A DNA stretch of 64,000 nucleotides. It comes from Panopea generosa. Its lineage: Eukaryota; Mollusca; Bivalvia; Adapedonta; Hiatellidae. This document shows positions 1 to 64,000 of the stretch, one piece after another. Under the pieces are notes generated by a model, which was not told where the DNA came from, did not search any database, and worked only from the letters and a program-made list of their open reading frames with translations. The number at the start of each line of letters is the position of its first letter. Position 1 is the first letter of the stretch. The position numbers and the translations under genes are program-made. Where the stretch lies: positions 81,251,556-81,315,555 of the forward strand of contig CM055899.1 in assembly GCA_029582155.1 (NCBI GenBank). Direction: 5' to 3'.

Positions 1-171
1 TACACCTCAGACAAACCGAATTTGATGACTATGATTGCCCAGGCTCAGAGGCCGGCATTGGTTATATCCAGGAAACGGACACGAGAACGATTCATATCAT
101 ATCTGATTTTACTTCACAACTTAAATAAATAAATAACACCATCTGTAAAAAATGAATAAACAACAGAATAG
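1..171. other. Unassigned left flank
   Basis: Short AT-rich stretch before the 12-bp satellite. I see no gene or recognisable repeat in it. Confidence 0.4.
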
Positions 172-2206
172 TGCATACCATAGTGCATATCACGGTACAT
201 ATATAACGGTGCACATCACGGTCATATCACGCTACATATCAAGGTACACATCACGATGTATATCTCGGTACATATGACGGTATATATCACGATGTATATC
301 ACGGTACATATGACGGTATATATCACGATGTATATCTCTGTACATATGACGGTATATATCACGATGTATATCACGGTACATATTACGGTATATATCACGA
401 TGTATATCACGATACATATGACGGTATATATCACGATGTATATCTCGGTACATATGACGGTATATATCACGATGTATATCACGGTACATATGACGGTATA
501 TATCACGATGTATATCACGGTACATATCACGGTAGATATCACAGTGCATATCACAGTGTATATCACGGTACATATCACGGTTCATATCGCGGTAGATATC
601 ACGGTAGATATCACAGTGCATATCACACTACATATCACGGTTCATATCGCGGTAGATATCACGGTAGATATATCAGTGCATATCACACTGCATATCACGG
701 TACATATCAAGGTGCATATCACGGTAGATATCACTGTAGATATCACAGTGCATATCAAAGTGCATATTACGTTACATATCACGGTTCATATCGCGGTTGA
801 TATAATGGTAGATATCACAGTGCATATCACAGTGTATATCACGGTACATATCAAGGTGCATATCACGGTAGATAATCAATGTAGATATCACAGTGCATAT
901 CACGGTGCATATCACGGTAGATATCACGATGTATATCACGCTACATATCACGGTAGATATCACAGAGCATATCACAGTGCATATCACGGTACAAATCACT
1001 GTTCATATCGCGGTAGATATCACGGTAGATATCACAGTGCATATCAAACTGCATATCACGGTAGATATCAAGGTGCATATCACGGTAGATATCACGATGT
1101 ATATCACAGTGCATATTACGGTACATATCACGGTTCATATCGCGGTAGATATCACGGTAGATATCACAGTGCATATCAAACAGCATATCACGGTAGATAT
1201 CAATGTGCATATCAAGGTAGATATCACTGTAGATATCACAGTGCATGTCACGGTGCATATCACGGTAGATATCTCAGTGCATATCACAGGGCATATCACG
1301 GTTCGTATCAAGGTGCATATCACGGTAGATATCACGATGTATATCACCCTACATATCACGGTAGATATCACAGTGCTCATCACAGTGCATATCACGGTTC
1401 GTATCAAGGTGCATATCACGGTAGATATCACTGTAGATATCACAGTGCATATCACGGTGCATATCACGGTACATATCACGATGTATATCACCCTACATAT
1501 CACGGTAGATATCACAGTGCTCATCACAATGCATATCACGGTACAAATCACTGTTCATATCGCGGTAGATATCACGGTAGATGTCACAGAGCATATTACA
1601 CTGCATATCACGGTATATATCAAGGTGCATATCACGGTAGATATCAATGTGGATATCACAGTACATATCAAAGGTAGATATCATGGTAGATATCACTGTA
1701 GATATCACAGTGCATTTCACGTTGCATATCACGGTAGATTTCTCATTGCATATCACAGTGCATATTGCTGTAGATATCAAGGTGCATATCACGGTAAATA
1801 TCACGGTAGATATCACAGTGCATATCACGGTAGATATCACTGTAGATATCACAGTGCATATCACGGTGCATATCACGGTAGGTATCTCAGTGCATATCAC
1901 AATGCATATCACGGTTCATATCAAGATGCATATCACGGTTCATATCACGGTAGATATCACGATGTATATCATGCTACATATCACGGTAGATATAACAGTG
2001 CATATCACAGTGAATATCACGGTACAAATCACCGTTCAAAACGCGGTAGATATCACGGTAGATATCACAGTGCATATCAAACTGCATATCACGGTAGATA
2101 TCAATGTGCATATCAAGGTAGATATCACAATGTATATCACGGTACATATCACGGTAGACATCTTAATGTATATCACGCTATATATCACGGTAGATATCTC
2201 AAAATA
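172..2206. repeat. 12-bp minisatellite, about 170 units
   Basis: The stretch is built from variants of a 12-bp unit close to CATATCACGGTA, with GATATCAC, TATATCAC and CAGTGCATATCA forms. Because 12 is a multiple of 3, open frames of up to 473 codons arise on both strands and read as tetrapeptides such as HITV and DITV. These are satellite artefacts, not genes. Near the left edge a 36-bp subperiod is visible (three units, around 256-520). Further in, a variant block starting at 1333 recurs at 1477, exactly 144 bp (12 units) later. A marker variant (acaaatcac) recurs at 991 and 1543, 552 bp apart (46 units). Single-base indels, for example near 1670, move the open frame. Confidence 0.95.
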
Positions 2207-3108
2207 AACTGAACTAAATACAACACAAATGACATTACAAAATCCACATTTAATCTTAAAACCCTTACTATTTATGGTGGAATAGACAGTTTACATAATA
2301 GAAAAAAATGGATGAAATATACAAGTATTTTTTTGTGAATTTTACAACGTTTTGTAGCATAAACATTCGTTCACAATTTCGAGTATGTCCGAAAATAAAC
2401 AAAGTTTCTTATGCATTATGATATTATTTGTTGATATTACTTGTTGATATTACTTGTTGATATTACTTGTTAATATTACTTGAAGACAGGCATGCTGAGT
2501 ATGTCTGAAAATAAACAAAAATGTTTTGGTATATGTTATTTGATAACATGTTTAATGATAACAGAAAATAAGATTTTTATTTTAAAGCAAGAAAATCAGT
2601 TATTATTCTTAACATCGGTATTACTAGCACATTGCTGTGTAATTTAAAATATAATTAGCCGTATTTCCCGTTCATCATCCACTGACCAGGCAGTATAAGT
2701 TGAACGAAGTCTTATCGCTGTCAGAAGAAAAGTGTTAAGATTGTTAGTTTGGCGCAAATTAGAAATAATTGTTCATTCGTCCATCATGCAACAAAATCGC
2801 TCACTCACTCGCTCATTAACTACCTGCAATACATACATGTGTATACCGATACACTACGATTACAACACAAACCAATAAAACAGACTATAAAAGTATTTAT
2901 ATGTGACCAGAAGTAAGCCTTGGTCACATGAATAAAATGGTCTGTTAAAGTACCTTCAAAATGGCTTTTTTATAATTACGTAAATTTATCCAAAACTTAA
3001 CATTTTATGATGTATTTTTTTATTATACAGCTGTATGCTCAATCTACTCTGTAACATCTTCCACATGAACAATCGCGTGAATATCAGTGACCAACCAGAT
3101 AACTACTT

Positions 3109-3116
<8 letters not shown>
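2207..3116. other. Non-genic AT-rich stretch
   Basis: No coding signal seen. The only structure noted is the short 13-bp tandem repeat listed separately. Confidence 0.5.
2424..2483. repeat. 13-bp tandem repeat, four copies
   Basis: Four nearly identical copies of TTGTTGATATTAC in direct tandem; the last copy has TTAATATTAC. Confidence 0.85.
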
Positions 3117-3170
<54 letters not shown>

Positions 3171-3262
3171 CGTGTATGCGTATGTTCATGCATATGTGTG
3201 CGTGTGCGTGCGTACTTGTGTGTGTATGTGTGCGTGCGTTCGTGCGTGTATTTGTGTATTTT
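3117..3262. repeat. (TG)n microsatellite with degenerate right edge
   Basis: A pure TG run occupies about 3117-3166 and then degrades into TGCG/TGTA variants. All open frames across it (Cys-Val or Thr-His dipeptides) are low-complexity artefacts. Confidence 0.95.
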
Positions 3263-3800
3263 GCGTTAGTACGCGTGTATATGTTTCTCATAAATTACCC
3301 TTTATGTCATTCATATTTACCTGCCATGAATATACTTTCAATATACCTAAACCATCTTTAAAATTGCAAAATATAGTTGAAAGGGAATGGCCGTATCTAA
3401 ATATTGAGAGATGGCCAGCCATTTTACCTTAAATTGTATTTGACTTATATGCGTGATATATATAGTAATATGTGTTTATATGGCAATAACATATGTTTAA
3501 ACTAAATCTAAACGGTTGAGCAGTATAACTTTGTAAAGATCACTCATAACATGTCGTTATTCGCAGTTTTAGATTCGGCGGAACACTATATGTAAAACAT
3601 AACCTTTATGCACTGCATTCGGTCCTCATTTGTCACGTCGTAGTATACGTTGATAGAACAAAACTAATTTGCTTATTAGATTGTAAAATGAATACTTCAT
3701 TTTCACTAAACTAGATTGAATTGTGTCGTAATAAAACAAAAAAATTGCAGAATAAATATGTAACGTTTATACGTTTTCAAAAACAAAATGTTGGTTATGT
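3263..3800. other. Non-genic AT-rich stretch
   Basis: I see no gene, RNA or repeat structure here. Confidence 0.4.
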
Positions 3801-3801
3801 C

Positions 3802-4262
3802 TCATTTTGGCTCCTCTGGACTGAGGGGGGCTCGGTGATCTTCCCGCGTTATTTTATGAACGCTGTTGCTATTGTCCTTAATCAATATATTGCCGTTTGA
3901 CGACCATGCACCTATCAAATGTTTTCCTTTGACCAGATGACGGGCTTTGTATAGCAGGCCATTTCGAAACTTGGTTAAATCCTCATTTATGTATTTGCCC
4001 TTATAACCACGATCCTTGGCTAAGGTAAGCGCACGGTACAACATCTGGCGAGCTTGATACGACCCAAACTTAACACTAATGGCTCGGGACTTTCCGACTT
4101 GATCAATAGTGCGATGTTCGCGTTAATAGCCTTGGCCAGGTTCAACACAATTGAGTCAATACCGGAAATGCGTAAACAATTTCTACGGCTGTATTGCTCT
4201 CTAGCATCTGCTGCAGATTCGATGGAAGCCACCCTCGTCTTAAGAGCGACATATTGAAACTG
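3802..4262 (-). pseudogene. LINE ORF1-like protein remnant, frameshifted
   Basis: Read on the minus strand, the upstream part ends a coiled-coil-like segment and runs into REQYSRRNCLRISGI and DSIVLNLAKAINANI. About 40 bases later, in another frame, it resumes with GKSRAISVKFGSYQARQMLYR and KDRGYKGKYINEDLTKFRNG. This order (coiled coil, Q/N-Y-S-R-R-N-C motif, then the RQ-LY-A/KG-K-IxEDLT block) is what I know from ORF1-like proteins of non-LTR retrotransposons in invertebrate genomes, comparable to the L1 ORF1p C-terminal fold. A deletion and frameshift near 4100-4110 removes the Asp-Arg-Ser-His-Arg-type segment usually found between the two parts. There is no complete start or end. The family assignment is from recalled motifs; clade is not resolved. 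Confidence 0.7.
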
Positions 4263-5449
4263 AAAAGCAAATAAATATCTTAAATGATGTTGCTTTTTTT
4301 AAATTAGATTTGTTTTATTATTATTTTTCTTTCATATAATACTCGGTTTAAATATAAAGAAAGCGTGTGTACACATACTTTAGAAGCACGTGTAATAAAG
4401 AGGTTGATAAATGGACATCATGAGCATTGTCTTGCAGTGATAACAGTCCCAGTGAATGAAAACGTAATTACCATCTTTGAGTGGTGCAATCGAACATGTG
4501 TATTAAAGACATTATTACACAACAGAGTCGAACGGGGAGGTGATAATCGGAGCTAATTCATAATGGCCCTAGCGTCACTATTCCCTTTCCGAGCCGATTA
4601 GCATCTCCCGGCCCGGCTCTGTCGTGTATTAGCCTCTAAATAAATTGTTTCCACGCTAACACCGATCATTATAGATACAGTCAATTGTCGATTGTTATCA
4701 AGTGCATCTCTAACAGACGTCACGGCGTCACTGCTAATTTTCTTCTTACGTTTCTCCTCTTATCATATGCCAATGAATCTCGTTCGTCGGCAAACTTCAT
4801 AGGCCACCGCAAAAACAGTTCATATTTCAAAGAGCTGCTGCGCGGTACTTTTTGCATCATTGTACAAGTTTCTGTTGACGTATTGTATCTCTAAGATCCA
4901 CGCAAAACCTTTTGTTTGCCCTAATTTCCAACTGTTCTGATGACGTCATATGTTAAAATGGCAATGTAAATATCTATATCACAAGCTTCAAAAACGCAAT
5001 TTACATTTTTATTTGCAATGCGAATGACGTCAAATTTAGCAGTTTTTATACGATGGCGTTACATTATGCTATGCCAGCTTTTGCTCTACTCATCTGCAGG
5101 AAGAAATCACAACCACTATGAATCATCTTGAAAATATTTCAAACCAAACTACATAGGATTTATTTTCTATAGAGCGTTATTAATTAATAGTACGGTTATC
5201 ATAAAATAATTATCATTATTTATATTTCTTCGAATATGGAGTCATTACTATATTATCATATGAAGCTCTATATCAATTTTCGAATTTGGCCCAGTTATTT
5301 TGTTCAGAAGAGATAAAGAGTAATTGGTGAACCGTGGATTATGTGCCTCCCTCGTGTATATTAACGGAAGTGAAGTTCAGAAATATGTAATACCTGAAGT
5401 GCAATATTTATATTTGTTTAATAGATATGTATAAGGGAATATACGGTAT
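4263..5449. other. Non-genic stretch with a small GC-richer island
   Basis: About 4530-4640 is clearly richer in G+C than its surroundings and looks non-repetitive, but it has no coding support. The several ORFs of 60-70 codons here show no recognisable domain. Confidence 0.35.
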
Positions 5450-5492
5450 TTTGTTTGTTCCTGTTTAGTATTACAACTAGATTGCAGGAGAG
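5450..5492 (+). repeat. Short dispersed repeat, copy 1
   Basis: The ~43-bp segment beginning TTTTGTTTGTTCCTGT recurs with a few substitutions at about 10946-10989. Both copies end close to AGATTG(C/T)AGGAGA. The parent element is not recognised. Confidence 0.6.
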
Positions 5493-7423
5493 TCTGATCG
5501 ATTATGTCTTTGAAAAGACATCAAAATATGCTGTGTTTTGTCGCATCAGATCAACATGAATCTGTGACATACTGTCGACGCGAATCATCCCACGTTGCGA
5601 CAGAGTTTACTGACTGTGTTCATGTGCCATAACCAAAGAGTGTACATCACAGACTGACATGCGCAGTCGCAAACCAAGAATTATGTAAACAACTGTGACC
5701 TTGACATTAACCTCGTATGTATGACATGATGGCACATAAAAAATGTCATCGAAAACGTCATGTGCCACAGGTTTGTGTCGATTTTTATTTAAATGTCACG
5801 TACTAGCCCCTACAGGGTCACAGCTTCTAGTCGGCACTTTTGGCAGGAATAGACAAATCTTCTGTCTAAGATTCCTCGCTGTATTGTACTGTAGATGTAT
5901 GCCTGTTATTAAGGCAATATCTCGTTTTTTATTTATTTTCACTTCCATTCATCTCGGGAAAACACAAATCATAATTCTTACACTGCAGAATGAAATTGTC
6001 ATCAAAACAATATTATTCCCAGAAATTTGTGATTGTTGAAGTGCTTGTAATTACAATATGTGTACACTGCAGCTAAAATAATGACAAATTACTATAAATT
6101 TTCTTTGAAACCTCAAGACCTTTAATTTAATAAAGAGCATTTTGCGTGATCATAACACGTTTAAAGATCTAAGATTACATACAACTTAAGTCTGCATCAT
6201 AATGGTCAATACCACTATTTCCCCCCCGTGGCGAGCGTATAACTGTCAATCCTTGGTTCATAAGTTTGAATCCGCATCCAACCACAGTTATACGTTATCC
6301 TTTCTGTTATTTTCGGGGTCTAATTTCACCGTTTGGTTAATTAAAAGTCGAGTCGCATTAGGATATTTACAAAGCGTAGTATTTTCATTTCGATATTGTC
6401 AGCTACCACCATTGAGACGAGCTCTCTGATTGGTAGTAAAAAAGTATAGGAATGTTCAGGGCATATATTTTTATAGTAAGCTTAATTGTGGTTGGATGAA
6501 AATGTTAAACTGGCAAATGATCACAATAAAATATAAGTTTATTATGTTTGTGTTAATAAAAAAATTCAAAATTATGTTTCTGTGACTGACTAAATTCATT
6601 TTATCAAGGAAACTGCAAGGAAAGTAAAATTGGTGAAATTTACTTTGTTTAATGCTGAAAGTGGGGGTACCCAACTTCAGGGGGCAAAAAGTGGTACTTT
6701 TGACCCCATTTCGGGGACATTTTAACTTGAGTCTAGGACAGTACTTTAATATGATATAGGACTTTTTGGTCCGCGGATGATAGAAGTAGTGAAAATTAGG
6801 ACAAACGTTATAATGTAAGTCTATGGAAAACACAATGGTGGTAGCTGACCGTATGTCAGAAATGTAAGTTAGACAGGTTTTTGTCAACGAAGCGATCGAC
6901 AAGCATGAAAGAGTATATTGTTTTTGTTCTTAACCACCAGAAGTGCCTGTACATAATGACATCGAAGAAACACCAACGAAAATATCATCAATACTAGTGG
7001 TAACATTTCAAATACCTCATTTTCGGATATAAATAACTCGTGAATTTGTTCCAAAGCGCTGAATATATATTGAATTTACCTGAAACAATATTATTCATAC
7101 CTGGATGGAGACGAGGAAGAATCAATCTTGAATTTTGACATTTAGTTGACCTGATGCATGTAAATGTTTGGTATTGAAAGACATTATGGAAGACACTCAT
7201 ATGGGTCAATGCTATACATAAACTGTATATGTGGAAGTATAAGAACAGTGGAAACAAACAAGACACATCGGTTAAACGGGAAAAATCCAATATCATTTGA
7301 CATCAACACAAAACAATTGAGTATAAGGTAAATTGATGCTTTATCATAACGCACTGATCAATATCCATTTATCACATATGACAACTTACTTTATGATTTC
7401 TAGAGATGAACAACTATAAAAAG
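5493..7423. other. Non-genic stretch
   Basis: Open frames at 5743-6039, 6202-6429, 6471-6902 and 6994-7296 have no recognisable domain, composition bias or splice context. A weak B-box-like word (GTTTGAATCC, near 6266) is not enough to call a SINE. Confidence 0.35.
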
Positions 7424-7690
7424 TGATTGATTGATTGAATATTTAGCGTAATTTTCATGCCATCGAGGGCTAACAGACAATCACGTAACCACTGTTTCCT
7501 TGGATTAACCGGTACTCGAGCACACTCCATCGCTGCAAGTAACTGATAACTTTCCCACTTGAATCAGCGGTGAGAGACGATTGATAAAGAGACATAATGT
7601 CATATATCTATCATCCTGGAGACTGTTGCCGGGCGGGGATTCGAACAGTATTCTTACATTGAGTATATGTTAAACATAAATTTATACACT
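7424..7690 (-). repeat. SINE relic, copy A (B box plus conserved core)
   Basis: On the minus strand a good pol III B box (GTTCGAATCCCC) lies at 7638-7650. It is followed by a body containing GATTCAAGTGGGAAAGTTAT, and the element ends in repeated ATTCAATCAATC. The same core occurs at about 8085-8115 (minus) and 53710-53740 (plus). A B box, a shared body and a short-repeat tail together point to a tRNA-derived SINE. The A box is missing or beyond recognition, so the 5' end is probably truncated. Confidence 0.7.
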
Positions 7691-7959
7691 GTCACGTTCT
7701 GTGTTTCCTGTTAAACAGAAAACTGTTACATGAATAAGAAAAAAAGAAACTATTCAACACATTTCAGGAATGTTAAATAGAGGCTCAGGTTACAGATGAA
7801 TTGAGTTGTCGGTGCTTGAAATACCTGTAGTGGTTTCATAAACTATGAAGAGACATGAAAATGAAGTTTCAAGGCCAATCAATATCATGACATAGACAGA
7901 AGCACTAAATGAAGGAGTGACTATCATCAAAAGGGGCCAATGGTAATTATTAATGTTGT

Positions 7960-8215
7960 TTAACCTTTTCAGCTTATTCTTACTATTGAATACAACAAAA
8001 TAATCATGAGTACAACAGAGGATCTGAGGGGAATCAAACCTGTGACCACTTGTTTGGCACACCCAATATTCGTGCAAATTACTGACAACTTTCCCACTTG
8101 AATCAGTGATTAAAGATGAATGAGCATGAGACACAATGTTGGAATTTGCATATATTTAAATCATCACAGAGACTGGCCAAGCAGATATTTGAACTTTCAA
8201 CCCCTTGATTGCTTG
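7960..8215 (-). repeat. SINE relic, copy B
   Basis: The minus strand carries a decayed B box (GTTCAAATATC) near 8188-8200, then TTGGCCAGTCTC, and the same core as copy A with GTGGGAAAGTTGTCAGTAA. Order and spacing match the neighbouring copy on the same strand about 0.55 kb away. Confidence 0.65.
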
Positions 8216-8377
8216 TTACACAACATAACAGTTTCATTCATTAAAAAATGTCCACATACACGCAAGTTTATAACCATAAGATTTTGTTCAATGTTTTGCT
8301 GCTCAGTTATAGCCCTTGTGTGTCAAACTATACCCATATATTGTTCTGTTTAATTAAAGTTCATTGTCGGTTTTTTA

Positions 8378-8640
8378 GCCAGACCGATTAGCTCAGTCGG
8401 TAGAGCACGATTCTTCTAGCTCAGGGTTGAGAGTTTGATACCTGAGGCTGGCTAACTTACAGTGCTAACAGTCATTCAGATGGGAATTATAATAAAGGAC
8501 CTTAATGATGGTGTTATTCATTGAGCAAAAGAACAAGGTGAAACATATGATTGGGTTTCTATGCTAATTACTTCCTGCACTATCCCCCACAAATCTAAAA
8601 AGACTAAACTGTTCACTCTTATGGTTGCATCACCCATGTG
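8378..8640 (+). repeat. tRNA-like SINE with near-intact 5' tRNA half
   Basis: The first 75 bases fold partly as a tRNA. The acceptor arms GCCAGAC and GGCTGGC pair at six of seven positions. The D stem is GCTC/GAGC inside the A-box-like TTAGCTCAGTCGGTAGAGC, and the anticodon loop position reads CTTCTAG. The anticodon stem is unpaired and the T arm (GAGAGTTTGATACC) is degenerate, so this is not a working tRNA. The sequence continues with a CAGATGGGA...GGACCT body seen in other molluscan SINEs as I recall them. Confidence 0.65.
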
Positions 8641-9337
8641 GGAAACTGGTGGCGATGTAAATTAAGCTGACATACAATTTGTCTATATCTCATATAAACT
8701 TTCTTTAATTTTCAGTGATGAAGTCAGTCAAGTAGTACACCAGGATCAAGCCAATTTATTACAATATGTGTTGCCAGAAGCATGGATTGTGACAGTAAAT
8801 CAAATACGGGGACCTGTATTCGAAAAACATATGATGTTTTTTTTCAAAAGACTGTAGGAAATGCACATATTATGAAAAATTAAGAACAATCACTACCAGT
8901 TCACCAGTGTTCTAAAATTTAAATACAATTCAAAGATTAATGTTGGAAGAAGCCCAGTACAGGAATAAAACTGTCCAAAGTTAATGTAATAATAATAGAT
9001 GATGGTGTGACTACTACAGCCAAGATAAATACCAGAAAAAATGACTTGAATGGACTCGTAGACAAAACTCTGAAGATATTATGTTGAGTAGCAGGTCACT
9101 GGTGATCCAACCTTGATTGACAGTACATGGTTTTACCACTAGGCCTCTAATATTTCAAACTATAACTTACAAATATTGATGTTCATCAATTACCCGGTAT
9201 ATATGAAATGTATGAAAGCAACATAACAGTAATTACATGAAAAATTACTAATATTATAATTGCTATGTAGTGCATCATTTACAAATATGAAAGTTACTTC
9301 TGCAATGGAACTTCATTTATAAAACTTAAAAAATTAT
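8641..9337. other. Non-genic AT-rich stretch
   Basis: I see nothing coding or repetitive here. Confidence 0.4.
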
Positions 9338-9732
9338 ACCATTTTATTAAAAGGGGAGGTAACATTTAGCACTGTAGCTTAGTGACAAGCAAGATGACAT
9401 GTATATTTTATGATATTGTTTGTTGTTGTGCTTCTTTGTAGAGAGAATGAAACAATTCTCCGCATTAGAACATTTATTATTGAATTGGTGTGAAAATGCA
9501 CCGATTGCAGCCATTTTATGCAAAAGGGACGTTACATTTAGCACTGTAAATTTGTAAAAAGTATAGTGACCTGTATTTCTTATTCTACTTTCTATTTGTA
9601 TTGTTATAGTACCTCTTTGTAATTCTCCAGAACTGTTTTTATTATTGAATTATTGTGAAAATGTATCGATTGCGACCATTTTATGAAAAAGGGAGGTAAT
9701 ATTTAGCACTGTAACTTAGTAACAAGCATGGT

Positions 9733-9779
<47 letters not shown>

Positions 9780-9900
9780 TTCTTTTTCTGATATGGTTTG
9801 TTATAGTGCCTCATTTTAGAAAGAATGAAACAATTCTCCGCGTTAGAACTTTTTTTATTTTTGAATTGGTGATAAATTGCAATATTTGCGGCAAAATTTA
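9338..9900 (+). repeat. Tandem family, ~165-175 bp unit, three copies
   Basis: Each unit begins with CCATTTTAT, then (A)nGGGAGGTAAC and ATTTAGCACTGTA, and continues through ACAATTCTCCGC and TTGAATTGGTG. Unit starts near 9338, 9510 and 9675 give spacings of about 172 and 165 bp. The third copy contains a (CA)n(TA)n run. A partial fourth copy (ACAAGCATGGTGACC ... AATCTCCGCGCTAGAA) lies at about 10138-10250. Confidence 0.85.
9733..9778. repeat. (CA)n(TA)n microsatellite
   Basis: A pure CA run followed by TA, lying inside the third unit of the ~170-bp tandem family. Confidence 0.95.
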
Positions 9901-10521
9901 TAATCGTAGCAATCTATGAAAATCCTTGTATGAAAGGTGAAACACAAAATAGCATCGTGATTTCTTCTGTTAAAGATACTATATCTTTTGTTACATGGAT
10001 GACAACAATATTTTGTTGAAATATATCAATCTTTTAGTAAATAAAACATGATTTATAACTTGCATCCACTTGCTGTCTTTTCTTTGAAAAAATGTAAAAC
10101 GGTGTAGTTTTAAAATAAGTTGTAGCAAAAAAAAAAAACAACAAGCATGGTGACCAATATTTTTTTCAAGTGTTTTAAACATGTCTTACTTCAAAGTACT
10201 TGTTTGCAAAATTTAAAAAAAAATCTCCGCGCTAGAAGAAACTCGAAGAAATGTCTTTAAATGTTTAATTAAACTAAATTTGAAACCAATGTGTATATTT
10301 TGATTAAATACTGGCTTACAGTTTTTTCCCACCATTTAAAAGGATGAGTAGACCTGTTTTTTTATTTGATATTATACTATATTTTATTATAAAACGTGCT
10401 GCTGTGAATGTGTGTTACAAGAGTGCATTTTATAAATAGAAAATGGGACTTAGTTTAAATACTTTTTACATAATTTGATTTGGTAAATATTGGAGTCCAT
10501 TATCTAAGTACAACATGATAT

Positions 10522-10593
10522 GCTTTTGTGGTGTAACTGGCAAACACATCTATATTTTTGTAGAAATTCTGGGTTCAAATCCCAGCATTTGCA
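10522..10593 (+). tRNA. tRNA-like sequence, probably a pseudogene
   Basis: The T arm is perfect: CTGGG-TTCAAAT-CCCAG at 10569-10585. The D stem is GTGT/ACAC, with ACTGG in its loop. The acceptor strands GCTTTTG and CATTTGC pair at four of seven positions. The anticodon arm pairs TCTA with TAGA around an 8-base T-rich loop that could present TTT (Lys), but the register is one base off. The total length of 72 bases is right. The weak acceptor and shifted anticodon arm favour a decayed tRNA or the head of a SINE. Confidence 0.45.
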
Positions 10594-12869
10594 AACAACA
10601 TGGAAAAGAGATGGCTTCAATATGTTGAAAAAGTTGTTTTTTAATGAAATTATTCTCTATTAAATATATATGTAATATGTTTTTTAATAATGTTTGTTGC
10701 TGCATGGACAACATATTTTTTTATTGCTTGCAGTTACCAGTGTTACAGAAAATTTTGTTGAGCTGCTAACATTTTCAATCTTACTTTTAATATTTTAAGT
10801 TTTATGAGGCATCAGGGATTTTTGTGTTTACTCTTTCTGACTGCAATGTATTAAACAATACATTTTATATACATTTTCCGTGGACTTCAGTTTACAATGT
10901 TCTCTTAAATGGATTCAAATCCAAGCTTATGCTATATTTTTGTCTATTTTGTTTGTTCCTGTATAGTATTATAACTAGATTGTAGGAGATCTGTACAAGA
11001 ACTGAAGGGAACTTATGTCCAGGTTGTATATTTCATTCATTCAAACCTGTGTTAAGCAGCCAGTCAATGAAATGAGCAAGTGACCATGCGAGGTTGTTGT
11101 TTTATACAGGTTTTTAAGTTAATTTACTCTAAAACATAGAAATGGGAAATAGAAAATATGTTTGCTTATGACAGGTGGCTGCTTTATAAAGGTGGTCACC
11201 TACACAGATTTGGCAGTATTTGGATACTTCAGCTGCTAATTTAAGTACATGTGTACAGTCATGATTTTATGGTGACAATATAAATATAGTATTCCTTGGT
11301 ACATGGAAGATGGAGGTCCAAATTACTGATGTGTCCAAAGACTTGTAAATTGTTATTCTAGTCAAGTGACCTTGAAGTTTGCAACATTTGATTAATCCTG
11401 TCCAGAGAAAACTATTGTGTATTTAATAATTATAAACGTATGGTTTTGTATATTTAAAGTAACTTATATAATCGTTCATCATCTGTTGTTTTCAAGTCAA
11501 TTATTTTCCACCTTGAATATTAATATTAGTAATGTGTTCTATTGAAATAAGTGATTATTTTGCTTCTTCTGATTTTAATTTACTTTTCCATCGGTCGGTA
11601 TTGCCAATTTAACTATGCGTTACTAAGATATCCAATTTGATTTATCGATTAATTTATCTAAAATTCCGTCTTAAATTATCTCTCCATTTTTATCAATAAT
11701 ATTGTTTACATATATAAGTTTAAAGAATATCCAATTGTTGAATATCTATTTTGAGCTATTTGTTTCCCTTTAGTATTTGTTTTCTGATGAATTGAAACTC
11801 ATTACACGGTTAATTACTTGTTTGCTTCACTCAAATCCAATCGTTTATAAGATCGGTATAAACTCTGGCAGTGTTTGGTGACCAGAACTGTTGTTTAAAA
11901 TATCAATATTCATTTAAAAAAATATCTACATATGTATGTGAAACATATCTTGGTAAAAAAATCCAATTCGCTTTATCAAAACACAGCCCAGTGAACTTCT
12001 CGAAAAACCTGTTTTATTATAAACTTACATGTTACAACCTTAGTATAATATACTTAAATTCAAAATTTTGGCTCAAATTGTTTGCAAAATACAACGATAA
12101 ATGGAATTAGTAGTAAAGCACCCTGTCCAACTTCGATTCTTTATACCAGTTGGCATTAGTTTTCAATGGGAAATGTTTCAATTCAAATATAAGAATCTAT
12201 CTTAAGTCATTGCGACAAAGATTCTTTATAGGGAAGGCTTGGTGATTGAAACTCATAGGAATAATTTTGCTGGAACTGGGGATTGTTTCATGTACATAAG
12301 TCTGATGCTTTTAGTTTTAAACCGTTCTTAGTTTCGTGCTGAAACTTCACTTTGTTTCATGCGCGTTAGGTTAGTTTGAAAATTAAGGTTTGAAACAGTC
12401 TTCAAACATATAAGTGTTTATTTATGCTAGATCTAAGCAGTGCTCCAAGCATACCGTTTGGTTTGAGTTTGAAACAAGTCTCAAACATATGCTGTCCAGA
12501 CACTTTATCTGAACAGCTGGTTTCATCATTTAAAATTGTGTTGAGCAACAGTTAGTCCAACACTACAAGGTTTGAAACATTATACTGTATATAGTTGATT
12601 GATTTGATCATTTGTCTATATGATTTCTAAATATTAGATTCATTGTATTATTTTTTTGTTTGAAGTTCACAAATCAAGAGGTAAGAAGCCTGATGAAAAT
12701 TAATATATTACATAGTTTAAACAAAATTGTTTAACATAGTTTTAAGCTAGGCTGTTTCACAGCTTAATCCAGTGAAGATACAGTCGCTTTACAGAAGATC
12801 CCGTTTTAAGTTCAAAATACTTACCAAACATCTTGACACAGGGATGAGGTCAAGGTTTTCCGTCTCACA
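10594..12869. other. Non-genic stretch with two short dispersed repeats
   Basis: It contains the second copy of the short repeat at 5450 (10946-10989) and one MITE (11037-11217). The ORF at 11871-12110 has no recognisable domain. Confidence 0.4.
11037..11217 (+). mobile_element. ~180-bp MITE, copy 1
   Basis: It begins TCAAACCTGTGTTAAGCAGC and ends near GGTCACCTACACAGATTTGG, giving imperfect terminal inverted repeats. Two better-preserved relatives lie at 35305-35480 and 36180-36360. There is no coding capacity. Confidence 0.7.
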
Positions 12870-13345
12870 TGAATTAACTCACGACGGATTTGTTATCTCC
12901 CATTCATCTCAGTTAATTGATAGATCTTCGATAATGGATTTCATCACAAACATGTTCTACTGTTTAAATGTCACATATATATGAAGAAATGGACATTTTA
13001 AAGTGCATATTTTTATATTAGTTACAAGACATTACACCTGTTAAGCTCTCCCTACATTGTTTGTTAAAAAAATTAACCTGAAATTGTTCTTGTTAGACGT
13101 CATAAAAATATACATTTACGTCATTTTTCTGACGTAAGACTATCTCTTTTTTACGGATTCCTACGACAAAATCACGTGATTAAATATTTTCATAGACGTG
13201 AAAATGAAAATATATATGCTTACGATTTTTTTCGAGATAAAAGGAAATTGATTCAGTCCCAGATTTCCGTAAGGTCATGAGAGAAAGCTGTCACGTGACA
13301 TGGGAAATATCGTATTATCTAAGAGCAGAAGTGAGAGAAACTCAA
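12870..13345 (+). repeat. ~450-bp dispersed repeat, copy 1
   Basis: It is collinear with 19970-20475. Shared landmarks, in order, are CTCCCATTCATC, GATAGATCTTCGATAAT, TGGACATTTTAAAGT, AATTACACCTGTTAA-like, GACGTCATAAA, TCTGACGTAA, TATCTCTTTTTTAC, AAATGAAAAT, GAGAAAGCT(G/A)TCACGTGACATGG and GAGCAGAA. The ORF at 12772-12984 overlaps it and is not a gene. Confidence 0.8.
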
Positions 13346-13670
13346 GTCCCCAACTGGAATATAAATATATACACTCATCCTAGATATGTTCCTTAGGAGC
13401 CATGTCTGTTGATAATGCGGGTCAACCCCTAACTTGAACGTTGTTTGTCTTAAGGTAATCAGTATTTCTACGTGTGCGATGTGCAGGGACATTATCATTT
13501 TGGCCGATCCACCAGCATGTGCAAAATGGCACCTAATGAAAGACATAGCAACGGAAAATAGCGCATTGTAATGTGCGAATCGGCTGTCGCGTTTCTAACC
13601 AACACAACTAGGTCCGTTTTACAAAGACGTGTAATTCCGCATCAAACATTTACACAGTCCCCTCTCCACC

Positions 13671-13940
13671 TTAACTTTCAGTACAAATATTATTAAACCG
13701 ATTACCTATTGCACAATACACCAATTTACGACCATCAGAGTTACTGACGTTAAATTTACAGTAAAAAGGAATGATTCCCATCGTCTTTATCAACTTAATA
13801 ATACCTCTGCACATCGCACAAGGAAGACAATCGCTCACTTTAAGACAAACAAAGTTCAGGTGATGGCTTCGCCAATGAGCAAGCGTGACTAGTTGCAATG
13901 CAAACCAAGGATACAAGCCTATAAAATTGACCACCTTCAA
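13671..13940 (-). CDS. Unassigned ORF with a C-x2-C-x2-C cluster
   Basis: This 89-codon frame opens with TTG, not ATG, and may equally be read from a splice acceptor (TTTTATAG) just inside it. It contains VSDCLPCAMCRGIIKL, which resembles the PCxxC half of zinc-dependent cytidine/adenosine deaminases. The matching HxE half is absent, however; upstream there is only HWRSHHLNF. It lies about 0.45 kb beyond the stop codon of the GS-like gene on the same strand. No homologue is recognised. It may be chance or an exon of something degraded. Confidence 0.2.
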   Translation of the reverse strand: MKVVNFIGLYPWFALQLVTLAHWRSHHLNFVCLKVSDCLPCAMCRGIIKLIKTMGIIPFYCKFNVSNSDGRKLVYCAIGNRFNNICTES

Positions 13941-14384
13941 GTAGAAATGGTTTCAACCATAGCTTGTATCAAATGGTCTAACCAATAACACATCTCGACT
14001 GTCGTGGCAATTTACATTCAAGTACAAATAGCTTATATAAAGAGGAACCCGTTAAGGATTCATACATTGAAACCAGTTGGAACATGAAGATAACGTGACA
14101 TAAGAATACCGTTATTTCATAAAAGTAGATAACAACGCTATTTACGATTTTTAAGGATCTTTTCAAATGCAATTTTACCATATGTGACATGTAAATTTGG
14201 ATAATGCAAACCAAGGACACAATTCTTTTTATTTATATTTATTTATTTCCTTCCCAGAATTGTTTATCAAAACAAAAAGAATGACACAAACTAATTTTGT
14301 CTTCGGGTCAAGCTAGAACTGACAAAGGTTTATGTATGTATATTATCTCTGCCCATTTCATTGGCGATGATCAATCTGCTCTGT

Positions 14385-14673
14385 TCATTTACGCAGTGTG
14401 GCTTTAAGAAATACATGACAGACGTCATATGGATTAGCATCTCCAGAAACTCGTCTTTCCTCAAAGTAGCCTTTACCATTTTGTGAAACATGTAAAGGAA
14501 TTCTAACACTGCTTTTAAACTTTTCTCCAACTGTGCATACAAACTCATCTGACTTTGATACGTAATCTCCGGACAGTCGCCATACTGCATCCATTCCATT
14601 ACTCAAGTCATACTTCTTAAGCAGATCTTCTTGTGAATGCATTGAGAGATTTTCTATTGCTTCTAGTATATAC
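14385..14673 (-). CDS. glul-like: GS-like gene, last coding exon
   Basis: The acceptor TATTTTAG is at 14681-14674. The first base completes a Lys codon begun in the previous exon, giving DGGYK|YILEAIENLS. The exon then encodes VWRLSG (Arg of the RLTG site), SSVRIPL, GYFEERRVSG and NPYDV, ending ATLRK and TGA at 14387-14385. Compared with animal GS, the Arg after IP and the ANR triplet are lost. Confidence 0.85.
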
Positions 14674-17600
14674 CTAAAATATATGATAAAATATCATTAT
14701 ATTGTTCATTCGTTAATTATCTATACAGTGCGAACATATGCTGATGTTTAGACATATTTTGATGGAGGGAATATTTTGTGCTGTAACTTTAAATTATCTT
14801 TCTTGATATCTACCTGGGTATACCAAATATTCCAAAAATTAGTAAACTGCTGGTCACCACCTACCTCCAAAACTGAATTACAATTATGCATTTTTTCACG
14901 TCTTATTAAAAATTGTTTTATTCATATAATATATTTGCTCGTACCATTACGAATATGCGTTTTGTTATTAAAACTTATGTTAATATTGGAGTTATTCAAG
15001 TAAATATAGTATTCATTACCATGCAACTATAACAGAAAATTAGTATAAGGTTATTATACAGTTCACTGTACAGTATGGATTTATATTGAATGCTGTGGTA
15101 AAAGGTAAAAACCTGTATTGGACGAGACTCCGCAGGCGCCGAGTCCAATACAGGTTTTCAACACAACATTGACGAGTACAATAAAGTACATATTGTACAG
15201 TGGACTGTGTAATGACCTTTTTATTATTAACCTCGAGTTCTTTTCATATGAAACACAATATCAGATTACTATTTTATAAAAACAATTTACTTTAACCACT
15301 GGTAATTTTCTTTAAACTACGGAAAAATAACACGTAGTTGATGTTTATCACATTTTTTTGTTAATAGTTATGTTGACTCTTTTAAATAGATATATCAATA
15401 TTAATTTTATTCCTTTATCACAGCGGTTTTCCTTTTTAAATTCATTTTTGTTTTTAAATTAAATTTTTTAAGTATCTATTAATATGTTTTGGAATAATAT
15501 ATACTACAATTTCTCAAATAAATGTATGTTGTTTGTTGTTTCAAACGACACAATATTCATTTGGAGTGCCTCAGTGATTTTGTCTATATGTTATATCTGA
15601 GATATGATGAGTATTTATATAATAAGAGTTACCATTCCTTAACGTCCAATACGAAATTATTATCGATTTTCGGGATGGTCGAACCATCCGATACTAAAAA
15701 TCTATCCGGATTTTCGGGACGCTTCCGGTTTGAAGCGTACAATACTGATTTCTTACGTACAATCACGTGGTACAAATGCTCGAAGCTCATTGAGTAGCTA
15801 TTTTAGGTGGATAATTATTATTTATATTTACTTGTATCCACCATCGTTTCTCATCTGCTTTGTACTAAAATTGACATGTAATGTACAACGAGTGCCAGTA
15901 GATTTTATACATTGAGGATTAGAAAACGTCATTCCAACTCCATGCATCTCACATAATCTTTGTAATATATATCTGGAGACGTGCAGCTGATCAGCAGCCT
16001 CCATTGCAGGCAATGGTCCGGTCTGATATTCCCACTGAAATCAGATAACATACCGCTTACGTAAATGCAAATGATGCTAGTTTCAAAATGAAAACATATA
16101 TCAAATAATGGTTTTAACATATGTATGTGTTCAATTGTTTATTTGCACTATACATGTACCATTAATTCAAGTATTGAGCGTTTAAATATCATTCTAATTC
16201 ACATTTGACCCCATTGCATAGTTTACTCTCTATCTATATTTTGAATCCATTGCATATATAACTCTCTATTTAGAGTCAATTTACTACGTGTCTTCACTTT
16301 TATTTAATCTGATAGCAAAATACGTTTAGAATAAAAAGAAGCAAGTCAGGCAAACTTTATTTCCAAATCGATGTAATAATACAAGCTCATCTTCTGACAA
16401 TATATCACCGACAAATTAGCTGACAGCTGACAGACAAGCATAGATACTATCAAGCATTGTTTTCATTTCATTTCAATATGTTGTGGATGGTTTTTATTTT
16501 AATGTGGTCATGTTACTCTATGGAGAGGTTCCTATTAATTCTGATATGGTTTGATGCTATTCTACTGTTGTCATGTTACTCTATGATGAGGTTCCCATTA
16601 ATTCTGATATGGTTTGATGCTTTTTCTACTGTTGTCATGTTACTCTATGATGAGGTTCCTATTAATTCTGATATGGTTTGTTCCTATTCTACTGTTGTCA
16701 TGTTACTCTATGATCAGGTTCCCATTATTTCAGATATGGTTTGATGCTATTCTACTGTTGTCATGTTACTCTATGATCAGGTTCCCATTAATTCTGATAT
16801 GGTTTGATGCTATTCTACTGTTGTCATGTTACTCTATGGTGAGGTTCCTATTAATTCTGATATGGTTTGATGCTATTCTATTGTTGTCAGTTTAAAGAAC
16901 AATGTGATTCAGTGGCATTCTGATGTGGTATAAAAAGTGGTATAATTATAATATTTAGTATAAATTGTGACTATTCGGTGAATTAAATCATTGTATTTGA
17001 ATTAGACTTGCCAATTGAATAACGTATATTTTCTATATATAAATGGTCGAAAATGTCTCAGCGTCATCAAACATATCCGAGTAACGATTCAGTTTAAACT
17101 TAATTGCAGGCTATTATAATTATGTATTCAATAAAGAATTAGACCATACATCTAGTTCAGGTGTTGCCAGTAACCAGTGTTGGTTAACAGAACTTAAACC
17201 TTTGATACCTGATCTTGATATCGAGGACGTCTGGCGAAGACGAAATCCTACCAAAACAGAATTGACATTCTCACGTGTGTTCGCAGAAGCGAGAATCGAT
17301 TATTTTCTTTGTAATAAAGCAATTGATAATGAGATAGATAAAGTACGCCTCTTTCAATAATCGGACCATAAATGCATGTGTTTTAGAAAAATCGGAATAT
17401 AAGGAGATAATAACAACTAAGAACAAAGAGTATATTGATAAATGAAATAAATAAGTATAATTCGAAAGCATAATGGTGGGACTTAACTAAACGTAAAATA
17501 AAATCAGTTTCAATGGACTTCTGTAAAGAACAGTCAGAAAAAAATGCGCTATTCGAGGTGTAATCCCCACCATTGATTTTTGTTCTTTATTCTATAGTAA

Positions 17601-20600
17601 ATAATAAAAGTTTGAAGGCTTGTCATTCATAGAGAGTGCCAAATGAAAGAAGTGAAACCTACATTTTACTGTTTATCAACCTCTGCACTATCAAAATATG
17701 ATGAGAAATGTAGGGGTCATGTGTCATATAAGAGATTTTTTTCTGCTCAGTGTGTACACTGGTGACAAAGTGAAAGTAGACTTCCGAAATCATGAATTCA
17801 TACCCCAATTTTCAAGCATCGTTTTTTTTTCTAAATTCACAATTCAAGCATGACAATGCTATCAAAATGTTCAAAATACATCAACAATGCCATTCAAATA
17901 AAAAAATGAGCATTAAAATAAGGAAAATGCATTTTTAAAGAAGAATAATTGAGGATTATTTATAACCGCCATTATGCGACTACCCCACGGAAGCACTTCC
18001 TTTTTGCAATGGTGGTACTATGCCTATAAGGAAACTATTTTTTTTTAATTTCATAATTACCTCTTTTTTACTAAGTACTATCAATATGAAGTAATACTGC
18101 CAAGTTGCAGGCATTAAATACTGGAACTTTTGTCAAATACCACTTTTTACATGATCATTATATACAGGCGCGAGATGTTGACCGACATGCAATTTTGATG
18201 TGTTTGACTAATTTTACCAAAAACATTTTTTCTTTACCTAATTCCATTAAAATTTTTACACCAAAATAGTCTCATGATACACCGAAGACATTATCTTACA
18301 AAAATACATTATTCAATACAATGTACATACTAAAAATTGCACATTTAAATCATCCAAAATAAAAAATCTTCAAAATTTTGTGATTTTTCAAGAAATTTCA
18401 ATGTAAATATGCACATATATGCTTTGTTTGAGGCATAAACTTGCCAAAATGTTGTTTTTTATGAAGCAAATGTCTCCAATTTGTCATTTAAGACTATGAG
18501 AGTGTAAAAAAGAGGTTATTTTACCTACAATTAACATTTTGGAAAATCACCCCCATTTCACTCAAGTCTCTCTTATAGGTGTAACCCCACCATTGATTTT
18601 TGTTCTTTATTCTATAGTAAATAATAAAAGTTTGAAGGATTGTCATTCATAGAGAGTGCCAAATGAAAGAAGTGAAACCTACAATTTACTGTTTGTCAAC
18701 CTCTGCACTATCAAAATATGATGAGAAAAGTAGGGGTCATGTGTCATATAAGAGATTTTTTTCTGCTCAGTGTGTACACTGGTGACAAAGTGAAAGTAGA
18801 CTTCCGAAATCATGAATTCATATCCCAATTTTCAAGCATCATTTTTTTTTTCTAAATTCACAATTCAAGCATGACAATGCTATCAAAATGTTCAAAATAC
18901 ATCAACAATGCCATTCAAATAAAAAAAATTTAGCATTAGAATAAGGAAAATGCATTTATAAAGAAGAAGAATTGAGGATTATTTATAACGCCATTATGCG
19001 ACTACCCCACGGAAGCACTTCCTTTTTTGCAATGGTGGTACTATGCCTCGAACACATTGAAAAACAGATACAAGATTTCATAATATAACATACTATAAAA
19101 AATTGCCAATTTTCAATAAACATTCAAAACAAAATAAACATTACTATGAACTGCAAACAAACACCGGAAAAATAAGACCTAAGGTTAACTTTATAGAGAA
19201 AAATCAAAATTATTCTAAAAAGTTTTAAAAAGTATGGTCCAAAATAAAATGCTCTAAATGGGACTTAAAATTTGATATATCCTCTATTTTGAACGAACAA
19301 GTTCACTTGTACAAAAGAGATTGACATCCGTAGGAATAGGCTCTGCTAGAAATATATTATCTTACTTAATAAAAAAGTGAAAACGGATATGTCCGTGACC
19401 TAAAACTTGTAAAAATTACTGCAATGTCTAATAGTTAGAAACTTATTTCCTGTAGCTGTGGAGGAAAACTTGAAATTCAGTTAAACGAAAACATTGAATG
19501 TGAAATTTTGAAGGCAATACATAATAGTTACCAAACAGTAATATTTAATATATAAGCGACACAAACGATAGGTGATAAGTCATTAAGTCAGTATGACCTC
19601 TCTATCAGAAAATGATGTTTCCATCAGCAAGATGAATGTTATCATTTGAGTAATCGCCTTCTTGTTTAATTATTGAGTTATATATACATCCACTGACACT
19701 TTTCGATAGCCATGGACTACCCAGATAGACATTTAAGGCTATTTGGGACAACGTTTTCTGAGTGTATACTGCAGATACGTTCATATCAGCAGAGATAAAG
19801 TATGTATAAGATAGTGTATAAGAATCCATGATGAGCATCCTTGTGGGATAGAAATATCTCACCCAAGAGGTCGAAACTACATGCAGGGGCGAGGCTCTGC
19901 CGAGTTCCCTGCATGTAATTTTGACCAAGATGATGAGATTTTTCTATCCCACATGGATAAATTCATGATGATTATTTTCTCCCATTCATCGTAGTAACAT
20001 GATAGATCTTCGATAATTCTTCATCGCAAAACTATTCTACTGTTTTTAATGTGTGTGTAACGCCAAAATGGACATTTTAAAGTACATTTTAAAAGTATGT
20101 ACTAGAAATTACACCTGTTAATTTCTCCGCACGTTGTTTGTTTAAATAATTCACTTCAAATATAACATTTACTCTGACATTTTTCTTGTAGGTAAGCAAG
20201 ACGTCATAAATATAAAGGTTAACATCATTATTCTGACGTAACGTCTATCTCTTTTTTACAGTTTCCTAAGACAAAATCAGGTTTTAAAATATTTTCGTAG
20301 ACATGAAAATGAAAATGTATATGATTACGATTTGTTGATAAAGAAATAGATTACAAACAATGATTTAGTCACAGATTTTCGTGAGGCCGTGTGAGAAAGC
20401 TATCACGTGACATGGAATATATAGTTTTCCTCCATAGGGAAGCCCGTCTGTTCTATGAGCAGAAATGGGAGAAATTATTAATCCTTCAATAATTCCAAGA
20501 GGCAACGAGGATTAACCTGTCATGATATACGTAAAATATATTTTTTCTCAAATGAATAAGAAAGGAACAAAAGTTATATTTGATGGTCATGCAGATAAAT

Positions 20601-23600
20601 CTTCAATTTGAGACACGACATTGGCCAAATAGTGCACAATATATGATAAAAGAATCCCCTGAAGCGTACAACGCAATAAAAAGAGGACAACGACTGACTC
20701 GGTTATATTGAGTCTGTGGATAAGGGTTACGAAATATACATCCCGAGAACTGCCTTAAAATATAAGGCAACTTTTTGAGACGACAGCAACACGGCATTCT
20801 TTATTAAAGACTGCAAATGTATAGGGAGACATGACTGCGAAAATAAAAATACCGCACTTAGCAGACAGTGTTTATTTAACTTTAATAAAAAGACGACAAT
20901 CATCCGGGGATACCGATATTTTCAACAGATGTTGAGTCATCCAAATAATAGCCTTCTGTGATTATACTTGCTGATTAAATGGTGTTAATATGCTAGGTAT
21001 TATGCTTACAAAGTTCACATGAAGTCAGAGATGAAACATACCATGAAGAAATCAATAAATACATGGGAGATTATTTTCACCAAAAACACACACGTTGGCT
21101 TTATGTATGCAATACTATATGATGCCTTCTTGCAATTTATAAATGTGAAATACTTTACACTATACATGACAATGAAATGTTCGACTAAACTGAATTTGCA
21201 ATTAATCAATGAATCTTCAGAAAAAAAACTATATTTTGTCTGGCTGGAAATATGGTGAAATAAAATTAAACTCTAGACTGCCATTTTTTGGTTATATTTT
21301 TATAAGAAAATGCATGTTATGAAATTTATATTTATAACTGAGGTTGTATGACGTAAATCTGTACATTATATTATTTTATACATGTGCGATTAGTGTCAGT
21401 GATGGCTTCAGATAAAGCATTCAACAGTTTAATAATAATTAATTTTGAATTAAGGTTTAGATGAATATGTTATTGTTCAATTACAGCAAACTTTTTGATA
21501 TATTTCGAAGCAATATGTGTTACTTAGAAACATGTTTTTCTTTTCTGTCACGGTCGAACTATAATAATCGCAGATCTGCTGATTGAGTTATGTAAAAGGG
21601 GCATTTTCACATGTTGCAGATATAGAATTAAACATATATTGCCACTATTAGTTTTTTTATTGATAAACAAATTATAAGGATGGAGTATAATCTATTGCAG
21701 GAAACAAGAAAAGGTGTAACATAATAAGTGATGATCTTTTTAAAGAATAAACATTTTTTCATATAAGTAATGGGTTATAATTGAAACAGCACTTTCCCTT
21801 TGTTTGCTAGCTGTACATTTGATTCATGTTTAGCAAAAATATTTGGTAATATGAAAAATCAGCATAGAAACATTGTGTTGCATAAATTTAAGCACGCTTT
21901 AAGCTAAATTTATTACAGATGTACTAGATGAAATAGGTGGGCGTGGTAATTTTACATGCTTAAACGGCACATTTCAATACATTAATGTTCAAAGTATCTA
22001 TAATGAGTTACTTTTTTGGTAAGACACGTTTTGTTACAAACTAAATATCCTAGAAAATAACAGTTTTAGGTGTAAAACAGTGGATTATACACAACTAGTA
22101 GCATAGATGACCTTTTCAATTCTCAACGATTACAGTTTGGTGGCTACTTGCGGAAGGACGGTGGTTCTACTCAGTCTGACTCAGTCTGAGGTCTTCCTCC
22201 ACCAGTAAAACTGGATATGCCATCTATAACCTGAAATGTGTTGAAAATGACGTTAAACCCCATTCAAAAAAAAAAAAAAAAAAAAAGTTTGGTGGTATGT
22301 TTTAACTAATATAAATAAACTTCCCTATCGTTCGTTTGAAGTAAACTTTTGATATGTTTTCCAGCAATATATGTAAACAAAAAGATGAGCTTATAAACAT
22401 TCGGTTGCAATTTTGTCCAAGTTGGCATAAAATGGTTTAAGATTCACATTAAAATAGTTAAATAGTGGGATAATTATCCATGTTCAAAAGTCACAGTATA
22501 AATATATCATGGTTCTAAATAACCAAAAATGTGTTATTTTTATGATAGAAAAATTAAAGTTGTGGTGACCTTTTTAAAGCTTTATTATTTTTTAGTTAGT
22601 TGGCATGTTTGAACATGTTAAAAACAAGCTTTCCTATCGTCCGATAGCGGTAATTATTTAATATGTTAATATATGTAAATGTCGCCCTGGTTATTGTTTC
22701 ACAGATTGATATTTAAAATGTGAAGTAAACCTTCTTTCAATTACGCGTGTCCAATATGTCTGTTACCACTGAGCCTTCTGTATGTGTATATATTTTTGTG
22801 TGAGGTCACAGTTTACTTCTGAATTAATCGTTTTGGATTCTTCTAACTCAAATAACATAAATAATTATGTGCAACAAGCCCACCAGAACCCATATATGTT
22901 TTTGTCTTGCTCTACTGGACTTCAATATGTTAATACCCGACTTCAGCCATTAATTATTTAGTCTTTTTTTTAAGGAAGATTTTATAATAATGATAAGTAA
23001 ATGAATTAACGCCTTTGTGACAAGTCGTAAGTACTATAATTATTATTACCAGAACGAAATACGTTTATTTTTTTAAATTTGTAATTAATGAAACACCTGT
23101 ATTTTAGGACATGTGTCTTGATTTCTAAATGTATGTTTTATATATGTACAAACTACCAAACCCGTAACTATGGTATTATAATTATATTACTGTAATTATA
23201 AATTAACTGAAATATATCAATCAATATACATAGTATACGATGTTGAACGTACATGTTCATGTGGATACCTGTTATATTCTTTCTCAAAATTTAAATATAA
23301 CATACATTGAAATATAATGATGAAAGTGGACAACAATACATACTGTGTCATTTTCTAACGCAAATGGCATCGACGTCGGAGTCGGTGTGGTGCTTATCGC
23401 ATCAAAATGTTAATTTACTACTAAGGAATGGAAGTAACTTCATAAATGTGTTTAGTGGCAACATTGGAACGACAAGTTACTACATCATAATGTAAAATAT
23501 CAACGGAGAATGATATAAGAATGAAACCTTACCACATATATGTAAGATTATGAAGTAACCACGTCAGATTGACAAAGAACCAAATCAGAATATAATTAAG

Positions 23601-26600
23601 CCATTTTAAAATGAAAACAAATCACACCATACCGATAAGTGACCACCTCAGTATATACATCGACACCGAATATTATAAGAATAACAACAAACCATATCGG
23701 AATGAAAAGGTATCCAATACGATTGATAACGAAACACAGAAGAACGGTTACAAATCACTATATAATCTAAATTTATCATACAATAATGATAAAGAACAAC
23801 AATAAGCAGTTACCACATACGAATGACAGCAAACCACATCAGAAGGCAAAGGGGACATATGTTAAGTGCCCATATTATACTGACAAATAACCGAACCTTA
23901 ATGAAAATTGACTACATCATATTGTAAACTGAGCACATCAGAATGACATTGATTCACACAAAAATGTCGACGAAACACATCAAAATGAAAATGATATAAT
24001 GAGATCACAGTCATCAAAAAACGAACAACGCGATTATCTAAAAAGATCATAAAAGAATCACAACGAACCAAACAAAAATGGAAAAGCACCACATCATGTA
24101 AAATGATAACTACATTAATAGTGGCCACATCGTCATTTAAAGTGGCCACACAACATCATTAAAAGTGCGCACACAACATCATTAAAAGTGGCCACACAAT
24201 ATCATTAAAAATGGCCACACAACATCATTACAAGTGCCCATACACCATCATTAAAAGTGGCCACACAATATCATTAAAAGTGGCCACACACCATCATTAA
24301 AAGTGGCCACACAACATCATTAAAAGTGGCCACACATCATCATTAAAAGTGCCAATACACCATTATTAAAAGTGGCCACACAACATCATTAAAAGTGACC
24401 TCACATCATCATTAAAAGTGGCCACAAAATATCATTAAAAGTGCCCATACACCATCATTAAAAGTGGCCACACAACATTATTAACAGTGGCCACACAACA
24501 TCATTAAAAGTGCCCATACACCATCATTAAAAGTGGCCACACATCATCATTAAAAGTGGCCATACAACATCATTAAAAGTGGCTACACAATATCATTAAA
24601 AGTGACCACACAACATCATTAAAAGTGGCCACACACCATCATTAAAAGTGCCCATACACCATCATTAAAAGTGGCCACACATCATCATTAAAAGTGGCAA
24701 CACAACATCATTAAAAGTGCCCATACACCATCATTAAAATTGGCCACACAACATCATTAAAAGTGCCCATACACCATCATTAAAAGTGTCCATACAACAT
24801 CATTAAAAGTGGCCACACAACCATATTAAAAGTGGCCGCACATCATCATTAAAAGCGGCCACACAATATCATTAAAAGTGCACATATACCATCATTAAAA
24901 GTGGCCACATATCATCATTAAAAGTGCCCACACAACATCATTAAAAGAGCCCATACACCATCATTAAAAGTGGCAACAAAACATCATTAAAAGTGCTCAT
25001 ACACCATCATTAAAAGTGGCCACACAACATCATTAAAAATGGCCATACAACATCATTAAAAGTGGCCACACAACAACATTAAAAGTGCCCATACACCATC
25101 ATTAAAATTGGCCACATAACATCATTAAAAGTGGCCACACATCATCAATAAAAGTGCGCACACAACATCATTAAAAGTGGCCACACAATATCATTAAAAA
25201 TGGCCACACATCATCAATAAAAGTGCGCACACAACATCATTAAAAGTGGCCACACAATATCATTAAAAGTGGCCACACAACATCATTAAAAGTGCCCATA
25301 CACCATCATTAAAAGTGGCCACACAATATCATTAAAAGTGGCCACATATCATCATTAAAAGTGGTCACACAACATCATTAAAAGTGGCCACACATCATCA
25401 TTAAAAGTGCCAATACACCATTATTAAAAGTGGCCACACATCATCATTAAAAGTGGCCACACAACATCATTAAAAGTGGCCACACAATATCATTAAAAGT
25501 GACGACACAACATCATTAAAAGTGCCCACACACCATCATTAAAAGTGCCCATACACCATCATTAAAAGTGGCCACACATCATCATTAAAAGTGGCCACAC
25601 AACAACATTAAAAGTGCCCATACACCATCATTAAAATTGGCCACACAACATCATTAAAAGTGCCCATACACCATCATTTAAAGTGTCCACACAACATCAT
25701 TAAAAGTGGCCACACATCATCATTAAAAGTGGCCACAAAACATCATTAACAGTGCCCATAAACCATCATTAAAAGTGGCCACACAACACCATTAAAAGTG
25801 GCCACACAACATCATTAAAAGTGCCCATACACCATCATTAAAAGTGGCCACACATCATCATTAAAAGTGGCCACACAACATCATTAAAAGTGGCCACACA
25901 ATATCATTAAAAGTGACCACACAACATCATTAAAAGTGGCCACACACCATCATTAAAAGTGCCCATACACCAACATTAAAAGTGGCCACACATCATCATT
26001 AAAAGTGGCAACACAACATCAATAAAAGTGCCCATACACCATCATTAAAATTGGCCACACAACATCATTAAAAGTGCCCATACACCATTATTAAAAATGT
26101 CCACACAACATCATTAAAAGTGGCCACACAACCATATTAAAAGTGGCCGCACATCATCATTAAAAGTGGCCACACAATATTATTAAAAGTGCACATATAC
26201 CATCATTAAAAGTGGCCACACATCATCATTAAAAGTGGCCACTCAACATCATTAAAAGAGCCCATACACCATCATTAAAAGTGGCCACACAACATCATTA
26301 AAAGTGCTCATACACCATCATTAAAAGTGGCCACACAACATCATTAAAAATGGCCACACAACATCATTAAAAGTGGCCACACAATATCATTAAAAGTGGC
26401 AACACATCATCATTAAAAGTGGCCACATAACATCATTAAAAGTGGCCACACATCATCATTAAAAGTGCCCACACAACATCATTAAAAGTGGCCACAAAAC
26501 ATCATTAAAAGTGGCCATACACCATCATTAAAAGTGGCCACACAACATCAATAAAAGTGGCCACACAACATCATTAAAAGTGGCCACACAATATCATTAA

Positions 26601-29600
26601 AAGTGGCCACACATCATCATTAAAAGTGGCCAAATATCATCAGTAAAAGTGGCCACATCATTAAAAGTGGCCACACATCATTATTAAAAGTGACCACACA
26701 TCGTCATTAAAAGTGGCCACATCATCATTAAAAGTGTTACGTCCGAATGTTAAGGTATATACTACTATAAAGTGACCAGTCCAGAATGAAAAGCAACTGC
26801 AAATTACCACATCAGAGTGAAAAATGACCACAACAGAATGAAGGATTAGCACATTATAATTAAAAGTAGACATATCATAATATATAATATGACCACATCA
26901 GAATGTAACATTGCCACATTATAATTAAAAGAAACCATATCATAATGTAATCTGACCACATCAAAATAAAAGATTACCACATTATAATTATAAGTAGCCA
27001 TATCATAATGTAATATGACCATATCAGAATGCAGGATTTCAACATTATGATAAAAAGTAACCATATCATAATGTAAACTGACCACGTCAGAATGAAAGAT
27101 TAATACTTTATAATAAAAGTAACCATATTTTCATAATTAATCTGACCGCATCAGAATACAATTTTAAAAATAAAAACGCAATACTGTGTACCAAAATATA
27201 ATATAGTCAATATCGGTATTATTCCAAACTATGAATTACAGTTTATGATTAATATGCAACTCTTTCTAGTGACATTACTAATGGAAATCACAGGCAAAAC
27301 TATATCATGTAGTAGTTATATAAAAAAGAAAAAGATAAAAGGGAACTTTTTATTAGTAAAAAAATAAAAGAATTAGAAAATTCATTAATTGATCAAAATA
27401 AAGAAGAACTAGACACATCTAAGCTAAAATTAAACATGTATAGAAAGATAAATTACAAGGCTGTATTACAAGATCACGAGCTCAGTTTATTGAAAATGGG
27501 GAAAACCCAACACATTTTTTTTGCAATTTGGAAAAAAACACAATACTCAAGCATAACGATTTCATTCATCGAAAAAGAAAATGGATAACAGTTACATAAA
27601 CAATATGATATTCTGAACGAAACACACATATTTTATAAAAAAGTTATACTCAAATTGTGATATTAACTTGACAGATATAGATTTGACAAAATAATTCAAA
27701 AACCGTAATATACCAAAGTTATCTCCCTTAGAATCAAGTAACATTGCAGGTGAAATTACAAATGATGAAGTTACAGAAGCATTAAGTCTATGTCTAATGA
27801 TCTTGAAGGTAAAATTACACATGATGAGGGTGCAGAAGCACTAAAGTCTATGTCTAATGATCTTGAAGGTGAAATGACACCTTGTGAGGCTGCAGAAGCA
27901 TTAAAGTCTATGTCTAATGACCTTGAAGGTGAAATGACACATTATGAGGCTGCAGAAGTATTAAAGTCTATATCTAATAACCTTGAAGGTGAAATGACAC
28001 ATGATGAGGCTGCAGAAGCATTAAAATTTATGTCTAATGACATTGAAGGTGAAATTATACATGATGCGGCTGCAGAAGCATTAACGTCTATGTCTAATGA
28101 TCTTTAAGGTACAATTTCACATAATGAAGCTGCAGAAACATTAAAGTCTATGTCCAATGACCTTGAAGGTGAAGTTACACATGATGAGGCTACAGATGCA
28201 TTAAAGTTTATGTTTCACGACCTAGAAGGTACAATTACACATGATGAGGCTGCAGAAACATTAAAGTCTATGTCTAATGACCTTGAAGGTGAAGTTACAC
28301 ATGATGAGGCTACAGAAGCATTAAAGTTTATGTTTCACGACCTAGAAGGTACAATTACACATGATGAGGCTGCAATAACATTAAAGTCTATGTCTAATGA
28401 TCTTAAAGGTGAAATTACACATGATGAGGCTGCAGAAGCATTAAAGATTATGTCTAATGACGTTGAAGTTGGAAATTAACATAAAGAGGCTGCAGAAACA
28501 TTAAAGTCTATGTTTAAAGACTTTGAAGGTGAAGTAACACATGATGAGGCTGCAGAAACATTAACGTCTATGTCTAATGACCTCGAAGGTGAAATTACAC
28601 ATAATGAGACTGCAGAAACATTAAAGTCTATGTATAATGATCTTAAAGGTAAAATTACACATGATGAGGCTACAGAAGCATTAAAGTTTATGTTTCACGA
28701 CCTAGAAGGTACAATTACACATGATGAGGCTGCAGAAACATTAAAGTCTATGTCTAATGATCTTAAAGGTGAAATTACACATGATGAGGCTGCAGAAGCA
28801 TTAAAGATTATGTCTAATGACGTTGAAGTTGGAAATTCACATAAAGAGGCTGCAGAAACATTAAAGTCTATGTTTAAAGACTTTGAAGTAGAAGTAACAC
28901 ATGATGAGGCTGCAGAAACATTAAAGTCTATGTCTAATGACCTTGAAGGTGAAGTTACACATGATGAGGCTGCAGAAGCATTAAAGTCTATATCTAATGA
29001 TCTTAAAGGTGAAATTACACATGATGAGGCTGCAGAAGCATTAAAGTATATGTCTAATGACCTTGAAGGTGAAGTTACACATGATGAAGCTACAGAAGCA
29101 TTAAAGCTTATGTTTTATGTCTATGTCTAATGACCTTGAAGGTGAAGTTACACATGATGAAGCTACAGAAGCATTAAAGCTTATGTTTTATGACCTTGAA
29201 GGTAAAATTACACATGATGAAGCTACAGAAACATTAAAGTCTTTGTCTAATGATCTTAAAGGTGAAATTACACATGATGAGGCTGCAGAAGCATTAAAGA
29301 TTATGTCTAATGACGTTGAAGTTGGAAATTTACATAAAGAGGCTGCAGAAACAGTAAAGTCTATGTTTAAAGACTTTGAAGGTAAAGTAACACATGATGA
29401 GGCTGCAGAAACATTAAAGGCCATGTCTAATGACCTCGAAGGTGAAATTACACATAATGAGACTGCAGAAACATTAAAGTCTATGTCTAATGACCTCGAA
29501 GGTGACGTTTCACATGATAGATGCAATTAAGTATAGTACAAAATCAATGAAAACAAAATGGAAATTAGCATCATAATCTGACCATATCAGAATGCAAACT

Positions 29601-32484
29601 ACAACATTATAATAAAAAGTAACCACATCATAATGTAGTATAACCACATCAAAAGGACAGTAAATCTTTTTAGTAAATGTTGGTGTTCAATATAATTTTA
29701 CAGTGTTGTATAATTTAGTGAGCGTGTGCTTTTCTGACGTTGTTTCGTGTTTTGCTTATACTGCTTATATTGTGAAGTGTTTTTTTTTTAAAAAAATACC
29801 TCTGACGGCAAATCCTCTCTGTTCATTCCATACATCTTCAAGCCAGCATACATGCACGCCTTCATATGTAGTTCTGTTATATTACGCTGAAACGCTGCAT
29901 GTTTGCCTCCAAACAGTGCATTATTGTAGCCTGTATTTAATTTAAAAGCATTATATTCATTGAAATATATATACGAGTAAGATCCAGTTTATGTCTAGCA
30001 ATAAGTACCCCCATATATATAAATCATATCATGTGAACGTGCATCTAAAAATATTCCAAAAGTCGGAAAAACCGTTGTTTGTGATTCAGTTATCACTCTT
30101 TATGAAATAGAATTTTTCTGATTTCATTGTATCTTAATGACCAAACTGGTTTCCCTGTCTGCCTTTTATATATTGTTTGAGTAATGGATCTAAAAGTCAA
30201 TTATACTCATATAAGCTATAAGTACATGTAATTGTATCTACAGTCCAGATTAGTTACGTGTTAAATTTTGATATATAACATATGGGTGAAACCATTCCTT
30301 TGAGGGGATTGATTCTATAGTCTTGTGTACTTGGTTGGCAATGTAGCTAGGTGCGTTCGCCGTAGTCTGGTCTCTGTAAACGCATGTCTGGTTGTTCACA
30401 AATTATAATCCCTGTATATATATTAATTTATATAAAATTTAAGATCTAAATAACGATCGTTTTATGTTTGTATTAATGTCCCCTTTATTTGAACAAAAAC
30501 TCAAAGCCTTTGCTAGACTTCTGTTGCTCATCATTATTTATTATTATAAGATATGAACAACCTTGGCTGGTTTTTTCCTGAAACGACCACATTTGAAATT
30601 ATTTAAGCTCCAAGACTAGCTCTTTAGGTAAAATAGAGTGTTGAAATTTAAAGATAATGATAAGACCCTTGAAAGGTGCCAAATTTGATTACATGGTATA
30701 AACTAATGTATAGTCCCTGATTGGATGGTTTAAGCAGGTTTTTTCTTTATATTCCTAATCCTTATACCTTGCTTACAAACACTAGGTTTTGATCCATACA
30801 GACAGACAGATAGACAGACAGACTGATGAACGGACAAACGGGCAGTCTAGCAATACAATGCGAAAACAGTTTATTGTTATTCAAAATCTAACCAGGGAAA
30901 AATACATTTAAAATTTGAATCAAATAGTTGCCATAGAAAGTTTATCAATGAAATATTTATATTAGTTAAATTGAATTGTTAATCCGCAATATGACACTAT
31001 AATATCATCAAACCCAAATATTTATTTAAGTTAGAAATAAGTTCTCAAGATTATTTAAATACATATTCATTTCTTCATGGATAAAATAAGAAAACAAAGT
31101 TTATTTTTTAAATCAGTGATTACCTTTCTTTGGATCTTGCGTATATAAATACCAAGAATGGGGAATTTCATGGTCATCGACAAAAAAGAACTCTTGTTCA
31201 AATCCAAACCATGGTTCATCATCCATAACACCAAGAAGCATTTCTTTGTACTGTTCCCGTTTACTCGAGACTTCAGTTGTATACAAAATATTTAACATAC
31301 TGATAAATAATATAAAACAACTAAGCAATATTATACAATATTTAAACTTCATACTTATTTGTTTTAGATCGAAAGTGATGAAAAGTCATAGCTCAAATAT
31401 AAGGAAGACGCCCGTATCCTGGATAGAACCAGTACAGATAGTCGTTTTACACTTTTGGGAGACCATGTAGTCGGGCTAGAGATCGAACGCATCTAATCCA
31501 ATACATTACCGCCCTACTTTCAAAGTACTTATGAAATAGAATTAGTATGTATAAGAAAAAACGTATTCATGGCAATTTATATAGTATCACATGAATACGT
31601 GCGGATACTGGCTAGAAATTGGTGAGTTCAAGATAAAAATATGTATTCATGCTACGAGTTTGTCAGGCATTATAATATTCAGAAGACACATACCATGCGA
31701 TTTTCTCGATGTATTCATCAAATCACACAGAACAAGCTTATGTTTTCCTTTACGAAATGGATCCTTGTAAATAGCCACTGGTTTCATAGCGAGGTCCGGA
31801 TATGGTTCCTCCAACAACGTGGAGTACTGGATAGGACATTCTAAAATGAATGGATTTGTTAAGTGAAACATGTAAATACATGCAATAAGAAAAGATATAG
31901 ATAAAAAATAAAAACATCTCACAAAAACTTAAGTGTTTTAGACACGGAGCTGATTCGATATATTCCACAAAAAAATATGCATAGGATGAATTCAAGCAGT
32001 AGAAACACATTTTTCAATTAATCTTAACGGTTTTCACTATTTCTTTTCAGCATGCGTTTGTTCACACCTGTTCCAGAATGCTATGTGGATACTTAAATAC
32101 TGTGGTTATGTTTTTAATATTGAGACCTTTAACAGATTTCGTTGGTGTATATTAAATATACTAGTAGGCAAAATATGAATGCTGCAACATAATTATTACA
32201 TTTTCATTATTGAAATATATATAAAACACCAGACATATCATCACTTAGTAATGATGGTCATAGCTTTTAAAGCAGCATTAGATTATTTAATCAACTGAAG
32301 ACAAGAACTTAACATATCATGATACATATAACAGAACAATTTAAAACCTTCAGGACAGCTTGGCTCATATGAAGATGTGCACCGTTTTGGTTTTCATGTG
32401 AATATCAGCGTCTATCGTAATGTAGTCTAACAATACAGCTGTTTGGTCTTCGCTGGAAAACTCCATTGAAATAGGTACGTCCAT
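14385..32484 (-). CDS. glul-like: Divergent glutamine synthetase-like gene, seven coding exons
   Basis: Joined exons encode roughly 345 residues, close to the 360-375 of animal GS, the cytosolic enzyme making glutamine from glutamate, ammonia and ATP. Family landmarks appear in order: VLLDYITIDADIHMKTKT; KPVAIYKDPFRKGKHKLVLC; EPWFGFEQEF (the ExE metal ligands); RNITELHMKACMYAG; NREDLPSE|WEYQTGP (two further metal-ligand Glu); LHVNFSTKQMR; VWRLSG; SSVRIP; GYFEERR; and a C-terminus ending 13 residues after NPYDV, as usual. Two signatures are missing. The N-terminal W-x-F/Y-D-G-S-S block is replaced by QYSTLLEE, and PGNWNGAGCH reads KSTGTRCTLH at equal length, so only the His survives. From the 31694 exon onward, splice sites and phases are consistent with no internal stop. 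The start chosen is ATG at 32484, directly after an acceptor, implying an untranslated upstream exon. It could be a functional paralogue with a new role, a pseudoenzyme or a young pseudogene. Confidence 0.8.
15047..15220. repeat. Long palindrome (foldback element), GS intron
   Basis: Two arms of about 80 bases run from AAGGTTATTATACAGTTCAC to its counterpart ending GGACTGTGTAATGACCTT. The inner arms AAAACCTGTATTGGAC and GTCCAATACAGGTTTT are perfect. The centre is GC-rich (GAGACTCCGCAGGCGCCGAG), unlike the surrounding AT-rich intron. Confidence 0.85.
15832..16034 (-). CDS. glul-like: GS-like gene, sixth coding exon
   Basis: The acceptor is GATTTCAG ending at 16035 and the donor GTAAAT begins at 15831. 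The 203-nt exon enters in phase 0 and leaves after two bases of a codon. It encodes WEYQTGP (metal-ligand Glu), ADQLHVSRYILQRLCEMHGV and LHVNFSTKQMR. The ATP-site NGAG motif before the His is replaced. Confidence 0.85.
16478..16892 (+). repeat. 63-bp tandem repeat, ~6.5 copies
   Basis: Units contain GTTGTCATGTTACTCTATGA, then AGGTTCC and CTGATATGGTTTGATGCTA. GTTGTCATG recurs at 16566, 16631, 16694, 16757 and 16820, a period of 63 with one 65-bp exception. Since 63 is a multiple of 3, apparent ORFs (21-residue repeats) result and are not genes. Confidence 0.95.
17150..17555 (+). pseudogene. LINE endonuclease C-terminal remnant
   Basis: The translation LKPLIPDLDIEDVWRRRNPT, ELTFSRVFAEARIDYFLCN and then SDHKC matches the C-terminal part of the APE-type endonuclease of non-LTR retrotransposons, whose hallmarks are DxWR..(H/N)P....FT..S, RIDYFL and the catalytic SDH. 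An in-frame TAA sits directly before SDH. Further on, WDLTKRKIKSVSMDFCKEQS resembles the linker between endonuclease and reverse transcriptase. The remnant stops exactly where an inverted-repeat element begins at 17556. Confidence 0.75.
17556..18025 (+). mobile_element. ~470-bp inverted-repeat element, copy 1
   Basis: It begins AGGTGTAATCCCCACCATTG and ends CAATGGTGGTACTATGCCT, imperfect terminal inverted repeats of about 19 bp. It is nearly identical to 18577-19048. No coding capacity is seen. Confidence 0.75.
18026..18576. repeat. Spacer between the two ~470-bp copies
   Basis: AT-rich and non-coding. Its ends are themselves inverted: CCTATAAG at 18023 against CTTATAGG at 18572. It might therefore be a separate small insertion, or part of a longer element. 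Confidence 0.4.
18577..19048 (+). mobile_element. ~470-bp inverted-repeat element, copy 2
   Basis: A direct copy of 17556-18025 displaced by about 1020 bp, differing by scattered substitutions and single-base indels. The termini are AGGTGTAACCCCACCATTG and CAATGGTGGTACTATGCCT. Confidence 0.75.
19827..19967. repeat. Long palindrome (foldback element), GS intron
   Basis: The left arm 19827-19888 and right arm 19907-19967 pair along about 60 bases, including TGTGGGATAGAAATATCTCA against TGAGATTTTTCTATCCCACA and CATGCAGGG against CCCTGCATG. The loop is GCGAGGCTCTGCCGAGTT. The right arm runs directly into the dispersed repeat at 19970. Confidence 0.9.
19970..20475 (+). repeat. ~450-bp dispersed repeat, copy 2
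   Basis: Collinear with 12870-13345 (landmarks given there). Here it is joined at its left edge to the palindrome. In copy 1 only a decayed trace of the right palindrome arm is visible (CCGTCTCACATGAATT). Confidence 0.8.
20476..22137. other. Non-genic intron sequence
   Basis: AT-rich with no recognised element. The ORFs at 20603-20797 and 21015-21258 have no recognisable domain. Confidence 0.4.
22138..22286 (+). repeat. SINE 3' body with poly(A)
   Basis: GGAAGGACGGTGGTTCTACT, CCACCAGTAAAACTGG and ATGACGTTAAACCCCA are followed by about 20 A. This order matches the tail of molluscan SINEs as I recall them (V-SINE/RUDI type). No tRNA-like head is preserved. Confidence 0.55.
22287..23499. other. 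Non-genic intron sequence
   Basis: AT-rich; nothing supported. Confidence 0.4.
23500..24124. repeat. Degenerate left flank of the 23-bp satellite
   Basis: Loose repetitions of CACATCAGAATGA-type and ACCACATCA-type words with variable spacing. They look like old, diverged units beside the homogeneous array. Confidence 0.6.
24125..26745. repeat. 23-bp satellite, ~114 units, with 1311-bp higher-order repeat
   Basis: The unit is ATTAAAAGTGGCCACACAACATC, with frequent GTGCCCATACACC and GTGGCCACACATC variants. Marker variants recur exactly 1311 bp (57 units) apart: GGCCACACACCATC at 24627 and 25938; GGCCACACAACCATATT at 24811 and 26122; GTGCACATATACC at 24878 and 26189; GAGCCCATACACC at 24947 and 26258. 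A block of 57 units was therefore duplicated as a whole. No coding potential. Confidence 0.97.
26746..27160. repeat. Degenerate right flank of the 23-bp satellite
   Basis: Repeats of the form ATGACCACATCAGAATG and ACCATATCATAATGTAA at about 50-60 bp spacing. The same kind of sequence reappears at 29560-29665, after the LINE-derived block. Confidence 0.65.
27330..27780 (+). pseudogene. LINE ORF2 remnant, endonuclease-RT linker
   Basis: Translated in shifting frames it reads KRELFISKKIKELENSLIDQ, then AQFIENGENPTHFFCNLEKN (27480-27539; the family form is W-I-E-x-G-E-K-P-T-x-Y-F-x-N-L-E-K), then CDINLTDIDLTK, KLSPLESSNIAGEITNDEVT. This is the order found in L1/Tx1-like ORF2 proteins just before the RT fingers motif KSPGxDG. 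Frameshifts and stops are present (for example TAA in WITVT*). Where KSPGxDG should follow, the sequence turns into the 60-bp array. Confidence 0.8.
27742..29520 (+). repeat. 60-bp minisatellite made from LINE reverse-transcriptase coding sequence
   Basis: About 29 tandem copies of 60 bp, each encoding a variant of LEGEITHDEAAEALKSMSND. The first unit (IAGEITNDEVTEAL) is continuous with the LINE linker upstream, so the array is an expansion of that 20-codon piece. The frame is broken three times: a substitution to TAA near 28105, another at 28477-28479 (AAT TAA where the sister unit has AAT TCA), and a 13-nt insertion near 29120 that shifts frame. There is a one-base deletion at the first junction. 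Larger blocks (six units, about 28,150-28,500 and 28,510-28,860) also look duplicated. No RT core follows. Confidence 0.92.
29560..29665. repeat. Relic of the degenerate 23-bp satellite flank
   Basis: ATCTGACCATATCAGAATGC and GTAACCACATCATAATGTAG repeat the pattern at 26746-27160. The LINE remnant and 60-bp array therefore sit inside the older satellite edge. Confidence 0.65.
29800..29930 (-). CDS. glul-like: GS-like gene, fifth coding exon
   Basis: The acceptor AAATACAG precedes 29930 and the donor GTATTT follows 29800. The 131 nt equal two bases plus 43 codons. The translation FGGKHAAFQRNITELHMKAC then MYAGLKMYGMNREDLPSE aligns with the GS segment around GRDIVEAHYRACLYAG and NAEVMP. The phase is correct on both sides. 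Confidence 0.85.
29931..31123. other. GS-like gene intron between fourth and fifth exons
   Basis: AT-rich, with a short (CAGA)n run at about 30797-30826. Nothing else is supported. Confidence 0.5.
31124..31270 (-). CDS. glul-like: GS-like gene, fourth coding exon
   Basis: The acceptor ACAACTGAAG ends at 31271 and the donor GTAATC begins at 31123. The exon is 147 nt, entering with two bases and leaving with one. It encodes EQYKEMLLGVMDDEPWFGFE then QEFFFVDD. EPWFG-x-EQE is the most diagnostic GS motif in the gene and carries two of the metal-binding glutamates. Confidence 0.9.
31345..31525 (-). repeat. tRNA-derived SINE in a GS intron
   Basis: On the minus strand GGCGGTAATGTATTGGATTA is A-box-like and GCGTTCGATCTC is a B box. 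ACTGGTTCTATCCAGGATAC follows, and the element ends near GATCTAAAACAAATAAG. The body matches 52858-53040 (GGACTGGTTCTACTTGGCA ... ATCTAGCTAAAATAAG), so the two are one family. Confidence 0.65.
31694..31840 (-). CDS. glul-like: GS-like gene, third coding exon
   Basis: The acceptor CATTTTAG ends at 31841 and the donor is CATG|GTATGT. It encodes MKPVAIYKDPFRKGKHKLVL then CDLMN, matching the GS segment [20 protein letters not shown]. Where animal GS has the FDGSS motif this exon reads QYSTLLEEPYPD. An alternative acceptor (ATCCAG, exon from 31826) would let it join the small upstream exon in phase 0. Confidence 0.8.
32068..32099 (-). CDS. glul-like: Tentative 32-nt exon of the GS-like gene
   Basis: Flanked by CCACAG and GTGTGA, it reads FKYPHSILEQ after two leading bases. 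This fits the short GS segment between KTRT and PEW (the xPKSIEELP region). Its entry phase does not match the end of the upstream exon by one base, so it stays tentative. Confidence 0.4.
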
Positions 32485-32488
32485 CTTG
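32383..32488 (-). CDS. glul-like: GS-like gene, first coding exon
   Basis: The acceptor GCATTTTAG ends at 32489, ATG is at 32484-32482, and a GT donor (ACG|GTGCAC) follows 32383. It encodes 34 residues, including AVLLDYITIDADIHMKTKT, the equivalent of EYIWIDGTGEGLRCKTRT. The donor after the exon border (GTGCAC) is weak. Confidence 0.7.
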
Positions 32489-33214
32489 CTAAAATGCATG
32501 CATAACAATAACCAGGCGGCGGCGTATACACTTGTGTTAGTCGTGTGACCTTGCCCATGGGGGAATAAAAAGGACCGATAGTTGAGTATGTGTTGTTTGT
32601 GTAACATTGAATGTTTGAATGACATTAAACACATATTAAAAAAAACGCAGCTGAATAGGATAAACAAATGTTAAACGATTTCTTGAATAACCTGAGTTTT
32701 CTTTGAGCAATAATGTATGAATACTTCTTTAAAAAAAATATAAATCGTTTTTAAACGATGTCTCCCTTTATCGTGAATTATTATGTGTGAGTATGCGCAG
32801 ACATACATTAGGGCGCGTTCGATTCATTGTCCAGAACATGTTATGAAGATGGTCAAGAACAGTCATCAATCGAACGTTTAGGAACAGAAAATGTGAAATC
32901 AAAATGTCGCAGCCAAATCAAATAAATGATTTTTTCAAAAAAATTGTTGTATAACTTAATATTTGTAAGCATTGGGCATGCGCACTTCCAATATCCAATC
33001 GTTCATCTCAATTAGGATTGATGGATCACTCACCAGTGTTTAAAACTTGCTCAAAGAAAAGAAAAAGACAACACAACTCCTTGCTTTTACCATATGTTTT
33101 TGTTGTATTTTCACGGGTACTTATCCACCAGTGCCAATTCACAACGTGTAATTTCTTATGTAACGAGTATTGTCAAAACATTATTGAAATATTAGTCAAT
33201 TTCTTCTAGTTTTG
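32489..33214. other. Region upstream of the GS-like start codon
   Basis: An untranslated first exon and promoter should lie in or beyond this stretch on the minus strand. I cannot place them. The ORFs at 32365-32667 (beyond the exon) and 33018-33209 have no recognisable domain. Confidence 0.35.
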
Positions 33215-33800
33215 TCATCTCGAAGGTCAAAGTCACAGTTTGAGTTGTTTGACAACACTTTGAGTTTGTGTGAGATTTCGTGTCCGGCCTGTAACTTTGT
33301 CATGCAAAGATGAATTTTAATGATTGCTACAAATGATCAACATGATATGAAACCGTGTCGCAAGTAAAACCCACACCCGTACCACAAAGGTCAAGGTCAC
33401 AGTTTAAGTTTGTTTGACAACACTGTGTCTGTGTGAGATTTCCTGTCCAACATGTAACTTTGTCATGCATAGATGGATTTTATAAATACTTGCTACAAAT
33501 GATCAACATGACATGACGACGTGTCGTGAGTAAGACCCATACCCATACCTCAAAGGTCAATGTCACACTTTGAGTTTGTGTGACAACACATTCAGTCTGT
33601 TTAAGACTTGCCTGTAACTTTGTCATGCATAGATGGATTTTGTTAATACTAGCTACAAATGATCAACATAACATGACGATGTATAGCGCGTTACAGCTAG
33701 AATCAAACTTCAAAGGTCAAGGTCACAATTTAACTTTATTTGATGACACTTTCAGTCTGATTGAGATTTTGTGTCCGGTCTGAAATTTTGTCACCAATTC
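33215..33800 (+). repeat. Dispersed family with ~165-bp tandem units, cluster 1
   Basis: AAGGTCAA followed by GTCACA recurs at 33223, 33387, 33553 and 33713. Each unit continues with TTTGACAACACTT, GTGTGAGATTT, TGTAACTTTGTCATGCA, AATGATCAACATGA and ACGTGTCG. Periods are 160-166 bp. Confidence 0.85.
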
Positions 33801-34604
33801 ATATACATGACATTACAACTGTGTGTTGAAGTTTTTATTTACACTCGCACTTTGAACTGGTCATTTTTCGCGTGCTAGAACAGATGATTAAAAATAAATT
33901 GATGACTATTATAAAGCTGTATGAATGATATATGATGGATGAGTTGTAAGACGATTATTTACATATTTTCTACTTTACATATTTATTAACTACATTTGAT
34001 AATTACCTTTTCTAAGTGTCATGTTAAATAATATGAATTCCTTTTAGCTAGCTAATCTTTGTTCAAGATTTATTGATATGTTTATTACATACATTTGATG
34101 AATATCTATTTTCCCTATAATTTTATAAATAAATTTACTTTGATATTCTTTGAGCAAGATTTATTGAATACAGTAGAGTATATCCTCCAGTTATATGATA
34201 AGATTAAGGAAAATCAATGGATAGTCACCAATGGACTAGCATGTGAAACCTTTTCTCCCACTCCGATATGTAGGTTGAGCTACGCCAGTTTATGAATTAG
34301 CAGAAGTGATAATACTATAAATAAAATTAAGTTTACTTAGTTAATTAGTGTAATATATTGATAGTCTTGCGTAGCTCTATATTGAATGCTAATGACACTA
34401 CTAACGTCATATGACATTCCCTATCACCATTATGCAGTAGTCTTTACTGATCTTGGTAAACCCTAAGTATATTGCTATTTATATACAATGTTTGTATATA
34501 ATTAAAGTACAATATTATCTATGACAAAATTAAAAAATAGAAGAAATGAAGAGTGTACTATTTAATCGGCAGGTACTAGTGTTTATCAAAAAGTAGTTGT
34601 GTCA
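33801..34604. other. Non-genic AT-rich stretch
   Basis: The 66-codon ORF at 34095-34295 has no recognisable domain. Nothing else is seen. Confidence 0.4.
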
Positions 34605-35545
34605 CGTGTAAGACCCTCATGCGTACCTCAAAGGTCAAGGTCACACTTAGATTGTGTTTGATAACACTTTCAGTCTGTGTGCGATTTCTTGTTTGGTCTG
34701 TAACTTTGTCATCTATGGATAAATTTTAAAACCACTGTGCTCAGTTGATCAACATGACATAATTAAGTGTCGCATGTAAGACCCAGAACCTTTCCTCAAA
34801 GGTTAAGTTCATACTTTTAATTTGTTAGATATTGCGTGTCTGTGACTTTGTCTTTAACTTGGCTCAATTCATCAAGATGACATGACGACGTGTCAAAAGT
34901 AAGACCTAGACCCCACCTCAAAGGTCAAGGTCACGCTTTGAGTATGTATGACATCACATTGAATCTGTTTGAGATTTCAAGTCTGTCATTTAACTTTATC
35001 ATACATGGATGTATTTCAAAAACACTTGGCTCAATTTATCAATGGATCAACAATTGATCTATAACTTACATTTAGGGATTTTAAAATAGCTTGATACAAG
35101 TGATCAGCATGTTATGATAATGTTTAACCTGCATTTAACTGTTGAAATACCCAGACCATTACATCAGATGTCAAGGTCAAGGTTACACAAAGGTCAATGT
35201 CATGCTTTTATGTAAAAAGACATGAAATTGCATGTCTAGTCTGAAACATCATCCCATTACTCTTTATATTCACGGATACATCGCTACCTATCATATAATA
35301 TACAGTAAAACCTGTCTTAAGCAGCCAGTCAAGGGAATGAATAAACGTGACCTTTTAAGACTGGTTGTTGCTTAATACAGGCTGGTTAACTCTGAAAGCA
35401 TAGATATTGGGAATCGAAAATAGGGTTGCTTAAGACAGGTGGCTGCTTAATAGAGGTGACCGCTTACACAGGTTTAACTTAATTGTTATTTTCACAGATC
35501 ATTTGAGGGGCATGAAACACTTAACAGTGACATTTCTTGTTTACA
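34605..35545 (+). repeat. Same ~165-bp family, cluster 2 with 3' terminus
   Basis: Units start at 34631, 34799 and 34921. They are followed by a terminal part containing GATGTCAAGGTCAAGGTTAC, TGACATGAAATTGCATGTCTAG-type sequence and an end CATTTGAGGGGCATGAAACA then TTAACAGTGACATTTCTTG. The copy at 62580-63057 has the same terminal order, so this is the 3' end of one element. A MITE interrupts it at 35305-35480. Confidence 0.8.
35305..35480 (+). mobile_element. ~180-bp MITE, copy 2
   Basis: It runs from ACAGTAAAACCTGTCTTAAG to GACCGCTTACACAGGTTTAA, with terminal inverted repeats (A)AACCTGT against ACAGGTT(T). It lies inside the terminal region of the ~165-bp family, so it inserted later than that element. 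Confidence 0.8.
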
Positions 35546-36179
35546 TATCTTATTAATATGATGAAAATGGAAGTTTTAATATATACATGAAAGCATTATT
35601 AATCTTGTTTCTCATTTTTATACTTTTATTTCATTAAAAACAAAACTTTTTTTAACTCTTAACTTACTTCTTACTTTCAATACTAAGTATATGCTAAACT
35701 TTACTGGCCAAAGGCCAGAGGGGCTTATGCAATGGCGCACTGTCCGTCGCTTTTCATCCGATAGCAGCACTTTCTCTGTAATCATTAGACCAGTTAAAGT
35801 TTCGAACAAATCATGTATACTAGACTACCCACAAAATTATTTCCCATTACCTTGCGATTATGGCCATTACCTAATTCATTTAAACAAACGTGAACATCTT
35901 CACAAAGGGATCTTTTATACCAATGGGAAAGAAGGTTTTTGAAAAATCCAAAATTGTATTCATTTTCTGGACCCCTGCTGACCTCTTATATTTATGAAAT
36001 CCACGTTGAATGGTACCTTCAGTCGATGTGATATTCAAGACCCAAAGATGCTTAAAATTATGCTGAAAAAAAGATACGAAAAAGATTCTTTACTGTTTTC
36101 CCATAGTAGGTTTTTTCTATGAAAAAGTTCAATTGACCTCAGATCCTTTATTTGAACAAAGCCTTATTCATAAACAAAT
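35546..36179. other. Probably old repeat sequence, no gene
   Basis: The ORF at 35691-35942 has no recognisable domain. The stretch from TACTGGCCAAAGGCCAGAGG (about 35703) on reads like a dispersed bivalve repeat, but a second copy is not present in this window. Confidence 0.3.
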
Positions 36180-36360
36180 ACGGTCAAACCTGCCTTAAGT
36201 AACCAGTCAAGGGAAGAATCAAAAAGGGCCTTTTAATACAGGTGGTTGCTAAATACAGGTTAATTTACTCTGAAAGCATAGACATGGGAAATAGAAAATA
36301 TGGGTGTTTAAGACAGGTGGCTGCTTAATAGAGATGACCGCTTACACAGGTTTGACTGTA
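36180..36360 (+). mobile_element. ~180-bp MITE, copy 3
   Basis: It runs from ACGGTCAAACCTGCCTTAAG to GACCGCTTACACAGGTTTGA then CTGT. The outer ends ACGGTCAAACCTG and CAGGTTTGACTGT are inverted repeats with one mismatch. It is the best-preserved copy. Confidence 0.85.
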
Positions 36361-39029
36361 TAGCTTATCAGTAATTGAAAGGAAGATTTTATACATTTCC
36401 TAATTGTATCCCGTTCTGAAATCTGCTGCCACATTATGGATAGTGAATAGCAACTGCCATGACGTGACAATATTCATGATCTCAAAATAATTACAATAAT
36501 TCAATATATAGAGAAAAGAGAATTCCTGTTTCCCCACAGTACATAAAAGTAAACTGAAACCCTAGCCGCCATTTAATTGAAATCCCTTGGGATGTATTCA
36601 ATCAAATATGAACAATTCTAGTATATTAGTTCTTGAGAAGAAGTTTTTTAATTCACAATAGTATCCACTTTTGTGGCCCTGCTAGCTCTTTATGACTGTT
36701 GTTTCCCCATTATAGATCTCAAGATGATTTAAGTTATGCATACATTCTCTTTTGCATATGTAGGAACCGAAGTCCCCTTGTTTGGTACCATTGAAAGCAA
36801 GCCTTTTCATTTGAACAAACTTTAAACCCCTACTCATAGAGATAGTTTATACAAAATACGACCAAATTTTGCTGTTCATTGTCTTTAAAAATAAAGAATT
36901 CCTTTGTTAAACTAATAACACTAACAGACAATGTGTATCGTTGTTTTGTTGTTGTTATTGTTGTTTTTCTGTTGTTTTGTGGGGTTTTTCGGTGGGTGGG
37001 GGGTCACTTAATCTAATTTACGGTCATGTATAGGTGAAATCTAGATATCGAAAGTGTCGTCTGTAGTTGCAGGCTATGCATTTGCTATTAGTGAGAAGGA
37101 AATATGCATTTGCTATTAGTGAGAAGGAAATATGCATTTGTAGTCCTCCAAGAACTCTTCGGGTGTACCGATTCTGTTGTGATTTAGTTACACAGGACAG
37201 TTTATTATGAATAATATATTGTAAGCACGAAGAAACAGTTATTCCTGTATAATGACATTACCTCAAACAAAAACAAATGTGTATCCACTTACTATACATT
37301 ATGTTGTACCTCCATTCTCGTACACTCGTCCTAAATTAAGGTTTACAATATAAGTATCACTATGATATATTGTATGTTGATGTATACTATTTAATTTATA
37401 ATTACATTTACTTATTATATTTATTACCTTAAAACTTTATCAACCATAAAAATAATGACATCAATAATAAACGGTCAAAAAGTTACTTTATTGTCCTAAA
37501 TAATCTTGCTAAAAGTTATTTCTGATTAATATACCTTTAAAAACCATTAAACCCTTGAAACAACAGTTGCTATTTATGATAAGCAGTCAGTCAGTTTTGA
37601 TTCTTTCCAGTATACATATTACAGCGAATCGACCATTCAGGCGACTAGAAATCAGGAAAATACTAAACTTTCAAAAATATTAAGCAAGTCCAAGAAAAAT
37701 ATAATCAAAGATTCAAATCAATATAAACAGCAAGAATGTACACTTAAGAATTGTTGTACTTATTCTAGTTTTGCTTCAAAGAGGGCATACAAATGTTGAC
37801 CCATTCCAAGAACCCTTACTGGTGTACAGAATCCTAAATATATCCAACCATTTGATTTGCCACATTGTCCTCAAGTAAAAAATACTAAGACATGATTATT
37901 GAGACAAGAATTCTAGGTTACAAATAACAGAACTGGCAAATATTAAGTCAATAGTAGCAGTCTTAATACATCTGTTAAAGATATAATATTGTCAAATAAA
38001 AAGTATCTCCATATTATTTATGTCCCGGTACATCAGCCTGATGGTTAAGTATTTAACGCACGAGCTGAAATTTTGTTTTCATGATTCACAGCCAATTAAT
38101 AATTGCGGCACTAGTTTTGACTACTTACATATTTGAGTTTATTTTTTGTTCTTTTTATTTCTTTTGGACAAACATTAAGGTTTTGGTTATTTTTACAATA
38201 CTATCGGAATTAATTGGCGAAACTATTTTGTTATTAATGGTCACTGTAAAATTTTATTCATTATTGTGTCCATGGTTTGTTGTTTGGAAGCAGAAAAACG
38301 AGGATATCGGTGGTAGGAGTCGACCAATGTGGCTATCTTATAACAATGGCCAACCCCGGAGCCTCTCAAACTCTCTTCAGGTCAGCAGATGACTAACATT
38401 TCTAAGATAGAGTCTGGGAAGATTGGAACTTACGAAGAATTTCAGATGACGTTAAACACCTATCACACTGACCGAAGTGTCGGACAAGCGGTACAGTGAA
38501 TAATCATCGTCATGTTACACATACAAAATAGTTTACATGGTTGGTGACTGGACAAAAAAATTGTCGTCAACACATTTCCAAATTAGAAAATTCTATAAAT
38601 GCGGGTGCGTGTTTGTCGATAAATGACCCTCTTTAACTAATGAAAGAGCTTTTGCCAATAAAAACCAGACAAGAAATCAGGAAATGATGCCACCGTCATG
38701 AAATAACAATTAACAAAGAATAACAACATCAATATCAAACGAGCATTGTTTATAATCGAAAATCGAGCATTTATAAATAGCTTTTGTTTTATTTCCTGGA
38801 GGTCGCCTTCTCGTTTTTTATTTGCACATGCGTGTGTATAAGTATTCCAGTAATGATGTGGTTATAATATATAAATAACTAAAGCAGATAATCGCTTGCT
38901 GTAAAGTTTAGATTTATATTCTATTATAGTTTCATGTCGAAGTGTTAGGTTGAAGTTTTTGTGTGTTTCTTTAACATTAATTCATTTCATCGAAGCTTCC
39001 GATTGGCATCGGTAAGGCCGTTCCAGACC
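36361..39029. other. Non-genic stretch with minor repeats
   Basis: A 31-bp direct duplication (ATGCATTTGCTATTAGTGAG and following bases) lies at about 37075-37137. A possible SINE-tail fragment (TTTCAGATGACGTTAAACACC) is near 38440. The ORF at 38081-38392 shows no recognisable domain. Confidence 0.35.
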
Positions 39030-40980
39030 CGAGGGCAAATGTCACTATTTATTAAATAAAGACAACATTGTGATGTTACTTATCTTTATTTAGTTTTGGT
39101 GGAGAGGGGTAATTTGGACAACACAGTGATTTCAATAACTGCAAATAATCTCTTAATCGGCTATTTATTTTTTTTCTAATATTGCACATACGTATTACCA
39201 TGAGTCGGTTTTTTAACATTTTAGATGCGGAAGGGCGTGATCTAAATCAACGAGCCTAATTAATATATCTTATTCGAATAGTGTTCAGCTTTGGCTGTGT
39301 CTCCAATCGTCAAGCTTTTGGAAGGATTGTGAAACAATTTAAAATTCATGAGTTGATATGTCGGTATGTCAATGTCATCAAGTTTTAGTAGTAATTCTTG
39401 TATTACAATATATTTAGTTGGACAAACAATATTGCATGGCCATGGGCGGAGCGATAGTCGCTCTCACGTTATGTCACTTATGTTCAAATAAATATAGTAG
39501 AGTTATTTCGAGATAAAAACTAAGATAAATAATTAAATCAAACAAATTGTAAGATATAAAAGCATGAAAGAGAATGTTATAAAAAATATCTTTTGTCTTA
39601 AAATGTAAAATAATTCTTAAAATGTCTGTTATATTTTTATTGTTTTAATGCTTTGCTGTACTGATTCACATACATTCTATGCATTACAAGTATCAAAACT
39701 CTAAAGATAAATAGATCAGACACATGTATATATTATACATATATAAGTTAAGGGGTGATGATTATTGTATGTGTATCAGTTACACGTTGTTTTAGAAGTA
39801 TTAGTTTAATGATAAACTTTTTAGAATCGACACTTATCATTGTCGTTTAGTTATATGTAGGTAGGATCAGCCAAATATTCAATCATTGACAAATGCACCC
39901 TTCTGCCTCAAGCTGGACAGTCTGTTGCCACTGATCTTGAGGTAATAACTGCATTAATGCACTGGATATGACAGATGATGTTTATTCTTCAAGGCCTTAC
40001 ATTTACATGTACACTTATTTATTTTTTGTGGAGGAGGGCAATTTTGAAAACAGAGTGTGTTCAATTACTGCAAATAATGGTTAGAAAGGCTAAATATTAA
40101 TGTAAACGTAATATAAAATAAACACAGTTAGATGGGTCCCAAATGTACTACAAAGCGAGAATAAGACCGCAAAATATTCACCTGGTGATAAGAGAGGGCG
40201 TGTAGACATATCGGTAGTTATATTCCTCGCCAAGATACGCCTTCGGCTCTCTTAGTCGGATATTCATTTTTCTCTGTAAATTGCACATACGTATTGAGAC
40301 GGTTTCCAAACATTTAAAATGTGGAAGGGTGTGATCCAGTTCATCAAATCTAATTAATATCATATTCGAATAGTGTTTAGCCTTGACTGTATCTCCAATC
40401 GTCTAGCATTTGGTAAGATTGTGAAACAATCTAAAATTTGTGATTTGATATGTTTGTCGTCAATGACATCAAGTTTTAGTAATAATTCCATTTAGTTAAA
40501 GTCAATGTCACGAAATATAGTATCAACACATTTTAATATCTGCCCAAAAGATTCTTTGATCTTTGAGTTACACATTCACAAACCATCAGCAAGCATCTTC
40601 TTACAAGATCCTGTTTCAAGACGAAATTTCATGGTGACATGGCAAAATAAGCAAGTACATATATAACTAGGATAACTTGTGGAATTGTTAGAATTGACCC
40701 GGTGCTTGTTGTCAATTAAACAAGTCGATTATCCAATCAGCGATCGATATTGGTTGTTACACTGACATTTTCCTATGACAAGCGAACCGTCTCGTTAGTA
40801 TATTTAGTTGGACAAACAACAAACAATGTCGCACGTCCATTGGGCGGAGTGATAGTCGCTCCCGCGTCATATCAGTTATGTTCAAATAATCGCTATGGTG
40901 GAGTCTTTTCGAGAATAAAAACTGTGCTTTATTTTGAAAAAACACCACAAACATAAGTCAACTGATTATTTTAGCACTGA
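39030..40980 (+). repeat. Old segmental duplication, ~1 kb direct copies
   Basis: Landmarks occur in the same order twice: TTCGAATAGTGTT(C/T)AGC at 39273 and 40365, TGTGAAACAAT at about 39329 and 40420, ATCAAGTTTTAGTA at about 39378 and 40468, and GGGCGGAG(C/T)GATAGTCGCTC at 39446 and 40842. Copies are strongly diverged and have internal indels. Confidence 0.65.
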
Positions 40981-41099
40981 GATCAACTTTCAAAATGGCG
41001 GAAAATCAAATATGGCCAAAAAATGGCTGCAAAATTTGACAAAATCCATTTTTGTCATTATATTTACAGTACTTTATGATATCTGATAGCTCTTTATGA

Positions 41100-42905
41100 C
41101 CAATGTCATCAAAATATACGATTATTTGTTGATTTGAAGGCTTTTATTGCGAAAGAATAATTTCAATTATAAAAATGTTCAAAAAAAGAGGCTTAAAATC
41201 TTTTTAAAAAAAATAGCAACACTTTCTATAATTTTAATATGCTATTATAATTTTACAAAACAAGTTCATAGATATTAAGCAAAGCAACAGTAACGAACTT
41301 TATAAACATACACAAATTAGATTTCTAAAATCATGCATTATATAAAGCAAAACATTGTATCTATATGCAAATTAAGCTGGATGGGGTAAATCATTATAAA
41401 ATGTATCTAAGTACTAATGTTACCTTATATTTACATTATTTAGTATAATTCATTATTTTAATATAAAATAATATTAAAGATTAATAATTAAATAAAACAA
41501 GCTGTAAGATATTATAGGTTTTTAAAACATTGATATATAGTATATCTTTTGTCTTAAAATGTAAATAAATACTAATAATGCCTGTTATGCTTTTTATTAT
41601 TTTATGCTTTGCTGTACTGATTCGTGTAATTTCTATGCAATACGAGTATCAAAACTCTAAAGATGAATAGACTAGACACATGTATAAATACATAACTAAG
41701 TTAAGGGGTGATGTTTATTGTTTGTGTTGTCGGTAAATTATCAGTTACATGTTGTTTCTTATCTAGTATTTTGATAGTTTAGAATTCCAAACCAGTATTA
41801 GTTTCATGATAAACTTTTCAGAATGGACAACAATAATCATAGTCGTTTAGTCACACCAATTTGTTTCAAGGACCAGCTACATATTCAATCATTGACAAAT
41901 ACTCCCTTCTGCCTCAATGTGTCCAGTCTGTTGCCACTGACCTTGAGGTATAATTACTGCATTAATGCACTGGATATGACAGATGATGTTTATTCACCAA
42001 GGCCTTCCCTTTTTTTTATATCGTTGGTTGATTTTTAAGGGTTTTATTGCGAAAGAATAATTTCAAATATAAAAATGTGCTAAATTTAGACTTAAAAATC
42101 TTTAAAAAAATAGCATCTATTTCTATAATTTCAATAAGCTATTATAATTTTTCGACACATTTCATTAATATTAAATATTAATCAATTTAACAGTTACAAG
42201 ATTTATAAACATGCACAAATTAAATTTAAAAAATCATGCATTATATACAGCAAAACATTGTATCTATATGCAAATTAAGCTGGATTGGGTAAATCATTAT
42301 AAATTGTATCTAAATACTAATGTGACCTTATATTTACATTATTTACTATACATGTACTTTATTATTTCAATATCAAATACTATTAAAGATTGATAATTAA
42401 ATCAAACAAATTGTAAGATAATATAGTTTTTAAATGAGTGATATAAAAATATATCTTTTGTCTTAAAATATTAAAAAAATACTAATAATGCCTGTTATGT
42501 TTTTATTATGTTAATGCTTTGCTGTACTGATTCAAATACTTTCTATGCAATACGAGTATCAAAACTCTAAAGATAAATAGACCAGACATACGTATATATT
42601 ATACATATATATAAGTTAAGGGGTAATGTTTATTGTGTGTGTTGTCGGAAAACTATCAGTTACAAGTTGTTAATTATTCATTATTTTAATAATATAGAAA
42701 TCAAAAACACTATTTGTTTCAAGATAAAAAATTCAGAATGGACACTCATCATAGTCGTTTTGTCAGGTAAATATGTTGGTGGGATCAGCTTAATATTCAA
42801 TCATTGACAAATGCGCCCTTCTGTCTCAACATGTTCAGTATGTTGCCACTGGCTTGGAGGTAATTACTGAATTAATACAGTTGACATGACAGATGATGTT
42901 TCCTC
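41100..42905 (+). repeat. ~900-bp tandem duplication, two copies, plus a third at 39525
   Basis: TTTTATTGCGAAAGAATAA lies at 41142 and 42042, and ATTCAATCATTGACAAAT at 41883 and 42794, offsets of 900 and 911 bp. A third related segment (TGCTTTGCTGTACTGATTC through ATTCAATCATTGACAAATGC) lies at about 39525-40000. ORFs inside, such as 41823-42038, are not supported as genes. Confidence 0.8.
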
Positions 42906-44150
42906 AAGCCATACATATTAATGTACACTTTTTGCCTATCAGACAACTGCTTGCTAATTTCACATACTTGTGTAAAATTATTTTGGATACAGACGATGGC
43001 ATCAGTACTTTATTTTCTTGGTGTTTGCATCACCGCAGATTTCTTATCTGGTCTGTTACCTTGAAGTTTTGTCGGGTCTCTCTAACAAGGCAATTTCAGC
43101 TGAACAAAAATCTTTTTGAACTTTTAATTTGGCTCATTGTTGCCATTTATGACATGATTTTGGTGGACGAAAGAGCAAAACGTTTGCAAATGACAAAATT
43201 GTAATGTACAATAAACAAAACATTATTTATTTGAGTACCACCATATCAAGCACATAAGCTTGAGATGGCCTCTGTGTGGCTATGGAAGCATTCAGAAATC
43301 CATTTGCGTAATTCTCTCGGGATATGTTGGTATAAGACACAGGTACTAAGGTTTAGTTTATAACAATTTATTTAGCTAGACTGGGAAGTAAGATCAGAAT
43401 GTATATGAATCACTCTTTAGTCCTTATTCTATGTAGAACCGGAGCGGTTTTAGCAATTTTGTACCGTACATGTCTAATCATATCTTTTGTAAAACTCCAT
43501 GAAATTGTTTAGAAAAGTATTACAAAATATCTAAATGAAAGTGATTTTTGCTAGTTTTGAAGATTTTAGCCAATAGTTTGCTTTTTCTTTTTCGTTTTTT
43601 AGAATATCTTTTATTAAAACATTACAGTTGTCCAGTATAAATAATAAGTTGAGATTGTTTTTTATTTGTGCCAAACGTGGTGTTTTTCTCAAAAACTGCA
43701 CAATTTTCCGAATATACTGGTTCAAGTTGCGCCTCTACTGTTTTAGACGTTGTATTGATGCTGACAAGTGCGTACAGGGATCGCAATACGCTATAAATCA
43801 ACGCTTGTAGATAGTATTGTTTGTTTAGAATATGTAACAATGTATAATTAACATATACTTATATTTACTGCTAATTATACCTATGCCATCTGCAACATCC
43901 GAATAAAATTAGTTGGATTATAATTGCATACGTTTGCTTATTAATATTTCTCATTAACAACCAACATGTGTTCCTAATTAACATCGCATTTCCTCACAAT
44001 AACACGATAAAGATCAAATACAAGTCTGAGGACATGCCCATTTATATACATTCAAGATATGAAAACGCAACACTGGGTTTAAAGAAGACTTATTTGGAAA
44101 TGAAACAAGAGACCCGCACGCGGGTGCAGGCGTTCGTCTTTCTTTCATAC
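42906..44150. other. Non-genic stretch
   Basis: ORFs at 42893-43204, 43531-43840 and 43968-44156 have no recognisable domain or splice context. Confidence 0.35.
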
Positions 44151-45340
44151 GATTAAGTAGGTCACAGTCAGTGAAGTAAACCTTTTTAACACGACGGTGA
44201 TTAGTTTACAACATCAATACTTTTACTGAAAATATAAAATAGATTTAAAAAAAAAACAGGAACTCTCGAAGAACAGATTTAACTCAACTATACCAGGTTT
44301 ATCACAGAGGAGTTTATTATATGTACACTACTCATATGTCTATATCTGGCTGTGGCTAGCTATCCTGTTCGTATGTTGAAAAGAGGCAAAATGTGTAATT
44401 TAATACATTTTTTTTAATCTGGGTATGGATGTGGGTAGCAGGGTTGGTGAGATGTATGTGACAAAGTTTGATAAAGTAAAAAAAATGAGGCAGTGTATCT
44501 AATTCAATACAGAGCAAAGTTTAAATGGGCAGAGTATTTGATTTAAAACAAAATCCAAGATTTAAAATAATAAATTGACCGGGGTGGAGGAAGGTGTTGG
44601 TCTTGGTGCCGGTAACAAAGTTGAAATTGGCAGAGCATTTGATTAAATACAAAGCAAAATTGTAGAAAAATAATGCGCGACCGAGGGTGGGGTTTTGGTC
44701 GGGCTCGGGCAGGCTGTCAAGAAAATATTGAACAATGGGGCAAGCATACAACATATAGGTACCCAATAACAGTTTTGGGTTCATTAGACTTTAACCGTAT
44801 AATGCAGGTATTTAGCAAGTCCATTAAATAGATCAGTGAAGTAAACCTTGTTAGTTGATGATGACTAGTTTACAGAATCAAAAGTATTACTGAAAAAACT
44901 AAATAAACAATGTTTACCTAATGTTTTAGAGACGAAAGTATGGAAATATAGCTACATGTATATACATTGTTTTTAAAAAATAATATGGAAGTGTTAATGA
45001 ATGAAGTTTAGTCACCATTACATGAAAAAGCTGCGCTAGACATAAAACTTTAATCAAACCCAAGATAAACAAAAAACATTAACCTAAGATATTAGAGCTC
45101 AAAGTATGAAAATCTAAGTTAGTTAGCTAGATGCATTGTTTCGAAAACAGTATATGAAAGTTTTTATGAAGTTTAGTCACAATAATATGACTATTTAAGG
45201 CGAGCTTAACATCAACTTTAATCGGCAGCCAGCGCCGACGACGACGACGACGACGACAACAACATCAACGACGTCGACCCCAGGGTCATGACAATAGCTC
45301 TCTTTTTTTAAAAAAGGCGAGCTAAAACGTAACACCAATG
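44151..45340 (+). repeat. Old repeat-rich block with (GAC)n run
   Basis: GTGAAGTAAACCTT plus AGTTTACA recurs at about 44174 and 44836. A second pair, AAAGTATG(G)AAA...GCATTGTTT-like, recurs about 165 bp apart at 44935 and 45099. A (GAC)n microsatellite is at 45235-45257. The block ends in the small inverted repeat AGCTC(TC)TTTTTTTAAAAAAGGCGAGCT near 45296-45324. Confidence 0.55.
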
Positions 45341-45349
45341 CAGGAGTTA

Positions 45350-45440
45350 CTTTGGACCGGGAACTGTCCTCGAACCTGCAACCTCAGTGGTGACAGGTAA
45401 GTGTTCTTAAGGGAACATAATAGACCACTAGGGTACAGCA
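45350..45440 (-). tRNA. tRNA-Leu-like pseudogene or SINE head
   Basis: On the minus strand TACCCTAGTGGTCTATTATG gives an A box of the Leu/Ser class II type. The anticodon stem TGTTC/GAACA closes a 6-base loop CCTTAA (a TAA anticodon with one base lost). A long variable arm and a B box GCAGGTTCGAGGAC follow. The acceptor stem does not pair well, so it is not a working tRNA. Confidence 0.5.
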
Positions 45441-46004
45441 CAAAATACTTTTCGCCTATATTAAGAAGATTCATTAATACAATGTAGTGCAGACAACTGT
45501 AAAGCGGTTATTCTTATAGTTCTTTAACATGCTCAAATTACACAGATCTTTGAGAATTGCACGTTTTTCACAATATCTATAAACTTTCAACAGGCCAATC
45601 ACAGCCTAAATTAATAAAAAGAAAGTTAAACAACGTTTAGAAATCCTTTTACTTCAACTCATTATTTCATTGATAAAATTAACATGTTTACGTCATTTTC
45701 CCTTAATTACAAATCCTTACTGATAAATGATAATTACTCGATATATTGTGATCCAGTAGCTGCTGTACACAGCGCAGAACTACTATACACATATAATATT
45801 GTGTTATACACCGATATTACTATTGAGAAGAATTCGTTTTAGGCAGATGTTAATCGCCGACAGATCATCAATGACCGTGTTACACGAATCAATCTGATAC
45901 CTCCCAATACATGGTCCGAACAGATATGGGTACAAACCTCATTTAAACTAAGTAGTTGAGTTTTCAAAATCGTAGCAACTTCTACAACAAATTGCGTCTG
46001 CGTC
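45441..46004. other. Non-genic stretch
   Basis: Nothing supported. Confidence 0.4.
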
Positions 46005-48220
46005 GGTTGTCTATTTATCTGTGTCTGTCAGTGTGTACCAGTGATATGACCGGACTGGTTATCTGTGTTTACCAGTACTATAACCGGACTGTCTATCTGT
46101 ATCTGTCAGTGTTTACCAGTGATATTACCGTTTAACAGTTATATTGATTTTCTGTCTATTTGTGTCTGTCAGTGTTTAACAGTGATATTTCCGTTCTTTA
46201 TCTTTTTCTGTCTTTGTTAACCATTGATATTACCGGACTGCTTATCTGTGTCTGCCAGTGTTTACCAGTGATATTGCCTGTCTGTCCAGCTGTATTTGTC
46301 AGTGTTGACTATTGATATTACCAGACTGTATCTGTGTCTGTCAGTGTTTACCAGTGCTATTGTTAGTATGTCTATCAGTGACTGTCAGTGTTTAACAGAT
46401 ATATTGAGTTTCTGTCTATCTGTTTCTGTCAGTGTTTAACAGTGATATTGCTGTTCTGTCTAACTGTGTCTGTCTTTGTTAACCAGTGATATTACCGGAC
46501 TGTTTTTCTGTCTGTCAGTGTTTACCAGTGATATAATCGGACTGTTAATCTGTGTCTGTCAGTATTTACGAGTTATATTACCGGACTGTTTATCTGCGAT
46601 TACCAGTGATATTTCCGGACTCTTTATCTGTGTTTGTGTCTGTCGATGGTTATCAGTTATATTATGGGATAGTTTATTTGTGTTTGTCAATAATTACCGG
46701 TGATATTACCGGACTGTTTATCTGTGTTTGTCAGTGTTTACCAGTGATATTACCGGACTCTTTATCTGTGTTTGTGTCTGTCGATGGTTATCAGTTATAT
46801 TATGGGATAGTTTATTTGTGTTTGTCAATAATTACCGGTGATATTACCGGACTGTTTATCTGTGTTTGTCAGTGTTTACCAGTGATATTACCGGATTGTT
46901 TATCTGTGTATGTCAGTGTTTACCAGTGGTTATACCGGGCTGTTTATCAGTGTATGTCAGTGTTTATCAGTGATAAAACCGTGCTGTTTATCTGTGTATG
47001 TCAGTATTTACGAGTTGTATTACCGAATTGTTTATCTGTGATTACCAGTGATATTTCCGGATTGTTTATCTGTGTCCGTCAGTGTTTACTAGTGATATTG
47101 ATTGTATGTCTATCAGTGTCTGTCAGTGTTTACCAGTGATATTGATGGTATGTCTATCAGTGTTTTCAGTGTTTAACGGTGATATTGATAGCCTGTCTAT
47201 CTGTGTTTGCATTTTACCAGTGATATTACCGGACTCTTTATCTGTGTTTGTGTCTGTCGATGGTTATCAGTTATATTACGGGATAGTTTATTTGTGTTTG
47301 TCAATAATTACCGGTGGTATTACCGGATTGTTTATCTGTGTATGTCAGTGTTTACCAGTGGTTATACCGGGCTGTTTATCAGTGTATGTCAGTGTTTATC
47401 AGTGATAAAACCGTGCTGTTTATCTGTGTCTGTCAGTGTTTACCAGTGATATTACCGGACTGTTTATCTGTGTATGTCAGTGTTTACCAGTGATATTACC
47501 AGACTGTTTATCTGTGCCCGTAAATGTTTACCAGTGCCATTACCGGATTGATTATCTGTGTCTGTCAGTGTTTACCATTGATATTTCCGGACTGTTTATC
47601 TGTGCCTGTCAGTGTTTGCCAGTGATATTACAGGATTGTTTATCTGTGTCTGCCAGTGTTCACCAGTGGTATTAACGGACTGTTTATCTGTGTCTGCCAG
47701 TGTTTACCAGTTATATTACCGGACTGATTATCTGTGTCTGCCAGTGTTTACCAGTGACATTACCGGACTGTTTTTCTGTGTCTGCCAGTGTTTACCAGTT
47801 TTGTTACCGGTACTCTTTATCTGTGCCTGTCAGTGCTTACCAATGATATTACCGGACTCTTTATCTGTGCCTGTCAGTGCTTACCAATGGTATTACCGGA
47901 CTGTTTATCTGTGCCTGTCAGTGTTTACCAGTGGTGTTACCGGACTGTTTATCTGTGTTTGCCAGTGTTTACCAGTGACATTACCAGACTGTTTATCTGT
48001 GTCCGCCAGTGTTTACTAGTGATGTTACCAGACTGTTTATATGTGCCTGTCAGTGTTTACCAATGGTATTACTGGACAGTTTAACTGTGTCTGCCAGTGT
48101 TTACCAGTGGTATTAACGGACTGCTTAACTGTGTCTGTCAGTGTTTACCAGTGGTATTACCGGACTGTTTATCTGTGTCTGCCAGTATTTACCAATGATA
48201 TTACCGGACTGTTTCAGTGT
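46005..48220 (+). repeat. 44-bp minisatellite, ~50 units
   Basis: The unit is close to TGTGTCTGTCAGTGTTTACC followed by AGTGATATTACCGGACTGTTTATC. CAGTGTTTACCAG at 47434 and 47478 shows the 44-bp step. Marker blocks (TGTCGATGGTTATCAG) recur at 46642, 46780 and about 47256; the first two are 138 bp apart. The left end (46005-46450) is the most diverged. Long open frames of 70-195 codons across the array are artefacts of low stop density. Confidence 0.95.
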
Positions 48221-50459
48221 TGCTGTGCCAATTTTTCAATACAATTAAACAAAACAATCAACGATTCGATGACAACTGATGATGAAATACATAAATGTGT
48301 TTTAAACATACCGTAGTTGACAAGTGTACTCACATAGTTCTAGTCTATTATAATGGCCCGAAGTAGCTACCTTACTAAATATATATATAAAAATATCCGT
48401 CCATGCGTACGTCTCGATGAGGCAAAAAAATTGTTTGCTTGGGATAATATCTTGAGAAATGTTAGGAAGAGTAGGTAGTCATTTTTTTTATAATTTAAAA
48501 AAAAACAAAAAAAAAAACTTCAATTAAGTTGCTCGATTCTTATATTGCTGCGATTCCAAACATATAGAATCAAAAACCACAATATATAATAGTTACTATT
48601 TTATTATTAAATATCAATAGCATAAAAAGTTTTTTTTTGAAGATGTTACCCTGCACAAAAACTCAAAAGCACCCTTGTCGAAAATTTTGAAAGTGTCTCT
48701 GTCCCAAATTAGGTAGCCGAATGTTTTATGCATTGATACAAGATAACAAAAACGATTTGGTTACAGTTTCCACAAACTTTATTACAATATTATTTAAAAG
48801 AATTGTATATGCTTCGTTCTGTAAAGTTTGTTTGTCTTTCAGATTATGAATATTGTCTATATCCTCATCATCTGATGCCAAAAACTGTAACTTGCCTTTA
48901 AAATCAATTCTAATGCCTCTTTCGTGTCATAACTGACCAAAACGCAATCAAAACAAGTACAAAAAAATAGTTTTTTTGGATACACACTGCACAAAATAGA
49001 AGACATCTAACGCAGTGTGCGACATCAACTTTTTGATGATAATGGTCACAAATCCATGAACTTTGTAATTGTCATGACATCAGCTTAAATATCATGGCCT
49101 TAGCTATTTTTAATGGAAAACACTAAAACTATTAATTTCAATATTTTATATTTCAGCTGAGCTACATGTTTAGCGTTACTAAGCATAATACTAGTTGAAA
49201 AACAAAACTATGTTGTGTTCACTTTCCAAGAAGCCTTTCTCTTCTGGCTCATTGCTAGACTCATTTTAAAACATTACAATGGTAACCTAAGAAAAATTGA
49301 TTAAATTTCTCAAATTATGTAATCATTTTTTTTTTTGCATAGTTTGTTTATTTCAAAATGAATATAATTTTCTAAAAGTTAATCTTGTAAACGTCCGTTA
49401 AAGAAAAGTAAATGTCCCAAAGTACAGTTGTGAATCATATCGTATCGTACTATGTTATTTCATTTAACAGGTATGTAGTATAATATAGCATTATTTCACC
49501 ATTGCATTGCACAATGGAATGTTTTATTGGCTGATTTTTCAACACAGACTAAAACTGACTTATTTCTTGTGTAAATGAATTTTTAAATCAACGGGTATTA
49601 CAACTTATGCACCATTCAACACTCGTATTAATATATTAAACTAAAGTATTTAACTAAATAATAAACTTATATACAAACTTGATCCGTATAGTGTCCTTTT
49701 GTTTAGTTTTGTTCTTACATAAGTCCTAGCAACACGATGCAAAATTTGAAGAAATGTTGTTAAGTACTTTTAGAGATGAGTCTAGAGCTGTTTGACACAA
49801 CGACGAATCACCGCTAGCCAGAATGATAATATAATACATCTTTAGTTATAGCTCGTGGCAGACGGACGCATGCGCAATAGATATTTCATTTGTTATAGGT
49901 TTTCGGTATCGCTATCGGAAAAGCCACAATGAACAGCTATTTTACGTATTCTGTGATCTAAAACGCACTTGTTGATTTGCAAATCTCCTTAAGTGGACAA
50001 TTTATCACAAGTCGACAATTTATCACATGACATCGCTTGTTTAGTTGCTCTGTCATTTTTAATTTAAAAAAAAATCTTAAATTCAGTCTGACCATTAGTT
50101 TTGTAAAATTTAACCCTTTACTTCATATAGACGCCTTTGGACACCTTATATAGAAGGCTTTTGAATTATTTGGGTGAATTATGTTTATATTAGCTTACAG
50201 AGTGGAATACAGTTCAGGAAGTTTTCAATCTGAACTCTTCCTGCACTGTTTTCAAAGGCCCGCTGTGATTGGTGCGGGAAAACACGTATCTGGAGTAAAG
50301 GGTTATATTGGATTTAAAGTCAAGCCATCTACATATAAGTTTACAGCGTTGTTGCAACTGTTAATGTTAATGTCACTGTACAAATATCCTTTGTGTCTTT
50401 TATCGTTACTCATTAATATACACTGGGATTTGCACTGTCATTCGCCTATTCGAGTTTTT
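48221..50459. other. Non-genic stretch
   Basis: AT-rich with poly(A) runs near 48500. The 117-codon ORF at 50181-50534 has no recognisable domain and overlaps the repeat that follows. Confidence 0.35.
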
Positions 50460-50810
50460 TTACAGAGTGTTGGCCCCTTGATTCCGTCAATTACCAAGAA
50501 TTTGTCCGCGTTATTTTCTACAACTTCAGGTTAGAAATTTATGAAACTGTCTATGATGCATCACTTCCAAGTGCTGACGTACACAGATAGTATTGTATAG
50601 TTATATAACGTGCTAGGATGCATTACTACCAAGTACAGATGCACATAGTGTCTTTTTGTTTCGGTCTGATATTTTTTCATAAAGTTACGGCTTTTTGATT
50701 TCGTCAATTACCAAATTGTTGTCCGAAATATTTCCATAAATGTTCTAGTTTGAAATTTACGAAACTGTCTGTCCAGTATGCATCACTGCTAAATGGAGAA
50801 ATGTATTTTA
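50460..50810 (+). repeat. ~217-bp direct repeat, two diverged copies
   Basis: CGTCAATTACCAA is followed by TTGTCCG and then GAAATTTA(T/C)GAAACTGTCT and ATGCATCACT. The series occurs at about 50486-50565 and again at about 50702-50795. Confidence 0.7.
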
Positions 50811-52179
50811 ATTTCTGTGGGTTTTTTCGGCGATTTTCCCAGAGTTATGACCTTAATTTATTTCCTTTATCAAATCTTGTTTTGATCTTCAAGATTATAG
50901 AAAGGATTCAATCCATTGAGACGTAACGCATGAGTAGAGATCAATGTATGAAAGCACAAAGAATATATTCAAAGAAAATATATTCCCTTTACAAATACTC
51001 CATGAAACACTTGCTCAGGAACAATCCGCCGGTTGTACCGGTATTTTGTCTTCATAAGCTGGTGTAAGTTTAGTTAAGGTAGTGGGACCGTAATGGGCAA
51101 TATTTCAAATCTTTTAAAGCCTTTTATTTTTATTAACTATATAATATCACTGACTAATTTCCAAATTTTTAGAAACTTTTACCGTCTAAAAAAAAGTTAT
51201 CTGCATTTACATTACCATATCTCATTTTCAAAAGGCCTCAAAAAAATTACAAAGTCCAAAATAGGTAAAATTGCTACAATTTTATTTATTTTCAATATTT
51301 TTTACATTTTTCAGTATCAGTGTATTCTAAAAGCATTTGTTTAAAGAAAAAATATGAGCATGCAACATTAAATTGAAAAAAATAATCTAAAATGAACTCA
51401 TTTGTATAATAGCGGACAGGAGAAATCCATATTTTTGATAGTTTTGAAAAAAGTTGTTCTAAAATAAAAGTGTGGAGAATCCATTCTACTATTGGGGCAT
51501 CAATACTACATGACTAACTTTTATATATATACTATTCCACATATGATATCAAAAGATTAGGAAGTTTTACCGTCCGTTTTTTTCTCAATAATTTTTTTAA
51601 TATGATAGGGTCAAAAATTCATAATCAGCACTTCTATAGAAATAAATGTTTATCTTAAAAGTAATGTTAATGTTTCCAAGTTTTGATACAAAAACTATAA
51701 TAACAAATTTTATTGAAATAAAGATGTTCTCACATTATACAGAAATAGCATAAAAGCAAAAATATGTACTTTTTATGTGAAAATAGAACATGGAATCAGA
51801 ACCCCACCCATCCCCACCCCATTACATGGATTCATTCTCGTGCTTAAACACTTAAATTATTTATCTTGCGAATAGTGTCAATTTCAAAACGAACATAGTA
51901 TGACATAAACTATTAAATATTAATACTATGTAAAAAAAGTTCACATTATGAGTATAACAGAATAGAACCCCCACCCCCTCACTTTGACACACACACTTCA
52001 AGTCATAAAGAGTCATTGTTTGAAATATATAGCCATCTTTGATATAACCTCATCTAATACTTTTTTGCTTTGGTGACCCTTGGTACACCATCACCATTAT
52101 TGGCAGGAAATATGCCTCTCAGTCCATCCTTACCAAAATGTTTATAAATTGTTTTCATTTGGAGCGAAACTGTAAGATA
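50811..52179. other. Non-genic AT-rich stretch
   Basis: The TTTTACCGTC word near 51178 and 51567 may mark an old repeat. No gene is seen. Confidence 0.35.
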
Positions 52180-52665
52180 GGAGCTCTTTCGGTGTCAATT
52201 ATTTGAGGAGTTGCCTAAGTGACTACGAATTGGCATTTTGTGCACTGTAGCTGATATTACACAACAATTTCACAAGGTCTACCCTTTTATGTGAATGACT
52301 TGGAAACTGTTTCCTTAACACTGTCAGGGAATAATTAATCCTGATACACACTTGAAAATTGCTCTGTATTGTTGGTACGTCATATACCACTGGATAATAA
52401 AATGATCTTCCATTGTAAGCGACTAATACGACTTTAGAATTCTTTTCCAGTCATTTACAAAGTTTCTGGATAGCTGTTTGAATGTAGACTGGTTTCATAC
52501 TATTTCACACATAGTTCCAGAATCATCATCACTATACCAGTAACCTTCTGATGGTATAGGCAATCCTGGTCTAACATAGGTGGCAAATGTTTGTGAAGAC
52601 TCGACTTCCACTGCAGCTCTCATAGATGTATTGTGTGGCATCAGTCCATTACGTACTACAAATAC
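52180..52665 (-). pseudogene. DEDDh-type 3'-5' exonuclease remnant
   Basis: On the minus strand, two frames give ESSQTFATYVRPGLPIPSE (the F-x-x-YVxP-xxPI segment after Exo I) and then VVLVAYNGRSFYYPVVYDVP with KRVDLVKLLCNISYSAQNAN. This order matches the Exo II (H-N-x3-FD) and Exo III (H-N-A-x2-D) regions of DnaQ-like exonucleases. The Exo II Asp is replaced by Tyr, the Exo III His by Gln, and stop codons and a frameshift separate the parts, so it is dead. It lies downstream, on the same strand, of the Mutator-like N-terminal remnant, with a SINE in between. Confidence 0.65.
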
Positions 52666-52857
52666 AGAATAAAGTACCCGGTACTGTTATTATTTGAGAC
52701 TGCTTTGAACTACCGTAATATTTTCAAGAAGTGACTAATAATTGAATACTATTATTTTCTCTTTATCTTCTTCATGTCACTTTTTGCTCATCCTAATGTC
52801 CCAAAACAACTGACCTCACTGTTGTAAACACAAATTCTCAAAATACTCAAAGTGAGA

Positions 52858-53040
52858 CAGTAGTTTCGTAGATAGTGTTGGCAGCTCACGCCAAAGATTG
52901 CGGGTTTGACCCCAGCTCGACTCAGTGCCTCTGAAAAAGCAACACACAGGACTGGTTCTACTTGGCAAGCGCACTCAAGAGCGCTTAATAAAAGCTCAGA
53001 GCTTTCTTCGCAATCTAGCTAAAATAAGTTTGTATAAACT
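52858..53040 (+). repeat. tRNA-derived SINE
   Basis: B box GCGGGTTTGACCCC at about 52900-52913, then ACACAGGACTGGTTCTACTT, AAGAGCGCTTAATAAAAGCT and the 3' end ATCTAGCTAAAATAAGTTTG. It matches the element at 31345-31525 on the opposite strand. It resembles the RUDI-type molluscan SINE bodies I know. Confidence 0.65.
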
Positions 53041-53694
53041 AATTCGATTCATTAAAGAGGGTTTGTCATAAACAGGTAGCCCGGAAGTTTTGTATTGATT
53101 GTTAAGTATGAAACTAAACATCTACACAGATGTATCTGACTGCATTCTATAATAGAACATAATATGGCAGAGAGGTAATGACAGATAATGGGTATGTAGT
53201 CCTGGTTAAACCATTGCATACCTACAAAAACCCGATGACTATGTACATCATGGACTTGTATAGCTCTATATAATTCCTTGTGTACATGTAAGGGCATCAA
53301 TACAATTGTCAAGTTAAAAACAGCATAAAATTCAATGCAATTAATCAATTATAAATTATTAAATACATACATGTTAAACTTTCAAAGTCTTGTGTGTGCC
53401 ATTCGGTGTCTACTGTACAGAACATTGCACTTCTTGCCCGACAGAAAAATGTGGCTTACTCTGTGTGTTGACCTGACAGACCTCCAGACAGTAGAGAGCC
53501 GACAGTGAATCGCTGTCTTCAGTGTAACTGCATTACTGAAATAAACATACACAACATTCTAACTGCAATATATTGTATCTTGTATCATTGTATCTACATG
53601 TATGATGTATATAAAAACAATTCTTACCACTTGTTTACATTTTAGTTTTATGTATTTTGTTGATATGAGACAATGTGTCTAATTATAAATATCA
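53041..53694 (-). other. Possible middle part of the Mutator-like remnant
   Basis: It lies between the N-terminal and exonuclease pieces. The 98-codon minus-strand ORF at 53052-53348 and a stretch near 53380-53530 (acceptor-like ATTTCAG, then VGQEVQCS) could be decayed parts of the same element, but I cannot align them to anything. Confidence 0.25.
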
Positions 53695-53870
53695 TTCGTA
53701 TCTCATCGCTGATTGATGTGGGAAAGTTATCAACTACTTTTAGAAATGGGTGTACTCGAGTACAGGTTAAGCTTCCAGGATCCCGTAAAGAGTGGTTAGG
53801 CTAGCTGATCGTCCGTTTGGTCTTGGCATGAAAATGATATTCTATATATTCAATCATCAATCAAAGTCTA
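53695..53870 (+). repeat. SINE relic, copy C (conserved core)
   Basis: Contains CGCTGATTGATGTGGGAAAG then TTATCAACTACTT, the same core as at 7528-7577 and 8072-8115 but on the plus strand. The tail reads ATTCAATCATCAATCA. Confidence 0.65.
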
Positions 53871-54006
53871 GTAAAAAAATATATATATATGTATCTCAGC
53901 ATTTTTTAAATTCTGGATAATTGAACAGTTTCATCGCAACTAATTACTATCAGTTCTTATAAAAAAATCAACGTTATACAACAGACAGTCATCAATACTA
54001 GCTTAC

Positions 54007-54423
54007 CTGGCCTAGCTTTGTGTTGGCTGCAAAACAGGGCATTCATTTAGATCTTTGTTGGTGTGTTTTTGCCATAGGCAACTCTGTTGACATGTCCACA
54101 GTCAATGTTCTGACGCACAACATACACATATTCGCCTAACCCTTTCTGAGCAATGCTGTCATAAGTAACTGGTACAGAACTTAGTCGGCATAAATGACAA
54201 CATTTTAGGTTTGACAACAAAACTTCGAACACAACTAATTTTCGATCACTTTTTCCAACGCGCTTCGTCGATTCTTCATTTGATATTGATACGCTGGCTC
54301 TGACACATTACAAGCAGTCTGATTGCTATATTTGTGATCAATATTCCCACCAATCGAAGGAGACTTCGCTGTTTTTTTCTTTTTATTCGAACAAAAACAT
54401 CTTCGACGATCGTAAAAATCCAT
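54007..54423 (-). pseudogene. Mutator-like transposase N-terminal remnant
   Basis: From ATG at 54423 it reads MDFYDRRRCFCSNKKKKTAK, then RRSALEKVIEN followed by TAG. After a shift comes SNLKCCHLCRLSSVPVTYDS and EYVYVVRQNIDCGHVNRVAY, then a stop, and in a third frame MPCFAANTKLGQ directly before a CAG|GTAAGC donor. The C-x2-C ... C-x3-H/N zinc-ribbon followed by (G)MPxFxxNTKLG is what I know from the Mutator-like transposase domain proteins common in molluscs. One stop and two frame changes show it is broken. CTTCCGG and GTAAAC sequence just upstream may be its old promoter. Confidence 0.6.
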
Positions 54424-56516
54424 TTTTGTTTACAACCGGAAGTGAGCAATTATCGTTTGTTTTTTTATTTGTTTTTTAAATTTAACGTTAATGACGATAA
54501 AATGATATTAAAAGCAATGAAACAAAACAGTATATGGGATTTATTGTAACGAAATAAAAAAATATCTATACTTTATGTATTTTATAAGTTTTTTCCGATC
54601 TATACCGAGATGCTCCGAAATCGTTACGGAGGATACCGACATCGCACGAAAGTTAACGAGCCCATTACGGGTCCACTACCTTAAGTTCAAAACGCGCGCA
54701 CCATTCAAAATGTTATCTTGCACTGTTTGGAATTTGTCGAATATAAACATGTTTATATATAGAAATACCTGTATATGATTTAAAAACACAAATAATTTTA
54801 TGAATTCGATGAAAAAAAATCGTTCTTGCGCTGTCACTCAATTTTGTAGATATGCATATATGCTTATAATTCCGGGGCTCATGTTCCAGCGAATGTTGGT
54901 TTTAGTTGATTTTTAAGATAACTTTTTAATCACAGGCACCCGCAAATAAATATGTAGGTACATGCAGATTTTGTTAACAGAAAGTCTGTTTTGATTAACA
55001 TCTATAAATACACTATTTTAAAAGACTGTTAAGTTTCTAATATGAAATTTCTTTGGATTTAGTATGACCAATGTCTACATTGCTGCTGTTTAAATATTGT
55101 AAACTTGTTGATAGTTCGTGGTGTTTTTTACGGTTAGGGAGACCGATATAGTCATTCTTCAAGATATTATAAAATGTAAGGGAATTCGGATATAGTTTTG
55201 ATCATCTTTGTGATTGCTTTCCTAATAGACAATTGAAAGACAATTGTAACGGGATTCTGATGAAGTCTCCGATAGTTTAATTCAAACAATGAGACTTTCT
55301 CAGCGATTTTCATTGTATTTCTGATTATCGATTTATATCTGTATCCTATATCAATAATTGTATTGACAAATGCCTTTGACAGAATATCTGCAATTAATTT
55401 CGTCTGAATGAAATATTAAATGAAGTCCACTATGGGGTCTGTTGTCTTAACAACTTAAATCTTACTTTCTGGTTCTAACTTTTTTTCTGCACAAAATAAG
55501 CGTTGAATATGGTCAAGACTTCTATGCAATAATACTCAGAAATGGCAATATGTCAATATTTTGGCATTTAACCCATTTTCTTTGAAACTACGCACACCTA
55601 TAGATAGACAACTTTCGATGTTTTGTTTTTTGAGTAGTTTTAAATGGACGAAAACGATTTTATATCGATACTACTATATTGTTTATAAAATGTATAAATA
55701 ATATGTGTATGTTATTATCACTCTGGTGTATTTATTTGTACATGGACAGTTATCTCGATTGTCGTTTTAATAGAAAATGTATATTCACACTGAAGAAAGA
55801 GTTATAGCACTTGAATTATGTTCGTTTCGTATATTTGCAAAAAGTCACTTCTCTCTTTTATATAAGTAACAAAAACGACATAATTGCAACACTCGTATAA
55901 GAATGTAATATTTAGAGAAAGCTGTTTAGACAATTTTTGAAAAGACGGAAAAAAATAAGGGTCATTTATATAGAAAAGCTGAGAATCGAGAATGGTTGGG
56001 CGACCATGTACAAAATGAAGACCACGATGGCAGAAACTAGGGCGAGTTTGATGAAAAGTAATAAAGAATGCATGACCAGTTAGCAAAGTATGAAATGCAC
56101 TTATCCAGTTTATGTGTAATGCAATTCAGAAGAGGCTATAAGTAACTCGCTTCATACTCCTTGACAGAACATTTAACACGAAGATATCGAAAATATTGCA
56201 AGAGTATAGAAAGGTGTTCAATTCACCACGACCAGGACTGAACATTTGTCAGATTGCAGTCGCATACAGTGATGGATTGACCTCATGTCTGTGAGGAATT
56301 CAAAGTCAGACTATTCGCCATGTTAGCAAATTGCCAGTCTAAACGGGATACAATCTCGAGATATTTTATGTGCCTCAGCAAACACATTCAGTAAGTTACA
56401 CATACATGTATTTATATATTCAAACGGCTATAATATGTTCTGGAAAGTCAATTAGAATGGTATTCCTTTCAAGAATAACAGCTTTAAAACGTGTTAAAAT
56501 CATTGTATATATATAG
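54424..56516. other. Non-genic stretch
   Basis: ORFs at 54334-54549, 54575-54778 and 55802-56086 have no recognisable domain. Confidence 0.35.
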
Positions 56517-56605
56517 GCTCTTGCGTAGTCCAGTGGTCAAAGCGTTAGATCTTAAAGGTTAGGTTTTCGCCCTGGATGTTGTGTGTTCAAACCGCAGTCT
56601 GGTAT
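56517..56605 (+). tRNA. tRNA-Leu-like locus, class II length
   Basis: A box GCGTAGTCCAGTGGTCAAAG; loop region ATCTTAAAG compatible with a TAA anticodon; long variable arm; B box GTGTGTTCAAACC with stem TGTG/CGCA. The length of about 87 bases fits class II. Imperfect acceptor and anticodon stems favour a pseudogene or SINE head. Confidence 0.5.
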
Positions 56606-57414
56606 TTAAAAAAAGATAAATAAATTAATATATTTATGTTGCTTTGTTTTTTTTTGGTGATATTTACTTCTATGAAAGCAGTGACTATGTAACACATACA
56701 TAAAAAACATTGTTTACATAGGCGTAAGATATTTTTTCGACTGATATATACATTTGTAATAATTTTAATTTTAATACTTATGTCGACTACATTTAAAGAG
56801 AAATCATCATTGTAAAAAGTTCAACCTATCCGGAAGTCCTCAACGACAGATTTTGATAAAGCAGATGTGTTTGTTGATAAAACATATTACGGATGACCGG
56901 CATACTTGCTGATTGTTTGGATAAATGTATAACTTGTATTATATATATAATCAGTATGTTATGATATAGTTCGCTGAGAACATTTTCTTCCAAACAGTAT
57001 ATGTATAATGAAAACGAATATATATGTCAATACGTTTTTTAATAAAGTACCCTCGCCTATATCACAGCTTAACCGTAACACTGCGTATTTATATAAAACT
57101 TCATATATGGATATTCTAATGAAATACTTAAATTGTATTGTGTGTCTGTAGTTCCAAATTCTTAAATTTTGTTGACCAAATACTAAATCGTTGCCCGTAA
57201 TAATGTCACCAATTGGACAGTATTGGGTTATGCTTTAAATTTGACAAACAAAACAGAAAAGGCTGACCTGTGTAAACAAATTTCTCATAAATATGAACTA
57301 CAAGGACGGAATCAACCATTTTTCTTCGAATAGGATCTTCCTTTTTGTGATTCAGTAAACTCTTCACCCTTTACTGAACAGAAAGTCATAGGTATCGCAT
57401 CTTTAAGAAACCCG
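56606..57414. other. Non-genic AT-rich stretch
   Basis: Nothing supported. Confidence 0.4.
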
Positions 57415-57688
57415 TCTGCTTGTCTACCTTCCTGCCTGTCTGTCTGTCTTTCTGTTTGTCTGTCAGTTTTGACTTCACATCTTTCTGTCTGCAATGACTT
57501 CACATCTGCCTGCCTGTCTGTCTGTTAGCCTGTATTGACTTCACATCTGCCTGTCAGTCTTGACTTCACATATTTCTGTCTCTCTGTCTGTCTTGACTTC
57601 ACATCTGTCTGCCTGTCTACCTCTCTGTCTGTTTGTCTTGACTCCACACCTGTCTATCTGCCTACCTGTCTGCCTGCCTACCTATCTG

Positions 57689-57724
<36 letters not shown>
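57415..57724. repeat. (CTGT/CCTG)n simple repeat ending in (AC)n
   Basis: Interrupted CTGTCTGTCTGC-type repeat with recurring TTGACTTCACATCTG blocks of roughly 30-45 bp at 57468, 57495, 57535, 57561 and 57593, followed by pure (AC)n at 57691-57724. ORFs through it are artefacts. Confidence 0.9.
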
Positions 57725-57727
<3 letters not shown>

Positions 57728-59657
57728 AGTGTCATGTTATATGAAAGCTGTCAATCGGCTGTAATTAATTTAACATTTAAAATAGCAGTTTTAGCTTCAT
57801 TGTGAAATAAGTTCGTAGCCGTAATAAATATGATAGACAAGTTTGTTGTTAAGGCAGAACTGGTAGACCTACTGAATATAAGTCTTGAAACAAACAGTAT
57901 TCACTCGAATGAGTTGAAAAAATGTTTCGATATAAGTAAAAATGAAATATCATAATACGATATCCAACCACGTTTGCTGAAAACTGATGCAATACAGGTC
58001 AAGGTCAAAAATTATAAATTTAAACTAGTAAGAAATTACAGATGTTCCGGAGAATTACCATTCTTATAGAAATGTGTTAAAAACGAGTTTGTAATTATCA
58101 AAGAAGCCCATGTCAAATGTAGAATAAAGTTAGTAATTTATTGAAAAGGTTTGTTATTCGTGAATAAGAGGTGGTGGATATATAAGGATACATTAATAAA
58201 GTTTAAAGAAAATCTTTTTTATTTTTATCAGTGTTTCATTATTAATATGTCATTTTTTTAAAAATAAAATTAGAAAAAAGGAAACAGCCTCATTCAGTTT
58301 AGTGAATTGACAGATATAAAATAAATCCATTGAGAAATATTCACTCCTGTGAACGGCAAGTGCAGTTGTATCTTCTTTCATTTATTTACACTTCTACAAC
58401 CTCATGTCATTTTAGTTTGACACATTACGTCATCCAGTCATGTGATCAAAATCCGGTGACACCATTTTGCTGGAAGTATAGCAGCGTCACTGTGATATAG
58501 CGTGAATGGTGTAGGCAATGGGCACATATTTGTTATCTTTTTGGTAGGAAAATATTAGTTTATAGTTGTTTAACCGTAATATAAAAGCATTTAAAATCAA
58601 CAGTTCTTTTGCAGTGACATATTTTACGACGATTTTTAAGTGATTGAAAACCAGTTACACCATAATAAAATTAAAAAACCGTTATATAAGTTTACATCGT
58701 ATATTGCTCTTTGTCCCTTCAATGAACATGAATAAGCGTAGGAACCGGGGTCAATGCTCAGGTTGTGGGGCGCAGCAGCACATACTTTCTCATCCATACA
58801 CATACACTCTCTCCTCAGGTTGCTCCCTCCCAATAATTGAAACGCCCCAACGCCTATAATATCGCCTAAACGAAGGCACCCATGTAGTTGAGATACAATA
58901 ACTTACTAGTATATGAGATACATTATTGTTTATACATTTGAATATAATAAGATAATGACAAAATAGTTCCATGCAATGTTGAAGACAGTATGAATTAACG
59001 CCAGTCGCACACTTTTAATAAACCATTCGTCCGAAAGCCTGTTTTGAACAGTATAAAGTAGGATTTCAAGGTAAACTTATGTGTTAATTTGATTTAATAT
59101 GTATTATAATTATTTTAACACTTTTATAATGAAATTAAATGTATTAGTAGAAGAAAATCGTCCTATTCAACGTTGAACAGTCACGTTTATCCTGGGTGCA
59201 TCTCCAGACGACACCTAGTTTTACATCACAGTTGTAATAGTTTCGTACGTTCTTTTCACAGTCATAAATGGCGCAAAATCACTCAATTAATCCCTCCCAC
59301 ACCTTTTTCCTAGAATAATTTCAATTTATGGGGCTTGTGCGTCCTCCGACTATCCATACGTCCCGAGCGAGCGAACGTGCTCAGGGGGCGCATCACAAAA
59401 TCTGAACGGGAACAAAAGTTTTTCAGTAGAAATATAGTGGATTTTAATAAAATATGGGTGTTATGGGGCAGGTTTTTAGATCTGCCATCGGTCTAGGGGT
59501 TCACTTCGTCGTCGCGTTCCAGCCCATTGATATTTGGACTATTCATGGCTCTTTAATGATAAACGTTGTCCGGAATACTCCATCTTAAGTTATCCTCCGA
59601 TTTTGACCCAACTTGTTTGGGTATGAAGTCAATAATATCGCATGTCGACAAACTTTC
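57725..59657. other. Non-genic stretch
   Basis: A short frame from ATG at 58729 (NKRRNRGQCSGCGAQQ) might be a first coding exon, since a CpG-containing TGACGCCATTTTG-like stretch lies about 270 bp upstream. There is no further support. Confidence 0.3.
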
Positions 59658-59747
59658 GGAACAGAACTAAGCTCGAACCCATGACCTAAACGGTGAGAGG
59701 TGCATTATCTTGAGGTGGCGATTTCAGATCATTCGGCCAGGAAGGAC
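59658..59747 (-). tRNA. tRNA-Leu(CAA)-like locus
   Basis: On the minus strand CCTGGCCGAATGATCTGAAA matches the tRNA-Leu A box (TGGCCGAGTGGTCT). ACCTCAAGATA gives a CTCAAGA anticodon loop (CAA). A long variable arm and the B box GGGTTCGAGC follow. The acceptor and T stems are poor, so it is probably a pseudogene or SINE head. Confidence 0.5.
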
Positions 59748-60184
59748 AACATTATCAAAAGAATGTCCAGTCTTAGAGCTACATGAATATACCAAGTAGC
59801 GATAGTTTTATGTTGGCTTATTAAATATAATATTATGTCTCACCCATATCAATCTACATATATCGAAGATAGATGAAACATCTGTTAAGATAATTCATTA
59901 ATTACATATATGAGTTGCATTAGTTTATTGCAAAATAAACAACAGTTTACATAATTTAATGCGATTGACGATCAGTTTAAAATAGTACATTCGACACACA
60001 TGCAGCACCACTTTTATACATGTATCTTCATTCCCCTGTAGACACCTGCAAAGAAATTGCAAGAAGAGGATGCATGCTTTACCATTGCAACACCAGACGA
60101 TATGATTGAAATACAAGTACGTGTAGTCCATTTCACCCACTGTACTCATGTTTCACGTGCAAAGGAGAAGACACCCACTGATTA

Positions 60185-60810
60185 TTAAAGCGGCACTGTC
60201 ATAAATAATTTTTAATGGTTTTTTACCCACATGTTATCACGAATTTGTCATTTAAAATAACGTACCTCTGAGCCAGTGACTGATTCCCTAAGGTGTACAC
60301 TGTAATTTACTTATTAGTGCATTTTCTCATACATTTCGCACAGTATTGTATTTAAAGGTCTTCTGAGACTCATATTTTCGACATCTTAAGAACCGTAATC
60401 TGATTTGAATGGTAAAGATAGGCGGTCGCCTGTTTTTCAGATGTTACATATTATAAGAATTTTATATACTGTGCAAGTGTGACAATATTAGAATAGTCCA
60501 GTGTTCTCCGACAGCTCTTGTTTATGACTTGCGGCCATTTTAGACAAAAAAAGCTAAATACATATTATATTATTTCCTTCAGTTTTATCGGTATAATTGA
60601 AAACACCAACTGAATATCAATTTGTGTTTTATATTAACAAATATTTCCAATACCAGCTCGTCTAGTTTTATATAAAACAAACGTGTTTAATGAGGAGTTT
60701 CAGATAGCATTGCTCAGAGTGTATTATCTGGACACGATCATGAGATCATATGCGCGATGATAGATATCAGTTAAAGTCGATTCATGGATTGCCGAGTGTC
60801 CCTTTAATTT
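60185..60810. mobile_element. Possible ~625-bp MITE
   Basis: The left end ATTAAAGCGGCACTGTC and the right end GCCGAGTGTCCCTTTAAT are imperfect inverted repeats (shared TTAAAG-G-CACT). There is no ORF inside. No target-site duplication is clear. Confidence 0.4.
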
Positions 60811-61699
60811 TAATAAGATAGGTATCCATGGGCGGATACAATAGTTTTAACCAAAAGATGCCAAATATATTTTATTCACGATGTATTAATAAATGAATGT
60901 CTTCAATGAATGAATGAACAAAGGAAGGAATAAACGAACAAATAAAGTGAATAACAATAAAGTCTTAATTTAACGAGAAAACTCATTTGACCAAGTCAAT
61001 ACCGCAAACATATATACATTACTTACACAAATAAATAACATAAACAAACCAATTACAGTTTGCTGGTATGTATAACTAATATAAATATATGCAGGACCTA
61101 AATGTCTCGTTGAAATTTATACTTTTTGCAAGAAAAGGTAGTAAAACTCTTGTTAAATTGCTTTAAATGCAAATAATATTTTTTCGGCTTTTCGCGATTG
61201 CATGCAAACGTGTGATGAACGGGATTCTTTGGCGACCAAGTTATCAATATTACATGCTTTTCAACATTTCAGTAAAATATATACGGTTTTTCAAGATTCC
61301 GTAAATATCACAGAGATGGGGTCCTGGTGAATTTGGTCGAATCTAATTCCCCCTCTTAATCTGCCAGTGTATTGCTATTCAGCCAAGCGAAAGCTTCTAG
61401 TTTTGTTCGATAATTCCTCTTGTACATCTGGTTTATCGTGTTGCACGTGCCGCAGGGCGGGGAATACAGCCACTCTGCCCCGAACTGAAATTATATTCAA
61501 AACGCAGGCGTGGCTCTTTGCTTGCACACGCTTGTTTGAGACCAAAACAGATGTATTCCACGTGTAGGGAGGGTAAACTTTACAATAAAGAGGTACATTT
61601 TTAAAATTAAATTAGTAATGTTATATTATGAAAATATTTATGTATGTGTCGTATTTCTTTATATCTTGTTTCTCCTTCTCAGGGAGACCTATTTTAGTG
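60811..61699. other. Non-genic stretch
   Basis: A short (GAAT)n-like run lies near 60905-60930. Nothing else is supported. Confidence 0.4.
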
Positions 61700-61885
61700 A
61701 TTTTCGTCTGTCTGTCTGCCTGCCTGTCTGTCTGCCTGCGTGCCTGCCTCCACACCACCCGCCTGCCCGAACGACCAACTACTTGCCCGAACGAACGCCT
61801 GCCTGTCCGCCACCTGTTGTCTACCTGTATGTTCGCCCCTTTGTCCGTTCACCAACATGTTCGTCCGACCGTCTGTCATTTATAA
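61700..61885. repeat. (CTGT/CCTG)n-derived low-complexity repeat
   Basis: GTCTGTCTGTCTGCCTGCCT passes into CCGCCTGCCCGAACGACC variants. The Cys-Leu-Ser and Thr-Asp-Arg rich ORFs on both strands are artefacts. Confidence 0.85.
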
Positions 61886-62104
61886 TGATTCAGGTTGGCT
61901 CGTTACGAGCATATATTGACTACTTTGCACTCTTGTTTTATTTCTACACAGCTAAGCCTCTTTTCAATTATGCCGCATGAGCGACCGAATCCCATATAAG
62001 GGTCACTTTAGAAGTTGACTGCGGGCGCTGCCATATTGAAACGTCGTCACGACCACATGTTAAAAAGATTTTGCATTCGCCATAAGGAGGTCGCCATTGG
62101 TTTT

Positions 62105-62345
62105 CAAAATATTGCCTTATGTGATTGGAGTGTTACTAAAACCAGGCCACGTTCCATCTGATCGGCAAATTCCGGCACTAATGTATACAATCTCCTTCGC
62201 ACTGTTATCGTTCGTTACACTCAGGTAATGAGTCGAATATGGTAAAGATTGTAATTTATAGTGCCTTATGGGATTGGAATGGTACTAAAACAAGGCCAGG
62301 TTCCGGCTGACCGGCCATTTCCGGCTGCAATTAAAAGTCAAATAC
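62105..62345 (+). repeat. ~150-bp direct repeat, two copies
   Basis: TGCCTTATG(T/G)GATTGGA(G/A)TG, then TACTAAAAC(C)AGGCCA(C/G)GTTCC and ATTTCCGGC-type ends, occur at about 62113 and 62261. Confidence 0.75.
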
Positions 62346-62579
62346 GGTGCGTATGATTGTGAAGTTTTAAGAAATTACTGAAAAATAAAATAAAAAACAT
62401 TTATGTCTTGAAACTTTTATTTTTCAACGATTTATTCACAGAATTTTGACAAATTCCTGCTGAATTAATTTTAATTATTTCTAAATAACCATGTTTATAA
62501 TCAGTTGTAACAAAGATTATGACATGCTGAACCCAAAACAATGAAAAACATAACAAAATCAAGAGGCTACAATTGTTCC

Positions 62580-63057
62580 GAGATTTAAAGTCCAGACTGT
62601 TACATTGTCGTACATGGATGAATCAACACTTGATTCAATTAATCAACATTACATGAATACACGCCGTGTGTAATACCCAGAATCTTACCTCAAAGGTAAA
62701 AGTCACACTTTCAGTTTGTTTGATAGTTCATGTCTGGTCTGTAACTTTGTATTATCATTATCTTACGTGAGGGTTTTTAAAATATCTTGACACAAGTGAA
62801 CAACATGTCATGATGTGTCACCTGCATTTATCTATAGAAATAATCCAGACCTTTATATCAGATGTCAAGGTCACCACACAAAAAGGTCAATGTCACAATT
62901 AAATGTAAACGACATGAAATTGCATGTCTAGTCTGAAACGTCCGTCCATAACTCCATATGCATTGATACATTGAAATCCCTACATATTACAAAATATATC
63001 GTTATTATAACAAACCATTTGGGGGAATGTGACACTTACCAGTGGTATTTCTTGTTT
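62580..63057 (+). repeat. ~165-bp family terminal region, second copy
   Basis: Same order as 34740-35545: CTCAAAGGTAAAAGTCACAC, GATGTCAAGGTCACC, AAAGGTCAATGTCAC, TGAAATTGCATGTCTAGTCT, and the end CATTTGGGGGAATGTGACAC then TTACCAGTGGTATTTCTTG. No MITE is present here, so it marks the empty-site state. Confidence 0.8.
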
Positions 63058-63216
63058 AATTAATATATCCACAAATCAATTTAAAATATATATTTTTGCA
63101 ATAGTAAATTATATATATTTTATAACATTATAGTAAATAAGTTTAGATATTTTTTTTCCAGATGTTTTCTTATTGAATATGCAAATGGAAATGCATGGTG
63201 ATTAAGATTTGTTCAT

Positions 63217-64000
63217 TCAAACATCATAATTACTATTAAACACCCCAGATTTACTTTTCCCTGCAGCCAGAATTTGATCGTGTAATTTGAAAATTTTTGT
63301 TTTTGTTTTCAGGTGCTTCCCTACTTTCAGATGCTGGTGGTTTGCAAATAAAGGTTTATGCATGAAAGTGTGTACCAGTAATGAAGTTGTGGACACATTG
63401 ACGTGTGTATGTATTATGTGGACACATGGTTTTAGTATATCATGGACAAATTGTTTTATACCGAAATACATTGTTCGTTTTCGAAAAGGAAAAATTGTGC
63501 GGACAATTTTGTGTGCATAACGAATTGTGTACTGAAACATCAGAAAGTTTATATCGTTTAAATATATCCTTAGTTCAGTCCAGAATGTTTGCACATGAAA
63601 GCATTGTCAGAACAAATGATTAGTAGTTTCTATATAACCATTACAAATTCACACAAGTTTGAATTTACCATTTACTAATTTCACCAATGACTTATTTGTT
63701 GGGATTATGCGCATCAAGTATTTGTATTGGAAGTTTCTTAATTTTTTATCAATTGTAGATTTGATTGGAATAGTGTATATTTTCTTCCAGTCCAAATGAA
63801 TATGTTGAAAGTCTTGACTCCCATTTTATTTCAGATTTATGTTCATTGTGTAAAAGTGTATTTGTTTGTTTGCTTAAAACCAGTTTTGTAATATGTTAAC
63901 ATTGTCTTGGGTGTCGATTGGTTCCACTTTTAATCTTTCTTTTCATTTGTTAGATATTGTAGTATAATGGTACAAGACAAACACAAGTTAGTTGAGTTTT
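63217..64000 (-). pseudogene. LINE ORF2 C-terminal remnant, runs off the window
   Basis: On the minus strand, from the window edge inward: KWESRLSTYS, then (new frame) DWKKIYTIPIKSTIDKKLRN and FQYKYLMRIIPTNKSLVKLV, then a decayed Cys-His region and VQTFWTELRIYLNDINF, to the end of the frame at 63217. W-x-x-IY-x-(L/I)P-x(K)-x(S)T, the (L)xxFQYKxLxRI(I/L)PTNK motif and a late xFWxE are hallmarks of the C-terminal end of L1/Tx1-like ORF2 proteins. At least one frameshift and stops make it non-functional. It may belong to the same family as the pieces at 17150 and 27330. Confidence 0.75.

Follow-up and report, generated by a model that had tools for sequence, protein, structure and literature searches.

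A minisatellite whose units repeat a coding segment of a LINE lies, between remnants of that LINE, in the window analysed here, a stretch of 64,000 nucleotides (C6:81251556-81315555) in a genome searched as 39 contigs totaling 1.474 Gb. TRF, run on the window, reports a period of 60 and 29.4 copies at 27744-29518 (score 2090), a head-to-tail arrangement whose unit length falls inside the minisatellite range (above 10 and below 100 bp). In the register set here, units 1 to 29 occupy 27743-29494 and are followed by a 24-bp partial unit ending at 29518 (Table 1). A previous sequence-only reading had placed about 29 copies of a 60-bp unit correctly, and the two nonsense changes that it noticed are real (in-frame stops in units 7 and 13), as is its 13-nt insertion in unit 23. 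It had taken these to be the only lesions, however, and overlooked a 1-nt deletion in unit 1. The fusion of the first unit to an in-order LINE linker was also recognized correctly, but the linker reading SPLESSNIAGEITNDEVTEAL (piece 27695-27811) is out of the frame of the array because unit 1 is 59 bp long. Pairwise divergence among units averages 15.3%. Three units (12, 18 and 26) are identical, and blocks of units recur, with 12-15 reappearing as 26-29 and 12-14 as 18-20 at 0-7% divergence, which argues that the array grew partly by duplication of multi-unit blocks.

Table 1. Features of the array, its LINE flanks and the surrounding gene (positions in the window).
Feature	Position	Strand	Basis or remark
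63-bp minisatellite, abutting the 5′ edge of the LINE remnant	26806..27157	+	TRF and alignment
Remnant of LINE ORF2 covering the end of the endonuclease-RT linker, with a broken frame	27158..27742	+	DNA alignment
Unit 1	27743..27801	+	59 bp after a 1-nt deletion; runs on from the LINE linker without a break; 11.7% off the array consensus
Units 2-29, 60-bp minisatellite (LEGEITHDEAAEALKSMSND)	27802..29494	+	TRF and unit register
Unit 23	29062..29134	+	73 bp, contains the 13-nt insertion
Terminal partial unit, 24 bp	29495..29518	+	Fused to LINE sequence, GAT common to both
Part of LINE ORF2 that follows the RT palm (STKSIKTKWKLA region)	29516..29571	+	DNA match to C10, C5 and C7
Same 63-bp minisatellite, resuming after the LINE remnant	29574..29660	+	Score 108
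GS-like exon before the intron	29800..29907	-	Start is the reach of the tblastn match
GT-AG intron containing the whole structure	16035..29799	-	tblastn, boundaries by eye
GS-like exon after the intron	15831..16034	-	PDB glutamine synthetase and tblastn

The gene around the array (14394-31823, minus strand) is, by its protein matches, a diverged glutamine synthetase (GS) homologue. With human glutamine synthetase as the tblastn query, minus-strand matches are found at 14678-14394 (E 2.4e-13), 16037-15765 (E 4.2e-13), 29907-29791 (E 2.4e-6) and 31823-31701 (E 3.3e-5), together with a weak one at 31259-31152 (E 0.018); the matched stretches are 33-44% identical to the human protein. Glutamine synthetases in the PDB match the open piece 15831-16040 (best E 3.1e-14), on which the Pfam family Gln-synt_C stays under its cut-off (E 0.0054). 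A Pfam search of the genome placed Gln-synt_C at four places, all on contig C12 (15 candidates scored), with the window gene under threshold. By eye, the reading ...LPSE / WEYQTGP joins in frame across the 13.8-kb intron, and the array and the LINE are antisense to the gene. The earlier placement of the array inside an intron of a GS-like gene is thus borne out by the tblastn matches and by this in-frame GT-AG intron from 29799 to 16035.

The two flanks of the array are one and the same LINE. On the left, 27158-27800 is 88.5% identical, over 650 alignment columns, to a copy on contig C5 (L002, reverse complement 1055-1701), and the linker is disrupted by stops and frameshifts. On the right, the 56 bp at 29516-29571 are 87.5% identical to a copy on C10, 89.3% to that on C5 and 91.1% to one on C7. 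LINE sequence had previously been noticed upstream only, and the span then described as LINE-born, although correct in its coordinates, was too narrow: the whole remnant, array included, runs 5′ to 3′ from 27158 to 29571. Between the partial unit and the right-hand segment, about 0.86 kb of RT sequence is absent, namely fingers and palm with the FADD box (measured on C7); GAT at the deletion junction is common to both, and the part of the LINE past 29571 is absent as well. Neither an A-rich 3′ tail nor a target-site duplication is visible in the window copy, the 3′ end of which is lost. The 63-bp minisatellite that resumes on the right has a score of 108; the best of 200 shuffles scored 27.

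Searched at the DNA level with 27600-27780, the genome yielded five places, namely the window and loci on C5, C7, C10 and C12, and all four of the other loci (L002-L005) carry a single unit in LINE context. In the copies on C5, C10 and C7, the linker, one unit and the variably decayed RT fingers region follow each other in order; the sequence left of the array is alignable from 27158 in C5 and C10, and from 27454 in the 5′-truncated C7 copy. The C12 copy, which starts only about 40 bp before its unit, has one unit and the fingers region. C7 reads across the unit into the fingers as LESNALEGEITHDEAAETLKSMSND-RSPGND, and its unit differs from the array consensus at one of 60 bases, a site that is itself mixed within the array (13 A and 16 G among 29 units). 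Within the 9.9-kb stretches around the four copies, TRF detected no array with a 60-bp unit. Matches to the unit in the genome amount to at least 16 rows, at least 12 of them in the window array and at least four at single-unit places elsewhere. The possibility of further arrays had been raised before; the unit does occur elsewhere, singly, whereas the array was found in the window only, the counts being lower bounds. The term satellite used in the sequence-only reading is hence too strong, and the array is, as far as seen, a single-locus minisatellite.

The C5 copy contains an RT domain (RVT_1, E 1.6e-26) and, upstream, an APE-type endonuclease (Exo_endo_phos, E 1.5e-5; 25.3 bits against a cut-off of 24.5), and a FADD box is present in both C5 and C7. 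The best PDB match of the C5 copy is 8c8j (RNA-directed DNA polymerase, E 3.7e-34), and the entries that follow, with E from 8.9e-34 upward, bear the name LINE-1 ORF2 protein. The parent thus appears to be a low-copy EN+RT LINE related to L1, a relatedness judged by nearest PDB relatives. The C7 copy shows, by eye, 5′ truncation, an A-rich tail and a 9-bp target-site duplication.

The position of the unit within ORF2 was assessed with a profile built from other LINE loci of this genome. An RT search gave 10,377 first-look candidates; 100 of these were scored, and 30 loci were returned. The profile drew on 28 loci (L032-L059), which yielded 25 stop-free 70-residue segments before K/R-SPGxD, 13 of them distinct; two loci with stops and one without the motif were dropped. 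This profile of 13 ORF2 segments matches pieces of the array at E 8e-24, 1e-18, 3.2e-18 and 3.7e-16, values that are sums over several units. Single units score mostly between 1e-2 and 1e-4, with a few worse than 1 and a best stretch at 6.6e-6. The linker piece 27695-27841 is matched at E 1.5e-5, and two smaller linker pieces at 0.005 and 0.012. All seven window pieces at E of 0.012 or less lie inside 27589-29527, while the best of 14,414 control pieces, from five block shuffles and the reversed window, reached E 0.81. The unit was previously assigned to the ORF2 segment before the RT fingers, and the profile upholds this assignment. The same reading would have failed if unit or linker had been unrelated to non-LTR ORF2, and the profile matches both.

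A candidate for the founding repeat can be seen in the C7 copy, where TCTAATGCCC immediately precedes the unit and TCTAATGACC closes it, agreeing at 9 of 10 positions exactly 60 bp apart. Among 1742 positions in C7, this is the only pair of at least 9/10 at spacing 60. The bounding repeat of C10 agrees at 8/10 with a spacing of 59 (the sole 9/10 pair of C10 at spacing 60 sits away from the unit), and that of C5 at 6/10 with a spacing of 60. Decay has affected the left half of the repeat in the window copy (about 6/10 by eye), and ten distinct relative sequences reach 4-5/10 at best. Slippage or unequal exchange could plausibly have been seeded by a repeat like that of C7, and under the Haber-Louis model such an event between the repeats is the likely start of the array. 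We infer the founding state from C7, because the bounding repeat is clear in that copy only and the founding sequence itself is not preserved. A direct repeat is evidently not sufficient, since the C7 LINE holds 60 pairs of at least 9/10 at spacings of 20-200 (306,252 tested) that seeded nothing, and the C7 unit itself is unexpanded despite its 9/10 repeat.

The account that we favor, with a probability of roughly 0.93, is that the array was born in place from the LINE segment and is neutral, non-coding DNA. Judging from the flanks, a low-copy, L1-related EN+RT LINE would have inserted into the 63-bp minisatellite within the intron of the GS-like gene. Near-identical 10-bp repeats could bound the 60 bp before the fingers motif in this LINE subfamily, as in C7, and slippage or unequal exchange between the two may have duplicated these 60 bp. 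Unequal exchange and block duplication, the latter visible as recurring blocks, could then have produced about 29 units. The loss of the RT fingers and palm would be due to a separate deletion at the GAT microhomology; the LINE also lacks its 3′ part. Because the junction of the original last unit has been deleted, expansion and deletion may have come in either order. Taken as a whole, the interpretation given in the sequence-only reading is supported.

Some timing can be read from the same copies. The LINE branch of the window copy is 6.7% long (private sites 27/411, or 6.6%), and the units differ from the single C7 unit by 9.3% on average (5-18.3%). The divergence of the units compared with the LINE branch suggests that the array started early in the life of the insertion, although this dating is rough, since the units diverge somewhat more than the flank and are 60 bp long. 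The block duplications with near-identical units appear to be younger than the start of the array.

A wider proposition is that minisatellite birth is unusually active in this genome, with chance direct repeats in transposable element (TE) coding sequence being routinely amplified and much of the minisatellite mass coming from TE or gene coding segments. The array would then be one datable instance for which the unexpanded sister copies happen to be preserved. We consider this generalization unlikely.

It might also be supposed that the LINE family targets minisatellites by preference, and that our array is a by-product of a recombination-prone array. Three of the five family loci do touch minisatellites: the window and C7 have them on both sides (units of 63 and 55 bp, respectively), and C12 has one of 56 bp flush left, with a 72-bp array beginning 75 bp past the end of the LINE match. 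However, the minisatellite units at the three sites are unlike in sequence and length. Moreover, in a small random sample of ten 3-kb stretches from five contigs (L060-L069; period of at least 10, length of at least 200), minisatellites account for 22% of bases (6,699/30,000), and at this background at least three of five loci would touch one by chance with P = 0.077. Preferential targeting was dropped on these figures and seems quite improbable. With minisatellites at 22% of the sample, a LINE remnant inside a 63-bp minisatellite is unsurprising.

Alternatively, the LINE may have arrived with the array, if a master element with tandem units had retrotransposed here. Although the array itself is compatible with such an arrival, the four other family loci have one unit each, no second place with the array was found (on counts that are lower bounds), and the divergence of the units fits growth in place, all of which makes this origin very improbable.

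A further reading, for which we see next to no chance, is that the array is all or part of a genuine repeat protein gene with only a secondary likeness to LINEs: there is a 216-aa open stretch at 28480-29130, Pfam gives 41 families at E up to 10, with three of the 25 listed nominally past their cut-offs (DUF7433, E 1.3e-6; STIV_B116-like, E 4.6e-6; HEAT_PBS, E 3.3e-4), and the PDB offers importin beta-3 (E 0.0016) and many calmodulins. These matches, however, scatter across unrelated folds, which is what a short helical repeat would be expected to give; the array contains stops, the 13-nt insertion and the 1-nt deletion, and its LINE context is evident at the DNA level on both sides. The 57 distinct variants among the units comprise 45 nonsynonymous changes, 11 synonymous changes and one stop, compared with 43.0, 12.3 and 1.7 expected from 5000 permutations that keep the base-change spectrum. 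There is thus no excess of synonymous changes, and no purifying selection on the encoded repeat was detected with these 57 variants, a number that affords modest power. The repeat-protein reading was dropped on the scattered matches and this lack of codon constraint. As the sequence-only reading proposed, a unit length that is a multiple of three accounts for the open frame of what is presumably neutral DNA; the array gives no sign that this frame is being maintained. Neither four broken linker pieces from the window nor three linker/unit pieces of C5 and C7 gave a Pfam family, one linker piece had no match in the PDB, and searches of the phage collection (distant mode) and of viral contigs gave no match and no relative, respectively.

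PROsat, Pvc 20 and HinfI are abundant satellite families. As described in PMC9659126, PROsat of Phodopus and Pvc 20 of the harbour seal are similar to LINE-1 ORF2, and HinfI of the chicken includes part of CR1 ORF2, so that these satellites share with our array a unit derived wholly or partly from LINE coding sequence. The present array differs in that it was found at one locus, has a 60-bp pre-fingers unit, and can be seen together with both its LINE flanks and with four paralogues in the unexpanded state. Jurka and Gentles (cited in PMC3389668) reported minisatellites that arose within human Alu and other TEs, and a human survey counted 7,276 TE-derived arrays, of which 300 are flanked by direct repeats of 5-20 bp (PMC3389668). 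Under the Haber-Louis model given there, short direct repeats within a TE may seed a tandem array, and seeding of TE-derived minisatellites by such repeats is also described in PMC6947457. For the human arrays as for ours, short direct repeats bounding a TE stretch may have acted as the seed, though in our case the repeat is clear in the C7 copy only. That survey selected arrays with unit identities of at least 95%, whereas ours has about 29 units with a mean pairwise divergence of 15% and recurring blocks. For the retrotransposon-derived arrays CRM1TR and CRM4TR of maize, illegitimate recombination at short homologies and internal deletion have been proposed (PMC3648361), processes that are also invoked here. 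Their source, however, is the LTR-UTR region of an LTR retrotransposon, and they are centromeric or pericentromeric, unlike the present array.

The kind of event is therefore already known, and what sets this array apart as an unusually clear example is the completeness of the record left in place. Traces of how a minisatellite began are usually lost. In this case the unexpanded paralogues, both flanks of the element, a candidate seed repeat and, in the LINE flanks, a neutral clock are preserved together, which makes the direct-repeat seeding model testable by comparison of LINE copies. The genome seems rich in more such cases. Taken on its own, the array is probably no more than a neutral curiosity.

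Several minor observations concern the surroundings of these elements. Minisatellites occupy 9,820 of the 64,000 window bases (15%), the present array included, with TRF tracts at 186-2198, 24113-26736, 26806-27157 and 46152-48214. Around the C7 LINE, the 55-bp minisatellite covers 1-2800 and 5909-9099 of L022 (reverse complement), in at least 51 and about 58 copies. On C12, the 56-bp minisatellite lies at 4253-4955 of L023; its unit may partly resemble a tRNA-derived SINE promoter, and it is perhaps another TE-born array. An open piece of the window at 3805-4122 (minus strand) has a weak Baculo_FP_2nd match (Pfam E 0.0018, under cut-off) and resembles a LINE ORF1-type protein. Many LINE relatives at 59-65% amino-acid identity have an open ORF2 of about 1260-1290 residues (for example L033, L034 and L036), and because of these many open frames, found with 100 of the 10,377 candidates scored, the LINE group looks recently active. 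One RT match (G000:C7:17006651-17007895) belongs to an open frame that, at 3707 residues, greatly exceeds the usual length of ORF2.
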